Shown here one piece after another: positions 1 to 64,000 of a stretch of 64,000 bases of DNA; the first letter of the stretch is position 1; every line of letters starts with the position of its first letter. The notes beneath the pieces are model-generated. The model was not told where the DNA came from. It saw only the letters and a list, made by a program, of their open reading frames with translations, and made no database searches. Origin of the DNA: Yoonia sp. R2331 (GTDB taxonomy: Bacteria > Pseudomonadota > Alphaproteobacteria > Rhodobacterales > Rhodobacteraceae); contig NZ_JBGCUN010000001.1 of NCBI RefSeq assembly GCF_041103235.1, positions 682,001 through 746,000 on the forward strand, in the 5' to 3' direction. The translations under genes and the position numbers were made by a program.

Positions 1-27
1 TTGCAAATCCAGCAACACGTCGTTCAT
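1..27 (-). CDS. Start of a gene running off the left edge (partial)
   Basis: An ATG at 27-25 on the minus strand overlaps the xdhC stop codon in the ATGA arrangement used throughout this operon. Nine codons (MNDVLLDLQ) stay open to the window edge. The coupling suggests a fourth gene of the xanthine dehydrogenase operon, which in related genomes is often a purine-pathway gene such as guanine deaminase. Nine residues cannot identify it. Confidence 0.35.
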
Positions 28-770
28 CCCGCCTTGTCCCCCGACATTGCCCGTTTCCCACCCGTCAGCATCGCCATTGCCACACCGATAGCAAGGGCTT
101 GCGGGTGTTTGCCCACTGCCGGGTCGCCAATCGGGCAGGCAATGCGCAGGATATCTGCTTGCGCGTGGCCCAATGCAGCCAGCCGCGATTTGAACCGCGC
201 CCATTTGGTGGCCGACCCGATCAGGCCGGCAGAGGCAAAGCCGTGCGACAAGAGGGCGTGGCACAGATCAAGGTCGATCTGATGGCTGTAGGTCAAGATC
301 AGGTGATGGGCATCACGCGGCGCATGGAGCACACTGCGAGCAGGGTCGACCGCAACCAGTTGCGTCACACCTTGGGGCAGGTCAGGGAACCGGTCTGCGG
401 CGGTATCCACCCAGATGATCGCCCAGTCGGGCAGCGGAGCCATGACGCCGACCAGCGCCCGGCCCACATGGCCTGAGCCGTAAATCCACAGCGGCTTGCG
501 CGGTGCATCTGTCAGTTCTGTCGCCACCTCATACCGCAGTGAGACTGACCCACCGCAGCATTGGCCCAGCGCGGGGCCAAGTGCCACGGTTTCCGTATGT
601 CGGGTTTGACCATCTCGCAACATCTGCCGGGCACGGGCCATTGCGTTCCATTCCAGCGCGCCGCCGCCAATGGTACCGGTGGTTCGATCTGCCCGGACTA
701 GCATTTGCGTGCCAGCATCGCGCGGGGCGGACCCGACCGTGCGGGTGATGGTGATGCGAATCGCGCTCAT
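24..770 (-). CDS. xdhC: Xanthine dehydrogenase accessory protein XdhC
   Basis: XdhC binds the molybdenum cofactor, promotes its sulfuration and delivers it to the XdhB subunit in the cytoplasm. The 248-residue product has the XdhC/CoxI N-terminal region (GSAPRDAGTQMLV near residues 13-25, and the conserved LGPALGQCCGG near 64-74). It is followed by a Rossmann-like C-terminal domain with GSGHVG at about 98-103. The ATG at 770 overlaps the xdhB stop codon (767-769), and this coupling decides the start over a longer upstream reading frame that only shadows xdhB. It is the third gene of the operon xdhA-xdhB-xdhC. Length and motifs are normal for the family. Confidence 0.93.
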   Translation of the reverse strand: MSAIRITITRTVGSAPRDAGTQMLVRADRTTGTIGGGALEWNAMARARQMLRDGQTRHTETVALGPALGQCCGGSVSLRYEVATELTDAPRKPLWIYGSGHVGRALVGVMAPLPDWAIIWVDTAADRFPDLPQGVTQLVAVDPARSVLHAPRDAHHLILTYSHQIDLDLCHALLSHGFASAGLIGSATKWARFKSRLAALGHAQADILRIACPIGDPAVGKHPQALAIGVAMAMLTGGKRAMSGDKAG

Positions 771-3178
771 TGCCGCGCTCTTGCAATCGCGGCAAGGACT
801 TCTTCCGCCGTGGCGGGGGCCTGCAGATCGGGATAGCTGTCGCCACAGGCCGCGACAGCATCCGACAGTGCCAGATGGGCCGAAATCCCCAGCATGAACG
901 GCGGCTCCCCCACTGCCTTGGACCGATAAATCGTCTGTGCAGGGTTGGGGGCGTCCCAAAGTGCCACATTGAAGATGTCGGGCCGGTCGCCGCAGGCGGG
1001 GATCTTGTAGGTCGACGGCGCATGGGTCCTCAGACGGCCCGTTTCGTCCCAAACAAGCTCTTCGGTTGTGAGCCATCCGGCACCTTGGACATAGCCGCCC
1101 TCGACCTGGCCGATGTCCAGCGCCGGATTTAGTGAGGCTCCGGCGTCATGCAGAATGTCGGCGCGCAGAATGCGGTTTTCGCCGGTCAATGTGTCGATCA
1201 CTACTTCGGTCAGGGCGGCGCCTTGGGCAAAGTAGAAGAATGGACGCCCCTGACCCTTGATCCGGTCCCATTGCAGGTCGGGGGTCTTATAGAATCCGGT
1301 TGCAGACAGGCTGACACGATTTTCATAGGCCAGCTTTGCGGCTTCAGCAAAGGTCATCCGGGTAACACCCACCCGCACCATGCCATCGGCAAACTGGATT
1401 TCCTCAACCCGTGACTGATGCAGCTTAGCAAGGCAGCCAGCGATCCGGTCGCGGATCGTGTCGCAGGCCGCCGCAACCGCCATGCCGTTCAAATCCGACC
1501 CAGAAGAGGCCGCTGTGGCCGAGGTATTGGGCACCTTTGCAGTGTCCGTGGCAGTGATCTTGACCGCGCTCACGTCGATCCCAAAGCGCGCTGCGGCGAC
1601 CTGCGCCACCTTCTGAAACAGGCCCTGGCCCATCTCTGTTCCGCCGTGGTTCATATGGACAGAGCCGTCCTGATAGACATGCACCAACGCGCCCGCCTGA
1701 TTGAGATGGGTCAACGTAAAGGAAATGCCGAACTTGACCGGGCTGAACCCAATGCCCTTTTTGAGGATGTCGTTCTGCGCGTTCCAACTCGCAATCGCGT
1801 CACACCGCTTGGCGTAGTCGGCTGTCACCAACAGCGCCTCTGTCATCTCGTGCAGGATGAAGTCGGTCACTTCCATGCCATAGGGCGTGGTCGCCACCGT
1901 GGCCTTTGGTGAATGCGCCCCGCCAAACCGGGTGCCGCGTCCTGTCTTCTTCTGGCCAGAAATATCCCGGGGGGTCGCCGTTTGATGCGCCATTGGTCCA
2001 AGCGTCAATGGCGACGGGGCTGGCCCCCCATCCGCCATCGCCGGATAGTAGTTCGCCTGCCGCACCATGACCGGGTCCAACCCGGTGGCATGGGCCACTT
2101 CGTCCATCACCCGCTCGATCCCCAATACCCCTTGCGGTCCGCCAAACCCGCGATAGGCGGTGGCACTTTGGGTGTTTGTCCGCAGTCGGTGCGACGTGAT
2201 CCGGCAGCTAGGCAGATTATAAGCGTTGTCGGCATGCAGCATAGCGCGGTCGGCCACGGGCAAGGACAGGTCCATCGCCCAGCCACAGCGGGTGGCTTGG
2301 GTGAAGTCGACACCCAGCACGCGACCCGCATCGTCGAACCCGACGTCATAGTCGATGCGAAAATCGTGGCGCTTGCCGGTGATCATCATATCGTCGTCAC
2401 GGTCATAGCGCATCTTGCAGGGCCGCCCGGTCAATCGTGCGGCGACGGCGCAAGCCACGGCCAGCGCGTTGCCCTGGCTTTCCTTGCCGCCAAAGCCGCC
2501 GCCCATACGCCGGGTTTCGACTCGGACGCCATGCATCGGCACGCCAAGCGCCTCGGCCACTTTGTGCTGAATTTCAGTTGGGTGCTGGGTGGAGCTATGC
2601 ACAACCATATCGCCGCCCTCTTGCGGCAAGGCGGCGGCGGCTTGGCCTTCTAGATAGAAATGTTCTTGCCCGCCCATCTCAATCCGGCCTTGCAGGCGGT
2701 GCGGCGCAGCTGACAAGGCTGCATCAACGTCGCCTTTGGTCCAGATGCGCGGGCCTTCTTCGAAGCGTGCGTTGGCTGCGAGCGCTTCATCCACAGTTAG
2801 GATTGGGGTTTCCGGCGCAATGTCGATCTGGCCCAAACGTGCGGCGTGGCGGGCGGCAAGGTGGCTCTCGGCCACCACCAGAAAAATCGGTTGACCAAGG
2901 TAGTGCACCATATCCGTCGCCAAAAGCGGCTCATCATGGGAAGACGGGCTGACGTCATTGGCATAGGGCAGGTCATGGGCCGTCAACACGGCGCGAACGC
3001 CGGGCGCTGCGCGCACGGATGCCAGGTCAATCCCAGTGATCTTGCCGCGGGCCACAGCGCTGGTGCCAAAGGCCAGATGCAGTGCACCGGCGGGCATGGG
3101 AATGTCATCGGTGTAACGTGCAGCCCCCGTCACATGCAGGGCGGCGGCATCATGAGCCAGCGGTTTTCCGACGCTCAT
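767..3178 (-). CDS. xdhB: Xanthine dehydrogenase, molybdopterin-binding subunit XdhB
   Basis: This is the large subunit that oxidises hypoxanthine and xanthine to uric acid at the molybdenum cofactor. Cofactor-binding signatures are visible: [28 protein letters not shown], and the C-terminal KAVGEPP carrying the expected catalytic Glu at about residue 758. The start ATG at 3178 overlaps the xdhA stop by four bases. At 803 residues it is a little longer than the roughly 780 I expect for bacterial XdhB. The excess lies around residues 380-427, between a YYP motif and TTPYG, in a Gly/Pro/Ser/Thr-rich segment. Part of that segment is encoded by a copy of the dispersed repeat seen between genes elsewhere in this window (1944-1980). 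The domain cores on both sides are intact, so the protein is probably functional. Confidence 0.95.
1944..1980 (-). repeat. Dispersed GGGATATTT-TGGCCAGAAGAAG repeat, in frame inside xdhB
   Basis: On the minus strand this stretch reads CCCCCCGGGATATTT followed by CTGGCCAGAAGAAGACAGG. It closely matches the intergenic copies at 15826-15862 and 50633-50666, which share GGGAT(A/T)TTTTGGCCAGAAGAAG. Here it is translated as part of XdhB ([12 protein letters not shown]). The G-rich run upstream at about 2010-2025 (GGGGGGCCAGCCCC on the minus strand) may be the other arm of the same element. Confidence 0.7.
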
Positions 3179-4518
3179 GCCGAGACCTCGCGCACCTGCA
3201 CCGCAACACCTGAAAGGTCCGCAAAATAGCGGTGCAGCATTTTTTGCGCGGCCTGCAACCGGTAGGCAGCACTTGCACGCATATCGCTGAGCGGTGTGAA
3301 ATCCAGCGCCATCGCCTCTGCCGCGACCGTGATTGTTGCCTGCGTCCAGGGTTGGCCGATGAGGGAGGATTCGACCGAAGAGGCCCGCTTGGGAATGCCT
3401 GCCATCCCGCCAAAAGCGACGCGGGCCGCTTGTACTACGCCGTCCGCAATCATGACGTTAAATGCGCCGCAAACGGCCGAAATATCTTGATCGAACCGTT
3501 TCGACAGCTTGTAAACCCGTAGCGAATCCTGCCCGCGGGGGATGGTCACTCCGGTCACAAATTCCCCTGGCGCGCGGTCTTGTTTCCCGTAATCCACAAA
3601 GAAATCAGCAATCGCCAGATCACGTGTCTTGTCGCCGCAGCGCAGATGCAGCGTGGCGTCCAAAGCGATCAGCACAGGTGGGTTGTCCCCGATGGGCGAG
3701 CCGTTGGCGATATTGCCACCAATAGTCGCGGCATTGCGCACTTGCACCGATCCATAGCGGCGGATCATCGCGGCATAGCTGGGATAGTCGGCCGCCACAG
3801 TGTCCAGCACCTCTGTCATTGGGACCATTGCGCCGATGTGGAACGTCTTCGGCGTTGCCACGTTGTGGCGCAGCCCCTGCACGCGCGACAGGAATTGCAC
3901 ATCCCCCAGATCACGGAACTGCTTGGTGACCCATAGGCCCACGTCTGTGGCCCCGGCGATCAGCGTCGCATCGGGGTTTTCCATGTACCAGTCGGCAAAG
4001 GCGTCCAGAGACAACTTATCTTTCGTGTCATCCGGCACATCGGTCATGTGCGCAGGCACTTTGGCTGCTGCCGCCGCCATTGCCGCGCGCACGATAGGCG
4101 CATAGCCGGTGCAGCGGCACAGGTTGCCCGCAAGCTGATCGTCGTGATCAGCGCGGCCATTGAAATGCGCGGTCGCCATGCTGACCACAAACCCCGGTGT
4201 GCAAAATCCGCATTGAGATCCGTGGTGATCCACCATCGCCTGTTGCACCGGGTGCAGGGTGCCATCAGGGGCGGCGATGCCTTCGACCGTGCGCACCGCC
4301 TTGCCCGCCAATTGCGGTACAAACAGAATGCAAGCGTTCAGAGCACGGGCGCCGTCGGAATCGGTGATCATCACGGTGCAGGCGCCGCAGTCACCTTCGT
4401 TGCAGCCTTCCTTGGTGCCGCACAGGCCTTGCCCGTCGCGCAACCAATCCAGCAGTGTGGTTGTCGGACCGGTTTGGGCGGTCACGGTCTCTCCGTTCAG
4501 AAGAAACGTCGTCTCCAT
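3175..4518 (-). CDS. xdhA: Xanthine dehydrogenase, FeS/FAD subunit XdhA
   Basis: This small subunit passes electrons from the molybdenum site through two [2Fe-2S] clusters to FAD and NAD+. Residues 1-75 form a plant-ferredoxin-type domain with C39, C44, C47 and C63. The helical second cluster domain follows, with QCGFCTPGF and NLCRCTGY. The FAD-binding domain occupies roughly residues 165-447 and contains the [10 protein letters not shown] loop. At 447 residues it is slightly shorter than the 460-490 usual for XdhA. The start is the ATG at 4518, the first gene of the operon. The 148-base gap upstream separates it from a divergent VOC gene and would hold the promoter. Confidence 0.95.
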
Positions 4519-4666
4519 GTGAAACTCAAGCCGCCTTACCGATCGTGCTGGGGTGTGCGGTCCGATGTCGATGCGGCGTAGACAAGAACCCCCCGGTCGA
4601 TTGCCAGAAAAGCGGGCAAATGCGCGAATAGCAAGCCTTTCCGCCGTATGCGTGTCGGGTTAAGCT

Positions 4667-5047
4667 ATGAATATGAGCAGTTTTTCCATTACCGGCCTTG
4701 ATCATGTGCAGTTGGCGATGCCGCCGGGGCAGGAAGATGTGGCGCGCGCTTTTTATTGCGGGCGGCTTGGATTGCGCGAGGTTGCAAAGCCCGCCGCCCT
4801 GGCCGGGCGCGGGGGCTGCTGGTTTGCTGGTGCAGGGGTCAACTTGCATTTGGGGGTCGAGGAACCGTTCACTCCTGCGCGCAAGGCGCATCCGGCGCTT
4901 GTTGTGGACGATTTGGAACAGGCGCGCGCTGCGTTGGAAGGCGGCGAAGTCTCATCGTTGCCCGGTTGGCGGCGGTTCTATATCGCCGACCCTTTTGGCA
5001 ACAGAATTGAGGTTATGCAGCCTCATCAGGATCGGCTTTTGGTATGA
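4667..5047 (+). CDS. VOC-superfamily (glyoxalase/bleomycin-resistance fold) protein
   Basis: The 126-residue product is a single glyoxalase-like module: TGLDHVQLAMPPG at the N-terminus, an ARAFYCGRLGLRE helix, and YIADPFGNRIEVMQ near the C-terminus. The His in LDHVQ, the His in NLHLGV and the Glu of IEVMQ are candidate metal ligands. VOC proteins cover isomerases, dioxygenases and resistance proteins, so the substrate cannot be assigned. The start could equally be the ATG two codons downstream (4673). It diverges from xdhA and converges on the SRPBCC gene, with 9 bases between the stop codons, and appears monocistronic. Confidence 0.85.
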   Translation: MNMSSFSITGLDHVQLAMPPGQEDVARAFYCGRLGLREVAKPAALAGRGGCWFAGAGVNLHLGVEEPFTPARKAHPALVVDDLEQARAALEGGEVSSLPGWRRFYIADPFGNRIEVMQPHQDRLLV

Positions 5048-5056
5048 CAGCGCCGG

Positions 5057-5536
5057 TCAAAGTGATGCCGCAAGTTCGGCCATCTGATCCGCGGCAGCCC
5101 CCCAACCTTCAAAGAACCCCATGTTTTCATGCACCTCTCGCGCGGCATCGGTCGCGTGTTGAACGACAACGGTGTAGGTGCTTCCGCCTTCTGCTGGTGT
5201 GATCAGAATTTCGGCGGTAAAGGCAAAATCCATGGGGCCGTCGCCCATCGCGTTGGGGCAGAATTCTGGCCCAAGCGCGTTGGTCCAGACCAACCGTTGC
5301 TCCGCATCGGCGACAAGCACGCAACCGGGATTGCCGGCCATAGTGCCATGTTCCGGAACCTCCATCACCGTGCGAAAGATGCCTCCCGGTCGCGCGTCCA
5401 TCTCGGCCTCGGTTGTGCTGACAGGTGCCGGGGCAAACCACTTTTTCAGCAATGCGGGTTCCGTCCAGCAGCGCCAGATTGCGGCGCGGCTGGCCTTGAT
5501 ATGGCGGGTGAATGTCAACGTGGTTGCGTTGGTCAT
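5057..5536 (-). CDS. SRPBCC-family (AHSA1/activator of Hsp90-like) protein
   Basis: The 159-residue product is a START/Bet v1-type ligand-binding fold of the AHSA1 group. It begins with FTRHIKASRAAIWRCWTEP, continues with LLKKWFAPAP and a GGIFRTVM strand, and ends with the usual GFFEGWGAAADQMAEL helix. The ligand is unknown. The ATG overlaps the stop of the upstream ArsR-type regulator by four bases. ArsR-SRPBCC pairs are common in proteobacteria, the regulator controlling its partner. Confidence 0.88.
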   Translation of the reverse strand: MTNATTLTFTRHIKASRAAIWRCWTEPALLKKWFAPAPVSTTEAEMDARPGGIFRTVMEVPEHGTMAGNPGCVLVADAEQRLVWTNALGPEFCPNAMGDGPMDFAFTAEILITPAEGGSTYTVVVQHATDAAREVHENMGFFEGWGAAADQMAELAASL

Positions 5537-5859
5537 GATGGGTCCTCCAATCCTTCGGCAAGTGCCGTCAGCCTGTCATTGCGGCCTTCCCAGACTGCGC
5601 GTTGCCATGCCAGCCAACCCTGTGCCTCGATCAATGGTCCGGGTTCGATCACGCAGGTCCGCACGCGGCCCTTTTTGACGGAACGGACCAGTCCTGCGTC
5701 CTCTAACACCTTGAGATGACGCATGAAACTGGGCAGCGCCATGTCATGTTGAGCTGCCAATTCGCTGACGGTGGCCCGGCCCGCGGTCAGTTGTTCGATC
5801 ACCGCGCGGCGGGTCGGGTCGGCCATTGCAGCAAAAAATGTGTTCAGATGTGTCGACAT
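5533..5859 (-). CDS. ArsR-family winged-helix regulator
   Basis: The 108-residue product is a compact ArsR/SmtB-type winged helix. LNTFFAAMADPTRRAVIEQLTAG at the N-terminus leads into the recognition region VSELAAQHDMALPSFMRHLKVLEDAGLV, followed by a wing of basic residues (KKGRVRT). No cysteine pair for metal sensing is visible, so it belongs with the non-metal ArsR regulators that accompany SRPBCC genes. It forms an operon with the downstream SRPBCC gene. A palindrome at 5891-5906, just upstream of the start codon, is a plausible autoregulatory operator. Confidence 0.9.
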   Translation of the reverse strand: MSTHLNTFFAAMADPTRRAVIEQLTAGRATVSELAAQHDMALPSFMRHLKVLEDAGLVRSVKKGRVRTCVIEPGPLIEAQGWLAWQRAVWEGRNDRLTALAEGLEDPS

Positions 5860-5890
5860 GTCAGGGGCTTAGCGGGTGTTTCGGATAAAG

Positions 5891-5906
5891 TTAGCAGTTG
5901 TGCTAA
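5891..5906. promoter_or_regulatory. Candidate ArsR operator (TTAGCA-4-TGCTAA)
   Basis: This is a perfect 6-base inverted repeat with a 4-base spacer, 32 bases upstream of the ArsR start and 47 bases upstream of dnaE. Its position between the divergent genes fits repression of the ArsR-SRPBCC operon. An effect on dnaE is possible but speculative. Confidence 0.45.
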
Positions 5907-5952
5907 GTATTATCAACTGGCGGCGCGGAAATCCGGCACATAATGTCGCTGC

Positions 5953-9453
<3,501 letters not shown>

Positions 9454-9522
9454 ACTGCGCCCTGCGCTAGACCTCTGCCACATCGCGCGCTATGTCATCG
9501 TCTGTTTGAGCGGAGGCGCGTG

Positions 9523-10290
9523 ATGCGTTTTGTCCTGATGTCCTTGCCGGTTGCGGCCCTGCTTGCAGGGTGCGCGGGCTTTGGTGTGCAGGACACGCTG
9601 GACGAAGTTCCGACGCTGGATACCGTCGATGTGGGCGAAGATGGCGTTGCCATTGCGGCCCCCGATGACGCGCCCGGATTCTTTGCGGGCCTGTTTGGGA
9701 GTGCTGCAGATAACGCACCATCCGAAGATGGCGAAGTGGCCGAAGCGCCGTCACCCGGCCTGCTGGGCCGGTTGATGGGCAATGAAGCGCCAAGCGACGT
9801 GGCTGACGCGCCGGACGACAATATCCCACCGCTGACCAATCAAGTCTTTGGCGAGGTCGGGACCACTTGTGGGCTGTCCACCCGCGAGATGGGGGCTAAA
9901 ATCGCCAGCGTGTCAGGCTATACCATCTATGACACCGCCCCAAACACCACTGCGCCGCGCCCCTATTACATCACCGGTTTCAACGATCGCTGCGCCCGGC
10001 AATTCACGGCCGCACTCGTGTTGACCGGTGATGTCGGCACGCACGAGGTCGTGCGCTATGAAACCGCCCAGTCGCGGCGGCCCTACACGCAGGTCGACAA
10101 CGCTTACGAAGCAATCAAAGCCAGCTTTTGCCGGGCCGGATTTGGCAAGCCCTGCGGGCGCAGAATCGATGCGCTCGCCCGCAACACGACCTTCATCACT
10201 GGTTACGAACGCTTCACATCCAGCCCGGTTTGGATGGAAATCCTGCTGCATAACGGCGAAGTGGTCGCCGTGGGAATCGAGCGCAAGTAG
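9523..10290 (+). CDS. Predicted lipoprotein of unknown function
   Basis: The 255-residue product starts with a lipoprotein signal peptide whose lipobox LLAGC places the lipidated Cys at residue 17. A low-complexity Asp/Glu/Ala/Pro-rich linker covers about residues 20-105. A globular C-terminal domain of about 150 residues follows, with several Cys (TTCGLST, FNDRCARQF, SFCRAGFGKPCG) that could form periplasmic disulfides. The ATG at 9523 is preferred over the GTG one codon earlier because GGAGG lies six bases upstream. I do not recognise the C-terminal domain. It lies 69 bases downstream of dnaE on the same strand. Confidence 0.8.
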   Translation: MRFVLMSLPVAALLAGCAGFGVQDTLDEVPTLDTVDVGEDGVAIAAPDDAPGFFAGLFGSAADNAPSEDGEVAEAPSPGLLGRLMGNEAPSDVADAPDDNIPPLTNQVFGEVGTTCGLSTREMGAKIASVSGYTIYDTAPNTTAPRPYYITGFNDRCARQFTAALVLTGDVGTHEVVRYETAQSRRPYTQVDNAYEAIKASFCRAGFGKPCGRRIDALARNTTFITGYERFTSSPVWMEILLHNGEVVAVGIERK

Positions 10291-10370
10291 CCAGGACGGA
10301 CCTATTCCGCCGAAACGCATGGAAATTTGAGGTTAATTGTTTCGCGGGAGCGGACAATCAGGTATTTTTA

Positions 10371-10385
10371 TTTCCGTTACGGAAA
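10371..10385. promoter_or_regulatory. Palindrome TTTCCGT-T-ACGGAAA upstream of an exported-protein gene
   Basis: This is a perfect 7-base inverted repeat around one central base, 90 bases upstream of the sorting-signal protein gene. A TTGACA hexamer follows at 10429-10434 and could be a -35 element. The arrangement suits a repressor or activator site. The binding protein is unknown. Confidence 0.35.
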
Positions 10386-10475
10386 ATGGGGAAAAAGTGA
10401 GGCGTTTCCCCTTTGCCTCGCCCAGCCTTTGACATATTTTAACCCAAGTTAAACCTTTTTCTGTTGGAGAGTGCC

Positions 10476-11243
10476 GTGCGTATCAAGGGCCTCATGATTG
10501 CGACGACGATGGCCGTTTTGCCGATGATGGCAAATGCTGCAACGATTAACGTGTCGATTTTCGATGCCGCATCCTACAATCCCACCTTTGGTGTCGGCGC
10601 TGCTGCTACCGAAGATTTTGAAGCCCTCGGTGTGACCAATGGCGAGGGCGAAGTGGGCGCGTCGATCTCGACGGCGGTGGGCAATTTTGAATCGCTCGGC
10701 GGTACCGGGACCGGTGGCACCGTGACTGGATTGCCGGGCAATACAGGTACCGAAGTGGCGTTGCGTAACGGCACGGTCTTTGGCCGGTCCAATACCACAC
10801 CTGCAGGTGGTGAGTGGTTTCTTGACAGCAACGACACCTTTGGCATCGGCTGGGACGTGTCACTGATGAGTGGCGCTGCGTTCGATTACGTGACCTTCAG
10901 CTTGATGGATGCCAATGACGTGGGCGGCTTCCTGCGGATCACGACTGGAACCGACAGCTTTGAAATGCGGATACGGGGCACGGACCCGAAGCTTGCAAAT
11001 GGAAACATTAAGCTGGTGACGATTGATTTGGGCGCGGATGTAACCTCGGCCCGGATCGAGCTTGAGAATTTTCAGAGAGACGACAGCAAGAACCGCAAGA
11101 ACGACGGGTTCTCTGTCGATGGACTACAGGTTTTCAGTGATTTCACGATCCAGGAAGTGCCAGTGCCGGCCTCGATCCTGATGCTTGGCAGCGCGCTGGC
11201 CGGGCTAGGCTTTGCGCGACGGCGGCGCAAGTCTGCAGCCTAA
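10476..11243 (+). CDS. Exported protein with VPxPA-type C-terminal sorting signal
   Basis: The product of about 255 residues has a signal peptide ending near ANAA. A beta-rich, Gly/Thr/Asn-rich body has no catalytic motif I recognise. The tail is VPVPASILMLGSALAGLGFARRRRK: a VPxPA motif, a transmembrane helix and a basic cluster. That is the tripartite exosortase (PEP-CTERM/VPLPA-CTERM) signal, so the protein is probably cleaved and anchored or released at the cell surface. The GTG at 10476 is chosen because GGAG lies just upstream and the signal peptide then starts cleanly (MRIKGLMIATT). A TTG four codons earlier is the alternative. No exosortase gene is in the window. Confidence 0.85.
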   Translation: MRIKGLMIATTMAVLPMMANAATINVSIFDAASYNPTFGVGAAATEDFEALGVTNGEGEVGASISTAVGNFESLGGTGTGGTVTGLPGNTGTEVALRNGTVFGRSNTTPAGGEWFLDSNDTFGIGWDVSLMSGAAFDYVTFSLMDANDVGGFLRITTGTDSFEMRIRGTDPKLANGNIKLVTIDLGADVTSARIELENFQRDDSKNRKNDGFSVDGLQVFSDFTIQEVPVPASILMLGSALAGLGFARRRRKSAA

Positions 11244-11260
11244 GACACAATCTGACATAT

Positions 11261-11302
11261 CAAAACAAGACCCCTGTCCCTGCGGCGGGGGTTTTGCTTT
11301 TT
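11261..11302 (+). terminator. Rho-independent terminator
   Basis: CAAAAC-ACCCC pairs with GGGGT-TTTG around a C/G-rich loop and is followed by a T-rich stretch. It sits 18 bases after the exported-protein stop codon, isolating that gene from homospermidine synthase. Confidence 0.7.
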
Positions 11303-11368
11303 TGGATCGTGTCTTTTCAATGCGCGCCGCTTTGCGCTAACCACGTGCCACACTAACCGGAGGTTCGC

Positions 11369-12784
11369 ATGGCACACCCTAACTATGGCCGTATTGACGG
11401 CGCGATTGTGATGATCGGCTTTGGGTCGATCGGTAAGGGAACCTTGCCCTTGATCCAGCGGCATTTTGATATTGACGCGGACAAACTGGTGGTGATTGAA
11501 CCCAATCCTGCGGCAGCTGCGCATTTGGCAGATGAAGGTGTCCGCCACGTTCAAACCGCGATCACCCGCGACAATTACCGCGACGTGCTTGGCGGGCTGT
11601 TCCCGGATGGCAAAGGGTTCTGTGTGAACCTGTCGGTCGATACTTCGTCGCTTGATCTGATGAAGTTCTGCCGCGAGATTGGTGTGCTTTATATCGATAC
11701 CGTGGTGGAGCCGTGGGAGGGCTTTTATTTCGAAACCCCCGACAACGCCGACCGCACCAATTATGCCCTGCGCCAAAAGGTCCGCGACGAAAAGGCCGCA
11801 AATCCCGGCGGCACAACGGCGGTGTCGTGCTGCGGGGCCAATCCCGGCATGGTCAGCTGGTTCGTGAAAGAAGCGCTGTTGACGCTTGCGCGGGACACGA
11901 ACACCGGTGATGCGGTGCCCAACACACGCGACGGCTGGGCGGCTTTGATGCAAAAGCTTGGGGTCAAGGGCGTCCATATCGCCGAGCGCGATACCCAAGC
12001 CAGGGCCAAGCCCCGTCCGCGGGATACATTTGTCAACACGTGGTCGGTCGAAGGGTTCATTGCCGAAGGGTTTCAACCGGCAGAGCTGGGTTGGGGCACG
12101 CACGAGAAGTGGATGCCCGAAACCGCGCATAGCTATGATGTCGGCTGTCAGGCGGCGATCTGGTTCGAACGCCCCGGCGCCATCACCCGTGTTCACACCT
12201 GGTGCCCCACACCCGGACCGCAGTTCGGGTTTCTGGTGACCCACAATGAGGCGGTGAGCATTTCGGACTATTATACCGTCGGCCCAGCGGGTGCGCCTGA
12301 CTATCGTCCGACCTGCCACTATGCCTATCACCCCGCCGATGACGCGGTGCTGTCCCTGCATGAGATGTTCGGGTCCGGTAAGCAGCAGAAAGTGCACGAA
12401 ATTATGGACGTGGACGAGATCGTGACCGGCATCGATGAGCTTGGCGTGCTGCTTTATGGTCATGAAAAGAATGCGTTGTGGTACGGTTCCCGACTGTCGA
12501 ATGAAGAGACCAAGACGCTGGCGCCTTATCAGAATGCCACGGGGTTGCAGGTGACCTCGGCGGTGCTGGCGGGCATGGTCTGGGCGTTGGAAAACCCTCA
12601 GGCCGGGATCGTGGAAACCGACGAGATGGACCACGCAAGGTGCCTTGAGGTGCAGCGCCCCTATCTTGGCCCGGTCGAGGCGCATTACACCGACTGGACC
12701 CCGCTGCAGGACCGGTGGGAGCATTTCCCCGAAGACATTGATGAAAGTGACCCCTGGCAATTCCGCAATGTGCTGGCAACCTGA
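11369..12784 (+). CDS. hss: Homospermidine synthase
   Basis: The enzyme makes sym-homospermidine from two putrescines (or putrescine and spermidine) using bound NAD+, in the cytoplasm. At 471 residues it has the expected length. The NAD-binding loop GFGSIGKG is at about residues 17-24, followed by VVIEPNP. Family stretches include NLSVDTSSLDLMKFC, YIDTVVEPWEG, CCGANPGMVSWFVKEAL and the C-terminal WEHFPEDID. GGAGG lies just upstream of the ATG. A terminator separates it from the previous gene, and hisC starts 57 bases downstream. The Arg/Lys/Orn decarboxylase at 23.3 kb may supply a precursor. Confidence 0.95.
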   Translation: MAHPNYGRIDGAIVMIGFGSIGKGTLPLIQRHFDIDADKLVVIEPNPAAAAHLADEGVRHVQTAITRDNYRDVLGGLFPDGKGFCVNLSVDTSSLDLMKFCREIGVLYIDTVVEPWEGFYFETPDNADRTNYALRQKVRDEKAANPGGTTAVSCCGANPGMVSWFVKEALLTLARDTNTGDAVPNTRDGWAALMQKLGVKGVHIAERDTQARAKPRPRDTFVNTWSVEGFIAEGFQPAELGWGTHEKWMPETAHSYDVGCQAAIWFERPGAITRVHTWCPTPGPQFGFLVTHNEAVSISDYYTVGPAGAPDYRPTCHYAYHPADDAVLSLHEMFGSGKQQKVHEIMDVDEIVTGIDELGVLLYGHEKNALWYGSRLSNEETKTLAPYQNATGLQVTSAVLAGMVWALENPQAGIVETDEMDHARCLEVQRPYLGPVEAHYTDWTPLQDRWEHFPEDIDESDPWQFRNVLAT

Positions 12785-12841
12785 CACTGGCAATGCCGGA
12801 AACACCCCGTTAGAACGGGCGAAAGCGGGGGGAATGGCGCT

Positions 12842-13927
12842 ATGAATGCTGCAATCAAGCCACAACCGGGGATCATGGACATCGCCCTTTATCAGGGTGG
12901 CGCAAGCCACGTGGACGGTATTGCCAACGTCCTGAAGCTGTCGTCGAATGAAAACCCCGCTGGGCCGTCCGACAAGGCCAAGGATGCGTTCATGCGGGCG
13001 GCCCACGATCTGCACCGCTATCCGCCCACCGATCATATGGCCCTGCGTACCGCAATCGGCGAAGTATGGTCGCTTGACCCTGCACGCGTGATTATCGGTG
13101 TGGGGTCGGACGAGATTTTGCACTTTATGTGTCAGGCCTTTGCCGGGCCCGGGGACGAAGTGATCCACACCGAGCACGGCTTTGCCCTGTACCGGATTTC
13201 GACGCTTGCCGCTGGCGCCACACCGGTCGAGGTCAAAGAGCGCGACCGCGTGGTGGATGTGGATGCGATCCTTGCAGCCTGCAACAAGAAGACCAAGCTG
13301 GTCTATATCGCCAATCCCGCCAATCCCACAGGCACGATGATTGGCCCGACAGAGGTGGCGCGGCTGGCCGATGGCCTGCCACCGCAAGCTATTCTGGTTC
13401 TCGACGGTGCCTATGCCGAATATGTCGAAGGGTTTGATGCGGGACTGTCACTGATCAATGAACGCGAAAATGTAGTGATGACCCGGACCTTTTCGAAGAT
13501 CTATGGCCTGGGCGGGATGCGTGTCGGCTGGGGCTATGGCCCGCAGGCGATCATTGACGTGCTCAATCGGATCAGGGGGCCGTTCAACATGTCCTCTGCT
13601 GCGCTGGCCGCGGCCGAGGCGGCTGTGCGCGATACGGCCTATTTCGAACGGTGCCAGCGTGAAAACGCCCGCTGGCGCGAATGGCTGGCCACGGCCTTGG
13701 CCGAAATTGGTGTGCCGTCCGATACTTCAACCGCTAACTTCATTCTGGCGCGTTTCGCGGATGAGGAAGAGGCCGTGGGTTGCAATGAATACCTGCTGAG
13801 CCAGGGCATTATCGTGCGCCATCCCAAGGGCTATGGCTTTCCCCATTGCCTGCGGATCACCGTGGGCGATGAAAGCGCTTGTCGTCGGGTTGTGCACGGG
13901 ATTGCGCAGTTCAAAGGGCAGCGCTGA
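12842..13927 (+). CDS. hisC: Histidinol-phosphate aminotransferase
   Basis: This PLP-dependent class I/II aminotransferase converts imidazole-acetol phosphate to histidinol phosphate; HisC homologues beside tyrC may also transaminate aromatic amino acids. The 361-residue product shows [11 protein letters not shown] near the N-terminus and [11 protein letters not shown] with the cofactor-contacting Asn. LDGAYAEY follows, and the PLP lysine is in [12 protein letters not shown]. The stop codon shares one base with the tyrC start (TGATG), so the two are translationally coupled. That pairing suggests a role in tyrosine or phenylalanine synthesis as well as, or instead of, histidine. Confidence 0.93.
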
Positions 13928-14847
13928 TGGCCGTAATCTATGAGCGGGTCGCCCTGATCGGGCTGGGGCTGATCGCGTCGTCGATGTGCCATGCGATCAA
14001 GCGCGCAGGGTTGGCCAAGGAGATCACCGGCACGGCCCATACCGCAGAGACCCGCGCAATCGCACGCGAATTGGACCTTTGCGACGTTTATGACACGGCA
14101 CAAGAAGCCGTGCGCGACGCCGATCTGATTGTGCTGTGCGTCCCCATTGGTGTGATGGGCGACATCATGGCCGATATCGCGCCAGTGCTGAAACCGGGTG
14201 CGGTGGTCACAGATGTGGGCTCGGTCAAGACAGCGGTGTTTGAGGCGGTGCTGCCTCACTTGCCGCAGAACGTGCAATTCATCGGTGGCCACCCGATGGC
14301 CGGGACAGAGCATTCGGGGCCGCGGTCTGGCTTTGCAGAATTGTTTGACAATCGCTGGTGCCTGATTGTGCCGGGGGAAGGCGCGGAACCTGATGCCGTG
14401 CGTGACCTCTGCGCTTTTTGGGAGGGGCTAGGGTCCAACATTGCCACGATGGCGCCGGCACATCATGATCTGGTGTGCGCTGTGGTGTCCCATGCGCCAC
14501 ATCTGATTGCCTATACGATGGTTGGTGTTGCCGATGATCTCAGCCGGATCACCGATGGTGAGGTGATCAATTACTCTGCAGCCGGTTTTCGGGATTTTAC
14601 GCGCATCGCCGCCTCTGACCCAACGATGTGGCGTGATGTGTTTCTGACCAACAAGGACGCGACGCTGGAGATTTTGGGGCGGTTCACAGAAGAGCTTTTT
14701 GCCCTGCAGCGGGCCATCCGCAAAGGTGACGGCGAACACCTGCATGCCTATTTTACCCGCACGCGGGCAATCCGCCGTGGCATTATCGAGGCGGGGCAGG
14801 ATACGGATGCGCCCGATTTTGGCCGCGTGGCGGCCAAGAAGGCATGA
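13927..14847 (+). CDS. tyrC: Prephenate/arogenate dehydrogenase
   Basis: This NAD(P)-dependent enzyme oxidatively decarboxylates prephenate or arogenate on the way to tyrosine. The 306-residue product opens with the Rossmann motif GLGLIASS (about residues 12-19). It contains VTDVGSVK and FIGGHPMAGTEHSGP, both characteristic of TyrA-family catalytic centres. The start is the ATG overlapping the hisC stop; a longer in-frame start lies inside hisC and is less likely. Whether prephenate or arogenate is the substrate cannot be told from sequence alone. The stop overlaps the next gene's ATG by four bases. Confidence 0.93.
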   Translation: MAVIYERVALIGLGLIASSMCHAIKRAGLAKEITGTAHTAETRAIARELDLCDVYDTAQEAVRDADLIVLCVPIGVMGDIMADIAPVLKPGAVVTDVGSVKTAVFEAVLPHLPQNVQFIGGHPMAGTEHSGPRSGFAELFDNRWCLIVPGEGAEPDAVRDLCAFWEGLGSNIATMAPAHHDLVCAVVSHAPHLIAYTMVGVADDLSRITDGEVINYSAAGFRDFTRIAASDPTMWRDVFLTNKDATLEILGRFTEELFALQRAIRKGDGEHLHAYFTRTRAIRRGIIEAGQDTDAPDFGRVAAKKA

Positions 14848-15728
14848 AGGCGCTTTGCGTCGCAGTCTTTGTGATCTGTGCCACGACGGCGCAGGCCCAG
14901 ACCAGTGCAATGCGCCCCGAGGCGCGCCCGGCACCTGATGTAGCCGAGGTCGTAGCGTTGCGTCCGCAAACCCGGCCCGACAGTCTGGTTCCGCCGCCAC
15001 CAGGTGATCCCACGGTCGAGATGCGCCCGAGCGCGCGCCCATTTGAGCGGCCTGATCTTGCGCGCGGGGCCACCACGCAGCCGCAGCAACGGGCTGAGGT
15101 GGGCATGTTTGCCTTTAGCCCCAACGCCATTGCGCAGTCCTTGCGCCCAACGGTGCGACCTGCTGCAATCACCCAGCGCGCGGTTGAACAGCGCATCGCG
15201 CGGCAGCGTGGGCAGGTGTGCGGCGATCCCGCCATTCAGGGCGAAACAATTGGCCGCGTGCCGGGGCGCGGCGCTTGTGGGATTGAAAGCGCCGTGCGGG
15301 TCCGTTCGGTTGCCGGTGTGCGCTTATCGCCCAGTGCCACGATTGATTGCCGTACTGCCAGCGCGCTGAAGGTCTGGGTTGCGCAATCTGCGAAACCTGC
15401 TGTTGGTCAGATTGGCGGCGGGATGCAGTCACTGCGGGTGGTGTCGCATTATGCCTGCCGCAACCGCAATTCGTCCTCCACGGGGCGGTTGAGCGAACAT
15501 GCTTTTGGCCGCGCGATTGATATTGCGGGGATCGGGCTGAAATCCGGGTCAGAGATTACCGTACTGACGGATTGGAACCGTGGCCAGAAGGGTGAGGCGT
15601 TGCGGCGCATGTGGCGCGGGGCCTGCGGGCCTTTTGGGACCGTGCTTGGGCCAAATGCCAATGCAGCACATCGGGACCATTTTCACTTTGACACCGCGCG
15701 TTATCGCAGCGGATCTTATTGCCGGTGA
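14844..15728 (+). CDS. Extensin-like exported protein with RPxxRP repeats
   Basis: The 294-residue product has a signal peptide (cleavage expected after AQA, residue 18). A Pro/Arg-rich linker carries four RPxxRP motifs (MRPEARP, LRPQTRP, MRPSARP, LRPTVRP). The C-terminal extensin-like domain (PF06904 type) contains CGIESAVRV, RLSEHAFGRAIDI and HRDHFHFD. The His/Asp positions of the last two resemble the zinc-ligand layout of D-Ala-D-Ala carboxypeptidase-like folds, so peptidoglycan binding or hydrolysis is plausible but not shown. It overlaps tyrC by four bases although the two have no obvious functional link. The octapeptide SLRPTVRP recurs in TolA of this window. Confidence 0.88.
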   Translation: MKALCVAVFVICATTAQAQTSAMRPEARPAPDVAEVVALRPQTRPDSLVPPPPGDPTVEMRPSARPFERPDLARGATTQPQQRAEVGMFAFSPNAIAQSLRPTVRPAAITQRAVEQRIARQRGQVCGDPAIQGETIGRVPGRGACGIESAVRVRSVAGVRLSPSATIDCRTASALKVWVAQSAKPAVGQIGGGMQSLRVVSHYACRNRNSSSTGRLSEHAFGRAIDIAGIGLKSGSEITVLTDWNRGQKGEALRRMWRGACGPFGTVLGPNANAAHRDHFHFDTARYRSGSYCR

Positions 15729-16036
15729 CCAAAAGGGGCGCGCGTGTCGCGCGCACGACATTCTGGTGCTGTTTTGCGGGTGAACGGCCTTTTTGACGAC
15801 CCGGTGCGGCGGCGGTGATGTCGGGGCCTCCGGCGGGGATTATTTTGGCCAGAAGAAGCAGGGGACGTGCCCTTGTGGCGTGGCGCGGCGCTGCTTATAA
15901 GCGGCGGCAATGACACATGGGTTTTTCATACGAATTAGTGTCCCGGCACGCGCGTAGCGTTGCCGGGTCAAGGTGCTGAAAGGATCACGCCGCCCCCTGT
16001 CGAGACATTCCTTAAGATTGCCAAAGGACGCCCCCC
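15729..16036. other. Intergenic region upstream of ileS (308 bases)
   Basis: No convincing gene is seen here. The stretch holds a perfect hairpin GCGCGCG-TGT-CGCGCGC at 15738-15754, possibly terminating the hisC-tyrC-extensin operon. It also holds the dispersed repeat at 15826-15862 and a hairpin CCCGGCA...TGCCGGG at 15942-15967 that may lie in the ileS leader. AAAGGA stands 10 bases before the ileS start. Confidence 0.6.
15826..15862 (+). repeat. Dispersed GCCTCCGGCGGGGAT-GGCCAGAAGAAG repeat, copy 2
   Basis: GCCTCCGGCGGGGATTATTT followed by TGGCCAGAAGAAGCAGG is nearly identical over more than 30 bases to the copy at 50633-50666. It is intergenic, about 175 bases upstream of ileS, and not next to a start codon. 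No open reading frame uses it. Confidence 0.75.
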
Positions 16037-18958
16037 ATGTGCGCCGATACACCTGAATACAAAGACACCCTGAACCTGCCACGCACCGATTTTCCGATGC
16101 GCGCTGGATTGCCGAAACGTGAACCAGAATGGCTGGAGCGTTGGAATGAGATTGGTGTCTATGACCGCCTGCGCGAGAAAAAAGGCCGCACGCCATTCAC
16201 GCTGCATGATGGCCCGCCCTACGCCAACGGGCATTTGCACATTGGGCATGCGCTGAACAAGATCCTGAAAGATATGGTCGTGCGCAGCCAGCAGATGATG
16301 GGTCGCGATGCGCGCTACATCCCCGGTTGGGATTGTCACGGTTTGCCGATCGAGTGGAAGATCGAGGAACAGTACCGCGCCAAGGGGCAGGACAAGGACG
16401 ATGTGAACATCGTCGATTTTCGGCAAGAGTGCCGCAAGTTCGCTGAAGGTTGGGTGGATATCCAGCGCGAGGAGTTCAAGCGTTTGGGTGTGGCGGGCAA
16501 TTGGCCAGAGCCTTATCTGACGATGAATTTCCATGCAGAACGCGTGATTGCCGAAGAATTCCAGACCTTCCTGATGAACGGCACGCTTTATCAGGGGTCA
16601 AAGCCGGTGATGTGGTCACCGGTTGAAAAGACCGCACTGGCCGAGGCCGAAGTGGAGTACCACGACAAGGAGAGCTTTACCGTTTGGGTGAAGTTCGCGG
16701 TCCATGGCGGCAGTGAGGCTGATCTGGAAGACGCACATGTGGTGATCTGGACCACGACCCCATGGACGATCCCGTCGAACAAGGCTGTCGTGTATGGGGC
16801 CGAGATTGACTATGGCCTGTATGAGGTCACTGGCACGCCAGAGGAAAGCTGGGCCAATGTGGGCGATCGTTTTGTGCTGGCTGACAAGCTGGCCGCGCAG
16901 GTGCTGGGCAAGGCGCGATTGGAAGATGGCATGTGGCAGCGTGTCCGGGATGTTGATCCCGGTGTGATCAATGGCCTACGGCATCCGCTTTATGGTGCCG
17001 ACGAGTCCAACGGCGAATGGGATGACATTCGCGATTTCCGTGTTGCCGATTTTGTGACGGATGAAGAGGGCACTGGGTTCGTACATTGTGCGCCTTCCCA
17101 CGGGATGGAAGAGTTTGAGCTTTACCGCGATCTGGGCATGCTCGAGCAGGTGATCACCTACAACGTGCTGGAAGACGGGTCATTTCGCGCTGATCTGCCG
17201 TTCTTTGGTGGCAAGAAAATCCTGCGCGACAAGCTCAACAAGAAGAACAAGTCCAACCCGTGGGAAGGTGATGCCAATACGGCTGTCATGTCGAAGCTGG
17301 TCGAGGTGGGCGGCCTGCTGGCGCGTGGGATCATCAAGCACAGCTATCCGCATTCCTGGCGGTCCAAAGCGCCGGTTCTCTATCGCAACACGCCGCAGTG
17401 GTTTGCAGCGATTGATCGTCCGGTCGGCGATGGGCAGGACGATTACGGCACCACAATCCGTGAACGCGCACTGCGGTCCATTGACGAGCTGGTCACATGG
17501 ACCCCGACGCGCGGGCGTAACCGGCTGCACGCGATGATCGAACAGCGCCCCGATTGGGTGCTGTCTCGGCAGCGTGCCTGGGGTGTGCCGCTGACCTGCT
17601 TTACCAAGAAGGGTGCCCTGCCCACGGATGCGGATTTCCTGTTGCGCAATGCGGATGTGAATGCGCGCGTGCTAGAGGCGTTTGAGGCCGAAGGCGCAGA
17701 TGCCTGGTATCAGGATGGGGCCAAGGAACGGTTCCTGGATGGGCTGGTGGACGTGGACGCCTATGATCAGGTGTTCGACATCCTTGACGTTTGGTTTGAC
17801 AGCGGATCGACCCACGCCTTTGTGCTGCGCGACCGCGAAGATGGGTCCGAGGACGGGCTGGCCGATTTGTATCTGGAAGGCACCGATCAGCATCGCGGGT
17901 GGTTCCATTCTTCGATGCTGCAGGCCTGTGGCACCAAGGGACGCGCACCCTATCGCGGGGTGCTGACCCATGGCTTTACGCTCGATGAGAAGGGCATGAA
18001 GATGTCCAAATCCTTGGGCAACACCATCGTGCCGGAACAGATCGTTAAGCAATACGGCGCGGATATCCTGCGGCTTTGGGTGGCGCAGACCGATTACACC
18101 AATGACCAGCGTATCGGCGATGAGATCCTGAAAGGTGTCGCCGACAGCTATCGCCGATTGCGCAACACCATGCGGTTCCTGCTGGGATCTCTGGCCGATT
18201 TCACTGATGCGGACCGGACCGACGCGAAAGACATGCCAGAGCTTGAGCGCTGGGTGCTGCACCGTCTGGCCGAGATCGACGAACAGGTCCGTGCAGGTTA
18301 TGCCAAGTACGACTTTCAGGGGGTATTCCGCACAGTCTTTGACTTTGCCACGCTGGATTTGTCGGCGTTTTACTTCGATATCCGCAAGGATGCGCTCTAT
18401 TGCGATGGTGACACGCTGCGGCGGCGGGCGGCGCGGACCGTGCTGAACCTGCTGTTCGAACGGCTGACAACATGGCTGGCGCCGATCCTTGTGTTTACGA
18501 TGGAAGAGGTCTGGCTGGAACGCTTCCCGGGTGATGCCAGCTCTGTGCATCTGGTGGACTTTCCAGAGACGCCGGGTGACTGGAAAGACGACGCTCTGGC
18601 GGCAAAATGGGCGACTGTGCGCAGTGTCCGCCGGGTTGTAACCGGTGCGCTGGAAGTGCAGCGGACAGAAAAGGTGATTGGTGCCTCGCTCGAAGCGGCG
18701 CCGACCGTCTTTGTCAGCGCAGATCAGGCCAAGGTTTTGGAAACTGTCAGCTTCGACGATCTGTGCATCACCTCTGGCATCCATGTCACGACAGACGCCG
18801 CCCCTGCGGATGCGTTTGCCGTTGAGGGCAGTGATGTAGGCGTTGTCTTTGCCAAGGCCGAAGGCGAAAAGTGTCTACGTTGCTGGAAGATCCTGCCCGA
18901 TGTGGGTAGCCACAGCCATGCAGGCGTCTGCGGCCGCTGCGATGCGGCGCTAAGTTAA
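16037..18958 (+). CDS. ileS: Isoleucyl-tRNA synthetase
   Basis: This class I synthetase charges tRNA-Ile and edits valine. The 973-residue product has the signature HIGH at residues 68-71 within PPYANGHLHIGHALNK, and KMSKS near 655-659. A CP1 editing domain lies between them (TTTPWTIPSNKAV; FVTDEEGTGFVHCAPSHG). The C-terminal zinc ribbon has two Cys pairs (CLRCWK and CGRCDAAL). Length and domain order are normal for the bacterial type. The next gene starts immediately after its stop codon, suggesting cotranscription with the thioesterase and ogt genes. Confidence 0.97.
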   Translation: MCADTPEYKDTLNLPRTDFPMRAGLPKREPEWLERWNEIGVYDRLREKKGRTPFTLHDGPPYANGHLHIGHALNKILKDMVVRSQQMMGRDARYIPGWDCHGLPIEWKIEEQYRAKGQDKDDVNIVDFRQECRKFAEGWVDIQREEFKRLGVAGNWPEPYLTMNFHAERVIAEEFQTFLMNGTLYQGSKPVMWSPVEKTALAEAEVEYHDKESFTVWVKFAVHGGSEADLEDAHVVIWTTTPWTIPSNKAVVYGAEIDYGLYEVTGTPEESWANVGDRFVLADKLAAQVLGKARLEDGMWQRVRDVDPGVINGLRHPLYGADESNGEWDDIRDFRVADFVTDEEGTGFVHCAPSHGMEEFELYRDLGMLEQVITYNVLEDGSFRADLPFFGGKKILRDKLNKKNKSNPWEGDANTAVMSKLVEVGGLLARGIIKHSYPHSWRSKAPVLYRNTPQWFAAIDRPVGDGQDDYGTTIRERALRSIDELVTWTPTRGRNRLHAMIEQRPDWVLSRQRAWGVPLTCFTKKGALPTDADFLLRNADVNARVLEAFEAEGADAWYQDGAKERFLDGLVDVDAYDQVFDILDVWFDSGSTHAFVLRDREDGSEDGLADLYLEGTDQHRGWFHSSMLQACGTKGRAPYRGVLTHGFTLDEKGMKMSKSLGNTIVPEQIVKQYGADILRLWVAQTDYTNDQRIGDEILKGVADSYRRLRNTMRFLLGSLADFTDADRTDAKDMPELERWVLHRLAEIDEQVRAGYAKYDFQGVFRTVFDFATLDLSAFYFDIRKDALYCDGDTLRRRAARTVLNLLFERLTTWLAPILVFTMEEVWLERFPGDASSVHLVDFPETPGDWKDDALAAKWATVRSVRRVVTGALEVQRTEKVIGASLEAAPTVFVSADQAKVLETVSFDDLCITSGIHVTTDAAPADAFAVEGSDVGVVFAKAEGEKCLRCWKILPDVGSHSHAGVCGRCDAALS

Positions 18959-19408
18959 ATGATGAAGCCGCGCAACCCCAATTGGCGGGCCCGTTGCGCG
19001 CAGAGCTTTGATGACCAAGGGGTGATGGCGACATTCGGCGTCACCCCGACCCGTCTTGCGCCGGGGCGCGTGACGCTGGAGTTTCCGTTTCGCACCGACC
19101 TGATCCAGCAGCATGGGTTCATCCATGCAGGCGTCGTGACCACGGTGTTGGACAGCGCCTGTGGCTATGCGGCCTTCACCTTGATGGAGGCCAACGCCGA
19201 GGTGTTGACCGTCGAATTCAAGTCGAACTTTTTGTCCCCCGCCAAAGGTCTGACCTTTCGTTGCGAAGGCGAAGTGATCAAGGCGGGGCGCACCTTGATG
19301 GTCACGCAAGGCCGCGCGTTTGCTGTGGATGACGGCGTGGAAACGCTGATCTCGACCATGCAGGCCACGATGATGGTGGTAACCGACAAGGCCGGGGTGA
19401 CCCGGTGA
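18959..19408 (+). CDS. PaaI-type hotdog-fold thioesterase
   Basis: The 149-residue product is a single hotdog domain of the PaaI/acyl-CoA thioesterase group. It contains LIQQHGFIHAGVVTTVLDSACGYAAF, with the HGG-like region and the catalytic-type Asp, and LTVEFKSNFLSPAKG. It probably hydrolyses an acyl-CoA in the cytoplasm; the acyl group is unknown. The start directly abuts the ileS stop (an alternative ATG is one codon later). Its stop overlaps the GTG start of the next gene. Confidence 0.88.
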   Translation: MMKPRNPNWRARCAQSFDDQGVMATFGVTPTRLAPGRVTLEFPFRTDLIQQHGFIHAGVVTTVLDSACGYAAFTLMEANAEVLTVEFKSNFLSPAKGLTFRCEGEVIKAGRTLMVTQGRAFAVDDGVETLISTMQATMMVVTDKAGVTR

Positions 19409-19854
19409 TCCTGACTGACAGCCCGCTCGGCCCGCTGGGTGCGGATGCCACGGACGGGGCGATCACACGGCTGATCTGGGGGCAGGGCGGCACGCTGACC
19501 CAAGGGCCGTTGTTCGATCAAGCGCGGGCTGAGTTAGCGGCCTATTTCGCAGGTGATTTGCAAAATTTCACCCTGCCGTTGGCACCACGAGGGTCTGCGT
19601 TTCAGCAGGATTTCTATACTGCCCTTTGCGCCATTCCCTTTGGTGAAACCCGCACCTATGGCGATCTGGCGGGCGAGTTGAACGTCTCGGCTCAGGCCAT
19701 TGGGCAGGCTTGCGGCGCCAATCCGATTGCCATTTTCATCCCTTGCCACCGTGTTCTGGCGGCCAACGGGCTGGGCGGATTTTCCGGGGCTGGCGGGATC
19801 GAGGCGAAGGTGACACTCTTGCGTCTGGAAGGGGCCGGATCGCTGTTGATCTGA
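19405..19854 (+). CDS. ogt: Methylated-DNA--[protein]-cysteine S-methyltransferase
   Basis: This suicidal repair protein removes methyl groups from O6-methylguanine. The 149-residue product has the active-site motif PCHRV with the acceptor Cys at about residue 114. The helix-turn-helix DNA-binding region before it includes GETRTYGDLAGELNVSAQAIGQACGANP. The N-terminal regulatory domain of Ada is absent, which matches Ogt-type proteins. Translation begins at a GTG overlapping the stop of the thioesterase gene (GTGA), so it is coupled to the ileS-linked operon. Confidence 0.93.
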   Translation: MILTDSPLGPLGADATDGAITRLIWGQGGTLTQGPLFDQARAELAAYFAGDLQNFTLPLAPRGSAFQQDFYTALCAIPFGETRTYGDLAGELNVSAQAIGQACGANPIAIFIPCHRVLAANGLGGFSGAGGIEAKVTLLRLEGAGSLLI

Positions 19855-19866
19855 GCATGGGGCGCG

Positions 19867-20703
19867 ATGAGTTTCTGGGTCTTGGTGGCGGTTCTGTTCG
19901 CGGCGTTTTTGCACGCCACCTGGAACGCGATCATCAAACAGGGCACATCCAAGATGACGTCGATGTTGATCTTGACGCTGGTGCAGGGCGTGCTGGGGCT
20001 GTGCATCGCACAGACCCGTGCCTTTCCCAGCGCAGAGGTCTGGCTTTGGTTGCTGGCGTCAGGCGTGTTTCATTCGGGGTATAAACTGTTCCTCGCCTAC
20101 GCTTATGAACAGGGTGACCTAAGCCGAGTCTATCCCATCGCGCGAGGGGCTGCGCCGATGGTCGTGCTGGCGATCTCGGCCCTGTTCCTGAGCGACATTA
20201 TGGGCGGATGGGAATACGCAGGCATCCTTGTCCTTGGCACCGGAATCCTGTTGATGGCGCAAGGGGTCTGGGGCGCGGGGGAACGGATCAGACTGGTGCC
20301 GCTGGCGCTTGGCTCGGCTGTAATGACGGCAGGCTATTCACTTGTCGATGGTTTGGGCGCGCGGGTGGCGGGGGATGCCACCATGTATGTCGCATGGCTT
20401 TTTGTGTTGGACGCGCTTTTCTTTACGCCGGTGTGTGTTGCCTTGCGTGGTCGCGGTGTTTTTGTGGCAGACCGCAACGCTTGGACATTGGGCGCAGTGG
20501 CGGCCTTTGCGTCTTACGGGGCGTATGCCATTGCAGTTTGGGCGATGACCCAGGCACCGATCGCGCTGGTGGCGGCACTGCGCGAAACCTCGATCCTCTT
20601 TGCGGTGTTGATCGGTTGGCTGGCCTTTGGCGAACGACTGGGTCGGCAAAAGGCGCTTGCGGCGGCGCTGATTGTCGGTGGCGTGGTGTTGACCCGGCTT
20701 TAG
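19867..20703 (+). CDS. EamA/DMT-family membrane transporter
   Basis: The 278-residue inner-membrane protein has about ten hydrophobic segments in two EamA-type repeats. The second repeat ends in the typical ALRETSILFAVLIGWLAFGERLG and a final Leu/Val-rich helix. Such proteins export metabolites or amino acids; the substrate is unknown. It follows ogt by 12 bases on the same strand and its stop overlaps the convergent pcs stop by a few bases. Confidence 0.88.
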   Translation: MSFWVLVAVLFAAFLHATWNAIIKQGTSKMTSMLILTLVQGVLGLCIAQTRAFPSAEVWLWLLASGVFHSGYKLFLAYAYEQGDLSRVYPIARGAAPMVVLAISALFLSDIMGGWEYAGILVLGTGILLMAQGVWGAGERIRLVPLALGSAVMTAGYSLVDGLGARVAGDATMYVAWLFVLDALFFTPVCVALRGRGVFVADRNAWTLGAVAAFASYGAYAIAVWAMTQAPIALVAALRETSILFAVLIGWLAFGERLGRQKALAAALIVGGVVLTRL

Positions 20704-21395
20704 CCGTCTGGCCCGTGCAGCACCTGCTGCGCGGCACCTGCGGCCACAAGATAAACGGACGTCACCATCAGCCCCCAATGCGCCCAGCTTTCAGGTGCAA
20801 AGTTGACCCAAGCGGCCCAGCCCGCAAAGATCACCCATGCAAAGGCCATCGGCAGCGTGATCATCCGCCACCGCGCGGTGCGTACCGGATGCACGAACTT
20901 CACCGGCAGAAACATCGCCAACGCCAGCACAGCAACAAGGATCAGGCAGATCGACCAATGCGGTTCCAGCGCGAACAGAACCAGCACTAGCATGTTCCAG
21001 CACCCCGGAAATCCGCGAAACGAATAATCGTTTGTTTTCATGCGCGTGTCGGCAAAATACAGCGCGCTGGCAAAGGTGATGATGATGATCGCAACCCAGC
21101 CCGACCAGCCATCCATCAGCCCACTTTCATAAAGCGCAAAAGCCGGGATAAAGACGTAGGTCAGGTAGTCGATGATCAGGTCCAGCAAGACTCCATCAAA
21201 GATCGGCGCATTGGTTTTGACATCGTATTTGCGGGCCAGCGGGCCGTCGATACCGTCCACGGCAAAAGCCACCACCAACCAGACAAACATCAGCGACCAA
21301 TTGCTGTCGACTGCGGCCAGCATCGCCAGCATCGCAAAGACGGCTCCCGACGCGGTCAGAAAGTGTACGAGTAGGGCTTTTTGGGAAAGTGTCAT
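20700..21395 (-). CDS. pcs: Phosphatidylcholine synthase
   Basis: This integral membrane CDP-alcohol phosphotransferase condenses CDP-diacylglycerol with choline to phosphatidylcholine. The 231-residue product has the family signature in a Pcs-like form: DGPLAR (about residues 50-55) then, after a spacer, GVLLDLIID with the two metal-binding Asp. Several transmembrane helices follow, including the conserved RGFPGCWNMLVLVLF. The length and lack of an extra N-terminal domain fit bacterial Pcs rather than phosphatidylglycerophosphate synthase. It is a single gene, convergent with the DMT transporter. Confidence 0.9.
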   Translation of the reverse strand: MTLSQKALLVHFLTASGAVFAMLAMLAAVDSNWSLMFVWLVVAFAVDGIDGPLARKYDVKTNAPIFDGVLLDLIIDYLTYVFIPAFALYESGLMDGWSGWVAIIIITFASALYFADTRMKTNDYSFRGFPGCWNMLVLVLFALEPHWSICLILVAVLALAMFLPVKFVHPVRTARWRMITLPMAFAWVIFAGWAAWVNFAPESWAHWGLMVTSVYLVAAGAAQQVLHGPDG

Positions 21396-21433
21396 TCAGG
21401 CGTGATGTCCGGTTTTAGGGGAAAGGGCAAGCC

Positions 21434-22348
21434 TCAGGCGCGCGGGTGGGCCTTGCTGTAGACCTCCATCAGGCGGGCGGTGTCAACGGCCGTATAGGCC
21501 TGTGTGGTCGACAATGAACTGTGGCCCAGCAATTCCTGAATGGCGCGAAGATCACCACCGGCGGTCAGCAGGTGGGTGGCAAAGCTGTGGCGCATCGCAT
21601 GCGGGGTTGCGGTAGCGGGCAGGCCAAGTTGCAAGCGCGCGCGCTCCATCACTTTTTGGACCATGCGCGGGTTCAGCGCACCGCCACGTGCCCCACGAAA
21701 CAGCGGGCCGTCAGGGACGGGGTCAAAGGGCGCAAGGTCGATGTAGGCTGCGACGGCCACGCGGGCAGGGCCGATGACCGGCACGATCCTTTCTTTCCCA
21801 CCCTTGCCGGTGATCCGCAGCGTGTCGGGCAGGGGGTAGTCTCGACCGGTTAGGCCCAAAGCTTCTGATATCCGCAGTCCGCAACCATACATCAGCGTGA
21901 CCACGGCGCTGTCACGTGCCGCGATCCAGCCTTCGGTGGCTTGCAATTCCACTGTGTCGATCATTGCGACGGCTGCGTCTTCGGCCAGCGGGCGGGGCAG
22001 CTTTTTCTGGAATTTGGGCGCGCGGGTGGATAGCACAGCTGTTGGTTCAAACCCTTCGCGTTCGGCCAGCCAGCGATAAAACGATTTCACCGCCGAGAGC
22101 TGCCGCGCAAGGCTGCGCGCGCCAACGCCACCAGCACGCGCACGCGCCATCCATGCGCGCATGTCACTGACAGTGATTTTCGCAATCGGGCCAAGCCCTT
22201 GCGCACCGCCATGGTGGTCCCCCATGAAGGCCAGAAACCCAAGCACATCTGCCTGATAGGCCTTCAGCGTGTTTTCCGCGGCCCCATCAATGGCGCGCGC
22301 ATGGTCAAGCCATTTCGACAGCGCATCAGTCAAGGCGGGGGCGATCAC
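21434..22348 (-). CDS. xerC: Tyrosine recombinase XerC
   Basis: XerC acts with XerD at the dif site to resolve chromosome dimers. The 304-residue product has a SAM-like N-terminal core-binding domain. Its catalytic domain carries R (GCGLRISEALGL), the HAMRHSFATHLL box, LGHSSLSTTQAY and the terminal Tyr nucleophile in that last motif. The GTG at 22348, four bases after the DUF484 stop codon, is preferred. An in-frame ATG at 22396 would overlap DUF484 and add residues unlike the family. The DUF484-xerC pair is a conserved arrangement. Confidence 0.93.
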   Translation of the reverse strand: MIAPALTDALSKWLDHARAIDGAAENTLKAYQADVLGFLAFMGDHHGGAQGLGPIAKITVSDMRAWMARARAGGVGARSLARQLSAVKSFYRWLAEREGFEPTAVLSTRAPKFQKKLPRPLAEDAAVAMIDTVELQATEGWIAARDSAVVTLMYGCGLRISEALGLTGRDYPLPDTLRITGKGGKERIVPVIGPARVAVAAYIDLAPFDPVPDGPLFRGARGGALNPRMVQKVMERARLQLGLPATATPHAMRHSFATHLLTAGGDLRAIQELLGHSSLSTTQAYTAVDTARLMEVYSKAHPRA

Positions 22349-22352
22349 CGGA

Positions 22353-23060
22353 TCACGCCAGCCAGCGCCGCATCGTGCGCTCAAAGACGCCCGCAAAGAA
22401 CGTCAGCAAATCGGTGCCCTGCTGCGGTGTGAACAAATGCGGGTCTTCGGACCCCATGACCAACATGCCGGGCAGGCGGCCTGCGCCAAAATCAAGTTTT
22501 AGACACGCCTCTGACCGCATGTAATCGGCCTTGTCGCCATAGATCTTCTGGTCCTGCGGTTTGACCTGTCGCAGTGTCACCTGCCGCACGGGCACATCAC
22601 GGCCACGGGTCACGTAGGCGTCGCAATAGCCCGGTTCGGCCACCGACAGCACATCGCCCATCTTGGCCACTGCAGGGTCTTCGCCTGCTTCCTGGCTTTC
22701 CAGAACAAGCTTCATCACATCAACCCGCAGGGTATCGGCCACGTCGCCTTTCAGGTCATGCAAAAAGACCTCAAATTTCGTTGCATCCAGCAGGCGCAGC
22801 ACGGCGCGATGCACCTGATTGGTCCCGGCAAGGTTCTCGTATGCGGCTGCAATCACCGAGCGGTGCGTGTCTTCCAGACGATCCAATCGCGCCTCGAGCC
22901 GTTCCATCGCGATGCCGCGCAGATCGACGATATTGCCGCCCATCGCCTGTTCGTTTGCGGCGACAAGGGCCTTCATAATGTCCTGGTCGTCCAGCAAAAG
23001 ATCGGGGTCAGCAATAATGCGGTCACGGACGTTGCCGTCCATTAGGGGTGTTTTTGTCAT
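22353..23060 (-). CDS. DUF484-family protein
   Basis: The 235-residue cytoplasmic protein belongs to the DUF484 (PF04340) family, a GAF-like fold almost always found just upstream of xerC, as here (four bases). Visible features are an N-terminal helix with RDRIIADPDLLLDDQDIMKALVAA and a central coiled region around residues 40-75. The C-terminal sensor-like half includes GMLVMGSEDPHLFTPQQGTDLLTFF. Its biochemical role is not established; the neighbourhood points to chromosome segregation. Confidence 0.88.
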   Translation of the reverse strand: MTKTPLMDGNVRDRIIADPDLLLDDQDIMKALVAANEQAMGGNIVDLRGIAMERLEARLDRLEDTHRSVIAAAYENLAGTNQVHRAVLRLLDATKFEVFLHDLKGDVADTLRVDVMKLVLESQEAGEDPAVAKMGDVLSVAEPGYCDAYVTRGRDVPVRQVTLRQVKPQDQKIYGDKADYMRSEACLKLDFGAGRLPGMLVMGSEDPHLFTPQQGTDLLTFFAGVFERTMRRWLA

Positions 23061-23329
23061 GTTGCCTGCTCAAGCGATTTGTTTTGCAAATCATACCATA
23101 CCAAACGGGCCGGTCAGCACGTTTTTGTGGAAAACTGTCAGGTGCGGCTTTTGAGTCAAATGCAGCGTTCCGGGTGATGCACAAGCCATGCACATCGCAG
23201 CTGCATCCTATGCATACCTTTTCCCGAGGTCCCCAACATCCGCGCCCCACTTGACGCCGCCGCTGGCACAGCACACTACTGAACCCCACTCCCGGGCGCG
23301 GCGTCGCCTGCCAGCAGCAGGAGCAGCTG

Positions 23330-25630
23330 ATGAAATTCCGTTTCCCCATCGTGATCATTGACGAGGATTTTCGGTCTGACAATTCGTCAGGCTTTGGCAT
23401 CCGCGCCGTCGCCGAAGCGATCGAAAAGGAGGGGTTCGAGGTGCTCGGGGCTACGACCTATGGCGATCTGTCGCAATTTGCCCAGCAGCAATCCCGCGCC
23501 AGCGCCTTTGTGCTGTCGATTGATGACGAAGAATTCACACCGGGGCCGGAACTGGACCCTGCCGTTCTGAACCTGCGCAATTTCATCGAAGAGGTGCGCT
23601 GGAAAAACGAAGACGTGCCGATCTATATCTATGGCGAGACCAAGACCAGCCGCCATTTGCCAAACGACATCTTGCGCGAATTGCATGGCTTCATCCATAT
23701 GTTCGAGGATACGCCCGAATTTGTCGCTCGCCACATCGCGCGTGAGGCAAAGGCTTATCTGGAAAGCATCCAGCCGCCGTTCTTCAAGGCGCTTTTGGAC
23801 TATGCCGAAGACGGGTCTTACTCGTGGCATTGTCCAGGACATTCCGGTGGCGTGGCCTTCCTCAAGAGTCCGATTGGGCAGATGTATCATCAGTTCTACG
23901 GCGAAAATATGTTGCGGGCGGATGTCTGCAATGCGGTGGAAGAGTTGGGGCAGCTGTTGGACCACAACGGCGCGATCGGCGCGTCCGAACGAAATGCGGC
24001 GCGGATTTTCAACGCCGATCATTGTTTCTTTGTGACCAATGGCACCAGCACCTCTAACAAGATGGTCTGGCACCATACTGTAGCTCCCGGTGACGTGGTG
24101 ATCGTTGATCGCAATTGCCACAAGTCGATCCTGCACAGCATCATCATGACCGGGGCAATCCCGGTGTTCCTCAAACCCACGCGCAATCATTTTGGCATTA
24201 TCGGCCCGATCCAGAAGGCAGAGTTCGAGGTTGAAGCGATCAAGGCGAAGATGGCCGAACATCCGCTGCTGGCAGGGCGTGATCTAACGGCGATCAAGCC
24301 GCGTATCCTGACGCTGACGCAATCGACGTATGACGGGGTGCTTTATAACACCGAAGTCATCAAGGACATGCTCGACGGTTATATCGACAACCTGCACTTT
24401 GACGAAGCCTGGCTGCCGCATGCCGCCTTTCACCCGTTTTACGGCACCTATCACGCGATGGGGCGCAAACGGGAACGCCCCCGGCATTCCGTGACCTACG
24501 CCACGCAGTCCATCCACAAATTGCTGGCCGGGATCAGTCAGGCCAGTCACGTTCTGGTGCAGGACAGTCAGGACACCAAGCTGGACAGGCACCTCTTTAA
24601 TGAGGCCTATTTGATGCACACATCGACCAGTCCGCAGTATAGCATCATTGCCAGTTGCGATGTGGCTGCCGCCATGATGGAGCCGCCGGGTGGGCGCGCG
24701 CTGGTCGAGGAAAGCCTGCTGGAATCCTTCGATTTCCGCCGGGCCATGCGCAAGGTTGATGACGAATACGGCGCGGATGACTGGTGGTTTAAGGTCTGGG
24801 GCCCTGAAGAGCTGGCGCTGGACGAAGACGGCGTTGAAAGCCCTGAAAACTGGGTGCTGCGACGGACCGATGCGGATGGCGTGCAAAAGGCTGACGGCGA
24901 AGAATCCTGGCATGCCTTTGGCGATATGGAACGCGGGTTTAACCTGCTTGATCCGATCAAGGCCACGCTGATCACGCCGGGTTTGAACATCGATGGACGG
25001 TTTGAAGAAACAGGGATCCCTGCGTCTATTGTGACTAAATACCTGGCCGAACACGGCGTGGTGGTCGAAAAGACCGGGCTTTACAGCTTTTTCATCCTGT
25101 TCACGATTGGCATCACCAAGGGGCGGTGGAATTCGCTGCTGACCGAATTGCAGCAGTTCAAGGATGACTTCGACAAGAACCAGCCGATGTGGCGCTGCAT
25201 GCCTGATTTCTGCAAGCAACAGCCGCGCTATGAAGGCATGGGGCTGCGCGACCTGTGTCAGCACGTGCACGCACTTTATGCCAAATACGATGTCGCGATC
25301 CTGTCGACCGAAATGTACTTGAGTGATGTGACACCGGTGATGACGCCGGGCGATGCTTTTGCCTGCATTGCGGGACGTAAAACGGAACGGGTGGCAATTG
25401 ATGATCTGGAAGGCCGAGTGACCACCAGTCTGGTCACGCCCTATCCGCCCGGCATCCCGCTTCTAATCCCCGGTGAGGTCTTTAACACCCGGATCGTGGA
25501 CTATCTGAAGTTCAACCGCGCCTTTTCCCGCGAATGTCCGGGGTTCGAGACGGATATCCACGGGCTGGTGCTTGAGGCGGATGAAGACGGCGTCGTCCAG
25601 CATTACGCTGATTGCGTGGCTCTGGGGTAG
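23330..25630 (+). CDS. Arginine/lysine/ornithine decarboxylase (PLP fold I)
   Basis: The 766-residue product is a full-length Orn/Lys/Arg decarboxylase. It has an N-terminal response-regulator-like wing domain (about 1-140) and a major PLP domain with HCPGHSGG and FVTNGTSTSNKMVWH. HFDEAWLPHAAFHPF follows, and the Schiff-base lysine lies in SIHKLLAG near residue 396. The C-terminal domain includes DVTPVMTPGDAF and LVTPYPPGIPLLIPGE. The precise amino acid cannot be fixed; the length is closest to arginine decarboxylase. The amine product could feed the homospermidine synthase encoded at 11.4 kb. AGGAGCAG lies just before the ATG. The 269-base gap upstream shows no other gene. Confidence 0.9.
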   Translation: MKFRFPIVIIDEDFRSDNSSGFGIRAVAEAIEKEGFEVLGATTYGDLSQFAQQQSRASAFVLSIDDEEFTPGPELDPAVLNLRNFIEEVRWKNEDVPIYIYGETKTSRHLPNDILRELHGFIHMFEDTPEFVARHIAREAKAYLESIQPPFFKALLDYAEDGSYSWHCPGHSGGVAFLKSPIGQMYHQFYGENMLRADVCNAVEELGQLLDHNGAIGASERNAARIFNADHCFFVTNGTSTSNKMVWHHTVAPGDVVIVDRNCHKSILHSIIMTGAIPVFLKPTRNHFGIIGPIQKAEFEVEAIKAKMAEHPLLAGRDLTAIKPRILTLTQSTYDGVLYNTEVIKDMLDGYIDNLHFDEAWLPHAAFHPFYGTYHAMGRKRERPRHSVTYATQSIHKLLAGISQASHVLVQDSQDTKLDRHLFNEAYLMHTSTSPQYSIIASCDVAAAMMEPPGGRALVEESLLESFDFRRAMRKVDDEYGADDWWFKVWGPEELALDEDGVESPENWVLRRTDADGVQKADGEESWHAFGDMERGFNLLDPIKATLITPGLNIDGRFEETGIPASIVTKYLAEHGVVVEKTGLYSFFILFTIGITKGRWNSLLTELQQFKDDFDKNQPMWRCMPDFCKQQPRYEGMGLRDLCQHVHALYAKYDVAILSTEMYLSDVTPVMTPGDAFACIAGRKTERVAIDDLEGRVTTSLVTPYPPGIPLLIPGEVFNTRIVDYLKFNRAFSRECPGFETDIHGLVLEADEDGVVQHYADCVALG

Positions 25631-25632
25631 GT

Positions 25633-25661
25633 GTCGCCCACGGCGCTACGCGGCGGGCGAC
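25633..25661. terminator. Hairpin between convergent genes
   Basis: GTCGCCC and GGGCGAC form a perfect 7-base stem around a loop that can pair further. It lies three bases after the decarboxylase stop, and CTTTT follows on the plus strand. It probably ends the decarboxylase transcript and may slow transcription from the opposite side. Confidence 0.55.
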
Positions 25662-25678
25662 CGGGCCGCTTTTGCATG

Positions 25679-26332
25679 TTAGAGGATCTTGATGCCGGCC
25701 TTTTCGACGTCAGCCATGAAGCCTGCTAGACCTTTGTCAGTCAGCACATGGTTTGCCATCGCCTTAATCACGCCCGGAGGTGCGGTTGCCACGTCTGCAC
25801 CGATCTTGGCGCATTCTGACATATGGTTGGCCGACCGGATCGAGGCCGCAAGGATCTGGGTGTCAAAGCCATAGTTGTCATAGATGGTGCGAATGTCCTC
25901 GATCAGTTCCAGACCGTCGGTGTTGATATCATCAAGACGCCCGATGAAGGGGCTGATGAAGGTGGCCCCGGCCTTGGCGGCGAGCAGCGCCTGATTGGCG
26001 GAAAAACACAGGGTGACATTGACCATGGTGCCTTCGTCGCTCAGCGCCTTGCAGGTTTGCAGACCGGCCCAGGTGAGCGGCACTTTGACCGCGATGTTGT
26101 CTGCGATCTTGGCCAGCTTGCGGCCTTCGGCCAGCATGGTGTCAGCGTCAAGGGCCACAACCTCGGCCGAGACGGGGCCGTCCACGATGTCGCAAATTTC
26201 CTTCGTTACTTCGAGGATATCGCGGCCCGATTTGGCGATCAGCGAGGGGTTGGTAGTGACCCCATCGACCATGCCCAATGCGTGCAGTTCCTTGATGGCG
26301 TCAATTTCGGCCGTGTCGACGAAAAATTTCAT
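25679..26332 (-). CDS. Transaldolase / fructose-6-phosphate aldolase family
   Basis: The 217-residue product is a short-type transaldolase of the TalC/Fsa subfamily, a TIM barrel. [16 protein letters not shown] opens it, followed by [11 protein letters not shown] and the catalytic lysine in [43 protein letters not shown] and [27 protein letters not shown] follow. Transaldolase moves a dihydroxyacetone unit between sugar phosphates; Fsa performs only the aldol step. Members of this size can do either, so I do not fix the symbol. It is a single gene divergent from priA. Confidence 0.92.
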
Positions 26333-26424
26333 GGGTCTCTCCCGGGCATGTGTTGGCGGTTGCGACAGGCTTTACCTCATGACGCGCCGGTCCGAAAGCC
26401 CCGCAGGCGCGCAGCGGTGCGTCA

Positions 26425-26493
26425 ATTTCTTGCAAAGAAATAGGCAGCAAATCCTCGCAGAGGATTTGCATACAGACTTTCGTCGAAAGTCTG
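26425..26493. repeat. Cluster of three short-loop hairpins
   Basis: Three perfect inverted repeats follow one another with 3-base loops. They are ATTTCTT-GCA-AAGAAAT (26425-26441), GCAAATCCTC-GCA-GAGGATTTGC (26447-26469) and CAGACTTTC-GTC-GAAAGTCTG (26473-26493). They lie in the gap between the transaldolase-family gene and priA, about 90 bases before priA. No T-run follows, so they are not ordinary terminators. A mosaic repetitive element or a structured leader is more likely. Confidence 0.7.
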
Positions 26494-26578
26494 ATGCCCG
26501 CTACGTTTCGGGGGTGGTTGATCTTGCGGGTCCGGGGTGATTGCCCTTAACTGACCACTCTGCCAGACCGGACTTTGC

Positions 26579-28771
26579 ATGCCCCTGACCCATTTCAACG
26601 AAGGCGACCTGATCGGTGTGCTGACGACCCAGCCGATTGACCGGGTGCTGGACTACAAGGCGCCCGAGGGCGGGTGTTTTTTGGGGGCCTTCGTCGAGGT
26701 GCCGCTGGGCCCGCGCAAGGTGATGGGCGTGGTCTGGGGGCCTGGCAAGGGCGACTGGGACATCTCAAAGGTGCGTAGCGCCTATCGGGTGCTGGATGTC
26801 GCACCGATGCGGGACGAGATGATGGCATTCCTGGCCCGTGCCGCCGATTACACGCTGACGCCGATGTCCGCGATGCTGCGTCTGGCGACCCGCGCCCCGG
26901 GGCTGGGTGACCCACCGTCGATGCGCAAGGTTTACCGGCTGGGCGATCAGGACCCCAACCGTGTCACCGCCGCTCGGACCAAGGTGCTTGAGGTCCTGCG
27001 CGACTACGGCGGGCTGTCGTTCACGCTGAGGGAAGTGGCCGAGATGGCCGGCGTCGGCACCTCTGTCGTCAAGGGGCTGGTCAAACTGGGCGCTGTTGCC
27101 GAAGAGGACGCACCACGCGACACTGCTTATCCGCGCCTCGACCCGGACTATGGCGGCAAGGACCTGACAGCGGATCAGCTTGCAGGTGCCAAGGTCCTGC
27201 GCGAGGCAGTCGGGTCCGGCACCTATGGCACCACCTTGCTGAAAGGCGTGACCGGATCTGGCAAGACCGAGGTCTACCTTGAAGCGGTGGCCGCCTGTCT
27301 GCGCAAGGGGCGGCAGGCGCTGGTGCTCTTGCCCGAAATCGCATTGACCGGGGAATTCATCGACCGGGTCGAGGCGCGGTTTGGGATGAAGCCAGCCGAA
27401 TGGCATTCCGGCGTGACCGCGACCGAGCGGCGGCGCTGCTGGCGCATGGTCGGGCAGGGGGATGCGCAATTGATCGTGGGCGCGCGGTCAGCGCTGTTTC
27501 TGCCCTATCGCGATCTGGGGTTGATCGTCGTCGATGAAGAACACGACACATCTTACAAACAAGAGGACGGCGTCCTTTATAACGCCCGCGATATGGCCGT
27601 TCTGCGCGCCTCGCTGAATGGTGCGCAAGTGGTGCTGGCCTCTGCCACGCCCAGCCTGGAAAGTTGGGCCAATGTCGAGGCGGGCAAATACGCGCGGCTG
27701 GAACTGACCAGCCGGTTTGGCGCGGCGGTCATGCCCAAGATGGCCGCGATTGACATGCGTGTCGAAGACCTGCCCGGCGGCAAATGGGTCTCGCCCACGT
27801 TGCAAGGTGCTGTCCGCGCCCGGTTGGACAAGAACGAACAATCGCTGATCTTTCTCAACCGCCGTGGCTATGCGCCAATCACGTTGTGCCGGGCCTGCGG
27901 GCATCAGATCGGTTGCGATCAATGTGACGCGCGCATGGTTGAGCACCGGTTCCTCAAGCGGCTGATGTGCCACCAATGCGGTGAGACCAAACCGATGCCC
28001 ACTATCTGCCCCCATTGCGAGGCAGAGGACCGGTTGTCTGCCGTTGGTCCGGGGGTGGAACGCATGGGCGAGGAGGTCACAGACCTCTTCCCCGATGCAA
28101 AGGTCGTCGTGCTGTCGAGTGACCTTTATGGTTCTGCCCGCGCGATGAAGGCACATATCGCAGAGATTGCCGAAGGCGGGGCTGATATCATCATCGGCAC
28201 GCAGCTTGTCGCCAAAGGGCATAACTTTCCCAAGCTCACCCTTGTTGGCGTCATCGACGCGGATCTGGGGTTGCAAGGGTCCGATTTGCGGGCCGCTGAA
28301 CGGACCTTTCAACTGATGCGGCAGGTGGCCGGACGTGCCGGCCGGGCCGAAGCACCGGGTGAGGCGCTGATGCAGACCTATCAACCCGAACACGCGGTGA
28401 TCCAGGCGATCATTGCGGGCGATGAAGAACAATTCTGGGCGGCCGAAGCGGCTGAGCGCAAGGCGGCGGGCGTGCCACCCTACGGACGGATGGCGGGGAT
28501 CGTGCTGAGCAGCCCCAATGTGCAAGAGGTCTTTGATCTGGGATCAGAGATGGCCCGGCGCGACGGACCATTGCGCGCGATTGGGGCACAGGTCTTTGGT
28601 CCCGCACCTGCGCCGATTGCGCGGATCAGAGGGCGGCACCGGGTGCGGTTACTGGTGAAGGCCGAAAAGACCGCCCCTTTGCAAAAGGCGCTGGCCGACT
28701 GGGCCGGACAATTTCGCCTACCCAATAACCTGCGGCTGTCGATCGATATTGATCCGCAGAGTTTTTATTAG
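26579..28771 (+). CDS. priA: Primosomal replication restart helicase PriA
   Basis: This 3'-5' helicase recognises stalled forks and reloads the replisome. The 730-residue product has an N-terminal 3'-OH-binding domain. Walker A GVTGSGKTEVYL lies near residue 223 and a DEEH box near 319. The zinc-binding region has four Cys pairs (CRACG, CDQC, CHQC, CPHC). GTQLVAKGHNFPKLTLVGV and QVAGRAGRAEAPGE are the C-terminal helicase motifs. The length is normal for alphaproteobacterial PriA. It is preceded by the hairpin cluster and appears to be monocistronic. Confidence 0.96.
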   Translation: MPLTHFNEGDLIGVLTTQPIDRVLDYKAPEGGCFLGAFVEVPLGPRKVMGVVWGPGKGDWDISKVRSAYRVLDVAPMRDEMMAFLARAADYTLTPMSAMLRLATRAPGLGDPPSMRKVYRLGDQDPNRVTAARTKVLEVLRDYGGLSFTLREVAEMAGVGTSVVKGLVKLGAVAEEDAPRDTAYPRLDPDYGGKDLTADQLAGAKVLREAVGSGTYGTTLLKGVTGSGKTEVYLEAVAACLRKGRQALVLLPEIALTGEFIDRVEARFGMKPAEWHSGVTATERRRCWRMVGQGDAQLIVGARSALFLPYRDLGLIVVDEEHDTSYKQEDGVLYNARDMAVLRASLNGAQVVLASATPSLESWANVEAGKYARLELTSRFGAAVMPKMAAIDMRVEDLPGGKWVSPTLQGAVRARLDKNEQSLIFLNRRGYAPITLCRACGHQIGCDQCDARMVEHRFLKRLMCHQCGETKPMPTICPHCEAEDRLSAVGPGVERMGEEVTDLFPDAKVVVLSSDLYGSARAMKAHIAEIAEGGADIIIGTQLVAKGHNFPKLTLVGVIDADLGLQGSDLRAAERTFQLMRQVAGRAGRAEAPGEALMQTYQPEHAVIQAIIAGDEEQFWAAEAAERKAAGVPPYGRMAGIVLSSPNVQEVFDLGSEMARRDGPLRAIGAQVFGPAPAPIARIRGRHRVRLLVKAEKTAPLQKALADWAGQFRLPNNLRLSIDIDPQSFY

Positions 28772-28938
28772 GGTGCGGCGAAGGTTTGCTGAGAGCCCAA
28801 AGTGACGGATGCTGCAACTGCTCGGTGCCGGTTTTGGCATTAAAAGAAAAATTGGCCGCCCGAGTTTTTGGTGACCATTGCAGAGCAATTTGGACGACGT
28901 TTGATGCGTCAGTTGTTCAACAATCTGTTCAATGAAAC

Positions 28939-28962
28939 AAAAAAGACGGCCCGAGAGCCGCC
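28939..28962 (-). terminator. Terminator of the VPLPA-type protein gene
   Basis: On the minus strand GGCGGC pairs with GCCGTC (one G-U) around TCTCGG and runs into six T. It lies 27 bases after the stop of the gene at 28989-29660. Confidence 0.75.
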
Positions 28963-28988
28963 TTTCCCATAACAAATAATTCGTTCTT

Positions 28989-29660
28989 CTAAGACGTCTT
29001 CCGGCGCCGCATTGCGGCCATGCCACCCATGGAAGCCAACACCAGCCAACCCGTTGCGGGCAAGGGGACAGCGGCCGGTGGAGCGACGCTGTCATCGAAG
29101 GTCAGCGAGATATCGTCGATGCCATAGTCGTTCCCGCCGAACCCGATGCTTGTTTCGATAAACGACAAGGCAAATGTCCCGGTGGCGCTGGCCACAAATG
29201 TTGATCCAAAGGACTGGAACGTCGCCGGACTGCCTGTGGATGCCGTCGCATTCAGGATTTCCGCACCATCAAACTGGATCGACAACTGCCCTGCGGGAGA
29301 GGGCACTGTCGTCGTACCGCCCAGCAAGAACGAAAACGAATATTCGGTTCCGGATATGACAGCGATGTCCTGCGACCACACTGTCGGAAGTGCATTCTGG
29401 TTTCCACCATTGATGGCGATAAAGTTGCCGTCCTGAGGAAGGAGCCCGAAATAGTTACTGTTGAGGATCGAAAACTGCGCAAGCCCTGGAGTACCTCCCC
29501 CGGCATCCGTGAAATCCGATGTAAAACCGGCTGAACCTGCAGAGAAATCTCCGTTTGTCACCAATTCAACCGTCGCGGCAGAGACCGATGTGGCCCCGAA
29601 TAAAGCGACGGCGCAGGTGGCTGATCGCAGCATCGTTCCAAATGTGAGTCTAAAAGTCAT
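28989..29660 (-). CDS. Exported protein with VPLPA C-terminal sorting signal
   Basis: The 223-residue product has a signal peptide (LRSATCAVALFGATSVSAA). A beta-sandwich-like body opens with VELVTNGDFSAG, a pattern frequent in exosortase substrates with carbohydrate-binding-like domains. The tail is VPLPATGWLVLASMGGMAAMRRRK, the VPLPA-CTERM signal with helix and basic end. It is probably anchored or released at the surface by an exosortase encoded elsewhere. The ATG at 29660 is chosen because the signal peptide starts there; the longer open frame upstream encodes an implausible Arg-rich lead. It has its own terminator and resembles the gene at 10.5 kb only in the sorting signal. Confidence 0.87.
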   Translation of the reverse strand: MTFRLTFGTMLRSATCAVALFGATSVSAATVELVTNGDFSAGSAGFTSDFTDAGGGTPGLAQFSILNSNYFGLLPQDGNFIAINGGNQNALPTVWSQDIAVISGTEYSFSFLLGGTTTVPSPAGQLSIQFDGAEILNATASTGSPATFQSFGSTFVASATGTFALSFIETSIGFGGNDYGIDDISLTFDDSVAPPAAVPLPATGWLVLASMGGMAAMRRRKTS

Positions 29661-30048
29661 AAGCGTTCCATACTTCCGAAGTAACCATACAATGAAGCGA
29701 CTTGGCGCCGCATGCACGCGACGCTGCACGATGGAAGTTGCAGGGGTCAATCTTAACCTGCTTGGCTTTGCATTTTGAAAAATCGATATTCGGGGGTTTG
29801 GGCGTCGCCGAAATGGGCGGCCATATTTGTGTTTATACTTCAATACGGTAGTGGGTGGGTCGCTCTGTCTGGCGCGACCTGCGCGGTAAATTTTTCAAAT
29901 TGAAAATCCGACAAAATGTATAGGTGCTCTCCCGCTTGAGATCGCAAGGCGAATCGGCATTCTATGGCCTTATCAATGATGAATGGAACTTGGCCCAACC
30001 GTGTTGGGATGACGAAGTCCTATGAGCGACGGTGTTTGGTAGAAAGCT
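29661..30048. other. Intergenic region between divergent genes (388 bases)
   Basis: No gene is evident. This A+T-richer stretch must hold the promoters of the VPLPA-type gene (minus) and the TetR gene (plus). The one clear signal is a 15-base palindrome at 29892-29906. A short open frame from 29964 overlaps the TetR start in another frame and looks spurious. Confidence 0.55.
29892..29906. promoter_or_regulatory. Palindrome TTTTCAA-A-TTGAAAA
   Basis: This perfect 7-base inverted repeat around one base lies 142 bases upstream of the TetR-type gene. TetR regulators usually bind such sites near their own promoters, so it is a candidate operator. The distance is larger than usual and the A+T richness raises the chance of coincidence. 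Confidence 0.3.
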
Positions 30049-30687
30049 GTGTCCAATCAAGATCAAACCAAGGAAAAGAAAAACGAGATATTGCAGGCGG
30101 CGACGAAACTGCTGGCATCTCAGGGGCTACAAGCGTTGACCTTTGAGAACGTTGCAAATCAAGCTGATCTTTCTCGTCAGCTTGTCCGCTATTACTATAA
30201 AGACGCTGAAAGCCTGATGATTGATCTGGCGGATCATCTGTCTGATCAATATCGCGAGGCTCTTGTCCTTGGCATTGTCGAATTAGGGAAAGTCAGACGG
30301 CTTGACTGGTTCCTCGACTACTTTTTCGATTTGTCCGAAGTGACGTCAATGCCGAGCGACCTGGAAGTGTATGATGCTCTTATTGCGTTTTCGGTGGGCT
30401 CTTTGCCTTTGAGGGGACGTATGCGCTTGCAGTACCAGACTTTGGGTAAAGTCATGGCCCATGAGTTGGCCATCGCGCATCCCGAGCTGAAAGGACATTC
30501 CTGCGAAGAACTCTCGTTCCTATTCGTTTCTGCGATGCACGCTCATTGGAGCTTCGTGGCGAGCCTCGATTATTCTCGGGAACATAGTTTGCTTGCGCGA
30601 AACGCCTTTGGCCGCCTTATCGAGTCTTATGTCAAAGAAGCGCCAAGCAGCCCCACAATTCCTAACCCGTGGGGACACGAAGACTAA
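30049..30687 (+). CDS. TetR-family transcriptional regulator
   Basis: The 212-residue product has the TetR DNA-binding domain at residues 8-55: KKNEILQAATKLLASQGLQALTFENVANQADLSRQLVRYYYKD, with the YYY(K) helix end typical of the family. The all-helical ligand-binding domain has no recognisable ligand motif. The start is a GTG at 30049; the ribosome-binding site is weak, so an alternative start is possible. Base composition is lower in G+C than the flanking housekeeping genes. The next gene in its direction is the LysR-type gene 2.5 kb away, so its target may be the minus-strand block at 30.8-33.0 kb or itself. Confidence 0.87.
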   Translation: MSNQDQTKEKKNEILQAATKLLASQGLQALTFENVANQADLSRQLVRYYYKDAESLMIDLADHLSDQYREALVLGIVELGKVRRLDWFLDYFFDLSEVTSMPSDLEVYDALIAFSVGSLPLRGRMRLQYQTLGKVMAHELAIAHPELKGHSCEELSFLFVSAMHAHWSFVASLDYSREHSLLARNAFGRLIESYVKEAPSSPTIPNPWGHED

Positions 30688-30816
30688 CTATATTTATTGG
30701 TGAAATTCGGATCGAGGATGCGAATACAATCGCGCACGATCCGAACGTATTGGCGTATCGAGATGTGCAAACGCTCGTGCAATTGGCCTGGCTGCGACCA
30801 TAGGCCGTACCTTTCT

Positions 30817-31269
30817 TCATTTCACAGAGATCTGGGACGTTTTGTGCTTTGTAGATGTACGGATGATTGAAAATGCGAGGAAACCTGCTGGGCCAAAAAG
30901 AAACGTGAGTGGAAGGCAAGGCGCAACCAACCAATAATACACACAGTCTTTACGCGCTGTCCTGCAGATCCAAGCTCCGATCAAAAGATCAAATGCAAGG
31001 AAGTGTATCCAACCTGCCAACATCGCACTGGGGTGCGAAAAGAGCGTCGCGACGGCTTCAAGGTTGCCAAAACCACCATCTTCATCTGAAGGAAAGAAGA
31101 CTGCCAGCACCACATATCCAGCTGACAAGACCAACGGAATGAATACCCCCGAAATCCGATCCGATTAGCTTGGAAAGAGCGGCGAAGCCAGCAAGATTAT
31201 CCAACCTATGATCGCCAGAATGCTGGACAGTGAGAACAGAAGTTCATGATTCACATTTGCATCAGGCAT
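30817..31269 (-). pseudogene. ABA4-like (DUF4281) membrane protein, interrupted by a stop codon
   Basis: Reading from the ATG at 31269, the frame encodes MPDANVNHELLFSLSSILAI and a first helix, then meets TAA after about 34 codons (PLFPS-stop-SDRI). It continues in the same frame with a complete DUF4281-type remainder: GGFGNLEAVATLF, GWIHFLAFDLLIGAWICRTA, LTFLFGPAGFLAFSIIR. In homologues I recall, the stop position is a Trp (typically PRWADR), so this looks like a nonsense mutation rather than a chance fusion. The ATG overlaps the end of the upstream oxidoreductase gene by eight bases, which supports 31269 as the original start. A truncated product from a TTG at 31134 cannot be excluded. Confidence 0.7.
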
Positions 31270-32299
31270 GGACGACCTCACTTGCGAGATTTTTTCCTTC
31301 ACCTCGCGAGCGTTCGCTCTCGTCAGACTTGACGGTCACGACCACGTTGCCCTTTTTTCTGCCGGTATCGACATGTGCATGGGCAACCCTCATATCGTCA
31401 AATGAGTAGCGTCTGTCGATGACGGGAAGAAGGGCGCCTTGCGCCGCGAGATTTACGACCGCCTGCAGGACCTCACGGCTTTCGGTCGCGACACCACCGA
31501 TCATCTTCTTGCCTTTGAGAGCCGCTTTGATGGCCCCGAAAAACATATCCGAGGTTTTTCCCGCGATGAGGACCATCTTTCCGCCGTGGCGAATGGCCTG
31601 TTGGGCCTGTGACCATGGCAGAGTTCCGACAGTATCTACCACGATGTCATATTGAACACCGTTTTCCACAATGTCCTCGTTCCGATAGTCGATGACACGG
31701 TCGGCCCCCAACTTACGCATCAGGCCTGCATTCTTGGCACTGCAAACAGCGGTCACTTCTGCCCCAAGGTGCTTTGCGATTTGTACGCTCGCCGAACCGA
31801 CGGAACCGGACGCACCATTGATCAGGATCCTGTCACCGGCCTGCACCTTTGCCTTGTTGACCAGAAAGTCATAGGCCGTTGTTGCCCCAAACGGGATTGC
31901 AGCGCTTTCTGCAAAACTCAGACTGTCTGGCTTTCTGACCAGTTTGCCGTCCGCTGGCATTGCTATGAACTCGGCGTGCGCTCCGAATCCCGCACCAGGA
32001 AAACCGATAACGGCATCGCCAGGCTGGAAAGTTGAAACGTCCGTTCCAACTTTTTCGATGATCCCTGAGAGCTCTGTCCCAAGGATCGGTTTGCGTGGAC
32101 CGGTTATGCCAAAAACCAACCGACCTACCAGCCCGAGGCCTTTCGGCATCGTCAGGCTGCGCGCGCGCCAGTCACCTGCGCTGACTGTTGTGGCGACGAT
32201 CCTGATCAGAACTTCATTTGGCTTTGCTGTAGGTGTGGGAACCTCAACTTTTGAAACAACGTCGGCAGGCCCATATTGAGTGTAAGAATATGCAAGCAT
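31262..32299 (-). CDS. NAD(P)-dependent quinone oxidoreductase-like (zinc-free MDR) protein
   Basis: The 345-residue product is a medium-chain dehydrogenase/reductase of the zinc-independent quinone reductase type. A GroES-like N-terminal domain contains ILGTELSGIIEKVG and FQPGDAVIGFPG. The Rossmann domain has INGASGSVGSASVQIAKHLGAEVTAV, and the catalytic-zinc Cys/His pattern of alcohol dehydrogenases is missing. It probably reduces quinones or enones with NADPH in the cytoplasm. The DUF4386-type membrane-protein gene lies 12 bases upstream and the interrupted ABA4-like gene overlaps its end, so the three formed one operon. Confidence 0.9.
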   Translation of the reverse strand: MLAYSYTQYGPADVVSKVEVPTPTAKPNEVLIRIVATTVSAGDWRARSLTMPKGLGLVGRLVFGITGPRKPILGTELSGIIEKVGTDVSTFQPGDAVIGFPGAGFGAHAEFIAMPADGKLVRKPDSLSFAESAAIPFGATTAYDFLVNKAKVQAGDRILINGASGSVGSASVQIAKHLGAEVTAVCSAKNAGLMRKLGADRVIDYRNEDIVENGVQYDIVVDTVGTLPWSQAQQAIRHGGKMVLIAGKTSDMFFGAIKAALKGKKMIGGVATESREVLQAVVNLAAQGALLPVIDRRYSFDDMRVAHAHVDTGRKKGNVVVTVKSDESERSRGEGKNLASEVVHA

Positions 32300-32311
32300 G
32301 AGATATCCCCC

Positions 32312-33034
32312 TTACGCCACAACCGGCGTGGTTTGATTGGATTGAATTGTCGGGCGGCCACCCCGGATCAGCAGCCAGAGGCCGAAACTGATCTCAGAGA
32401 TGCTCACGACTACAAGGAGCGCGATGTAGGTGTAGTTGATGGCTGCGACATCGACGAACGTGAGCTTTGCGATACCTTGAATCAGATAGCCAAAGGCACC
32501 AACAAATAGCCCCCATCCCAACAGATGCGGTACAGTGTCAGATTTCAGTATCAGCCAACCAAGTGCGAGAAGATGGACGCCGAAAAAGAGCTGCCAGACA
32601 AAGACGCCAATTGCATGTGCATCAAAGCAGAATTGGACCATTGCATGCAGGTGCGCAGTGTCCCATCCGGTGGCTTGCGTCAGCAAAATATATGGCATCA
32701 CCCAAAGCAGCAGGTTGATCCCCATGACCGTGATCATACCAGCCCGGGAAATCAGGGCGGCCATGGCCATTTTGGGGCCCACTGACCTGAACATCTGATA
32801 AAGGATCGCCGTGATCGCCAATTCGAACAGGATCACGGCGCTGTCAGCCAAGATCCCCAGCTGATAAAGCCCCGTGTTGGCCATCAGGTTCGCACTCGAC
32901 GTGGCACCGTCACCCGCCACAATCTGCATTGGCACATAGCCGATGCTGAAGCCGCCACAGACTGCAATAGCCAGATAGAGACCACCTGCGGCGCGGGCCG
33001 CTTGCGTGTCCCAGTGTTGCGTAGCGTTTTTCAT
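32312..33034 (-). CDS. DUF4386-type membrane protein
   Basis: The 240-residue product has about six transmembrane helices and resembles DUF4386 proteins: ARAAGGLYLAIAVCGGFSIGYVPM at the start, a central LISRAGMITVMGINLLLWVMPYILL, and FHLLALGWLIL-like helices. The function is unknown. The start is taken at the ATG at 33034 (MKNATQHWDTQ), not the longer frame from 33169, because the upstream portion is low-complexity and encodes the pentanucleotide repeat. That repeat, AAAGG in the message, supplies the purine-rich ribosome-binding region directly before the ATG. It is the first gene of the operon with the oxidoreductase. Confidence 0.85.
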   Translation of the reverse strand: MKNATQHWDTQAARAAGGLYLAIAVCGGFSIGYVPMQIVAGDGATSSANLMANTGLYQLGILADSAVILFELAITAILYQMFRSVGPKMAMAALISRAGMITVMGINLLLWVMPYILLTQATGWDTAHLHAMVQFCFDAHAIGVFVWQLFFGVHLLALGWLILKSDTVPHLLGWGLFVGAFGYLIQGIAKLTFVDVAAINYTYIALLVVVSISEISFGLWLLIRGGRPTIQSNQTTPVVA

Positions 33035-33062
33035 TTCCTTTCCTTTCCTTTCCTTTCCTTTC
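33034..33062. repeat. Pentanucleotide tandem repeat (TTTCC)5 at a start codon
   Basis: Five perfect copies of TTTCC plus TTTC run from the DUF4386 start codon outward; on the coding strand this is GAAAG repeated, ending in GGAAATG. It therefore forms the Shine-Dalgarno region of the gene. Tandem repeats of this kind can change copy number by slippage and alter expression. Confidence 0.9.
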
Positions 33063-33196
33063 AAGGTTTCGCCGGTCCGGGTTAGTGTGGTTGTCCGCAA
33101 CAGGCAGAGCGTTGGGGTTGATCTTGGAAAGGGGTGTACGCTGGACGGAGATCCATGCGAATTGACCAATTCTCTAATTTTGATATGCAGATTTGC

Positions 33197-34084
33197 ATGG
33201 ATTGGCGGTCGGTAAAGTTTGACTGGAACAAGGCGCGTGCCTTTTTGGTGACGGCGGAAGAGGGGTCATTGTCGGCTGCCGCCCGCGCCCTGGGCATGGC
33301 GCAACCAACACTCGGACGACAGGTCGACGGGTTAGAGCAAGAGCTTGGCGTGGTCCTGTTTGAACGTGTCGGTCGGGGGCTGACTCTGACGCCAAGTGGC
33401 CTGGAACTGTTGGAACACGTCCGCGACATGGGTCATGCCGCTGGCCGGGTCTCGCTCACTGCTTTGGGTCAGGCACAGGCGCTGGAGGGGCCGATCAGCA
33501 TCTCGGCAAGCGAAACTTACGCGGCCGTATTGCTGCCCCCGATTGTGACAAGGCTGCGCCGCGAAGAGCCTGGCATCCACGTTGAGATCGTTGTCTCGAA
33601 CCATGCCAGCGACCTGCTGCGCCGGGAAGCCGACATTGCGATCCGCAATTTCCGCCCGACGGAACCTGATCTGATCGCCAAAAAGGTCGGGATGGCTGAT
33701 GCAGTTCTTTATGCCGCGCCTGATTACCTAGCAAAACTGGGCAACCCAAAAACACCCTATGATCTGCGGTACGCTGACTTTATTAATCTGGATCGCAGCG
33801 GTGGCATGTTGAAAGGGCTCAACAGTCTTGGGCTTGGTCTGACCGAAGCGAACTTTCCGCTGCTCACCGAGAGCTATCTGGTGATGTGGGAACTGGTGAA
33901 GCAAGGTGCTGCGATTGGAGTTCTGGATGCCCAGATCGGCGATGCGGAACCGGCGGTAGTGCGCGTCCTGCCTGATCTGGAACCGCTGCGGTTTCCGATC
34001 TGGCTGGTGGCACACCGAGAGCTGACCACAAGCCGTCGCATTCGTCGGGTCTTTGACTTCCTGATCGAAGAACTCAAGAGATAA
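33197..34084 (+). CDS. LysR-family transcriptional regulator
   Basis: The 295-residue product has an N-terminal LysR helix-turn-helix (FDWNKARAFLVTAEEGSLSAAARALGMAQPTLGRQVDGLEQELGVVLFERVGRG). A periplasmic-binding-protein-like effector domain follows. The start at 33197 (MDWRSVKFDW) gives the usual distance to the helix-turn-helix; upstream ATGs at 33155 or 33185 would add unneeded residues. It diverges from the DUF4386-oxidoreductase operon, with the pentanucleotide repeat between, and by the usual LysR arrangement probably regulates that operon. Confidence 0.9.
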   Translation: MDWRSVKFDWNKARAFLVTAEEGSLSAAARALGMAQPTLGRQVDGLEQELGVVLFERVGRGLTLTPSGLELLEHVRDMGHAAGRVSLTALGQAQALEGPISISASETYAAVLLPPIVTRLRREEPGIHVEIVVSNHASDLLRREADIAIRNFRPTEPDLIAKKVGMADAVLYAAPDYLAKLGNPKTPYDLRYADFINLDRSGGMLKGLNSLGLGLTEANFPLLTESYLVMWELVKQGAAIGVLDAQIGDAEPAVVRVLPDLEPLRFPIWLVAHRELTTSRRIRRVFDFLIEELKR

Positions 34085-34120
34085 GCAAACTAAGCTATCA
34101 GGTGGGCGTCGCGGCCACGG

Positions 34121-34834
34121 CTATGCATAGCGAACACGGTGAACACCGTCACTGAACGTGACATGTCTTTTCCGAAACGTTGATCCCGCCATCTGTTCCG
34201 GCCCTGTGATCCGGTCCATTCTGAAATGGCGAAAATCCTGCCGATCTGGATCCCACGCAACCAGGTACCAAAGTGGCGGAAGAATGAGCATTGCCTGCGG
34301 TTCAACCTCGCGTACAGAGCAGGCACCGCGGGCATCGGAATACTGAAAGCGCAGGCAGTTCCTGTTCAGGAATGCGTCCTCGAACCCAGAAAGTAGCGCA
34401 GGATCGACCCCCGTGACATCTGAAACATCAACCTGTGGGGCCAGTGGCCCAACATAGAGGCAATCAAGGAGGCGCCTTAGATCGCGGAGTTTGTCTGGCG
34501 GCAGGGCCTTCTCAATCTTGGCAAGTCCCGCATCGGCCAGTCCTGAAAACGGTAGTTGTCCCGCAGCCTGCATACTTGCCACGCTGATCACCAGTGCGAA
34601 AACTTCGGTCACAGTCAGGCGCGCTGCGGTCTGCACGGAACGGGTATCCATCGACACCCCGCCACCGCGCCCCTGTTCGGTATCAATAACGAATCCTTCA
34701 TCCCGCAGCTCTGCGATATCCCGCAGAATGGTGCTCCTTGATGCTCCGACCTCTTGGGCCAGGCCTTTGAGTGTCGCTGACCCGGACCGACGCAGGGTGC
34801 GGACAATCGCGTCTTGTCGTGCTCTGCCGTTCAT
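34121..34834 (-). CDS. HTH/WYL-domain transcriptional regulator (YafY type)
   Basis: The 237-residue product has an N-terminal DeoR-like winged helix (RQDAIVRTLRRSGSATLKGLAQEVGASRSTILRDIAELRDEGF). A middle linker and a WYL-type C-terminal half follow, with LRFQYSDARGACSVREVEPQAMLILPPLWYLVAWDPDRQDFRHFRMDRI. The variant here reads WYLVAWD. It diverges from an alpha/beta hydrolase gene, and a strong palindrome at 34869-34885 lies between them. The likely arrangement is a regulator controlling the hydrolase and itself; the ligand is unknown. Confidence 0.9.
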   Translation of the reverse strand: MNGRARQDAIVRTLRRSGSATLKGLAQEVGASRSTILRDIAELRDEGFVIDTEQGRGGGVSMDTRSVQTAARLTVTEVFALVISVASMQAAGQLPFSGLADAGLAKIEKALPPDKLRDLRRLLDCLYVGPLAPQVDVSDVTGVDPALLSGFEDAFLNRNCLRFQYSDARGACSVREVEPQAMLILPPLWYLVAWDPDRQDFRHFRMDRITGPEQMAGSTFRKRHVTFSDGVHRVRYA

Positions 34835-34851
34835 TGGGACACTCTATCATA

Positions 34852-34885
34852 AAAGGTATCAAATTATGGTACCTTTCAAAGGTAC
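34852..34885. promoter_or_regulatory. Candidate operator: GTACCTTT-C-AAAGGTAC plus an outlying AAAGGTA half-site
   Basis: A perfect 17-base palindrome occupies 34869-34885, and another AAAGGTA half-site lies at 34852-34858, giving three half-sites in 34 bases. It sits between the divergent WYL regulator and hydrolase genes, 18 bases upstream of the regulator start and 35 upstream of the hydrolase start. Confidence 0.6.
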
Positions 34886-34920
34886 GACGTTGCTAGACAC
34901 CAATTCAAGGAGACAAAGCG

Positions 34921-35856
34921 ATGTTCGATACCACCAATTTCCCGGCGCCCTCATTCGTTGAGGTCAATGGCGTAACCCTCGAAGTTTTCGAAACCGGTCA
35001 AGAAAACAAAGGCAATCCGATTGTCCTGTGCCACGGCTGGCCAGAACATGCCTTTTCCTGGCGTCATCAGATGCCAGCATTGGCGGCTGCAGGCTATCAC
35101 GTCATCGTTCCTAACCAGCGCGGCTACGGGAATTCGTCCTGCCCTGCAGATGTGACGGATTACGATATCTCAAAGCTGACAGGTGATCTTGCCGCGCTTC
35201 TGGATCATTTCGGATATGACAATGCGATCTTTGTTGGCCACGACTGGGGGGCAAATGTCGTCTGGAGCATGGCGCTTTTGCACCCCTCACGCGTGGCGAA
35301 GGTCATCAATCTGGCGCTTCCCTATCAGCTGCGCGGTGATATGCCGTGGATTGAAATGATGGAGACCTACTTTGGTCCCGATAATTACTTTGTGCACTTC
35401 AATCGGCAGCCAGGCGTTGCGGATGCAATTCTGGATGCAAACGCAGATCGGTTCTTACGCAATCTGTTTCGCAAAAATGCCCCTCTGACACCGCCAGAGC
35501 CGGGCATGATGATGATCAATCTTGCACTGACCCCGGACGGGGCTGGCGAGCCGGTGATGTCAGATGCGGACCGCGCGATCTTTAGGGAAGCATTCGACCA
35601 GAATGGATTTACGAGCAGTATCAATTGGTACAGGAACATGGATCGCAACTGGCACATCCTTGCGGATGTTGACCCGATCATCCGCAAACCTGCGCTGATG
35701 ATCTATGGCGAACGGGACATGATCCCACAATCAAAGACCCTTTCGGAATTTGTGCCGGGTATTGACGTCGTCAGCCTCGATTGCGGGCATTGGATCCAGC
35801 AGGAATTGCCCGATGAGACGACAAAGGCCATTTTGGACTGGCTCGCAGGACAATGA
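34921..35856 (+). CDS. Alpha/beta hydrolase (epoxide hydrolase-like)
   Basis: The 311-residue product is an alpha/beta hydrolase of the epoxide-hydrolase/haloalkane-dehalogenase group. The oxyanion motif is CHGWPEHAFSWRHQM, and the nucleophile elbow GHDWGANV carries Asp as nucleophile. The cap domain spans roughly residues 130-220. YGERDMIPQ precedes the acid residue, and the catalytic His is in LDCGHWIQQE. Asp as nucleophile and the HGWP signature favour epoxide hydrolase, but no substrate can be named. AGGAG stands 10 bases before the ATG. Its regulator is probably the divergent WYL protein. Confidence 0.9.
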   Translation: MFDTTNFPAPSFVEVNGVTLEVFETGQENKGNPIVLCHGWPEHAFSWRHQMPALAAAGYHVIVPNQRGYGNSSCPADVTDYDISKLTGDLAALLDHFGYDNAIFVGHDWGANVVWSMALLHPSRVAKVINLALPYQLRGDMPWIEMMETYFGPDNYFVHFNRQPGVADAILDANADRFLRNLFRKNAPLTPPEPGMMMINLALTPDGAGEPVMSDADRAIFREAFDQNGFTSSINWYRNMDRNWHILADVDPIIRKPALMIYGERDMIPQSKTLSEFVPGIDVVSLDCGHWIQQELPDETTKAILDWLAGQ

Positions 35857-35945
35857 CATAGGTAAGCGCCATCTTGACCGGCCTTCTTGATCAAGGCCGG
35901 CTCATAGACATAGTGTTAGACGGCCTCGTGATAGGAGTCCGATTG

Positions 35946-36971
35946 ATGGCAGAACAGACGATGGCGGCGGGGTTCGCATCAAGCTTTGCGGACTATGCTT
36001 GCAAGAAGGGCGCAAAACGCGACGCATTGCTCGCCGCTGGTGGTCTGACAGAGAACGACCTGTCAGATCAGGACAATCGCATCCCAGAGGCCGCCTATCG
36101 GACAATGATTGGTGCGGCGATCGCGCAAACCGGGGATACGTCGCTGTTGCTGCGCCACACTCTTGAATCGCGGCTCGAAACGATTTCGGTTGTTGGCCAA
36201 ATTGTTCACACCTCGGCCTCGTTTCGGCATTCGATTGAACAGCTAAACCGCTATCTGCATCTTATGGCGAGCGGGAAGCTGCGGGCGGGGACGAACCGCT
36301 TTGAACTGCTGCATGAAGGCGGCGACCTTTGGATCGTCGATCATCTGGAAGTTTCACCTGATGCGTACCTGGCGACCGAAGCATCATTTGCCCGGTTCAT
36401 CAGCGAGTTTCGCAGGTCGTTCCCGGACGCAACATTCGAGATCGGGTTGGAGGTCACATATCCGCCACCGCCTCACGTAGACCAATATCCGGAACTCTTC
36501 CGTATCCCCGTGAAATTCAATGCGCGTCGGAATGCGCTTCAGATTGATCCAATCTGGGACAGCCCGGAGACGCAGTTCGAGCCCGGAAACACCTATGCTT
36601 TTGGCGTCTTCACCCGTCATGCCGATGAATTGTTAGAAAATCTGCGGGTCGATACATCGATCCGGGCCGAGATCGAGGCTCAGATCTTGCCCAAGATGCA
36701 TGAAGGAGCGATCTCAATGGACAAGGTTGCCAGAGACCTCGCGATGAGCCGCCAAACACTGTATCGCCGCTTAAAGGAAGAAGGCGTCACCTTCGCCGAA
36801 GTCCACGACGATTTGCGCAAGCGGATGGCGCTGGAGTACCTAGAAGGCCAAAAGGTGACGGTCAACGAAACCGCGTACCTATTAGGGTTTTCTGAAGCGT
36901 CATCATTCGTCCGTGCTTTCAAACGATGGACCGGTCTCAGCCCAACTGCCTACCTCAATCAGGCAGCCTGA
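35946..36971 (+). CDS. AraC-family transcriptional regulator (OruR/ToxT-like N-terminus)
   Basis: The 341-residue product has an N-terminal arabinose-binding-like domain of the Arabinose_bd type (about residues 20-200). A C-terminal AraC DNA-binding domain follows (SMDKVARDLAMSRQTLYRRLKEEG, then VNETAYLLGFSEASSFVRAFKRWTGLSP). The start at 35946 has AGGAG nine bases upstream; an in-frame ATG at 35874 lies too close to the preceding gene and lacks such a site. It follows the hydrolase on the same strand by about 90 bases and could regulate it or a nearby gene. Confidence 0.9.
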   Translation: MAEQTMAAGFASSFADYACKKGAKRDALLAAGGLTENDLSDQDNRIPEAAYRTMIGAAIAQTGDTSLLLRHTLESRLETISVVGQIVHTSASFRHSIEQLNRYLHLMASGKLRAGTNRFELLHEGGDLWIVDHLEVSPDAYLATEASFARFISEFRRSFPDATFEIGLEVTYPPPPHVDQYPELFRIPVKFNARRNALQIDPIWDSPETQFEPGNTYAFGVFTRHADELLENLRVDTSIRAEIEAQILPKMHEGAISMDKVARDLAMSRQTLYRRLKEEGVTFAEVHDDLRKRMALEYLEGQKVTVNETAYLLGFSEASSFVRAFKRWTGLSPTAYLNQAA

Positions 36972-37077
36972 AGTCACTCTGTTACGAAGTGTCAATTCGT
37001 TGATGCCTGCGGTCATGCCCTGACCGCACAGGACTGGCTATCTGCTTTCTCAATACTGAAACGAGAAAGATCAGACG

Positions 37078-37440
37078 ATGAAAACACAATTCACTCTTAC
37101 CGCTGCTGGATTGGTCCTGATGGCCGCATGCGCAGACAGCGGTGCAAATTATCAACCTATTCTCGATGGCACACCGACGCCTGCCTATCAGGCCGACCTG
37201 GATGCGTGTCAGGCCTTGGCCCACAACCAGACCCAATTCGATGAAGACACGATCGCTGCAACTGTTCTAGGCGCTGGTGTGGGTGCTGCACTCGGTGAAG
37301 CTGACAGTGGCGATGCATTGGAGGGCGCAATTGCAGGTGCGCTCGTTGGCGGCATTTCGACTGCTGTTGATGCAAGCGAAAAGCGCGAAGCGATCGTCAT
37401 TGAGTGCCTGCGGGGCCGTGGCCACAGAGTTGTGGGTTGA
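37078..37440 (+). CDS. Small glycine-zipper lipoprotein
   Basis: The 120-residue product has a lipoprotein signal with lipobox LMAAC (Cys at about residue 18). A Gly/Ala-rich segment (VLGAGVGAALGEADSGDALEGAIAGALVGG) fits a glycine-zipper motif that packs against or inserts into membranes. A conserved-looking Cys occurs near the end (VIECLRGRGH). It is probably outer-membrane attached and of unknown function. AAAGATCAGACG before the ATG is a poor ribosome-binding site. Confidence 0.78.
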   Translation: MKTQFTLTAAGLVLMAACADSGANYQPILDGTPTPAYQADLDACQALAHNQTQFDEDTIAATVLGAGVGAALGEADSGDALEGAIAGALVGGISTAVDASEKREAIVIECLRGRGHRVVG

Positions 37441-37450
37441 GGGCCGCGCT

Positions 37451-37642
37451 ATGACAAATGTTCTCCGCTACCGCGCCCGCAGATTTAACGCGCTCTATTC
37501 CCTTCTTGTGGGTGACAGCGGCGCAGTTCGGCACCTGACCGCCGATCTTCCCGACTACTTGTTGCGGGACATAGTATTGCCGGAAAGCGGGCCACACGAC
37601 CGACCTATGGGCCAACTGAGTCTCCGCTGCCACCCGATCTGA
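37451..37642 (+). CDS. Small DUF1127-like protein
   Basis: The predicted product of 63 residues contains ADLPDYLLRDIVLPESG, which resembles the LDDRLLRDIGL helix of DUF1127 proteins, with an Arg-rich start. The ATG lies 10 bases after the lipoprotein stop. DUF1127 proteins of alphaproteobacteria bind RNA or affect phosphate and C1 metabolism in some species. The match here is short and partial, and a chance open frame is possible. Confidence 0.45.
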   Translation: MTNVLRYRARRFNALYSLLVGDSGAVRHLTADLPDYLLRDIVLPESGPHDRPMGQLSLRCHPI

Positions 37643-37675
37643 CCCTAGTACTTGCTCTCAAAAAGGATCTAAGCA

Positions 37676-38158
37676 ATGAAACGTGTCCTCCTCATCGGAG
37701 CTAGCAGTCCGCTTGGGCACATGTTGTGTTCGGAGTTCCAGCGACAGGGGTGGTATGTGATTGCCCTCGTTCGCAAGACCTCCCGCGCCAAGTTACTCGC
37801 GGCTGACCAACTTGTTGAGGCGCGTTTTGCCGACCCGAACGCTTTGAGCGGGGTCATGACTGGTGTGACACTGGTCGTGTCCTGCCTCGGCACTAAGCGT
37901 GAAGCCGATGCCGTAGATGGGTGGCACATCGACTATCCAAGCAAACTCAACCTCCTGCAGGAGGCAAAGCGCGCATCTGTCGAACAGTTCATATGCGTCG
38001 ACCAGCTGCATGGTCTTAGCAAAATGCAGGTTATGGACGCGCTTGACCTCGACGCAGTCGCAGGACCGCAAAGACAACAAGACCAATTCGAAAACACGTG
38101 CGCCAACATACCCACGGCGCAGATTCATCAACTCATTACCGAAAGGGAAAAATCATGA
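37676..38158 (+). CDS. NAD(P)-binding (NmrA/SDR-like) protein, probably truncated
   Basis: The 160-residue product begins with a Rossmann motif, VLLIGASSPLGHMLCSEFQ, then VIALVRKTSRAKLL and a VVSCLGTKREAD strand typical of atypical SDR/NmrA-like sugar-epimerase relatives. Those proteins are usually 250-300 residues, so the C-terminal half with the substrate site is missing. The tail beyond residue 130 (VAGPQRQQDQFENTC) has no family similarity that I see. The stop overlaps the ATG of the following membrane-protein gene. It may be a remnant or a small cofactor-binding protein. Confidence 0.6.
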   Translation: MKRVLLIGASSPLGHMLCSEFQRQGWYVIALVRKTSRAKLLAADQLVEARFADPNALSGVMTGVTLVVSCLGTKREADAVDGWHIDYPSKLNLLQEAKRASVEQFICVDQLHGLSKMQVMDALDLDAVAGPQRQQDQFENTCANIPTAQIHQLITEREKS

Positions 38159-38838
38159 CTATGCAACGTATTGGGGGCCTTGCTGCCCTGATCTGTGCCG
38201 CCACCTATATCTTTGGTTTTACACTGCTCGTGACTGTATTTTCAGAGTCTGGCTTTGGCACGAATGCAATCGACGCCGCTGGCGTGGTGCGGTTCACTGT
38301 CGACAATCAAGCGCTTATGATCACGTGGTTCACAGTGATCTACGTGCTCAACGCGTTGGCGCTGGCTGTGCTTGTCGTCGCTTTGGCAGGTCGCTTGAGA
38401 GACAAATCACCCGACTGGGGCACAATGACCATGGCTTTCGGACTGGTCTGGACGACCCTTGTGTTGGGTGCTGGCATGATCGGCAATGTCACAACTGAAA
38501 CGATGGCGGCGATGGCTCCGAACGACTTCGAAGCCGCTGTTCAGACTTGGGAAGCACTGCACGCAGTGGAACTCGGTCTTGGTGGCGGAAACGAAATCGC
38601 CGGTGGTGTCTGGATCCTTTTCGTCAGCCTTGCCGGTATGATCCATCGCGCCTTTGGCAAGATCGTTATCGGCCTGGGACTGCTGACCGGCATTGGTGGT
38701 CTGCTCACGATCTTCCCGCCCTTCGGTGAAGTCGCAGGCGCTGTGTTTGGACTTGGGGCAATTGCATGGTTCATCGCCGTCGGTTTGGCGCTCGTGTTCC
38801 AGCGCAATGCCGCAGCCATGGAAGCAGCGGTTTCCTAA
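38155..38838 (+). CDS. Multi-pass membrane protein, DUF4386-like
   Basis: The 227-residue product has about six hydrophobic helices, beginning MQRIGGLAALICAATYIFGFTLLV. It resembles DUF4386-type proteins in size, topology and the opening GGLAALI-C-A-TYI pattern, and is only distantly like the protein at 32.3 kb. The function is unknown. The ATG overlaps the preceding stop (ATGA), so it is coupled to the truncated SDR-like gene. AAAGGGAAAA lies upstream. An earlier in-frame ATG at 38098 lies inside that gene and is not favoured. Confidence 0.8.
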   Translation: MTMQRIGGLAALICAATYIFGFTLLVTVFSESGFGTNAIDAAGVVRFTVDNQALMITWFTVIYVLNALALAVLVVALAGRLRDKSPDWGTMTMAFGLVWTTLVLGAGMIGNVTTETMAAMAPNDFEAAVQTWEALHAVELGLGGGNEIAGGVWILFVSLAGMIHRAFGKIVIGLGLLTGIGGLLTIFPPFGEVAGAVFGLGAIAWFIAVGLALVFQRNAAAMEAAVS

Positions 38839-38866
38839 AAGAACCTGTTTAGAAGAGGTTTCTATC

Positions 38867-39895
38867 ATGAAATATCTTGTTCGTTGCGCGGCTAAGCTGA
38901 CCGTCGCTTTCGTTCTGCTTACGCCAAGCCTCGCATTTGGACAGAGCGACAATTCCTGCTTTGATGGCACTGTACCGGTCAACCAGGAATTGGGCGAAAA
39001 CCCCGTGACCCTGCCTGAAGGCTTAGGTTCTTTCCAGTTGCCAGACCTTGGATCGGCTGGTCTCACCGTGCACTACGTGCGCCCGCAGAGCTTTACTCCC
39101 TCTTCTCCAATCCTGCTCGTCCTTCCTGGTGCCGGACGCAACAGCGTCGGCTACAGGGACGCTTGGATCGACGCGGCCTGTGCCTCTGGGACATTCGTGG
39201 CAGCCCTAGGGTATTCGGAAGAGGACTATGACTTCGCCGCATATAATATGGGCGGCACAATCTCGAACTTACACTTCGATAACCCGAGTTTTGCCCGGGT
39301 GTCCGAAACCGCTACAACAATTACGCTCGACGATGCTGACATTCGGTTTGATGTGGTGACGAACCGCCCGGACTGGATTTTCGATGATTTTGATCGCGTC
39401 TTTGAGCAACTGATTCAGATAACGGGCTCTGAGGCAGAAAAACACGATATTTTTGGGCATTCTGCTGGTGGGCAAATCCTGCACCGCTTCGCAATTTTCG
39501 CACCGGGATCGAAGGCACGCATTATCATCGCCGCAAATTCGGGGTTCTACACATTTCCTGATCTTTCACAGGCAATGCCCACTGGGCTACAGGTGACAGG
39601 CTTGACGGAAATAGACTTAACGCACGCCTTTGGCGCACATCTTGTCCTGATGCTGGGTGCACTCGACAATAGCGACCAATCTGGCGGGACGTTGCTGCAC
39701 ACTCCTCACATCGATCAATCACAGGGCTTGGGGCGACTAGATCGCGGGCAACGCTTCTATCAGCATTCTCGTCAGGAAGCTGAGCGGGTCGGGGCTGCAT
39801 TTCAATGGCAGTTCCAGATCATCGACGGGATAGGACATGACTACCGAGCGATGAGTGCTGCAGCTGCCGAGTACCTGTTGAACCTTGAGGAATGA
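38867..39895 (+). CDS. Exported alpha/beta hydrolase (esterase-like)
   Basis: The 342-residue product has a signal peptide (LTVAFVLLTPSLAFGQ), then an alpha/beta-hydrolase domain. LLVLPGAGRNSVGYRDAW forms the oxyanion region, the nucleophile motif GHSAGGQ carries Ser, and GIGHDYRAMS carries the likely catalytic His. It resembles secreted feruloyl-esterase or polyhydroxyalkanoate-depolymerase-like hydrolases, but no substrate is assigned. It is separated by 28 bases from the membrane-protein gene on the same strand, and AGAAGAGG lies before the ATG. An in-frame start inside that gene (38693) is ignored because the signal peptide begins at 38867. Confidence 0.85.
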   Translation: MKYLVRCAAKLTVAFVLLTPSLAFGQSDNSCFDGTVPVNQELGENPVTLPEGLGSFQLPDLGSAGLTVHYVRPQSFTPSSPILLVLPGAGRNSVGYRDAWIDAACASGTFVAALGYSEEDYDFAAYNMGGTISNLHFDNPSFARVSETATTITLDDADIRFDVVTNRPDWIFDDFDRVFEQLIQITGSEAEKHDIFGHSAGGQILHRFAIFAPGSKARIIIAANSGFYTFPDLSQAMPTGLQVTGLTEIDLTHAFGAHLVLMLGALDNSDQSGGTLLHTPHIDQSQGLGRLDRGQRFYQHSRQEAERVGAAFQWQFQIIDGIGHDYRAMSAAAAEYLLNLEE

Positions 39896-40020
39896 TCAGC
39901 CACCGGGCGAACCCGACACGGTTCACATCGTGACGTCGTCATGTTCGAACCCGTCCAGAATTAGTGAACTTATCAAAACTTGTAGACCTGTAAGAACATC
40001 GGACGCGAAGGAGCGGGCAC

Positions 40021-40665
40021 ATGACAAAGCCTTCGAGACTAGCACTTCGAGGCCCCTTGGGAATCGCACTCTTGGGTGCGGTGCCCGCCCTACCGGGGGC
40101 GTTTGTCCTGGCAGGTATACTCCAAGGCCCAGACACCAAGGGCTTTTTGCATGATATGGTTCAGCTGCACTACTTTGCTTCCCCCGAACCAATCGCACTG
40201 CATATTGCATCAGGCATCTTGTTCTGTGTTCTTGCACCTCTTCAGTTTTCGTCGCGCCTGCGGATGCGGTACCGCAAATTGCATCGGGTTGCCGGGCGGG
40301 TTGCAATGATAGCGGGACTTCTCTTTGCGCTCACGGCCGTTTTGCTCATGGGGCGGCCGCCCGCGGCACCAGAACTGTGGCTACACTATGCCGCGATGAA
40401 TGTTGGCGGCCTTGGTGCCGGTCTTTCCCTCTGTTTGTCCTTTTTAGCAATTCGGCGCGGAGACATAGTCTATCACCGACAATGGATGCGACGGGCCATC
40501 GCATTCGGTCTTCTCGGCGCAAGTCGCATACTCTTTGATTTGATACTCATTCCAATCTTTGGGTACGAAACGCCAACGAGTGAAGGAACTTCAATATGGC
40601 TCGCCATAGCGCTCAATCTCTTTGTGGCTGAACGGCTTTCGAAGTCAGATAGGAAATCTGCTTGA
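40021..40665 (+). CDS. DUF2306-type membrane protein
   Basis: The 214-residue product has about five transmembrane helices. DUF2306-like features are seen: HIASGILFCVLAPLQFSSRLR, RKLHRVAGRVAMIAGLLFAL and DIVYHRQWMRRAIAFGL, with the conserved His residues that may bind heme or metal. The function is unknown. A GAAGGAG motif precedes the ATG by about 8 bases. It stands alone between the esterase gene and a 312-base gap. Confidence 0.82.
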   Translation: MTKPSRLALRGPLGIALLGAVPALPGAFVLAGILQGPDTKGFLHDMVQLHYFASPEPIALHIASGILFCVLAPLQFSSRLRMRYRKLHRVAGRVAMIAGLLFALTAVLLMGRPPAAPELWLHYAAMNVGGLGAGLSLCLSFLAIRRGDIVYHRQWMRRAIAFGLLGASRILFDLILIPIFGYETPTSEGTSIWLAIALNLFVAERLSKSDRKSA

Positions 40666-40977
40666 ACCGACCAGCATGCCTGTCTGAGGTTTCGGGACCA
40701 CTATTTACTGTTAGCCTGGCTGTTTCGGCCAGTCTTCAATGACCGCTCTCATGACTTTGGCTGCACTGCAGCGACGGTTGTGCTGTAAAAGGCGAATGAA
40801 TGCTGCGTCAGCGATGGCAGCGCCTGCATCTGTCCGCTGCGTCCGCAAAGCAGCCCTCCAGCAGATAACGCCCACCAAAAACGCTTACACTCTGGTTTTC
40901 CTGACCTGCGGGCGGCTCAGCACCCTGATAGGTTGAAATCGCCATATTTCGGCAATTTCAAAAAAGGAGATTTTAGA
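40666..40977. other. Gap upstream of the radical SAM pair (312 bases)
   Basis: No supportable gene. The stretch from about 40740 to 40930 has an open frame with Ala/Arg/Cys-rich, non-homologous translation that looks like noise or decayed coding sequence. Near its right end a stem-loop (40933-40961) precedes the AAAAGGAG ribosome-binding site of the 105-residue gene. Confidence 0.5.
40933..40961. promoter_or_regulatory. Inverted repeat in the leader of the radical SAM operon
   Basis: TTGAAAT-C-GCC and GGC-A-ATTTCAA form an 11-step stem with one mismatch around ATATTTC. It ends three bases before AAAGGAG of the 105-residue gene. It could be an operator or an RNA structure affecting initiation. 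Confidence 0.45.
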
Positions 40978-41295
40978 ATGCTTAATGTTGAAAAGCTCAG
41001 TACCGAGCAAACGCTTGAACTAATGGCCAATCGGGTCGCGTCAAACAAGATCAGCCGCGATAGCCTTGGCACGATTTCCAAGGCGATCTTTAACGACGAA
41101 TTCCCGGTCATCGGCTTTGACGTCTGTAAATACGGCACCTGCTGGGACTTTGAATTCAAGGGGCCGCTGGTCAAATTTGACCTGCAACGCCTGATGGAAC
41201 TGGTCCCGGGCCGGGTGCGCAACGTCGACATCATGATCGACGGGATCACAGACCCCGAACGCCTGCGCGTGCGCGTCGGCCAAGAGCTGGGCTGA
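40978..41295 (+). CDS. 105-residue protein coupled to a radical SAM gene
   Basis: The product has no signal peptide or membrane segment. Residues 1-38 look helical (NVEKLSTEQTLELMANRVASN). A short strand-rich centre carries two cysteines in VCKYGTCWDF (C50 and C55), and the C-terminal third is basic/acidic with ITDPERLRVRVGQ. I do not recognise the family. The stop codon shares a base with the radical SAM ATG (TGATG), so both are made from one message in coupled fashion. It could be a substrate, a carrier or a recognition partner of that enzyme. The start at 40978 has AGGAG nine bases upstream; a longer frame from 40933 would run through the stem-loop. Confidence 0.8.
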   Translation: MLNVEKLSTEQTLELMANRVASNKISRDSLGTISKAIFNDEFPVIGFDVCKYGTCWDFEFKGPLVKFDLQRLMELVPGRVRNVDIMIDGITDPERLRVRVGQELG

Positions 41296-42236
41296 TGGCC
41301 TTGATGGCCCGTCGGGTGGTGCACATCCACCCGACACTATTGTGCAATCTGACATGTGCCCATTGTTATTCGACCTCCAGCCCGCAGATGCCACGCGGGC
41401 TGGACCCTGAACACATCCTGCAAGCAACCGCCAAGATGGCCGCGGATGGCTATGACAGCGCCAGCCTGTCGGGGGGCGAGCCGACGATCTACTTTGGTCT
41501 GGACCGCCTGTGCGGCGGCCTGCGCGAACAGGGCTTTGCGGTGTCGGTCATCACCAACGGCCTGCAACCGCGTCGGATTGCGGGTTTTGCCGATCAGCAT
41601 CAGCCTGACCTGATCTCGGTCAGTTTTGACGGGTTGGCCCCGCGCCACGACCTGATCCGGCGCAAGCAAGGCAGTTTTGATCGTGCGATGGAAACGCTGA
41701 AAACGCTGGCGGACAAAGGTCATGCCTGCGGTGCTGTGGTCTCGCTTGGTGAAGACGGGATGGAGGATATTCCAGCCCTTGTCGCGCAAATCGCCGCGGC
41801 AGGCGCGCGACACGTGCAACTGCATCCGGTGTCGGAACTGGGGCGCGGGCTGACCTCTGCCATTGTGAAAGAACCCAGCGACGAAACGCTTTTGCGGGCG
41901 ATGGTCCTCAGCCAGCTTCTGGACGTCATTCACCCCGATTGCCGGATCATCTGTGACGCGCTGACGGGCGAGCTGCTGCAAGCCAAGCCCCGGCCAAAAG
42001 TGGGTGATTTGGTCTCACCGGTGGTGATCGGCGCCGATGGCAAGGTCTTTCCCGTGGCCTATGGGCTGGCCGAACATTTCAGCTTTGGCAATGTCCGGGA
42101 TGGGCTGTCGCCGACGGTCTATGCGCCCGAACTGGTCGATCTGATCGACAGGTGTTGGGACGCGGCCGCCACGCGAGAAGCGACCGCCTTCTATCCTGAT
42201 TTGACCCGGCTCAGCCAGACGTTGGTGCCCGGCTAG
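41295..42236 (+). CDS. Radical SAM enzyme, unassigned family
   Basis: The 313-residue product has the radical SAM cluster motif CxxxCxxC at C17, C21, C24 (HPTLLCNLTCAHCYS), the SAM-contacting SGGEPTIYFGL, VITNGL and SVSFDGLAPRHD. A TIM-barrel-like continuation is conserved to the end. There is no SPASM-type Cys-rich C-terminus, so it is not an obvious member of the peptide-maturase families that carry extra clusters. The preceding 105-residue gene overlaps it by one base. It may modify that protein or a peptide; the reaction is unknown. The convergent universal stress gene overlaps its end by four bases. Confidence 0.85.
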   Translation: MALMARRVVHIHPTLLCNLTCAHCYSTSSPQMPRGLDPEHILQATAKMAADGYDSASLSGGEPTIYFGLDRLCGGLREQGFAVSVITNGLQPRRIAGFADQHQPDLISVSFDGLAPRHDLIRRKQGSFDRAMETLKTLADKGHACGAVVSLGEDGMEDIPALVAQIAAAGARHVQLHPVSELGRGLTSAIVKEPSDETLLRAMVLSQLLDVIHPDCRIICDALTGELLQAKPRPKVGDLVSPVVIGADGKVFPVAYGLAEHFSFGNVRDGLSPTVYAPELVDLIDRCWDAAATREATAFYPDLTRLSQTLVPG

Positions 42237-42679
42237 GGCACGGTCAAAACGGCACAATGTGCGTGGTGGCTGATCCGCTGCGAGGTACTGCCAAGGATCA
42301 GCCCCGCGATATTGCCAAGCCCGCGCCGTCCAGTGACGATCAGATCGGCATCCATTTCTTTGGCCGTGGCGATGACCATGTCGCCGGGGTCGCCGCGCTG
42401 TGTATAGCTTTCCGCAACTGTGCAGCCTGCCTTTGTCACAATGTCGGTGGCCGATGCGATGATCTTGGCAGCAGCGGCCTGCACGGTTTTGTCGTCCGGC
42501 ATGGTCGTGACCATATGATAGCCCGCCACAGCACCGGTGGCGAAGGCCACAGTGTCAGGGTGCGGCACATGCACCAGATAGATCGCCGCATCGCAGGCCT
42601 TAGCCAGATCGCAGGCGGCATTCAGCGCATGAAGTGCGGGGTCAGACCCGTCTACACCAATCAGGATTTTCGAAAACAT
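42233..42679 (-). CDS. Universal stress protein UspA family
   Basis: The 148-residue product is a single Usp domain: MFSKILIGVDGSDPALHALNAACDLA at the N-terminus and the ATP-binding G-2x-G-9x-G(S/T) motif at the C-terminus (TGRRGLGNIAGLILGSTSQRI). ATP binding is therefore likely. The role is stress tolerance, unspecified. GAAAGGAAAG lies before the ATG. It is convergent with the radical SAM gene and divergent from the monooxygenase. Confidence 0.93.
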   Translation of the reverse strand: MFSKILIGVDGSDPALHALNAACDLAKACDAAIYLVHVPHPDTVAFATGAVAGYHMVTTMPDDKTVQAAAAKIIASATDIVTKAGCTVAESYTQRGDPGDMVIATAKEMDADLIVTGRRGLGNIAGLILGSTSQRISHHAHCAVLTVP

Positions 42680-42760
42680 CGGCTTTCCTTTCCTTCTGTT
42701 ATGACTTCATTCTAACTGGAACGGCGCATCAGAACCTTGATGCAGGTCAATGGAGGGCCC

Positions 42761-43888
42761 ATGCCAGATGCGATTGTGATAGGCGCCGGACCTGCAGGGC
42801 TGGCAGCGGCGGCCGCGCTGAAGGGTCAGGGGTTCGCGGTTGATTTGCTGGAACAAGCATCCGCCGTGGGATCAAGCTGGCGCGGTCATTATGACTGCCT
42901 CAAACTGCATACGGCACGCGGACGCTCTGGCTTGCCGGGGATGGCATTTCCGGCAGAGGTGGGCCGTTTTCCATCGCGGGCTGCTGTGATCACATATCTA
43001 GAGGCTTATGCCGCCGCCAACGCCCTATCCCCACGCTTTGGCGTGGCGGTCAAGACGATCCAGCTGGACGGTGATGGGTGGCGAGTGACCCACACCGATG
43101 GGACGGACCGGACCGATGTGGTTGTCGTGGCAACCGGTCTGAACGGCACACCGCATGTCCCCGTGTGGCCGCAACAAGAGGTGTTCGCCGGGCAGATCAT
43201 CCATTCAAGCGGCTACCGAAACGCAAGAGGTTTTGCCGGTCAGCGTGTGCTGGTGGTGGGGTTTGGCAATTCCGGCGGCGACATCGCACTGGATCTGGCG
43301 CAGGCGGGCGTGGACGTCACCCTGTCCCAGCGCGGGCCGGTGAACATCCTTCCAAAAGAGCTGTTTGGCGTGCCGATCACCTCTTTTGGATTGCTGAGCA
43401 AGCTTTTGGGTTACAGGGCCGCCGACCGGATCACAGCACCGATCCTACGCTGGGCGGTGGGGCAGCCAGAGGATTACGGCCTGCAATCCACCGGCAAAGG
43501 CCCCGGTGCGCGGGTGATCGAAGATGGACGTATCCCGCTGATTGACGTCGGCACATTGGGCGCGATCAAGGCCGGGCAGATCGCCATAAAGCCGGGGATC
43601 GCGACATTCACTCAGGACGGTGTGACATTCGCTGACGACAGTGCCGCGCCCTTTGATGCCGTGATCGCGGCCACGGGCTACAATGTCGACCTGCGCCCGT
43701 TGCTGGGCGACAGTCCCGCGTTGACGGATGATGGCAAGCCTACGATCAGCGGCGCGGCCACGGCGGCCCCCGGTCTTTACTTTTGCTCGTTCCGCGTTTC
43801 ACCCGACGGTCAGCTTTTCACCACTGGCCGCGAGTCGCTGGCGATTGCCGCGGATGCCGCCGCGCGCTTTTCGCTCGCCACCGCCTGA
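42761..43888 (+). CDS. Flavin-dependent monooxygenase / FAD-NAD(P)-binding oxidoreductase
   Basis: The 375-residue product resembles class B flavin monooxygenases. The FAD motif GAGPAG is at residues 8-13, with SWRGHYDCLKLHT characteristic of YUCCA/FMO-like proteins. The second dinucleotide motif is VVGFGNSGGDIALDL, and VIAATGYNVDLRPLL is the FMO ATGY-type strand. The typical FxGxxxHxxxY region is degenerate (FAGQIIHSSGYRN). The substrate is unknown. The ATG at 42761 follows GGAGGG at a normal distance; two ATG codons upstream are poorer. The MFS transporter follows by 21 bases, suggesting an operon. Confidence 0.9.
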   Translation: MPDAIVIGAGPAGLAAAAALKGQGFAVDLLEQASAVGSSWRGHYDCLKLHTARGRSGLPGMAFPAEVGRFPSRAAVITYLEAYAAANALSPRFGVAVKTIQLDGDGWRVTHTDGTDRTDVVVVATGLNGTPHVPVWPQQEVFAGQIIHSSGYRNARGFAGQRVLVVGFGNSGGDIALDLAQAGVDVTLSQRGPVNILPKELFGVPITSFGLLSKLLGYRAADRITAPILRWAVGQPEDYGLQSTGKGPGARVIEDGRIPLIDVGTLGAIKAGQIAIKPGIATFTQDGVTFADDSAAPFDAVIAATGYNVDLRPLLGDSPALTDDGKPTISGAATAAPGLYFCSFRVSPDGQLFTTGRESLAIAADAAARFSLATA

Positions 43889-43909
43889 CGATAGGCGTAA
43901 GCCGGGGCT

Positions 43910-45139
43910 ATGCAGATCGTTCGTCTGGAAGATGCCCGCAGTCTGCCCTTCTGGCGCAGACCTATCACCTTGCTGTTTCTGATGGCATTGGCGATGCCGA
44001 TCGCATTCAACACTTGGGCAGCATTGCTGAATAACTTCGTGATCGAAGTGGGCGATTTCGACGGCTCTGACATTGGCTGGCTGCATACCGTGCGCGAGAT
44101 CCCCGGATTTTTCGCCATTGGCGTGATTGCTCTGATCATCTTTGTCCGCGAACAGGTGCTGGGGCTGGTGTCGCTTGTGCTGCTGGGCGCAGCCACGGCG
44201 ATCACCGCCTATTTCCCTTCGATGGGGGGGATTCTGACGCTCACGATGCTGTCGTCCATCGGGTTCCACTATTACGAGACAGTCAATCAATCGCTACAGC
44301 TTCAGTGGATCAGCAAGGCCCGCGCGCCGCAAATGATCGGCTGGCTGATGGCTGCGGGGTCGGCCGCGACGTTTGTGGCCTATGTACTGATCATCATGAC
44401 GTGGGAGGCTTTGGATCTGTCCTACGCCTTTGTCTACATGATCTCGGGCGGGATCACGGTGGCGATCGCGCTCTTCTGCCTACTCGCCTATCCGCAGTTC
44501 GAAGCCCCCCATCCCCAGTTGAAAACCTTTGTGCTGCGCCGCCGCTACTGGCTTTACTATGCGCTGCAGTTCATGGCGGGCGCGCGGCGGCAGATTTTCA
44601 TGGTCTTCGCGGGCTTCATGATGGTCGAAAAATTCGGCTTTGACGTGCACGAGATCACAGTGCTGTATCTGATTACCCTGATCACCAACATCGTCGTGGC
44701 CCCGGTGATGGGCAAAGTGGTGACGCTTTTTGGCGAGCAACGCGCGCTGTTGTTCGAATACGCGGGCCTTGCCGTGATCTTCCTGCTTTATGGCGGCTTG
44801 TATTTCTTTGGTTGGGGCGTGGTGCTGGCCGCCGTGCTTTATATCGTCGATCATATCTTCTTTGCGCTGGCTTTGGCACTAAAGACCTATTTTCAGAAAA
44901 TCGCTGACCCCGGTGATATCGCACCGACGGCCGCTGTGGCCTTTACCATCAACCATATCGCCGCCGTCTTCCTGCCCGCGCTCTTGGGCTATCTGTGGCT
45001 GACATCACCCGGCGCGGTCTTTTTGCTGGCCGCAGGCATGGCGAGCGTGTCTTTCCTGCTGGCTTTGCTGATCCCGCGTCATCCGGTGCCGGGGTATGAA
45101 ACCCGTCTCAATCGCGTGATCGCCGCCCCGGCAGAGTAG
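43910..45139 (+). CDS. MFS transporter
   Basis: The 409-residue product has about 12 hydrophobic segments and resembles the major facilitator superfamily in topology and size. It starts with LPFWRRPITLLFLMALAMPIAF. The conserved basic loop motif is not well preserved, so the family assignment is moderate. The substrate is unknown. It follows the monooxygenase closely and may export or import a related compound. The stop is 54 bases before msrA. Confidence 0.82.
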   Translation: MQIVRLEDARSLPFWRRPITLLFLMALAMPIAFNTWAALLNNFVIEVGDFDGSDIGWLHTVREIPGFFAIGVIALIIFVREQVLGLVSLVLLGAATAITAYFPSMGGILTLTMLSSIGFHYYETVNQSLQLQWISKARAPQMIGWLMAAGSAATFVAYVLIIMTWEALDLSYAFVYMISGGITVAIALFCLLAYPQFEAPHPQLKTFVLRRRYWLYYALQFMAGARRQIFMVFAGFMMVEKFGFDVHEITVLYLITLITNIVVAPVMGKVVTLFGEQRALLFEYAGLAVIFLLYGGLYFFGWGVVLAAVLYIVDHIFFALALALKTYFQKIADPGDIAPTAAVAFTINHIAAVFLPALLGYLWLTSPGAVFLLAAGMASVSFLLALLIPRHPVPGYETRLNRVIAAPAE

Positions 45140-45193
45140 AAAGCGCCCGGTGCGCGCCCTATATCCGGAGTATCCACAGCAAAGGAGCCGCTG

Positions 45194-45841
45194 ATGTTCT
45201 CAATGTTCCGCGACAAGTCCGACATGATCTCTGCTGATGCCGCCTTGCCGGGCCGCGATGCCGCGATCCCCACGGCGACCACGCATTTCGTACTCGATAC
45301 CCCGCTGAAAGACGTGCCCGACGGCATGGAGGTGGCGATGTTCGGCATGGGCTGCTTCTGGGGCGTGGAACGGATGTTCTGGAAACTTGATGGCGTCTAT
45401 TCCACATCCGTGGGCTATGCGGGCGGCTATACGCCCAATGCCACTTATGAAGAGGTGTGCAGCGGCAAAACCGGCCACAATGAGGTCGTGCGTGTGGTCT
45501 TTGACCCCGCCAAGATCAGTTATGAGACGCTGTTGCAGGTCTTCTGGGAAGGGCACGATCCGACCCAAGGGATGCGGCAGGGCAACGATCGCGGCACGCA
45601 GTACCGATCTGGCATCTACACCTATTCGGATGCGCAGAAGACCGCCGCCGAGGCCAGCAGAACCATGTTCGCACCGCGCCTGTCCAAGGCCGGATATGGT
45701 GCAATCACAACAGAGATTGTGGCGGCACCCGCCTATTACTTTGCCGAAGATTATCACCAGCAATACCTTGCCAAAAACCCCAACGGCTATTGCGGTATCG
45801 GCGGCACCGGCGTGACCTGCCCGATTGGCGTCGGCGTCTGA
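45194..45841 (+). CDS. msrA: Peptide methionine sulfoxide reductase MsrA
   Basis: This enzyme reduces methionine-S-sulfoxide in proteins. The 215-residue product has the catalytic [50 protein letters not shown] and a C-terminal tail [16 protein letters not shown] whose cysteines can act as resolving residues. It has an N-terminal extension of about 45 residues before the core domain, as in the long MsrA type. AAAGGAG precedes the ATG. It is followed by prmA on the same strand. Confidence 0.96.
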
Positions 45842-45896
45842 TTGACGAAACACGACTGACAGCATAGGCGCGGGGCAACGATATGGAGTTGCCCCG

Positions 45897-46772
45897 ATGA
45901 CCACCTATACCGCATTGACCACCATGACCGGCCAGGACACCGCAGATGCCCTGGCCGAGGCGCTAGAGGCGCTGGTGCCCGAACCCACGGGGATTGGCGT
46001 GTTCGAGGTCGAAGACGGATCAGGTCTGTGGGAGGTCGGTGCCTATTTCACCGATGCACCCGATCAGGCCGGTTTGGCGGTGTTGGCCGCTTTGCACGGG
46101 GTCAAGGATTTCACTGTCTCTGAAGTGCCAGATCAGGATTGGGTCGCCAAAGTTCAGCGCGAATTGCCGCCAGTGCCAGCGGGGCGTTTTTTTGTTTACG
46201 GCGCGCATGACACTGACAAGGTGCCGGCTGACAAGATCCCCTTGCTGATCGAGGCGGCGATGGCCTTTGGCACTGGTCATCACGGCACGACGCTGGGCTG
46301 CCTGCAGGCCTTGGACGCGCTTGTTACGGACGGGGTGCCACTGACCAATGTGGCCGACATCGGCTGTGGCACGGCTGTGCTGGCGATGGCCGCGGCCCAT
46401 GTCACGGACGCGCCGATTGTCGCCAGCGACATTGATCCCGTTGCCGTGGACGTGGCGGCGGCCAATGTGACGGCCAATGATCTGTCGGACCGTGTTGACT
46501 GCGTTGTGGCCGCAGGCTTTGACGCCGCAGCTCTGACCGCCCGTGCACCCTATGATCTGGTTTTTGCCAATATCCTCAAAGGACCGCTGGTGGCGATCGC
46601 CAAGGACATGGCCGCATCGACCACATCCGGCGGCCACGCGATTCTTTCGGGCATTTTGAACGAGCAGGCAGATGACGTGGCCGCCCATTATGCACGTTTC
46701 GGCTTCAATGAGATTGCCCGGATCAGCATTGTTGACTGGACCACGCTGACTTTAATCAAATCCGCCGGATAG
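45897..46772 (+). CDS. prmA: Ribosomal protein L11 methyltransferase
   Basis: This SAM-dependent enzyme trimethylates ribosomal protein L11. The 291-residue product has the small N-terminal recognition domain (about 1-95, with GVFEVEDGSGLWEV). The methyltransferase domain has FGTGHHGTTLGCLQAL, DIGCGTAVLAMAAA (SAM loop) and ANILKGPLVAIA. The length is normal. It lies 55 bases after msrA, and the small membrane-protein gene follows 107 bases on. Confidence 0.93.
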   Translation: MTTYTALTTMTGQDTADALAEALEALVPEPTGIGVFEVEDGSGLWEVGAYFTDAPDQAGLAVLAALHGVKDFTVSEVPDQDWVAKVQRELPPVPAGRFFVYGAHDTDKVPADKIPLLIEAAMAFGTGHHGTTLGCLQALDALVTDGVPLTNVADIGCGTAVLAMAAAHVTDAPIVASDIDPVAVDVAAANVTANDLSDRVDCVVAAGFDAAALTARAPYDLVFANILKGPLVAIAKDMAASTTSGGHAILSGILNEQADDVAAHYARFGFNEIARISIVDWTTLTLIKSAG

Positions 46773-46879
46773 ATCGTTAAAATGCCTCAGTTTCAGCGGT
46801 TTGCCCAAATTTTGCCACATTCTGGGGCGACGTTAGAGTACGTGAAAAGTTGAAGTGGGGGCTTTAACTGGAGAGAACA

Positions 46880-47224
46880 ATGGGACTCGCTCAGGCACCC
46901 TTTGAAAAGCGGCTTCGCCGGATCGTCAAGAGCCATCAGCGCATGGCAAATGGCGTGACCTACCGTGTTGATGGTAACGGTCTGATCCAGGCGCAACCGC
47001 GTATCTACAATCCGAAATTCCCGCTGCGCGGTCTGATCCTGATGGTCGGCACAGCGTTTCTGTTCAAGGGCTACATTTATGCATCCCTGGGCGAAACGAC
47101 CTATGCCGAACGTGTGGGCAAGCTGGCCGAGGGCACGCTGATCGAAAAGGCTGGCGCCTGGATCATGCAAGCTGACCCCGCCACATTGGCCGTCGCACAA
47201 GTGTTGCAAAGCATCGGACTGTAA
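46880..47224 (+). CDS. Small membrane protein of unknown function
   Basis: The 114-residue product has one clear transmembrane segment (RGLILMVGTAFLFKGYIYASLG, about residues 48-70). A basic N-terminus (EKRLRRIVKSHQRMANGV) and an amphipathic C-terminus flank it. It resembles conserved Rhodobacteraceae proteins of unknown role. GGAGAG lies eight bases before the ATG. A hairpin-type terminator lies 34 bases after the stop. Confidence 0.82.
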   Translation: MGLAQAPFEKRLRRIVKSHQRMANGVTYRVDGNGLIQAQPRIYNPKFPLRGLILMVGTAFLFKGYIYASLGETTYAERVGKLAEGTLIEKAGAWIMQADPATLAVAQVLQSIGL

Positions 47225-47238
47225 AACAGTTTTGACCG

Positions 47239-47286
47239 GCACATTGCTATGTGCATTGGCCGCACCCTGTCGGGGGTGTGGTCTTT
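47239..47286 (+). terminator. Tandem hairpins after the small membrane-protein gene
   Basis: GCACAT-TGCT-ATGTGC (47239-47254) is followed by a 10-base stem GGCCGCACCC/GGGTGTGGTC (47258-47283, two G-U) and TTT. The short T-run makes it a modest terminator candidate for the gene ending at 47224. Confidence 0.5.
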
Positions 47287-47328
47287 GCGCGTTTGATTGA
47301 CCTGAAACCCAAACTGCGCATCAGACAC

Positions 47329-47366
47329 AAAAAGGCCGCGCCCGATATGCTCGAGGCGCGGCCTTT
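47329..47366 (-). terminator. Strong terminator of the DUF1127 gene
   Basis: AAAGGCCGCGCC and GGCGCGGCCTTT form a perfect 12-base stem. On the minus strand it is followed by T residues and begins 20 bases after the stop of the DUF1127 gene. Confidence 0.85.
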
Positions 47367-47385
47367 GTACGTCTGAAGGGAGGGA

Positions 47386-47592
47386 TCAGAACGTGCGGCG
47401 TGACACCGTGTCAATGTCACCAAAGGACAGACCGATGTCGTCCAGCTCGCGTGCGCTGAGCTTGGACAGGGATTTGCGCGTGATGCGCGCATCGTTCCAG
47501 GTTGTGACGGCACCAACAAGGTTGGTGGCGAAACGTGTGATGGAACCAGCCGAGATCACGGCAGTTGGGCGGGTGGTGTCAAAAGCGGCCAT
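47386..47592 (-). CDS. DUF1127-family small protein
   Basis: The 68-residue product ends in the DUF1127 core WNDARITRKSLSKLSARELDDIGLSFGDID. A short positively charged N-terminus (AAFDTTRPTA) precedes it. Members are small basic proteins, in some alphaproteobacteria implicated in RNA regulation and phosphate or C1 responses. The start at 47592 has GAGGAG upstream on the minus strand; the longer frame (47607) lacks one. A strong terminator follows. Confidence 0.85.
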   Translation of the reverse strand: MAAFDTTRPTAVISAGSITRFATNLVGAVTTWNDARITRKSLSKLSARELDDIGLSFGDIDTVSRRTF

Positions 47593-47806
47593 GGGCGTGC
47601 TCCTCAAGTTTAGGTGCTGCTGTGCAGCGTGAAGTTCATGAGGCGCAAATAGGAGTGGCGATCACACTTCACCAGCACTATTTCTGCATAGCTTCTATGC
47701 ATTTTCAGAATGACTATTTCTTAAGCACGGTTAACCTTAAGTCATTGTGAAACAAGAGGTTAGGCGAGGTCGCTTTTGATCTATGTGGCGACGGATTTGC
47801 CTTTCT

Positions 47807-48259
47807 TTATCCCTGTGGCGCAATCGACTTTGCCTCTGCGGTGCGCAGCGGTTGATTGCTTGAAATGGCGTTGACGATATCCCGGACAGCATCGTCCGAA
47901 GGTGACCCGGCTGTAGAATACGATGTGACGATAACCGGGCGGGGTCTATAGCCCGTCTGACGGGGTTCGGTGCCAAAGGCAGCAGGTGCGGCGGCACCAT
48001 TGTTTAGCTGTTCGGTGCGCAGATCCGAGACGGTCGCATTGGTCAACTCGACACCGTATTTCTTTGCTTCCGCACCGTTCTTGAGGCTCATTGCTTCGGG
48101 TGTGTCCAGAAAAACAGTCAAAAGCTTAAGTTCGTTGGCCGTATAGGGCTGTTTCATCAAGCCACGCTTCATGACCAGATTGGCAGCACTTCCTGCAGCA
48201 GCAGGCGAAACGCCCTTTTTGACAAGAAAACTGGTGAGGGAATTGGCGAAATCGGCCAT
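47807..48259 (-). CDS. Hypothetical protein
   Basis: The 150-residue product is mostly helical and charged, with SLTSFLVKKGVSPAAAGSAANLVMKRGLMKQPYTANELKLLTVFL. It has neither a signal peptide nor a membrane segment. I do not recognise a family; the middle resembles no known motif, and its C-terminus (NNGAAAPAAFGTEPRQTGYRPRPV) looks disordered. A GAAAGGA box precedes the ATG on the minus strand. It is divergent from ruvC, with 138 bases between. Confidence 0.7.
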   Translation of the reverse strand: MADFANSLTSFLVKKGVSPAAAGSAANLVMKRGLMKQPYTANELKLLTVFLDTPEAMSLKNGAEAKKYGVELTNATVSDLRTEQLNNGAAAPAAFGTEPRQTGYRPRPVIVTSYSTAGSPSDDAVRDIVNAISSNQPLRTAEAKSIAPQG

Positions 48260-48397
48260 GCTGGGTCCTTTCAGGTAGCAAATCGCATAAACAATGGCGG
48301 TATGTTAGGCCGCGACCACGGGATCGCAAAGCCCTTGGCGGATGTTCGCGTTTTGTGCTAGCAATGGCGCAAGAACAAGACAGAGCAGGGGTAAGCA

Positions 48398-48904
48398 ATG
48401 CGCGTTGTGGGGATTGATCCCGGTCTGCGCAATATGGGTTGGGGGATCATCGCGGTCTCTGGCAGCCGCATTTCACATATTGCCAACGGTGTGTGTCACG
48501 GTGAGGGAGAGGCGCTCTCGGACCGATTGCTGTCTTTGCATCTGGCCCTGACCGATGTTTTGGCGTCTTATGCCCCGGATGCGGCGGCCATCGAGCAGAC
48601 CTTTGTGAACAAGGACGGCGCGGGCACGCTGAAATTGGGTCAGGCGCGCGGCGTTGCGATGCTCGCGGTGGCGCAAGCTGGGCTGCGGGTTGGGGAATAC
48701 GCGCCCAACGCGGTCAAAAAGGCGGTTGTGGGCGTGGGCCATGCCGACAAGCGGCAAATCCTGCATATGGTGCAGCTTCAGCTGCCGGGCTGCAAGGTTG
48801 CCGGCCCGGATGCGGCAGACGCGCTGGCAATTGCCATTTGTCACGCGCACCATCTGCAATCGGCGGGCACGCTGGCGGCCGCACTTTCAAAGGCCAGCGC
48901 ATGA
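48398..48904 (+). CDS. ruvC: Holliday junction endonuclease RuvC
   Basis: RuvC resolves Holliday junctions by symmetric cleavage. The 168-residue product has the RNase H-like acidic residues: D7 in [13 protein letters not shown] in AAIEQTF, and the C-terminal [14 protein letters not shown]. The length is normal. Its stop overlaps the ruvA ATG (ATGA), so translation is coupled; ruvB follows with a 45-base gap. Confidence 0.96.
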
Positions 48905-49557
48905 TTGGGCGGATCGCAGGGCGGCTGGAATACCGCAGCACCGATCACGTTCTGATCGACGTGCGCGGCGTTGGCTATGTGATCTACGTCAGCAACCGCG
49001 TCATGGCGGGCCTGCCTGCCAACGGTGAGGCGGTGGCACTTTATACTGATCTTTTGGTGCAAGAGACGAACTTGCAGCTTTTTGGGTTCACCACGCTGGT
49101 CGAAAAGGAATGGCACCGCTTGTTGATGTCGGTGCAGGGGATCGGGGCCAAGGCGTCGATGTCGATCCTGGGCGCACTGGGTGCTGACGGTGTCAGCCGC
49201 GCAATTGCGCTTGGCGATTGGAGCGCGATTGCCAAGGCCAAGGGCGTCGGTCCGAAAACCGCGCAGAAGGTCATTCTGGAACTCAAGGATAAGGCCCCCG
49301 GCGTGATGGCGATGGGCGGCACCGTGGCGGCGGCGACCGGCGACGAAGTGATCGACAATGAACCCGCCCCTGCGCGTCGCGCGCCCGCGCCCAAGGGCAA
49401 TCCCGCACAGGCCGAGGCGCTGTCGGCCCTTGGCAATCTGGGTTATGCGCCCGGTGACGCGGCAGGGGCTGTGGCCGAAGCGATGGGGGCAGAGCCGGAG
49501 GCTGACACCTCTGCGCTGATCCGCGCGGCCTTGAAGCTCTTGGCACCTAAGGGGTAG
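48901..49557 (+). CDS. ruvA: Holliday junction helicase subunit RuvA
   Basis: RuvA binds the four-way junction as a tetramer and loads RuvB. The 218-residue product has the OB-fold domain ([28 protein letters not shown]) and the helix-hairpin-helix region with [11 protein letters not shown] and [17 protein letters not shown]. An acidic/Ala-rich linker and the C-terminal domain that contacts RuvB ([10 protein letters not shown]) follow. The start overlapping the ruvC stop is preferred over an in-frame start inside ruvC. Confidence 0.96.
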
Positions 49558-49602
49558 GGGGGTGCTCATCGGTCCTATCGTCCCTCTTCGCGCGGAGCCC
49601 AC

Positions 49603-50625
49603 ATGAGCGAACCCGATCCTACATTGCGCCCCGAGCGGCAAGCCGAAGATGGCGACCGCGCCTTGCGACCACAGCAGCTTGATGAATTCATCGGGCAAAA
49701 GGCGGCACGGGCAAATCTGAAGGTCTTTATCGAAAGCGCACGCCGTCGGGGCGAGGCGATGGACCACACGCTTTTTCACGGCCCCCCTGGCCTGGGCAAA
49801 ACCACATTGGCGCAGATCATGGCGCGCGAGTTGGGTGTGAATTTCCGCATGACCAGCGGGCCAGTGCTGGCCAAGGCGGGGGATCTCGCGGCGATCCTGA
49901 CAAATCTGGAAGCGCGCGATGTGTTGTTCATCGACGAAATTCACCGCCTGAACCCGGCGGTGGAAGAGGTGCTATACCCGGCGCTAGAGGATTTTGAGCT
50001 TGATCTGGTGATCGGCGAGGGCCCCGCCGCGCGCACGGTGCGGATCGAATTACAGCCCTTTACGCTTGTGGGTGCCACGACGCGCATGGGGTTGTTGACC
50101 ACACCGCTACGCGACCGCTTTGGCATTCCGACACGTCTTGAATTCTACACACAAGATGAGTTGCACGAGATTGTCACGCGCGGCGCGCGGCTGATGGGTG
50201 CGCCCGCCGAAGACGGCGGCGCGCGCGAGATTGCACGGCGCGCCCGTGGCACCCCAAGGATCGCCGGACGGTTGCTGCGGCGCGTGGTCGATTTCGCCGT
50301 GGTCGAGGGCGACGGCACGGTGACGCAGGCGATTGCGGACCGGGCGCTGACACGGTTGGGCGTTGATGATCTGGGGCTGGATAATGCCGATCGTCGCTAT
50401 TTGCGGCTGATCGCTGAAAGCTATGGTGGCGGTCCGGTTGGGGTTGAGACGCTGAGTGCTGCGCTGTCAGAAAGCCGCGACAGCCTTGAAGATGTGATAG
50501 AGCCCTATTTGCTGCAGCAAGGGCTGATCCAACGCACCCCGCGCGGGCGGATGCTGGCCGCCAAGGCCTGGGCGCATTTGGGGCTGGACGCGCCCAAGGA
50601 TCAGACCGATCTATTCGGTGCATAG
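49603..50625 (+). CDS. ruvB: Holliday junction helicase ATPase RuvB
   Basis: This hexameric AAA+ motor drives branch migration. The 340-residue product has Walker [12 protein letters not shown], Walker [10 protein letters not shown], the family motif [11 protein letters not shown] and the sensor/arginine-finger region [10 protein letters not shown]. The C-terminal winged helix for DNA contact ends in [11 protein letters not shown]. The length is standard. A copy of the dispersed repeat begins eight bases after its stop. Confidence 0.97.
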
Positions 50626-50632
50626 GTCGGAT

Positions 50633-50666
50633 GCCTCCGGCGGGGATTTTTTGGGGCCAGAAGAAG
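50633..50666 (+). repeat. Dispersed GCCTCCGGCGGGGAT-GGCCAGAAGAAG repeat, copy 3
   Basis: GCCTCCGGCGGGGATTTTTT followed by GGGGCCAGAAGAAG ends directly at the ATG of the next gene, so AGAAGAAG acts as its ribosome-binding region. It matches copy 2 (15826) over nearly its whole length. Confidence 0.8.
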
Positions 50667-51299
50667 ATGGACGCAAGCGAGATAGAGGCGCTGTTTACGC
50701 GCAGTGACGGGCAATATGTCTGTGTGCGCTGGGCACGGCCAATCGCGCCTGTGGTCTTTGGCGTGGACGAAGCGACGCTGGGCGTCTTCAAAGGCGCGAT
50801 CGAGGCGGTGGTCACGCTCGCCGGGCATCAGATGGCCGAGACCGACCCGGAACTGGGTGCCAATCTTATGGTGTTCTTCTGTCAGGACTGGGATGAACTG
50901 CCCCAAGTGCCGCATCTGGATCAATTGGTGCCAGACCTTGGACCGCTGGTCGGGCGGCTGAAAGCGGCACAGGCCAATCAATACCGGATTTTCCGCTTTG
51001 ATGAGGCGGGCGCGATCAAGGCGGCCTTTGTTTTCCTGCGCTATGACGACCATCTGGCGGCGGTCAGCGCCGACACGCTGGCCCTGTCACAGGCCGTGCA
51101 GACAATTCTGCTGTGGTCAGACCGAGCATTTGTCGACACGTCACCGCTGGCGGTGGTCAATGACACAACCGTTTTGCGCCCCGATGTGGCGGATGTGGTG
51201 CGCGCTGCCTATGATCCTGTGATGCCAGCGGTTGCAAGGGATGCAAGCCACGCTCTGCGTGTTGCGGCGCGGTTGACCTTGCAGTCCAAACCGTCCTGA
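50667..51299 (+). CDS. Hypothetical protein, conserved-looking
   Basis: The 210-residue product starts MDASEIEALFTRSDGQYVCVRWARPIAPVVFGVD and contains FFCQDWDELPQVPHLDQLVPDL and IFRFDEAGAIKAAFVFLRYDDHL. It is cytoplasmic by appearance (no signal or membrane segment), alternating helices and strands. I recognise no domain. The ATG directly follows the repeat, whose AGAAGAAG takes the place of a normal Shine-Dalgarno. It lies between ruvB and the VOC gene in an otherwise conserved neighbourhood. Confidence 0.75.
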   Translation: MDASEIEALFTRSDGQYVCVRWARPIAPVVFGVDEATLGVFKGAIEAVVTLAGHQMAETDPELGANLMVFFCQDWDELPQVPHLDQLVPDLGPLVGRLKAAQANQYRIFRFDEAGAIKAAFVFLRYDDHLAAVSADTLALSQAVQTILLWSDRAFVDTSPLAVVNDTTVLRPDVADVVRAAYDPVMPAVARDASHALRVAARLTLQSKPS

Positions 51300-51319
51300 C
51301 AAAGCAAAGGGAAATTGTG

Positions 51320-51664
51320 ATGCACTTTGCCCCAGCAACACCAGAACTTTCGGTGCCGGATGTCGCGGCAGCGCAGGCCTATTACCGCGACCATCTGAGG
51401 TTCAAGATCGGCTGGCACAACACGGCAGGTCGCATTGGCGCGGTGTCACGCGGAGATTGTGCGCTATTCTTGCGGCAGGCCGACGCGGTCAAGACCGGAG
51501 GGACCTTCTGGGTGTTTGTCGACGACGTTGATGCAGCCTTTGCTGATTTGAAAGGTTGCGGCGCAACGATCACAGAGCCTGTTGCCGACACACCTTGGGG
51601 ATTGCGGCAATTCACGGTTGCCGATCCCTATGGGAACACCTTTTATCTGTTTCACGACCTTTAG
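51320..51664 (+). CDS. VOC-superfamily protein (bleomycin-resistance type)
   Basis: The 114-residue product is a single VOC domain: LSVPDVAAAQAYYRDHLRFKIGW opens it, FVDDVDAAFADLKGCGATITEP is the middle strand-helix, and FTVADPYGNTFYLFHDL ends it. The usual first metal His is absent near the N-terminus, and the Tyr/Phe at the end replaces a Glu, so a catalytic role is doubtful; binding or antibiotic sequestration fits better. ATG (51320) follows AAAGGGA; a GTG one codon earlier is possible. Confidence 0.85.
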   Translation: MHFAPATPELSVPDVAAAQAYYRDHLRFKIGWHNTAGRIGAVSRGDCALFLRQADAVKTGGTFWVFVDDVDAAFADLKGCGATITEPVADTPWGLRQFTVADPYGNTFYLFHDL

Positions 51665-51712
51665 GTCGCCCGGGCCTACGAGGCCTTGGTTTGAAAAATG
51701 GACAGGATTGCC

Positions 51713-52114
51713 ATGCCTCAGGACGCCACACCTCATCACCTGCCTGTGCGGGTCTATTATGAAGACACCGACATGGGCGGGATCGTCTATTATGCCAACT
51801 ATCTCAAATACATCGAACGTGCCCGGTCCGAGCTGGTTGAAGTCATGGGGCTGGACCAGAACAAGATGAAAGAGGACGGTATCGTCTTTGTCGTGCGCCG
51901 GGTCGAGGCGGATTATCTGGCACCGGCACGGCTGGATGACCGGTTGACCGTGGTGACCACGCACCGGCCAGAGGGGCAAAGCCGCTGGGTGTTTGACCAA
52001 GAGGTGCGGCGTGGCGATCAAGTGATCTTTCGCGCAGTTGTCACGGCGGTCTGCATGACCACCGAAGGGCGGCCCACACGGCTGCCAGCGGATCTTCGCG
52101 CAAAACTGGGGTAG
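51713..52114 (+). CDS. ybgC: Tol-Pal-associated acyl-CoA thioesterase YbgC
   Basis: This hotdog-fold thioesterase is encoded at the head of the Tol-Pal cluster. The product of about 133 residues has the signature PVRVYYEDTDMGGIVYYANYLKYIERARSE with the catalytic Asp, and PARLDDRLTVVTTH. It hydrolyses short-chain acyl-CoAs in the cytoplasm; its link to Tol function is unclear. ATG 51713 has AGGA upstream; an in-frame ATG at 51698 would add five residues. Confidence 0.93.
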   Translation: MPQDATPHHLPVRVYYEDTDMGGIVYYANYLKYIERARSELVEVMGLDQNKMKEDGIVFVVRRVEADYLAPARLDDRLTVVTTHRPEGQSRWVFDQEVRRGDQVIFRAVVTAVCMTTEGRPTRLPADLRAKLG

Positions 52115-52227
52115 TGCGCACGAGGAAGTGCGCGCGAACTGCGCGAGCGCAATGGATTTCCCAAGGATCATCGCTTATGTTGCGTCCAAACAAGGGCCGA
52201 TAACGGCCTCACAAGCAGAGCGGGCAT

Positions 52228-52902
52228 ATGGAAGCAGCAACCGATTTTACGATGTGGGCCTTGTTTGCCCGCGCCACAATCCTTGTCAAACTGGTCATGA
52301 TCATGCTGATCGTCGCCTCAGTCTGGTGCTGGGCGGTGATTGTCGACAAACTGATCCAATATCGCCGCGCCCGGCGCGAAGCGGATATTTTTGATCGGGC
52401 ATTTTGGTCCGGCGAGCCGTTGGACCAGTTGTTCGACCAGATCGGTGACACACCGCGCGGCGCGTCCGAGACGATATTTAGCGCCGGCATGTTGGAGTGG
52501 CGCAGGTCGCACCGACAGGACGGCGCGTTGATTGCAGGTGCACAGGCCCGGATCGACCGCAGCATGGATGTGGCCATCGCCAAAGAGGCGGGCAAACTGC
52601 AAAAGGGCCTGCCGGTTCTGGCCACCACCGGGTCAACCGCACCTTTCGTTGGTCTGTTCGGCACGGTCTTTGGCATCATGAATGCCTTTGTCGAAATCGC
52701 AGAGCAGCAAAACACAAACCTCGCCGTTGTGGCCCCCGGCATTGCCGAGGCCTTGCTGGCGACAGGACTTGGCCTGATGGCCGCGATCCCGGCGGTGGTT
52801 TTCTATAACAAACTCAGCGCGGACGCGGACCGGATTGTCGCAGGCTACGAGGCCTTTGCTGACGAATTCGCCACGATCCTCAGCCGTCAGTTGGATAGCT
52901 GA
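52228..52902 (+). CDS. tolQ: Tol-Pal proton channel subunit TolQ
   Basis: TolQ with TolR forms the inner-membrane proton-driven motor for TolA. The 224-residue product has three transmembrane segments (about residues 15-37, 130-150 and 167-188) and the MotA/TolQ/ExbB motif LPVLATTGSTAPFVGLFGTVFGIMNAF. Its position two bases before tolR and the family motif make the assignment firm. Confidence 0.96.
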   Translation: MEAATDFTMWALFARATILVKLVMIMLIVASVWCWAVIVDKLIQYRRARREADIFDRAFWSGEPLDQLFDQIGDTPRGASETIFSAGMLEWRRSHRQDGALIAGAQARIDRSMDVAIAKEAGKLQKGLPVLATTGSTAPFVGLFGTVFGIMNAFVEIAEQQNTNLAVVAPGIAEALLATGLGLMAAIPAVVFYNKLSADADRIVAGYEAFADEFATILSRQLDS

Positions 52903-52904
52903 GC

Positions 52905-53384
52905 ATGGGGGCCGGTGTTATCAAACCGGGCGGGGAAGATGGCGGACGGCGCAGGCGTCGCCGGTCCAGCCGGAGCCAACCGATGTCAGAGATCAACGTC
53001 ACACCTTTCGTGGACGTGATGCTGGTGCTGTTGATCATCTTCATGGTGGCCGCGCCGCTGTTGACGGTGGGCGTGCCAGTTGAACTGCCGGAAACCGCTG
53101 CCAACGCATTGCCTACCGATCAAGAGGAACCGCTGACCGTGACGATCACGGCGGACGGTGGCTTGCTGATCCAGAACACCGAAACCGCCGAGGCGGATCT
53201 GGTCGTCAAACTGCAGGCCATCGCTGCAGAGCGCGAAAGCGACCGGATTTTCCTGCGCGCGGACGGGTCCAACGCCTGGAACCGTGTGGCGCAGGTCATG
53301 GGCGCGCTGAATGCGGCAGGCTTTAACAACATCGGTTTGGTGACGGATATTGGCGGTCCGACGCTGAACGATCAGGACGGCTAG
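52905..53384 (+). CDS. tolR: Tol-Pal proton channel subunit TolR
   Basis: TolR is the ExbD-like partner of TolQ. The 159-residue product starts with an Arg-rich cytoplasmic tail (GGRRRRRRSSRSQ). One transmembrane helix (about 36-54) contains the proton-carrying Asp in NVTPFVDVMLVLLIIFMVAA. A periplasmic domain follows. It starts two bases after tolQ and tolA follows after four bases. Confidence 0.95.
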   Translation: MGAGVIKPGGEDGGRRRRRRSSRSQPMSEINVTPFVDVMLVLLIIFMVAAPLLTVGVPVELPETAANALPTDQEEPLTVTITADGGLLIQNTETAEADLVVKLQAIAAERESDRIFLRADGSNAWNRVAQVMGALNAAGFNNIGLVTDIGGPTLNDQDG

Positions 53385-53388
53385 CCCC

Positions 53389-54510
53389 GTGGCCTCGACC
53401 GGCACCTATATTTCAAGTGCGGGGCATGTGGGCCTTGTGATCTGGCTTGTGGCGGGCTGGGGGTTCCAATCCGATCCGCTGCCGTTTGAGGTGGCCGATG
53501 TTTCGGTGGTGTCGGGCGAAGAATTCGCAGCACTCGTGGCAGCCACCACGCCAGACCCTGCCAGTGAAGCGCCCGATGCGCCAACCGTGCCGCTGGTCGA
53601 AGATACGCCACCTGTCCCGGCAGAAGACTCGCCGCCAGAGGATGTGACCCTACCCGAACCGGTGCCGCAACCGGCAGAGGAAACGCCACCGCCAGAAGCC
53701 CCTGCGCCGCCCGAACCCGTTGCGGATGTGACCGATCAGGCCCCGACACCACCGGCACCGCCACAGGAACTGGCCTCTCCCGATCTTAAAATTAGCGACA
53801 CGCCTGTTCCGCGCCCCGCTGACCGTGTGGCCCCCGAACCCGTGGCCCCGCCGCCGCTTGATACGGAGGTCGCGGATGTCGTGCAGGAAAGTGCCACGCC
53901 AGACGCGACAGAGCCGGCCGAGGTGGTTGAGGAACCGACCGAGGCAACAGCCCCCGAAGAAGCCGCAACAGAGATCGTGACCGAAGCCGAGGAACCCTCT
54001 GGCGCTGTTTCCACATCCTTGCGGCCAACCGTGCGGCCCAACCGCCCCGCACCCGCAGAACCTGAGGTCGCCGAAGCCCCGGTTGAAGAACCTGCGCCAC
54101 AGGCGGCAGAGGTCTTGGAAGACAGTGAAGCGGATGTCGAGGCCGCCGTCGCCGCAGCGCTCGAATCTATGCAGCTGCCAGCGGCTGAGGGCCCGCCGAT
54201 GACAGGGTCGGAACGCGAAGGTTTCCGGGTGGCCGTCAATCGCTGCTGGAACGTCGATCCCGGATCGGTTGCAGCGCGCGTGACGGTCGAGGTGGGCTTT
54301 GCACTGGATCAGGACGGCAAGGTGTCCGGCAATGTGCAACTGATCTCTTCGGATGGAGATAGCAGCGCGACCGAAACCGCATTTCAGGCCGCGCGCCGCG
54401 CGATCCTGCGCTGTCAGGGGCAGGGGGGGTATGACCTTCCGGCCGAAAAGTATGACCAGTGGAAAGAGGTGGTGATTACCTTTGACCCCTCTGGCATGAG
54501 GTTGCGGTGA
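53389..54510 (+). CDS. tolA: TolA-like energy-transducing protein
   Basis: TolA links the inner-membrane TolQR motor to TolB and Pal. The 373-residue product has an N-terminal transmembrane helix (VGLVIWLVAGWG). A long Pro/Glu/Ala-rich linker (about 35-265) replaces the usual Lys/Ala-rich helix. A C-terminal domain of TonB/TolA-like fold ends the protein (SEREGFRVAVNRCWNVDP, then VTVEVGFALDQDGKVSGNVQLISSDGDS). The start is a GTG at 53389, four bases after tolR. SLRPTVRP in the linker is identical to a motif in the extensin-like protein. Assignment rests on position and domain layout, since linker sequences of this type diverge freely. Confidence 0.88.
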   Translation: MASTGTYISSAGHVGLVIWLVAGWGFQSDPLPFEVADVSVVSGEEFAALVAATTPDPASEAPDAPTVPLVEDTPPVPAEDSPPEDVTLPEPVPQPAEETPPPEAPAPPEPVADVTDQAPTPPAPPQELASPDLKISDTPVPRPADRVAPEPVAPPPLDTEVADVVQESATPDATEPAEVVEEPTEATAPEEAATEIVTEAEEPSGAVSTSLRPTVRPNRPAPAEPEVAEAPVEEPAPQAAEVLEDSEADVEAAVAAALESMQLPAAEGPPMTGSEREGFRVAVNRCWNVDPGSVAARVTVEVGFALDQDGKVSGNVQLISSDGDSSATETAFQAARRAILRCQGQGGYDLPAEKYDQWKEVVITFDPSGMRLR

Positions 54511-54628
54511 TGGGCCTGGCAACCGGCGAACTGTCGCGCAACGGGGAATTCGGCGCGAATTGCCCCTTGATTGCGCAAGCGAACCCATCAAAACGAATGA
54601 AAAGCCCGCACAAGGCGAGGATTGAGCA

Positions 54629-55945
54629 ATGTTGAGACTTCTGATGGCCTTGGGTCTGGCGACCTTTTTGGCAGGCCCCGCACAGGCACAGGACGGCCCA
54701 CTGCGGCTGACTATCACCGATGGTGTGATCGAACCCTTGCCCTTTGCGGTGCCCGGGTTTCAGGCCGAAACAGCAGGGGCCGAACAACTGGCCGCTGACA
54801 TTACACGTCTGGTCGCACAGGATCTGGCGAACACGGGCCTTTTCCGCGAAATCCCGTCGAGCGCGTTTATCAGCCAGCCTGCATCCTTTGGCGCACCGGT
54901 TGCTTACCCCGACTGGCGCGCGATCAATGCGCAGGCGCTGATCGGCGGGGCGGTTGCGGTCAGTGGTGATCAATTGGTCGTGAAATTCCGGCTTTATGAC
55001 GTCTTTGCGGGCGCCGAACTGGGCGAGGGGCTGCAATTTGCAGGTACCGTGCAGGGCTGGCGGCGCATGGCGCATAAGGTGGCTGACGCCGCCTATGGCC
55101 GGATTACAGGCGAAGGCGGATATTTCGACAGCCGCGTGGTGTTCGTGGCCGAAACCGGCCCCAAAGACGCGCGGCAAAAACGTATTGCGATCATGGATTA
55201 CGATGGCGCAAACCTGCAATTCCTGACCGACAGCAGCGCCATTGTGCTTGCTCCACGGTTCAGCCCCAAGGGCGACCGGGTGCTTTATACCACCTATGAA
55301 ACCGGCTTCCCGCGCATCAATGTGCTGGATGTGGCCACCGTTGGACGCCAGCAATTGCCTACGGCAGAGGGCGAGATGGCGTTCAGCCCACGGTTTTCGC
55401 GCGATGGGAACCGGGTGATCTATAGCCTGGCCAATGGCGGCAACACCGATCTTTATCAGACAGACCTTGGCACCGGCGCGCATACCCGCCTGACCTCTGC
55501 GCCTTCGATTGAAACCGCCCCAAGCTTTAGCCCCGATGGCAGCCGCATCGTGTTTGAAAGCGACCGCAGCGGCACCCAGCAGCTTTACATCATGTCCGCA
55601 AATGGCGGTGAGGCACAGCGAATCTCGTTTGGCGAAGGCCGTTACGGCACGCCCGTCTGGTCGCCGCGCGGTGATCTGATTGCCTTTACCAAGCAGAACG
55701 CAGGCCGGTTCCACATTGGTGTCATGCGCACCGATGGCAGCGAAGAACGCCTGCTGACCGCCTCCTTTCTGGACGAAGGCCCCACATGGTCGCCAAATGG
55801 CCGGGTGCTGATGTTCATGCGCGAAACCCAAGGGGCGGCGGGTGCCTCCTCTCTTTATTCGGTCGACATCTCAGGGCGGAACCTGCAGGCAGTGCCGGTT
55901 CAGGGCGCAGGCTCTGACCCTTCATGGGGTCCGTTACAGCCCTGA
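54629..55945 (+). CDS. tolB: Tol-Pal periplasmic protein TolB
   Basis: TolB is a periplasmic beta-propeller that contacts Pal and TolA. The 438-residue product has a signal peptide (cleavage after AQA, residue 20). The N-terminal TolB domain spans about residues 22-160. Repeated propeller blades show ARxSPDG-like strands: [52 protein letters not shown]-type strands close it. Length and layout are typical. Confidence 0.95.
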
Positions 55946-56028
55946 AACATCACATGCAGGCACGTTTTCACCACAGCCAAGCCGTGATAAGGTGCCAAAA
56001 AATATAAGCGGTAGAACAGGACAGACCC

Positions 56029-56553
56029 ATGACATTCACAACCAAAGCCTTATTGGTGCTGCTCACCCTCAGCACGGCCGCTTGCACACGGCCCGACCGT
56101 TTTGGCGGGGGCGTCAATGACACGACCGGTGCAGGGGCCGGTGCGGGTGCTGGATTGAACGCGCCAACAGGGGCCGCTGACCCGACAAGCCCGCAGTTCT
56201 TTGCGCAGACCATTGGTGATCGCGTGCTGTTCCAGGTCGATAGCTCGACGCTGACGGCTGCGGGGCAGGCCACGCTTGATGGGCAAGCCAGCTGGTTGAT
56301 GACCAATGGCGACTATCTGGCAATTGTCGAAGGCCATGCGGATGAACAGGGCACACGCGAATACAACCTTGCCCTTGGTGCGCGTCGCGCCAACACGGTG
56401 CGCGAATATCTGATCTCCAAAGGGGTGCCTGCTAACCGCCTGCGCACGATCAGCTACGGCAAGGAACGCCCGATTGAGGTATGCTCTGACGAAAGCTGCT
56501 ACGCCAAGAACCGCCGCGCCGTGACGATCATTTCCGTTGGTGCGCTTAGCTAA
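56029..56553 (+). CDS. pal: Peptidoglycan-associated lipoprotein Pal
   Basis: Pal is an outer-membrane lipoprotein that binds peptidoglycan and TolB. The 174-residue product has lipobox STAAC with lipidated Cys at residue 19 and a Gly/Ala linker. The OmpA-like domain has GDRVLFQVDSSTLTAAG, IVEGHADEQGTREYNLALGARRANTVREYLI and YGKERPIEV. A cysteine pair near the C-terminus (VCSDESCYAKN) is a variation worth noting, possibly a disulfide. cpoB follows after 13 bases. Confidence 0.96.
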   Translation: MTFTTKALLVLLTLSTAACTRPDRFGGGVNDTTGAGAGAGAGLNAPTGAADPTSPQFFAQTIGDRVLFQVDSSTLTAAGQATLDGQASWLMTNGDYLAIVEGHADEQGTREYNLALGARRANTVREYLISKGVPANRLRTISYGKERPIEVCSDESCYAKNRRAVTIISVGALS

Positions 56554-56566
56554 GGACCTGCGTTTG

Positions 56567-57385
56567 ATGTTGATCCGTGTTGCACTTGTTTTGGGTCTGG
56601 CCCTGTCTGCGCCATCGGTGATGGCCCAGGACCAAACGCTCGCAGACATCCGTCAGCAGTTGTCGATCCTTTATGTCGACATCCAGCGGCTGCGCACGGA
56701 GCTTTCAACAACCGGCAGCGTCGGCAATGACACGAGTGGCAATACGCCGCTGGACCGCCTGAACGCGATCGAGGCAGAGTTGCAGCGCCTGACCTCTAAA
56801 ACCGAAGAGCTGGAGTTTCGCGTCAACCGCATCACTGTGGATGGCACCAACCGCATTGGTGATCTGGAATTTCGCCTGTGCGAGCTTGAAGACGGTTGTG
56901 ATATCAGCCTGTTAGGCGACACGCCGTCCCTTGGCGGCGTTGATAACGGCACCGACGTGCCAGTTGCCAATCCGGCCCCCGCCACTGGCGGCCCGGCCCT
57001 TGCCATTGGCGAACAGGCCGATTTTGAGCGGGCGCAGGAGGCGCTCGCATCCGGTGACTTTCGCGGCGCCGCTGACCTCCTTGCGACCTTCGTTACGTCC
57101 TACCCCGGATCGCCAGTAGCCGCCGAGGCGGAGCTGATGAAGGGCAAAGCGTTCGAAGGACTGGGCGAAACCACAAATGCTGCGCGCGCCTTTCTCGCCA
57201 GCTTTTCCACCGACGCCAGCGGCCCCACCGCACCTGAGGCGCTGTTCAAGTTAGGCAGCGCATTGGGTCAGCTGGGACAGACACAAGATGCTTGCCTGAC
57301 ACTGGCAGAGGTTGGCGTGCGTTTCCCGGGCAACGCCTTCGTGACACAGGCGCAAACGGCGATGTCCGGTCTGGGATGCCAGTAG
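56567..57385 (+). CDS. cpoB: Tol-Pal coordinator CpoB (YbgF)
   Basis: CpoB is periplasmic and couples peptidoglycan synthesis with outer-membrane constriction. The 272-residue product has a signal peptide (VLGLALSAPSVMAQ). A coiled-coil trimerisation region follows (about 22-95, IRQQLSILYVDIQRLRTEL and TSKTEELEFRVNRIT), then a linker and a TPR-type C-terminal domain (FERAQEALASGDFRGAADLLATFV). The ATG at 56567 has AAGGA upstream; the longer frame starts inside pal. tilS overlaps its end. Confidence 0.92.
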   Translation: MLIRVALVLGLALSAPSVMAQDQTLADIRQQLSILYVDIQRLRTELSTTGSVGNDTSGNTPLDRLNAIEAELQRLTSKTEELEFRVNRITVDGTNRIGDLEFRLCELEDGCDISLLGDTPSLGGVDNGTDVPVANPAPATGGPALAIGEQADFERAQEALASGDFRGAADLLATFVTSYPGSPVAAEAELMKGKAFEGLGETTNAARAFLASFSTDASGPTAPEALFKLGSALGQLGQTQDACLTLAEVGVRFPGNAFVTQAQTAMSGLGCQ

Positions 57386-58593
57386 ACCTACCACAGCATT
57401 TTGCTGATGAAATGGGCGCGCTGCTTGGCCCGAATTTCCCCTCAGAAATCGCCTTGGCCGTCTCTGGCGGGGGCGACAGTATGGCGATGTTGCATCTGGC
57501 GGCAGGCTGGGCGCGCATCTACGGTATTGCGCTCAAGGTGATGACCGTTGACCACGGGTTCCGGCCTGAAAGTGCGGCAGAGGCCGCGATGGTCGCTGCT
57601 GAATGTGACGTGCTGGGGCTGCGCCACGCGACTCTCACTTGGACGGGCTGGGACGGCACTGGTAATCTGCAAGACGCCGCCCGTCAGGCCCGACTGGACC
57701 GGATCACAGCGTATTGCGCGCCCAGGGGCCACGTTGTGATGGCCCATACCCAGGATGATCAGGCCGAGACGGTCCTGATGCGCCTGATCCGTGGGTCCGG
57801 TGTCGATGGGTTGGCTGGCATGGCCGCAAAGCGCGAGACGCCGGGATTGACTATCGTGCGCCCGCTTCTTGGCGTCCGGCGAGAGGCGTTGCGGCACTAT
57901 TGCAAGACGCTGAAGATCCCCTTTGTCGATGATCCCAGCAATGAAGACGCGCGTTTCGACCGGGTCCGCATCCGGCGTCTGATCGGGCAAGAGGGGTTGG
58001 ATGTGGCGACACTTGCCAAGACCGCCCGGCAGATGGCACGCGCCAAGGCGGCGCTGGATCAGCGGGTGAAGCAGGCGACGCAGGCAGTCACCACGGTCGG
58101 GATCGCAGAGGCAGGCTATGTTGCATTTGATCGCGATGCGCTGGCCACCGTCGAAGAAGAAACCCGTCTGCGGATCGTGGCCAATGCACTGATTGCAATC
58201 GGCGGCAATCCCTACCGACCGCGTTTGTCGGCGCTTGAAAGTGCGGTGGACCAACTCCTTTCGGGGGGCACCACAACGCTCCACGGGTGCGTGATGCAGG
58301 CGGCCAACGATCAGATACTGATCTGCCGCGAGGTCAAGGCCATCGGACCTGATTGCGCCACCGATCACATCTGGGATGGGCGGTGGTCGCTGAACGGCCC
58401 CCATGCGCCCGAATTGCGCATCTCGGCCATCAAAGGCGCGCTAAGCCAATGCCCCGAATGGCGCGAAACCGGCCATCCACGGGCCGCACTTATGGCAAGT
58501 CCTGCTATTTGGCAGGACGAACGCCTTATTGCCGCCCCCTTGGCGGGGTTAAATGCGGGGTGGACCGCGCGATTTGCTGCGAAAACCGTGTGA
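57376..58593 (+). CDS. tilS: tRNA(Ile)-lysidine synthetase TilS
   Basis: TilS converts C34 of tRNA-Ile(CAU) to lysidine so it reads AUA. The 405-residue product has the PP-loop motif SGGGDS at residues 30-35, VDHGFRPES, AHTQDDQAETVLMRLIRGSG and the catalytic-domain end VDDPSNEDARFDRVRIR. The C-terminal half is less conserved, as usual. The ATG at 57376 overlaps the end of cpoB by ten bases; an in-frame start at 57292 lies deeper inside cpoB and is not favoured. ftsH follows after 102 bases. Confidence 0.94.
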   Translation: MPVDLPQHFADEMGALLGPNFPSEIALAVSGGGDSMAMLHLAAGWARIYGIALKVMTVDHGFRPESAAEAAMVAAECDVLGLRHATLTWTGWDGTGNLQDAARQARLDRITAYCAPRGHVVMAHTQDDQAETVLMRLIRGSGVDGLAGMAAKRETPGLTIVRPLLGVRREALRHYCKTLKIPFVDDPSNEDARFDRVRIRRLIGQEGLDVATLAKTARQMARAKAALDQRVKQATQAVTTVGIAEAGYVAFDRDALATVEEETRLRIVANALIAIGGNPYRPRLSALESAVDQLLSGGTTTLHGCVMQAANDQILICREVKAIGPDCATDHIWDGRWSLNGPHAPELRISAIKGALSQCPEWRETGHPRAALMASPAIWQDERLIAAPLAGLNAGWTARFAAKTV

Positions 58594-58609
58594 AGCGCGC
58601 TTCCGCATT

Positions 58610-58675
58610 GAAGATCGGTTAGGAAACTCTATTTTAAGGTCAATGCGGGGGTCCGACTCCCCCCGGCTGATCTTC
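58610..58675 (+). ncRNA. Predicted structured leader upstream of ftsH
   Basis: GAAGATC (58610-58616) and GATCTTC (58669-58675) form a perfect 7-base stem that extends by G-U and G-C pairs to 11 steps. Inside, GGGGG-TCCGACT-CCCCC is a 5-base stem with a 7-base loop shaped like a tRNA T-arm, while the remainder is unpaired A/T-rich. It lies 20 bases before the ftsH start. It is not a tRNA: the T-arm is not contiguous with the closing stem and no anticodon arm can be drawn. Confidence 0.45.
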
Positions 58676-58695
58676 CGCTGTTAAAGGAGCCTGTC

Positions 58696-60615
58696 TTGGG
58701 CAACGCACGTAATCTCGTCTTTTGGGTCGTCCTGTTTCTGTTGGTGCTGGCGCTGTTCCAGCTGTTCAACGGCGGGGCCAACAACGGGCTGAGCAATAGC
58801 CAAAGCTATTCGGAATTTGTTGAATCCGTCGAAGGCGGCACCGTCACGCAGGTGACGCTGGATGGCGAACAGGTCCGCTATCGCAAGACCGATGGCCGCG
58901 ACTATGTGACGATCAAACCGGGCGACGCGGAGGTGACCGACCTTTTGATCGAACGCGACATCCCGGTGCAGGCGCAAAGTCAGGAACAATCGGCCTTGTC
59001 GAGTTTCCTTTTTGCGCTGGGCCCCTTCATCCTACTGATCGGCGTCTGGATCTACTTCATGAACCGGATGCAGGGCGGTGGCCGTGGCGGCGCGATGGGC
59101 TTTGGCAAATCCAAGGCCAAGCTGCTGACCGAAAAGCATGGCCGCGTCACCTTTGACGAGGTCGCAGGCATCGATGAGGCCAAGGAAGAGCTTGAAGAAA
59201 TCGTCGAATTCCTGCGCAACCCGCAGAAATTCAGCCGCCTGGGCGGCAAAATCCCCAAAGGTGCGCTGCTGGTGGGCCCTCCGGGCACCGGTAAAACGCT
59301 GCTCGCCCGCGCCATCGCGGGTGAGGCTGGCGTGCCGTTCTTCACCATCTCGGGTTCGGACTTTGTCGAAATGTTCGTCGGTGTCGGTGCATCACGTGTG
59401 CGCGACATGTTCGAACAGGCCAAGAAAAACGCGCCTTGCATCGTGTTCATCGACGAAATTGACGCCGTGGGCCGCTCGCGTGGTGCCGGTTATGGCGGCG
59501 GGAATGACGAACGTGAACAGACGCTGAACCAGTTGCTGGTCGAAATGGACGGTTTTGAAGCCAACGAAGGCATCATCATCGTGGCCGCCACCAACCGCCC
59601 CGACGTGCTGGACCCCGCGCTGCTGCGTCCGGGCCGCTTTGACCGTCAGGTGCAGGTGCCAAACCCCGATATCAAGGGCCGCGAAAAGATTTTGGGCGTT
59701 CATGCGCGCAAGGTGCCGCTTGGCCCCGATGTCGACCTGCGCATCATCGCGCGCGGCACGCCCGGGTTCTCGGGCGCTGATCTGGCGAACCTTGTGAACG
59801 AAAGCGCGCTGATGGCCGCACGCGTGGGCCGCCGGTTTGTGACGATGATCGACTTTGAATCCGCCAAGGACAAAGTGATGATGGGCAGCGAACGCCGTTC
59901 CATGGTCATGACCGAGGACGAGAAGAAGCTGACCGCCTATCACGAAGCAGGCCATGCGATAGTTGGCTTGAACACGCCACAACATGACCCGATCCACAAG
60001 GCGACCATCATCCCGCGCGGCCGCGCGCTGGGTCTGGTGCTGTCCCTGCCGGAACGCGATCAGTTGAGCGTCAGTTTCACCAAATACAAATCCATGATCG
60101 CCATGGCGATGGGTGGCCGCGTGGCCGAGGAACTGACCTTTGGCCCTGAAAACGTGACCTCTGGTGCATCATCGGATATTCAGCAGGCGTCAAAAATTGC
60201 CCGCGCGATGGTCACGCAATTCGGCTTTGCCGAAGAGTTGGGCTATGTCGATTACGCCAACGAGCAGAACAGCTATCTGGGCAATTATGGCGGTGGTACC
60301 AACCACTCGGCGGCCACGCAAAAGATCATTGACGACAAAGTCAAAGAAATGATCGACGAAGGCTATGAAACCGCGCGCCGCATTCTGACGGAGAAATCGG
60401 AAGAGTTTGAGCGTCTGGCGCAGGGCCTTCTTGAATACGAAACCCTGACCGGAAACGAGATCACGCGCGTAATCGCGGGCGAGCCGCTCAACCGTGGTGA
60501 TGACGCCGACGACACGCCACCCTCTGGCGGGTCCTCGATCACCTCGATTCCCAAGACGAAGCCGAAAAAGCCAAAATCCCCCGACAGCGGGATGGAGCCG
60601 GAACCGTCCACCTGA
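58696..60615 (+). CDS. ftsH: ATP-dependent zinc metalloprotease FtsH
   Basis: FtsH is the essential membrane-bound AAA+ protease that degrades unassembled membrane proteins and regulators. The 639-residue product has two N-terminal transmembrane segments flanking a periplasmic domain. Walker A GPPGTGKT lies near residues 194-201, Walker B IVFIDEID near 250-257, SRH GRFDRQV, and the zinc motif HEAGH near 416-420. The start is an unusual TTG (TTG GGC AAC, giving MGNARN, the expected family N-terminus) with AAAGGAG upstream. The C-terminal tail is Lys/Pro-rich. Confidence 0.97.
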
Positions 60616-60624
60616 TACCCGATC

Positions 60625-60652
60625 AAGCCGCCCCAATCCGGGCGGCTTTTTC
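60625..60652 (+). terminator. Rho-independent terminator of ftsH
   Basis: AAGCCGCCC and GGGCGGCTT form a 9-base stem (7 of them G-C) around CAATCC and are followed by T residues, nine bases after the ftsH stop. It is a clear terminator for the tol-tilS-ftsH stretch. Confidence 0.9.
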
Positions 60653-60740
60653 GTGACACTGGGCAACACAATCCGTGATTTGAACTCTGTCCCGATGCAG
60701 CCTAGGCATGATCTCATCAACGAGCGTACAGAGGAATCAG

Positions 60741-61319
60741 ATGCCAGAACTTGTCCCAACCGACCATTATGGAGAGATCGTCTGGCTTGGAACCGTCGCG
60801 GATAACACCTCGATCCGCGCGGCCGCGGTGGACACAATGGAACTGACCTTTGACGGCCCGGTGGGCGAAGGGCGGCACGGAGGCCGCACCCGCGCGTCCT
60901 GCGTCCGCGTGATTGCGCAGCACCCACAAGGCACAGAGATCGCGAATGTCCGGCAAATGTCGGTACTCAGCGCCGAAGAGTTGGACGAGATTGCCAAGGA
61001 CTGCGGGTTGGAAGCGATTGACCCGGTTTGGCTGGGCGCGTCGCTGGTGGTGCGCGGCATTCCCGATTTCAGCCATGTGCCGCCGTCCTCGCGACTTCAG
61101 GGCCCTGACGGGGCGACCATCACGATCAACATGGAAAACCGCCCCTGCAATTTCCCGGCTCGCGAGATAGAGCAGGATCGCCCCGGTCATGGTAAAGCTT
61201 TCAAAACGGCAGCGACCGGCAAGCGCGGGGTTACGGCCTGGGTCGAACGACCCGGCCTGTTTGAGCGCGGTCAGCGCCTGCGTTTGCACGTCCCGGATCA
61301 ACCAGCCTGGCGTGGTTGA
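60741..61319 (+). CDS. MOSC-domain protein
   Basis: The 192-residue product is a MOSC-like single domain: VWLGTVADNTSI, ELTFDGPVGEGRHGGRTRASC, RQMSVLSAEELDEIA, DFSHVPPSSRLQ and ERPGLFERGQRLRLHVP. MOSC domains transfer or bind sulfur or molybdenum-cofactor-linked ligands. The usual conserved Cys is uncertain here (SCVRV and NRPCNFP are candidates). The ATG at 60741 is preferred over an earlier in-frame start. It stands alone between ftsH and fhs. Confidence 0.8.
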   Translation: MPELVPTDHYGEIVWLGTVADNTSIRAAAVDTMELTFDGPVGEGRHGGRTRASCVRVIAQHPQGTEIANVRQMSVLSAEELDEIAKDCGLEAIDPVWLGASLVVRGIPDFSHVPPSSRLQGPDGATITINMENRPCNFPAREIEQDRPGHGKAFKTAATGKRGVTAWVERPGLFERGQRLRLHVPDQPAWRG

Positions 61320-61376
61320 TCGGCGCATTGCGTTTCTTATCCGAAACCACGGCGGCCTGTGCCGACGATTCTGACG

Positions 61377-61395
61377 CGGATTATGTCGTAATCCG
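61377..61395. promoter_or_regulatory. Palindrome CGGATTA-TGTCG-TAATCCG upstream of fhs
   Basis: This perfect 7-base inverted repeat with a 5-base spacer lies about 78 bases before the fhs start, in the gap 61320-61472. It may be an operator or a short hairpin; no T-run follows. Confidence 0.4.
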
Positions 61396-61472
61396 GGTGC
61401 ACCGTAGCATACGACCTCGCTAGACATATCCTGACGGATGCAGGCGTTCGCGCCCCCAACAGGATGAAAGCA

Positions 61473-63149
61473 ATGGAATACAAGTCGGACATCGAAATCG
61501 CACGCGAAGCCAAAAAGCGTCCGATTCAAGAAATTGGTGCCAAGCTGGGTATCGGTAGTGATGATCTTTTGCCCTATGGCCACGACAAGGCGAAGGTCAG
61601 CCAGTCGTTCATCGATTCTGTACAGGGCAACAACGACGGCAAGCTGATCCTTGTGACTGCGATCAACCCGACCCCAGCAGGTGAGGGCAAAACGACCACA
61701 ACCGTGGGTCTGGGTGACGGCCTGAACGCGATCGGTAAGAAGGCCGCGATCTGTATCCGCGAGGCGTCGCTGGGTCCGTGCTTTGGCATGAAGGGTGGCG
61801 CTGCCGGCGGTGGCTATGCGCAGGTGGTTCCGATGGAGGATATGAACCTGCATTTCACAGGTGATTTTCACGCCATCACATCCGCGCACAACCTGCTGTC
61901 GGCGATGATCGACAACCACATCTACTGGGGCAATGAACTTGAGATCGACATCCGTCGCGTCGTCTGGCGCCGGGTGATGGACATGAACGACCGTGCGCTG
62001 CGCCAGATCACTGCCAGCCTGGGCGGCGTGGCCAACGGTTTCCCCCGTGAGGCCGGGTTTGACATCACGGTGGCGTCCGAGGTCATGGCGATCCTGTGTC
62101 TGGCGCTGAACCTTGAAGACCTACAAAAACGTCTGGGCGACATCATCGTGGCCTATCGTCGCGACCGCACCCCGGTCTACTGCCGCGACATCAAGGCCGA
62201 CGGTGCCATGACCGTTCTGCTGAAAGACGCGATGCAGCCAAACCTTGTGCAAACACTGGAAAACAACCCGGCCTTTGTGCACGGTGGGCCATTTGCGAAC
62301 ATCGCGCATGGCTGTAACTCTGTCACAGCGACTACCACGGCGCTGAAGGTTGCGGACTATGTGGTGACCGAGGCGGGGTTTGGCGCTGATTTGGGCGCCG
62401 AAAAGTTCATGAACATCAAGTGCCGCAAGGCCGGCATTGCGCCGTCTTGCGTGGTGGTTGTGGCAACAGTGCGTGCCATGAAGATGAACGGCGGCGTGGC
62501 CAAGGCAGACCTTGGGGCTGAGAATGTCGACGCGGTGACCGCAGGCTGCCCGAACCTTGGGCGTCACATCGAGAACGTCAAATCATTCGGCGTGCCAGTG
62601 GTCGTGGCGATCAACCACTTTGTCACCGACACCGACGCCGAAGTTCAGGCGGTCAAGGATTTCGTCGAAAGTCAGGGGTCTGAGGCGATCTTGTGCAAGC
62701 ACTGGGCGCATGGGTCCGAAGGGACCAGGGATCTCGCGACCCGCGTGGCCGAGATTGCCGATCAGGACAGCGCGAATTTTGCGCCGATCTATGGCGATGA
62801 TCTGGGCCTGTTTGAAAAGATCGACACGATCGCCAAGCGCATCTACCGCGCTGATGAGGTGATTGCGGACAAAAAGATCCGCGATCAGTTGCGCGCGTGG
62901 GAGGAGCAGGGTTATGGCAACCTGCCCGTGTGTATGGCGAAAACGCAGTACTCATTCTCGACCGATCCCGCGTTGCGTGGTGCGCCAACGGGCCACGCGG
63001 TTCCGATCCGTGAAGTGCGGCTTTCTGCCGGGGCCGGTTTTGTCGTTGCCATCTGCGGTGAGATCATGACCATGCCGGGCCTGCCGCGCGTGCCTTCGGC
63101 GGAGGCCATCATGCTGAACGCGGACGGCCAGATCGAAGGCTTGTTCTAG
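61473..63149 (+). CDS. fhs: Formate--tetrahydrofolate ligase
   Basis: Fhs makes 10-formyl-THF from formate, THF and ATP in the cytoplasm, feeding purine synthesis and the FolD step. The product of about 558 residues starts [21 protein letters not shown] and contains the nucleotide loop [39 protein letters not shown] and [17 protein letters not shown]. The ATG at 61473 follows AGGA at a normal distance and gives the family N-terminus; an in-frame ATG at 61464 would add three residues without a good ribosome-binding site. folD follows on the same strand after the repeat and hairpins. Confidence 0.96.
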
Positions 63150-63168
63150 GGTCCGACGCGCGCCGCTC

Positions 63169-63190
63169 TTGCCCCCCGTTTGGGGGGCAA
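63169..63190 (+). terminator. Hairpin after fhs
   Basis: TTGCCCCCC-GTTT-GGGGGGCAA is a perfect 9-base stem, 19 bases after the fhs stop. A second stem, GCCCGCCG/CGGCGGGC, follows at 63199-63231. They may attenuate read-through into folD. No long T-run follows directly. Confidence 0.6.
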
Positions 63191-63218
63191 AACGCCCCGC
63201 CCGCCGTCTCGGAAGGTC

Positions 63219-63253
63219 ACCTCCGGCGGGCATATTTTTATTCGGAAGAAAGA
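63219..63253 (+). repeat. Dispersed repeat, divergent copy 4, before folD
   Basis: ACCTCCGGCGGGCATATTTT then TATTCGGAAGAAAGA aligns with the other copies (CTCCGGCGGG, ATATTTTT, GGAAGAA) but has drifted in the GGCCAGAAG part. Its GGAAGAAAG supplies the purine-rich region before the folD ATG. Confidence 0.55.
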
Positions 63254-63256
63254 CTG

Positions 63257-64000
63257 ATGACAGCGACAGTGATTGACGGAAAGGCCTTTGCGGCCACGGT
63301 GCGGGGCAAGGTGGCGGACCACGTTGCGCGGCTAAAGGAAGAACACGGGATCGTGCCCGGCCTGGCCGTTGTTTTGGTCGGTGAAGACCCCGCCAGCCAG
63401 GTTTACGTGCGAAACAAGGGCAAGCAGACGCTTGAGGTTGGCATGGCCTCTTTCGAGCACAAGCTGGATGTGGCGACCTCGCAAGAGGATCTGTTGGAAT
63501 TGATTGAACAGTTGAACAACGATCCGGCCGTGCACGGCATTCTGTGCCAACTGCCGGTGCCAGACCATATTGACGGCGACACGATCCTGAATGCGATTGA
63601 CCCGGCCAAGGACGTGGATGGGTTTCATATCTCGAACGTCGGTCTTTTGGGGACCGGACAGAAAAGCATGGTGCCTTGTACGCCGCTGGGTTGCTTGATG
63701 ATGCTGCGAGATCATCACGGGTCTTTGTCGGGAATGAATGCGGTGGTGATCGGTCGGTCTAACATTGTGGGCAAGCCGATGGCGCAATTGCTGTTGAATG
63801 ACAGCTGCACAGTGACGATTGCCCATTCGCGCACGGCGGATTTGCCGGGTGTTGTGCGTCAGGCGGATATCGTTGTGGCGGCGGTAGGGCGGCCACAGAT
63901 GGTGCCGGGCGACTGGATCAAAGAGGGTGCGACGGTGATTGATGTGGGCATCAATCGGATCGACAAGCCAGAAGGTGGTACACGTTTGGTCGGGGATGTG
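63257..64000 (+). CDS. folD: Methylene-THF dehydrogenase / methenyl-THF cyclohydrolase FolD (partial)
   Basis: FolD interconverts 5,10-methylene-, methenyl- and 10-formyl-THF using NADP+. The first 248 codons are present and the frame runs off the right edge, leaving about 50 residues outside. Family motifs seen are [19 protein letters not shown] with the catalytic lysine (near 57-60), [23 protein letters not shown] and [15 protein letters not shown] for cofactor binding. The ATG is preceded by GGAAGAAAG within the dispersed repeat. With fhs it forms a one-carbon pair. Confidence 0.95.

Follow-up and report, generated by a model that had tools for sequence, protein, structure and literature searches.

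A small-protein gene and a radical SAM enzyme gene gained or lost as a unit in Rhodobacterales: a candidate two-gene protein-modification pair

A small gene in Yoonia sp. R2331 runs directly into a gene for a radical SAM enzyme, which raises the question of whether the small protein is the substrate of the enzyme or serves it in some other way. The pair lies in the stretch of 64,000 nucleotides analyzed here (the window). The small gene (40978 to 41295, plus strand) starts at ATG 40978, stops at TGA 41293 to 41295, and encodes 105 amino acids; the enzyme gene (41295 to 42236, plus strand) runs from ATG 41295 to a TAG ending at 42236 and encodes 313 amino acids. Direct reading of the sequence bears out the one-base TGATG overlap (41293 to 41297) described in an earlier, sequence-only reading, as well as the VCKYGTCWDF stretch with C50 and C55 in a 105-residue protein. 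The start that this reading gave to the unit, 40933, corresponds to an upstream TTG of a longer open reading frame, whereas the conserved start is ATG 40978, preceded by the Shine-Dalgarno sequence GGAG (40966 to 40969, plus strand). Between close relatives, dN/dS ratios are 0.06 to 0.15 for the small gene and 0.08 to 0.17 for the enzyme gene, indicating that both are real genes. The upstream neighbor encodes a DUF2306 membrane protein and the downstream neighbor a universal-stress-type protein (Usp; 42236 to 42679) on the opposite strand, and the pair in the window therefore stands alone.

Ten distinct pairs were read, from about eight genera of one marine-rich family. In all ten, the enzyme gene lies directly 3' of the small gene on the same strand, with stop-to-start distances of -1, -1, -1, -4, +3, -1, -1, -4, +14, and +45 bases. 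The co-occurrence check proposed in the sequence-only reading was run, and the two genes were not mostly apart: the enzyme gene follows immediately after each small gene found. In the reverse test, with a profile built from the ten enzymes, close homologues of the enzyme were confined to genomes carrying the small gene among those sampled. Scores above 470 bits were reached in the 61 genomes of relatives only by the three that have the small gene, and the sole other match with an E value of <1e-40 (149 bits) belonged to a different pair of a small protein and a radical SAM enzyme. Among 168 genomes of the order, four scored 445 to 479 bits, all with the small gene, and there was no further match at E <1e-40. 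The pairing is thus real and, among the genomes sampled, exclusive.

The distribution of the pair is patchy. The small protein was found in 3 of 61 genomes in the whole-genome sample of relatives, in 4 of 397 genomes of the family sample, in four of the six genomes of the window genus, and, by profile search, in 6 of 393 genomes of the order; in the class and phylum samples it occurred only in the window's own genome or species. A pattern scan of 84,980 species genomes for CPYGIC-type sequences, with patterns drawn from one small-protein subtype only, gave four loci, all in Rhodobacterales, two of which are very probably the same records as G147 and G834. The number of copies is a lower bound, since the distribution is patchy, the genome samples were capped in size, and the patterns of the large scan represent a single subtype. 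The small protein was not found in the plasmids or in the viral contigs searched, the latter giving only distant radical SAM matches.

In a tree with 13 other radical SAM enzymes, the ten enzymes form one clade (support, 94/97; present in 95% of bootstrap trees). Distances between the small proteins correlate with those between the enzymes (r = 0.95), and both proteins split alike, with the window genus, L020, and L021 on one side and the remaining copies on the other; a five-residue insertion in the small protein is common to the former group. Two sites were seen in both an occupied and an empty state. The pair of Sulfitobacter aestuariivivens (L014) is flanked by a DUF2927 gene and a Band_7 gene of a TelA region; another genome of the same genus (G083) lacks the pair, and there these two genes are separated by 41 bp. 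Within the window genus, one genome (G002) has the order priA, a weakly DUF2927-like gene, the pair, and Usp, whereas in another (G001) priA and Usp are 0.3 kb apart without the pair. The remaining copies adjoin unrelated genes, and no third gene recurs across the loci compared. The DUF2927 neighbor was considered as a part of the system and rejected: it occurs at two loci only, in one case within a TelA region that is also present where the pair is missing. The single clade of enzymes and the matching sites without either gene in close relatives show that the two genes are acquired or lost together and that no third gene goes with them.

Several features of the surrounding sequence were also observed. 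The region between priA (26579 to 28771 in the window) and Usp is variable: it holds about 12 kb of accessory genes in the window, with the pair at the Usp end, and shrinks to 0.3 kb in G001. When the window (40921 to 41400) is compared with the corresponding locus of G002 (L083), the upstream region and the small gene are far more alike than the rest of the enzyme gene; identity falls after about position 41400, and dS is 0.22 for the small gene and 0.84 for the enzyme gene. A similar gap in dS is seen in L015/L016, and it may reflect either recombination or extra constraint. An inverted repeat, a possible mRNA hairpin or operator, lies 5' of the ribosome-binding site (approximately 40933 to 40961, plus strand). 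The stem-loop proposed there in the sequence-only reading is present (minimum free energy, -9.6 kcal/mol; z = -2.2; 8 of 200 shuffles equally good) and kept in both genus relatives read, in one of them with an A-U to G-U change. This is modest evidence for an RNA stem-loop, and the repeat could equally be a DNA operator palindrome. This repeat was seen in the genus relatives only and had no match in Rfam. Inverted repeats of differing sequence precede the small gene in both subgroups (L014:5894-5924 in the other), where they are possible operators.

The small protein had no significant match in Pfam, NCBIfam, PADLOC, the PDB sequences, or Foldseek searches of PDB and viral structures, and its model had no PDB fold match below E 0.001; a Pfam match to Baculo_VP91_N (E 0.16) was under the cutoff and was rejected. 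It thus belongs to no family described in these resources. Seven positions are invariant in the ten small proteins (A21, C50, G53, C55, D57, G89, and R97), and the core C50-x2-G53-x-C55-x-D57 is kept while overall identity drops to ~25%. C50 and C55, flagged early on as important, are therefore invariant in every copy, and in eight of the ten they are the sole cysteines. D48 is Asp in nine copies and Asn in L021. W56, which had been named as another candidate site, is an unlikely target because seven of the ten copies have Ile there and the position belongs to the hydrophobic register of a hairpin.

That hairpin comprises codons 48 to 57 of the small gene (D48-V-C50-K-Y-G53-T-C55-W-D57; 41119 to 41148, plus strand), as placed by the alignment and by the strands of an AlphaFold2 model. 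The model, of medium confidence and built from an alignment of five sequences (pLDDT, 77; pTM, 0.68), predicts an alpha-alpha-beta-beta-alpha-beta-beta order with strands at residues 44 to 50 and 53 to 61. The L014 protein, modeled in a read-through chain with its enzyme, showed the same secondary-structure order, and the topology predicted in these two sequences is not that of a RiPP recognition element (RRE). The folded appearance noted for the partner thus agrees with a predicted folded domain that has the motif in its middle. Residues 47, 49, 54, 56, 58, and 60 of the hairpin are mostly hydrophobic and alternate with residues 48, 50, 53, 55, and 57, a pattern suggesting that the latter share the non-hydrophobic face. 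Lying opposite a hydrophobic face, the conserved Cys/Asp cluster is probably an exposed surface site rather than part of the core.

The enzyme matches Pfam Radical_SAM (PF04055) with 69.6 bits against a gathering threshold of 29.5 (E 4.6e-19). C17, C21, and C24 of the CxxxCxxC motif already recognized in the sequence-only reading (CNLTCAHC in the window) are present in all ten enzymes, which places them in the radical SAM superfamily, and they are the only cysteines conserved across the ten. The claim that a SPASM-type tail is absent holds for the cysteines, none of which is conserved in the tail, but not for the tail as a whole, which keeps G-x3-P...G and resembles a SPASM tail without its cysteines. 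In the same analysis, the tails of NirJ, MftC, and PqqE showed clustered cysteines. A SPASM/twitch maturase was accordingly rejected, as the conserved auxiliary-cluster cysteines of the C-terminal domain are absent across the ten enzymes. The named radical SAM maturases of NCBIfam were likewise rejected (best score, 81.6 bits against a cutoff of 591.75 for TIGR03913, and the others similarly far under), as was prokaryotic viperin (47.9 against 180 for NCBIfam NF038283; PADLOC viperin models matched in their N-terminal part only). Being below all NCBIfam cutoffs, without SPASM cysteines or RRE topology, and not a viperin, the pair falls in no named family tested. The nearest solved structure, both by sequence (E 6e-16) and by fold, is the sactipeptide maturase SkfB. 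In the read-through model, a single chain obtained by reading through the L014 stop codon, placement of the small domain was not confident (block pLDDT, 45 to 77), and the model was therefore left out as docking evidence.

That both genes travel as a self-contained unit points to chemical modification of the small protein by the enzyme. We give roughly an even chance to the proposal that the two genes are a protein-modification cassette in which the folded partner is the enzyme's own substrate, modified on its Cys/Asp face. The first gene would yield a small folded cytoplasmic protein, and translation of the second by coupling would let both proteins appear in step. The radical SAM enzyme, which has no auxiliary-cluster cysteines, would then act on the partner, on the probably exposed side of the first beta-hairpin along which D48, C50, G53, C55, and D57 are aligned. 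The most likely product would be a thioether linking C50 or C55 with position 48, 53, or 57 of the facing strand. The analysis shows the pairing, its exclusivity among the genomes sampled, the unit gain or loss of the genes, the invariant residues, and the lack of conserved tail cysteines; the substrate role, the site, and the thioether we infer. Modification of the partner is the simplest reading given that the conserved residues are on the partner, the enzyme lacks auxiliary cysteines, translation is in step, and nothing else travels with the two genes. In its favor, too, SkfB, the closest solved relative of the enzyme, makes Cys thioethers. Several points count against it. Two cysteines and two aspartates on one face also fit a metal site, and the enzyme has no conserved auxiliary-cluster cysteines, unlike the known Cys-cross-linking radical SAM enzymes, which carry auxiliary clusters. 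Moreover, D48 is replaced by Asn in L021, the read-through model did not dock the two proteins confidently, and the model of the small protein is of medium confidence only.

The nearest working model for such a pair may be QhpC/QhpD, the gamma subunit of quinohemoprotein amine dehydrogenase and its radical SAM enzyme. This dedicated enzyme cross-links a small protein about 100 residues long, joining Cys to Asp/Glu by thioethers in single turnovers (PMC7876137). Both systems combine, in one operon, a protein of this size with a dedicated radical SAM enzyme, and the modified small protein would remain a protein, as QhpC does. However, QhpC is mostly coil and depends on a leader of 28 residues as well as on a protease, an exporter, and a flavoprotein, whereas the present system has two genes only, no evident leader, and a partner with a predicted fold. 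QhpD contains several Fe-S clusters, in contrast to an enzyme without conserved auxiliary-cluster cysteines, and its family was not among the best 25 NCBIfam matches of the enzyme.

The main rival to modification of the partner casts the small protein as an obligatory subunit instead of a substrate, its D/C hairpin binding a metal or an iron-sulfur cluster or recognizing a third molecule (a protein, an RNA, or a metabolite) that the enzyme modifies. The enzyme without conserved auxiliary-cluster cysteines would suit such a division of labor, as would the partner, one face of which carries both invariant cysteines and a pair of acidic residues, and small dedicated partners that are not substrates are known, such as PlpY and MbnC (PMC12710340; PMC11002830). 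Yet no third gene is common to the loci, and the pair is alone in unrelated neighborhoods, so that only a common component of the cell could serve as the substrate; we regard this explanation as rather unlikely.

We consider it improbable that the small protein is a RiPP precursor, cut to release a modified peptide, such as a sactipeptide, ranthipeptide, or spliceotide, that is then exported. The nearest enzymes by sequence and fold do include RiPP maturases, and related radical SAM enzymes are encoded after small proteins whose tails are peptide-like. SkfB and other SPASM/twitch RiPP maturases (PqqE, SuiB, and EpeE) share the radical SAM core with the enzyme; however, the enzyme lacks their auxiliary-cluster cysteines in the tail, its partner is not a short peptide, and every NCBIfam maturase score was far under the cutoff. 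The motif is internal to a domain predicted to fold instead of forming a C-terminal core, and the neighborhoods compared have no protease, exporter, or RRE gene in common. In line with the absence of a leader-peptide protease or exporter noted for the operon, a classical pathway of leader, core, protease, and exporter is not supported. The PlpXY splicease likewise combines a radical SAM enzyme with a small helper and acts at Xaa-Tyr-Gly, and a Tyr-Gly step (K/P/A-Y-G) is present in nine of the ten small proteins. PlpX, however, has a SPASM domain and separate precursor peptides (PMC11002830), and the replacement of Y52 by Lys in L021 (KG for YG) weakens the spliceotide idea. The small protein of the GGDFG-tail pairs (G008 and the Mycolicibacterium plasmid pCBMA213_1), about 115 residues long, is also encoded immediately 5' of a radical SAM enzyme, but it has a Gly/Pro-rich tail and no C-x4-C, and its enzyme has several tail cysteines. 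This enzyme is the one further match, at E <1e-40, of the enzyme profile among the relatives.

Other radical SAM units were met as well. The GGDFG-tail unit (L087:1124-2550 and L011:3536-5062), from an alphaproteobacterium and an actinobacterium, respectively, encodes a small protein ending in GGDFGTV..GP.GP, without a family match, and looks like a RiPP-type pair. Plasmids of Indioceanicola profundi (L012:3383-8742) and Sinorhizobium meliloti GR4 (L106) encode an NTF2-like protein with two or three radical SAM enzymes, the former also with a PqqD-like protein and a TIR-type neighbor.

A defense or toxin-antitoxin-like module was considered because the pair is compact, patchy (four of the six genus genomes and 6 of 393 genomes of the order), and at variable sites; sites exist with and without it, and a variable region adjoins priA. 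Such a module is very improbable, given that the small protein has no PADLOC family, the match of the enzyme to PADLOC viperin models is confined to their N-terminal part, its NCBIfam viperin score is 47.9 against a cutoff of 180, and there is no toxin signature.

To return to modification of the partner, the analysis suggests that the two proteins work like a substrate-plus-maturase pair with a modification undescribed so far; no description of the pair was found in the open-license papers searched. Most characterized radical SAM modifiers of peptides and proteins act on unfolded peptides and carry auxiliary clusters. We put forward only tentatively, as a possibility on the unlikely side, that a radical SAM enzyme without auxiliary clusters installs a thioether across the strands, or some other new bond, on the exposed Cys/Asp face of a beta-hairpin in an already folded cytoplasmic protein, creating a stable protein-borne active or metal site. 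If this is true, the pair would define a new type of protein-modification unit, made of two genes and moving between genomes, and so minimal a pair would be a simple system for learning what radical SAM chemistry on folded proteins requires.
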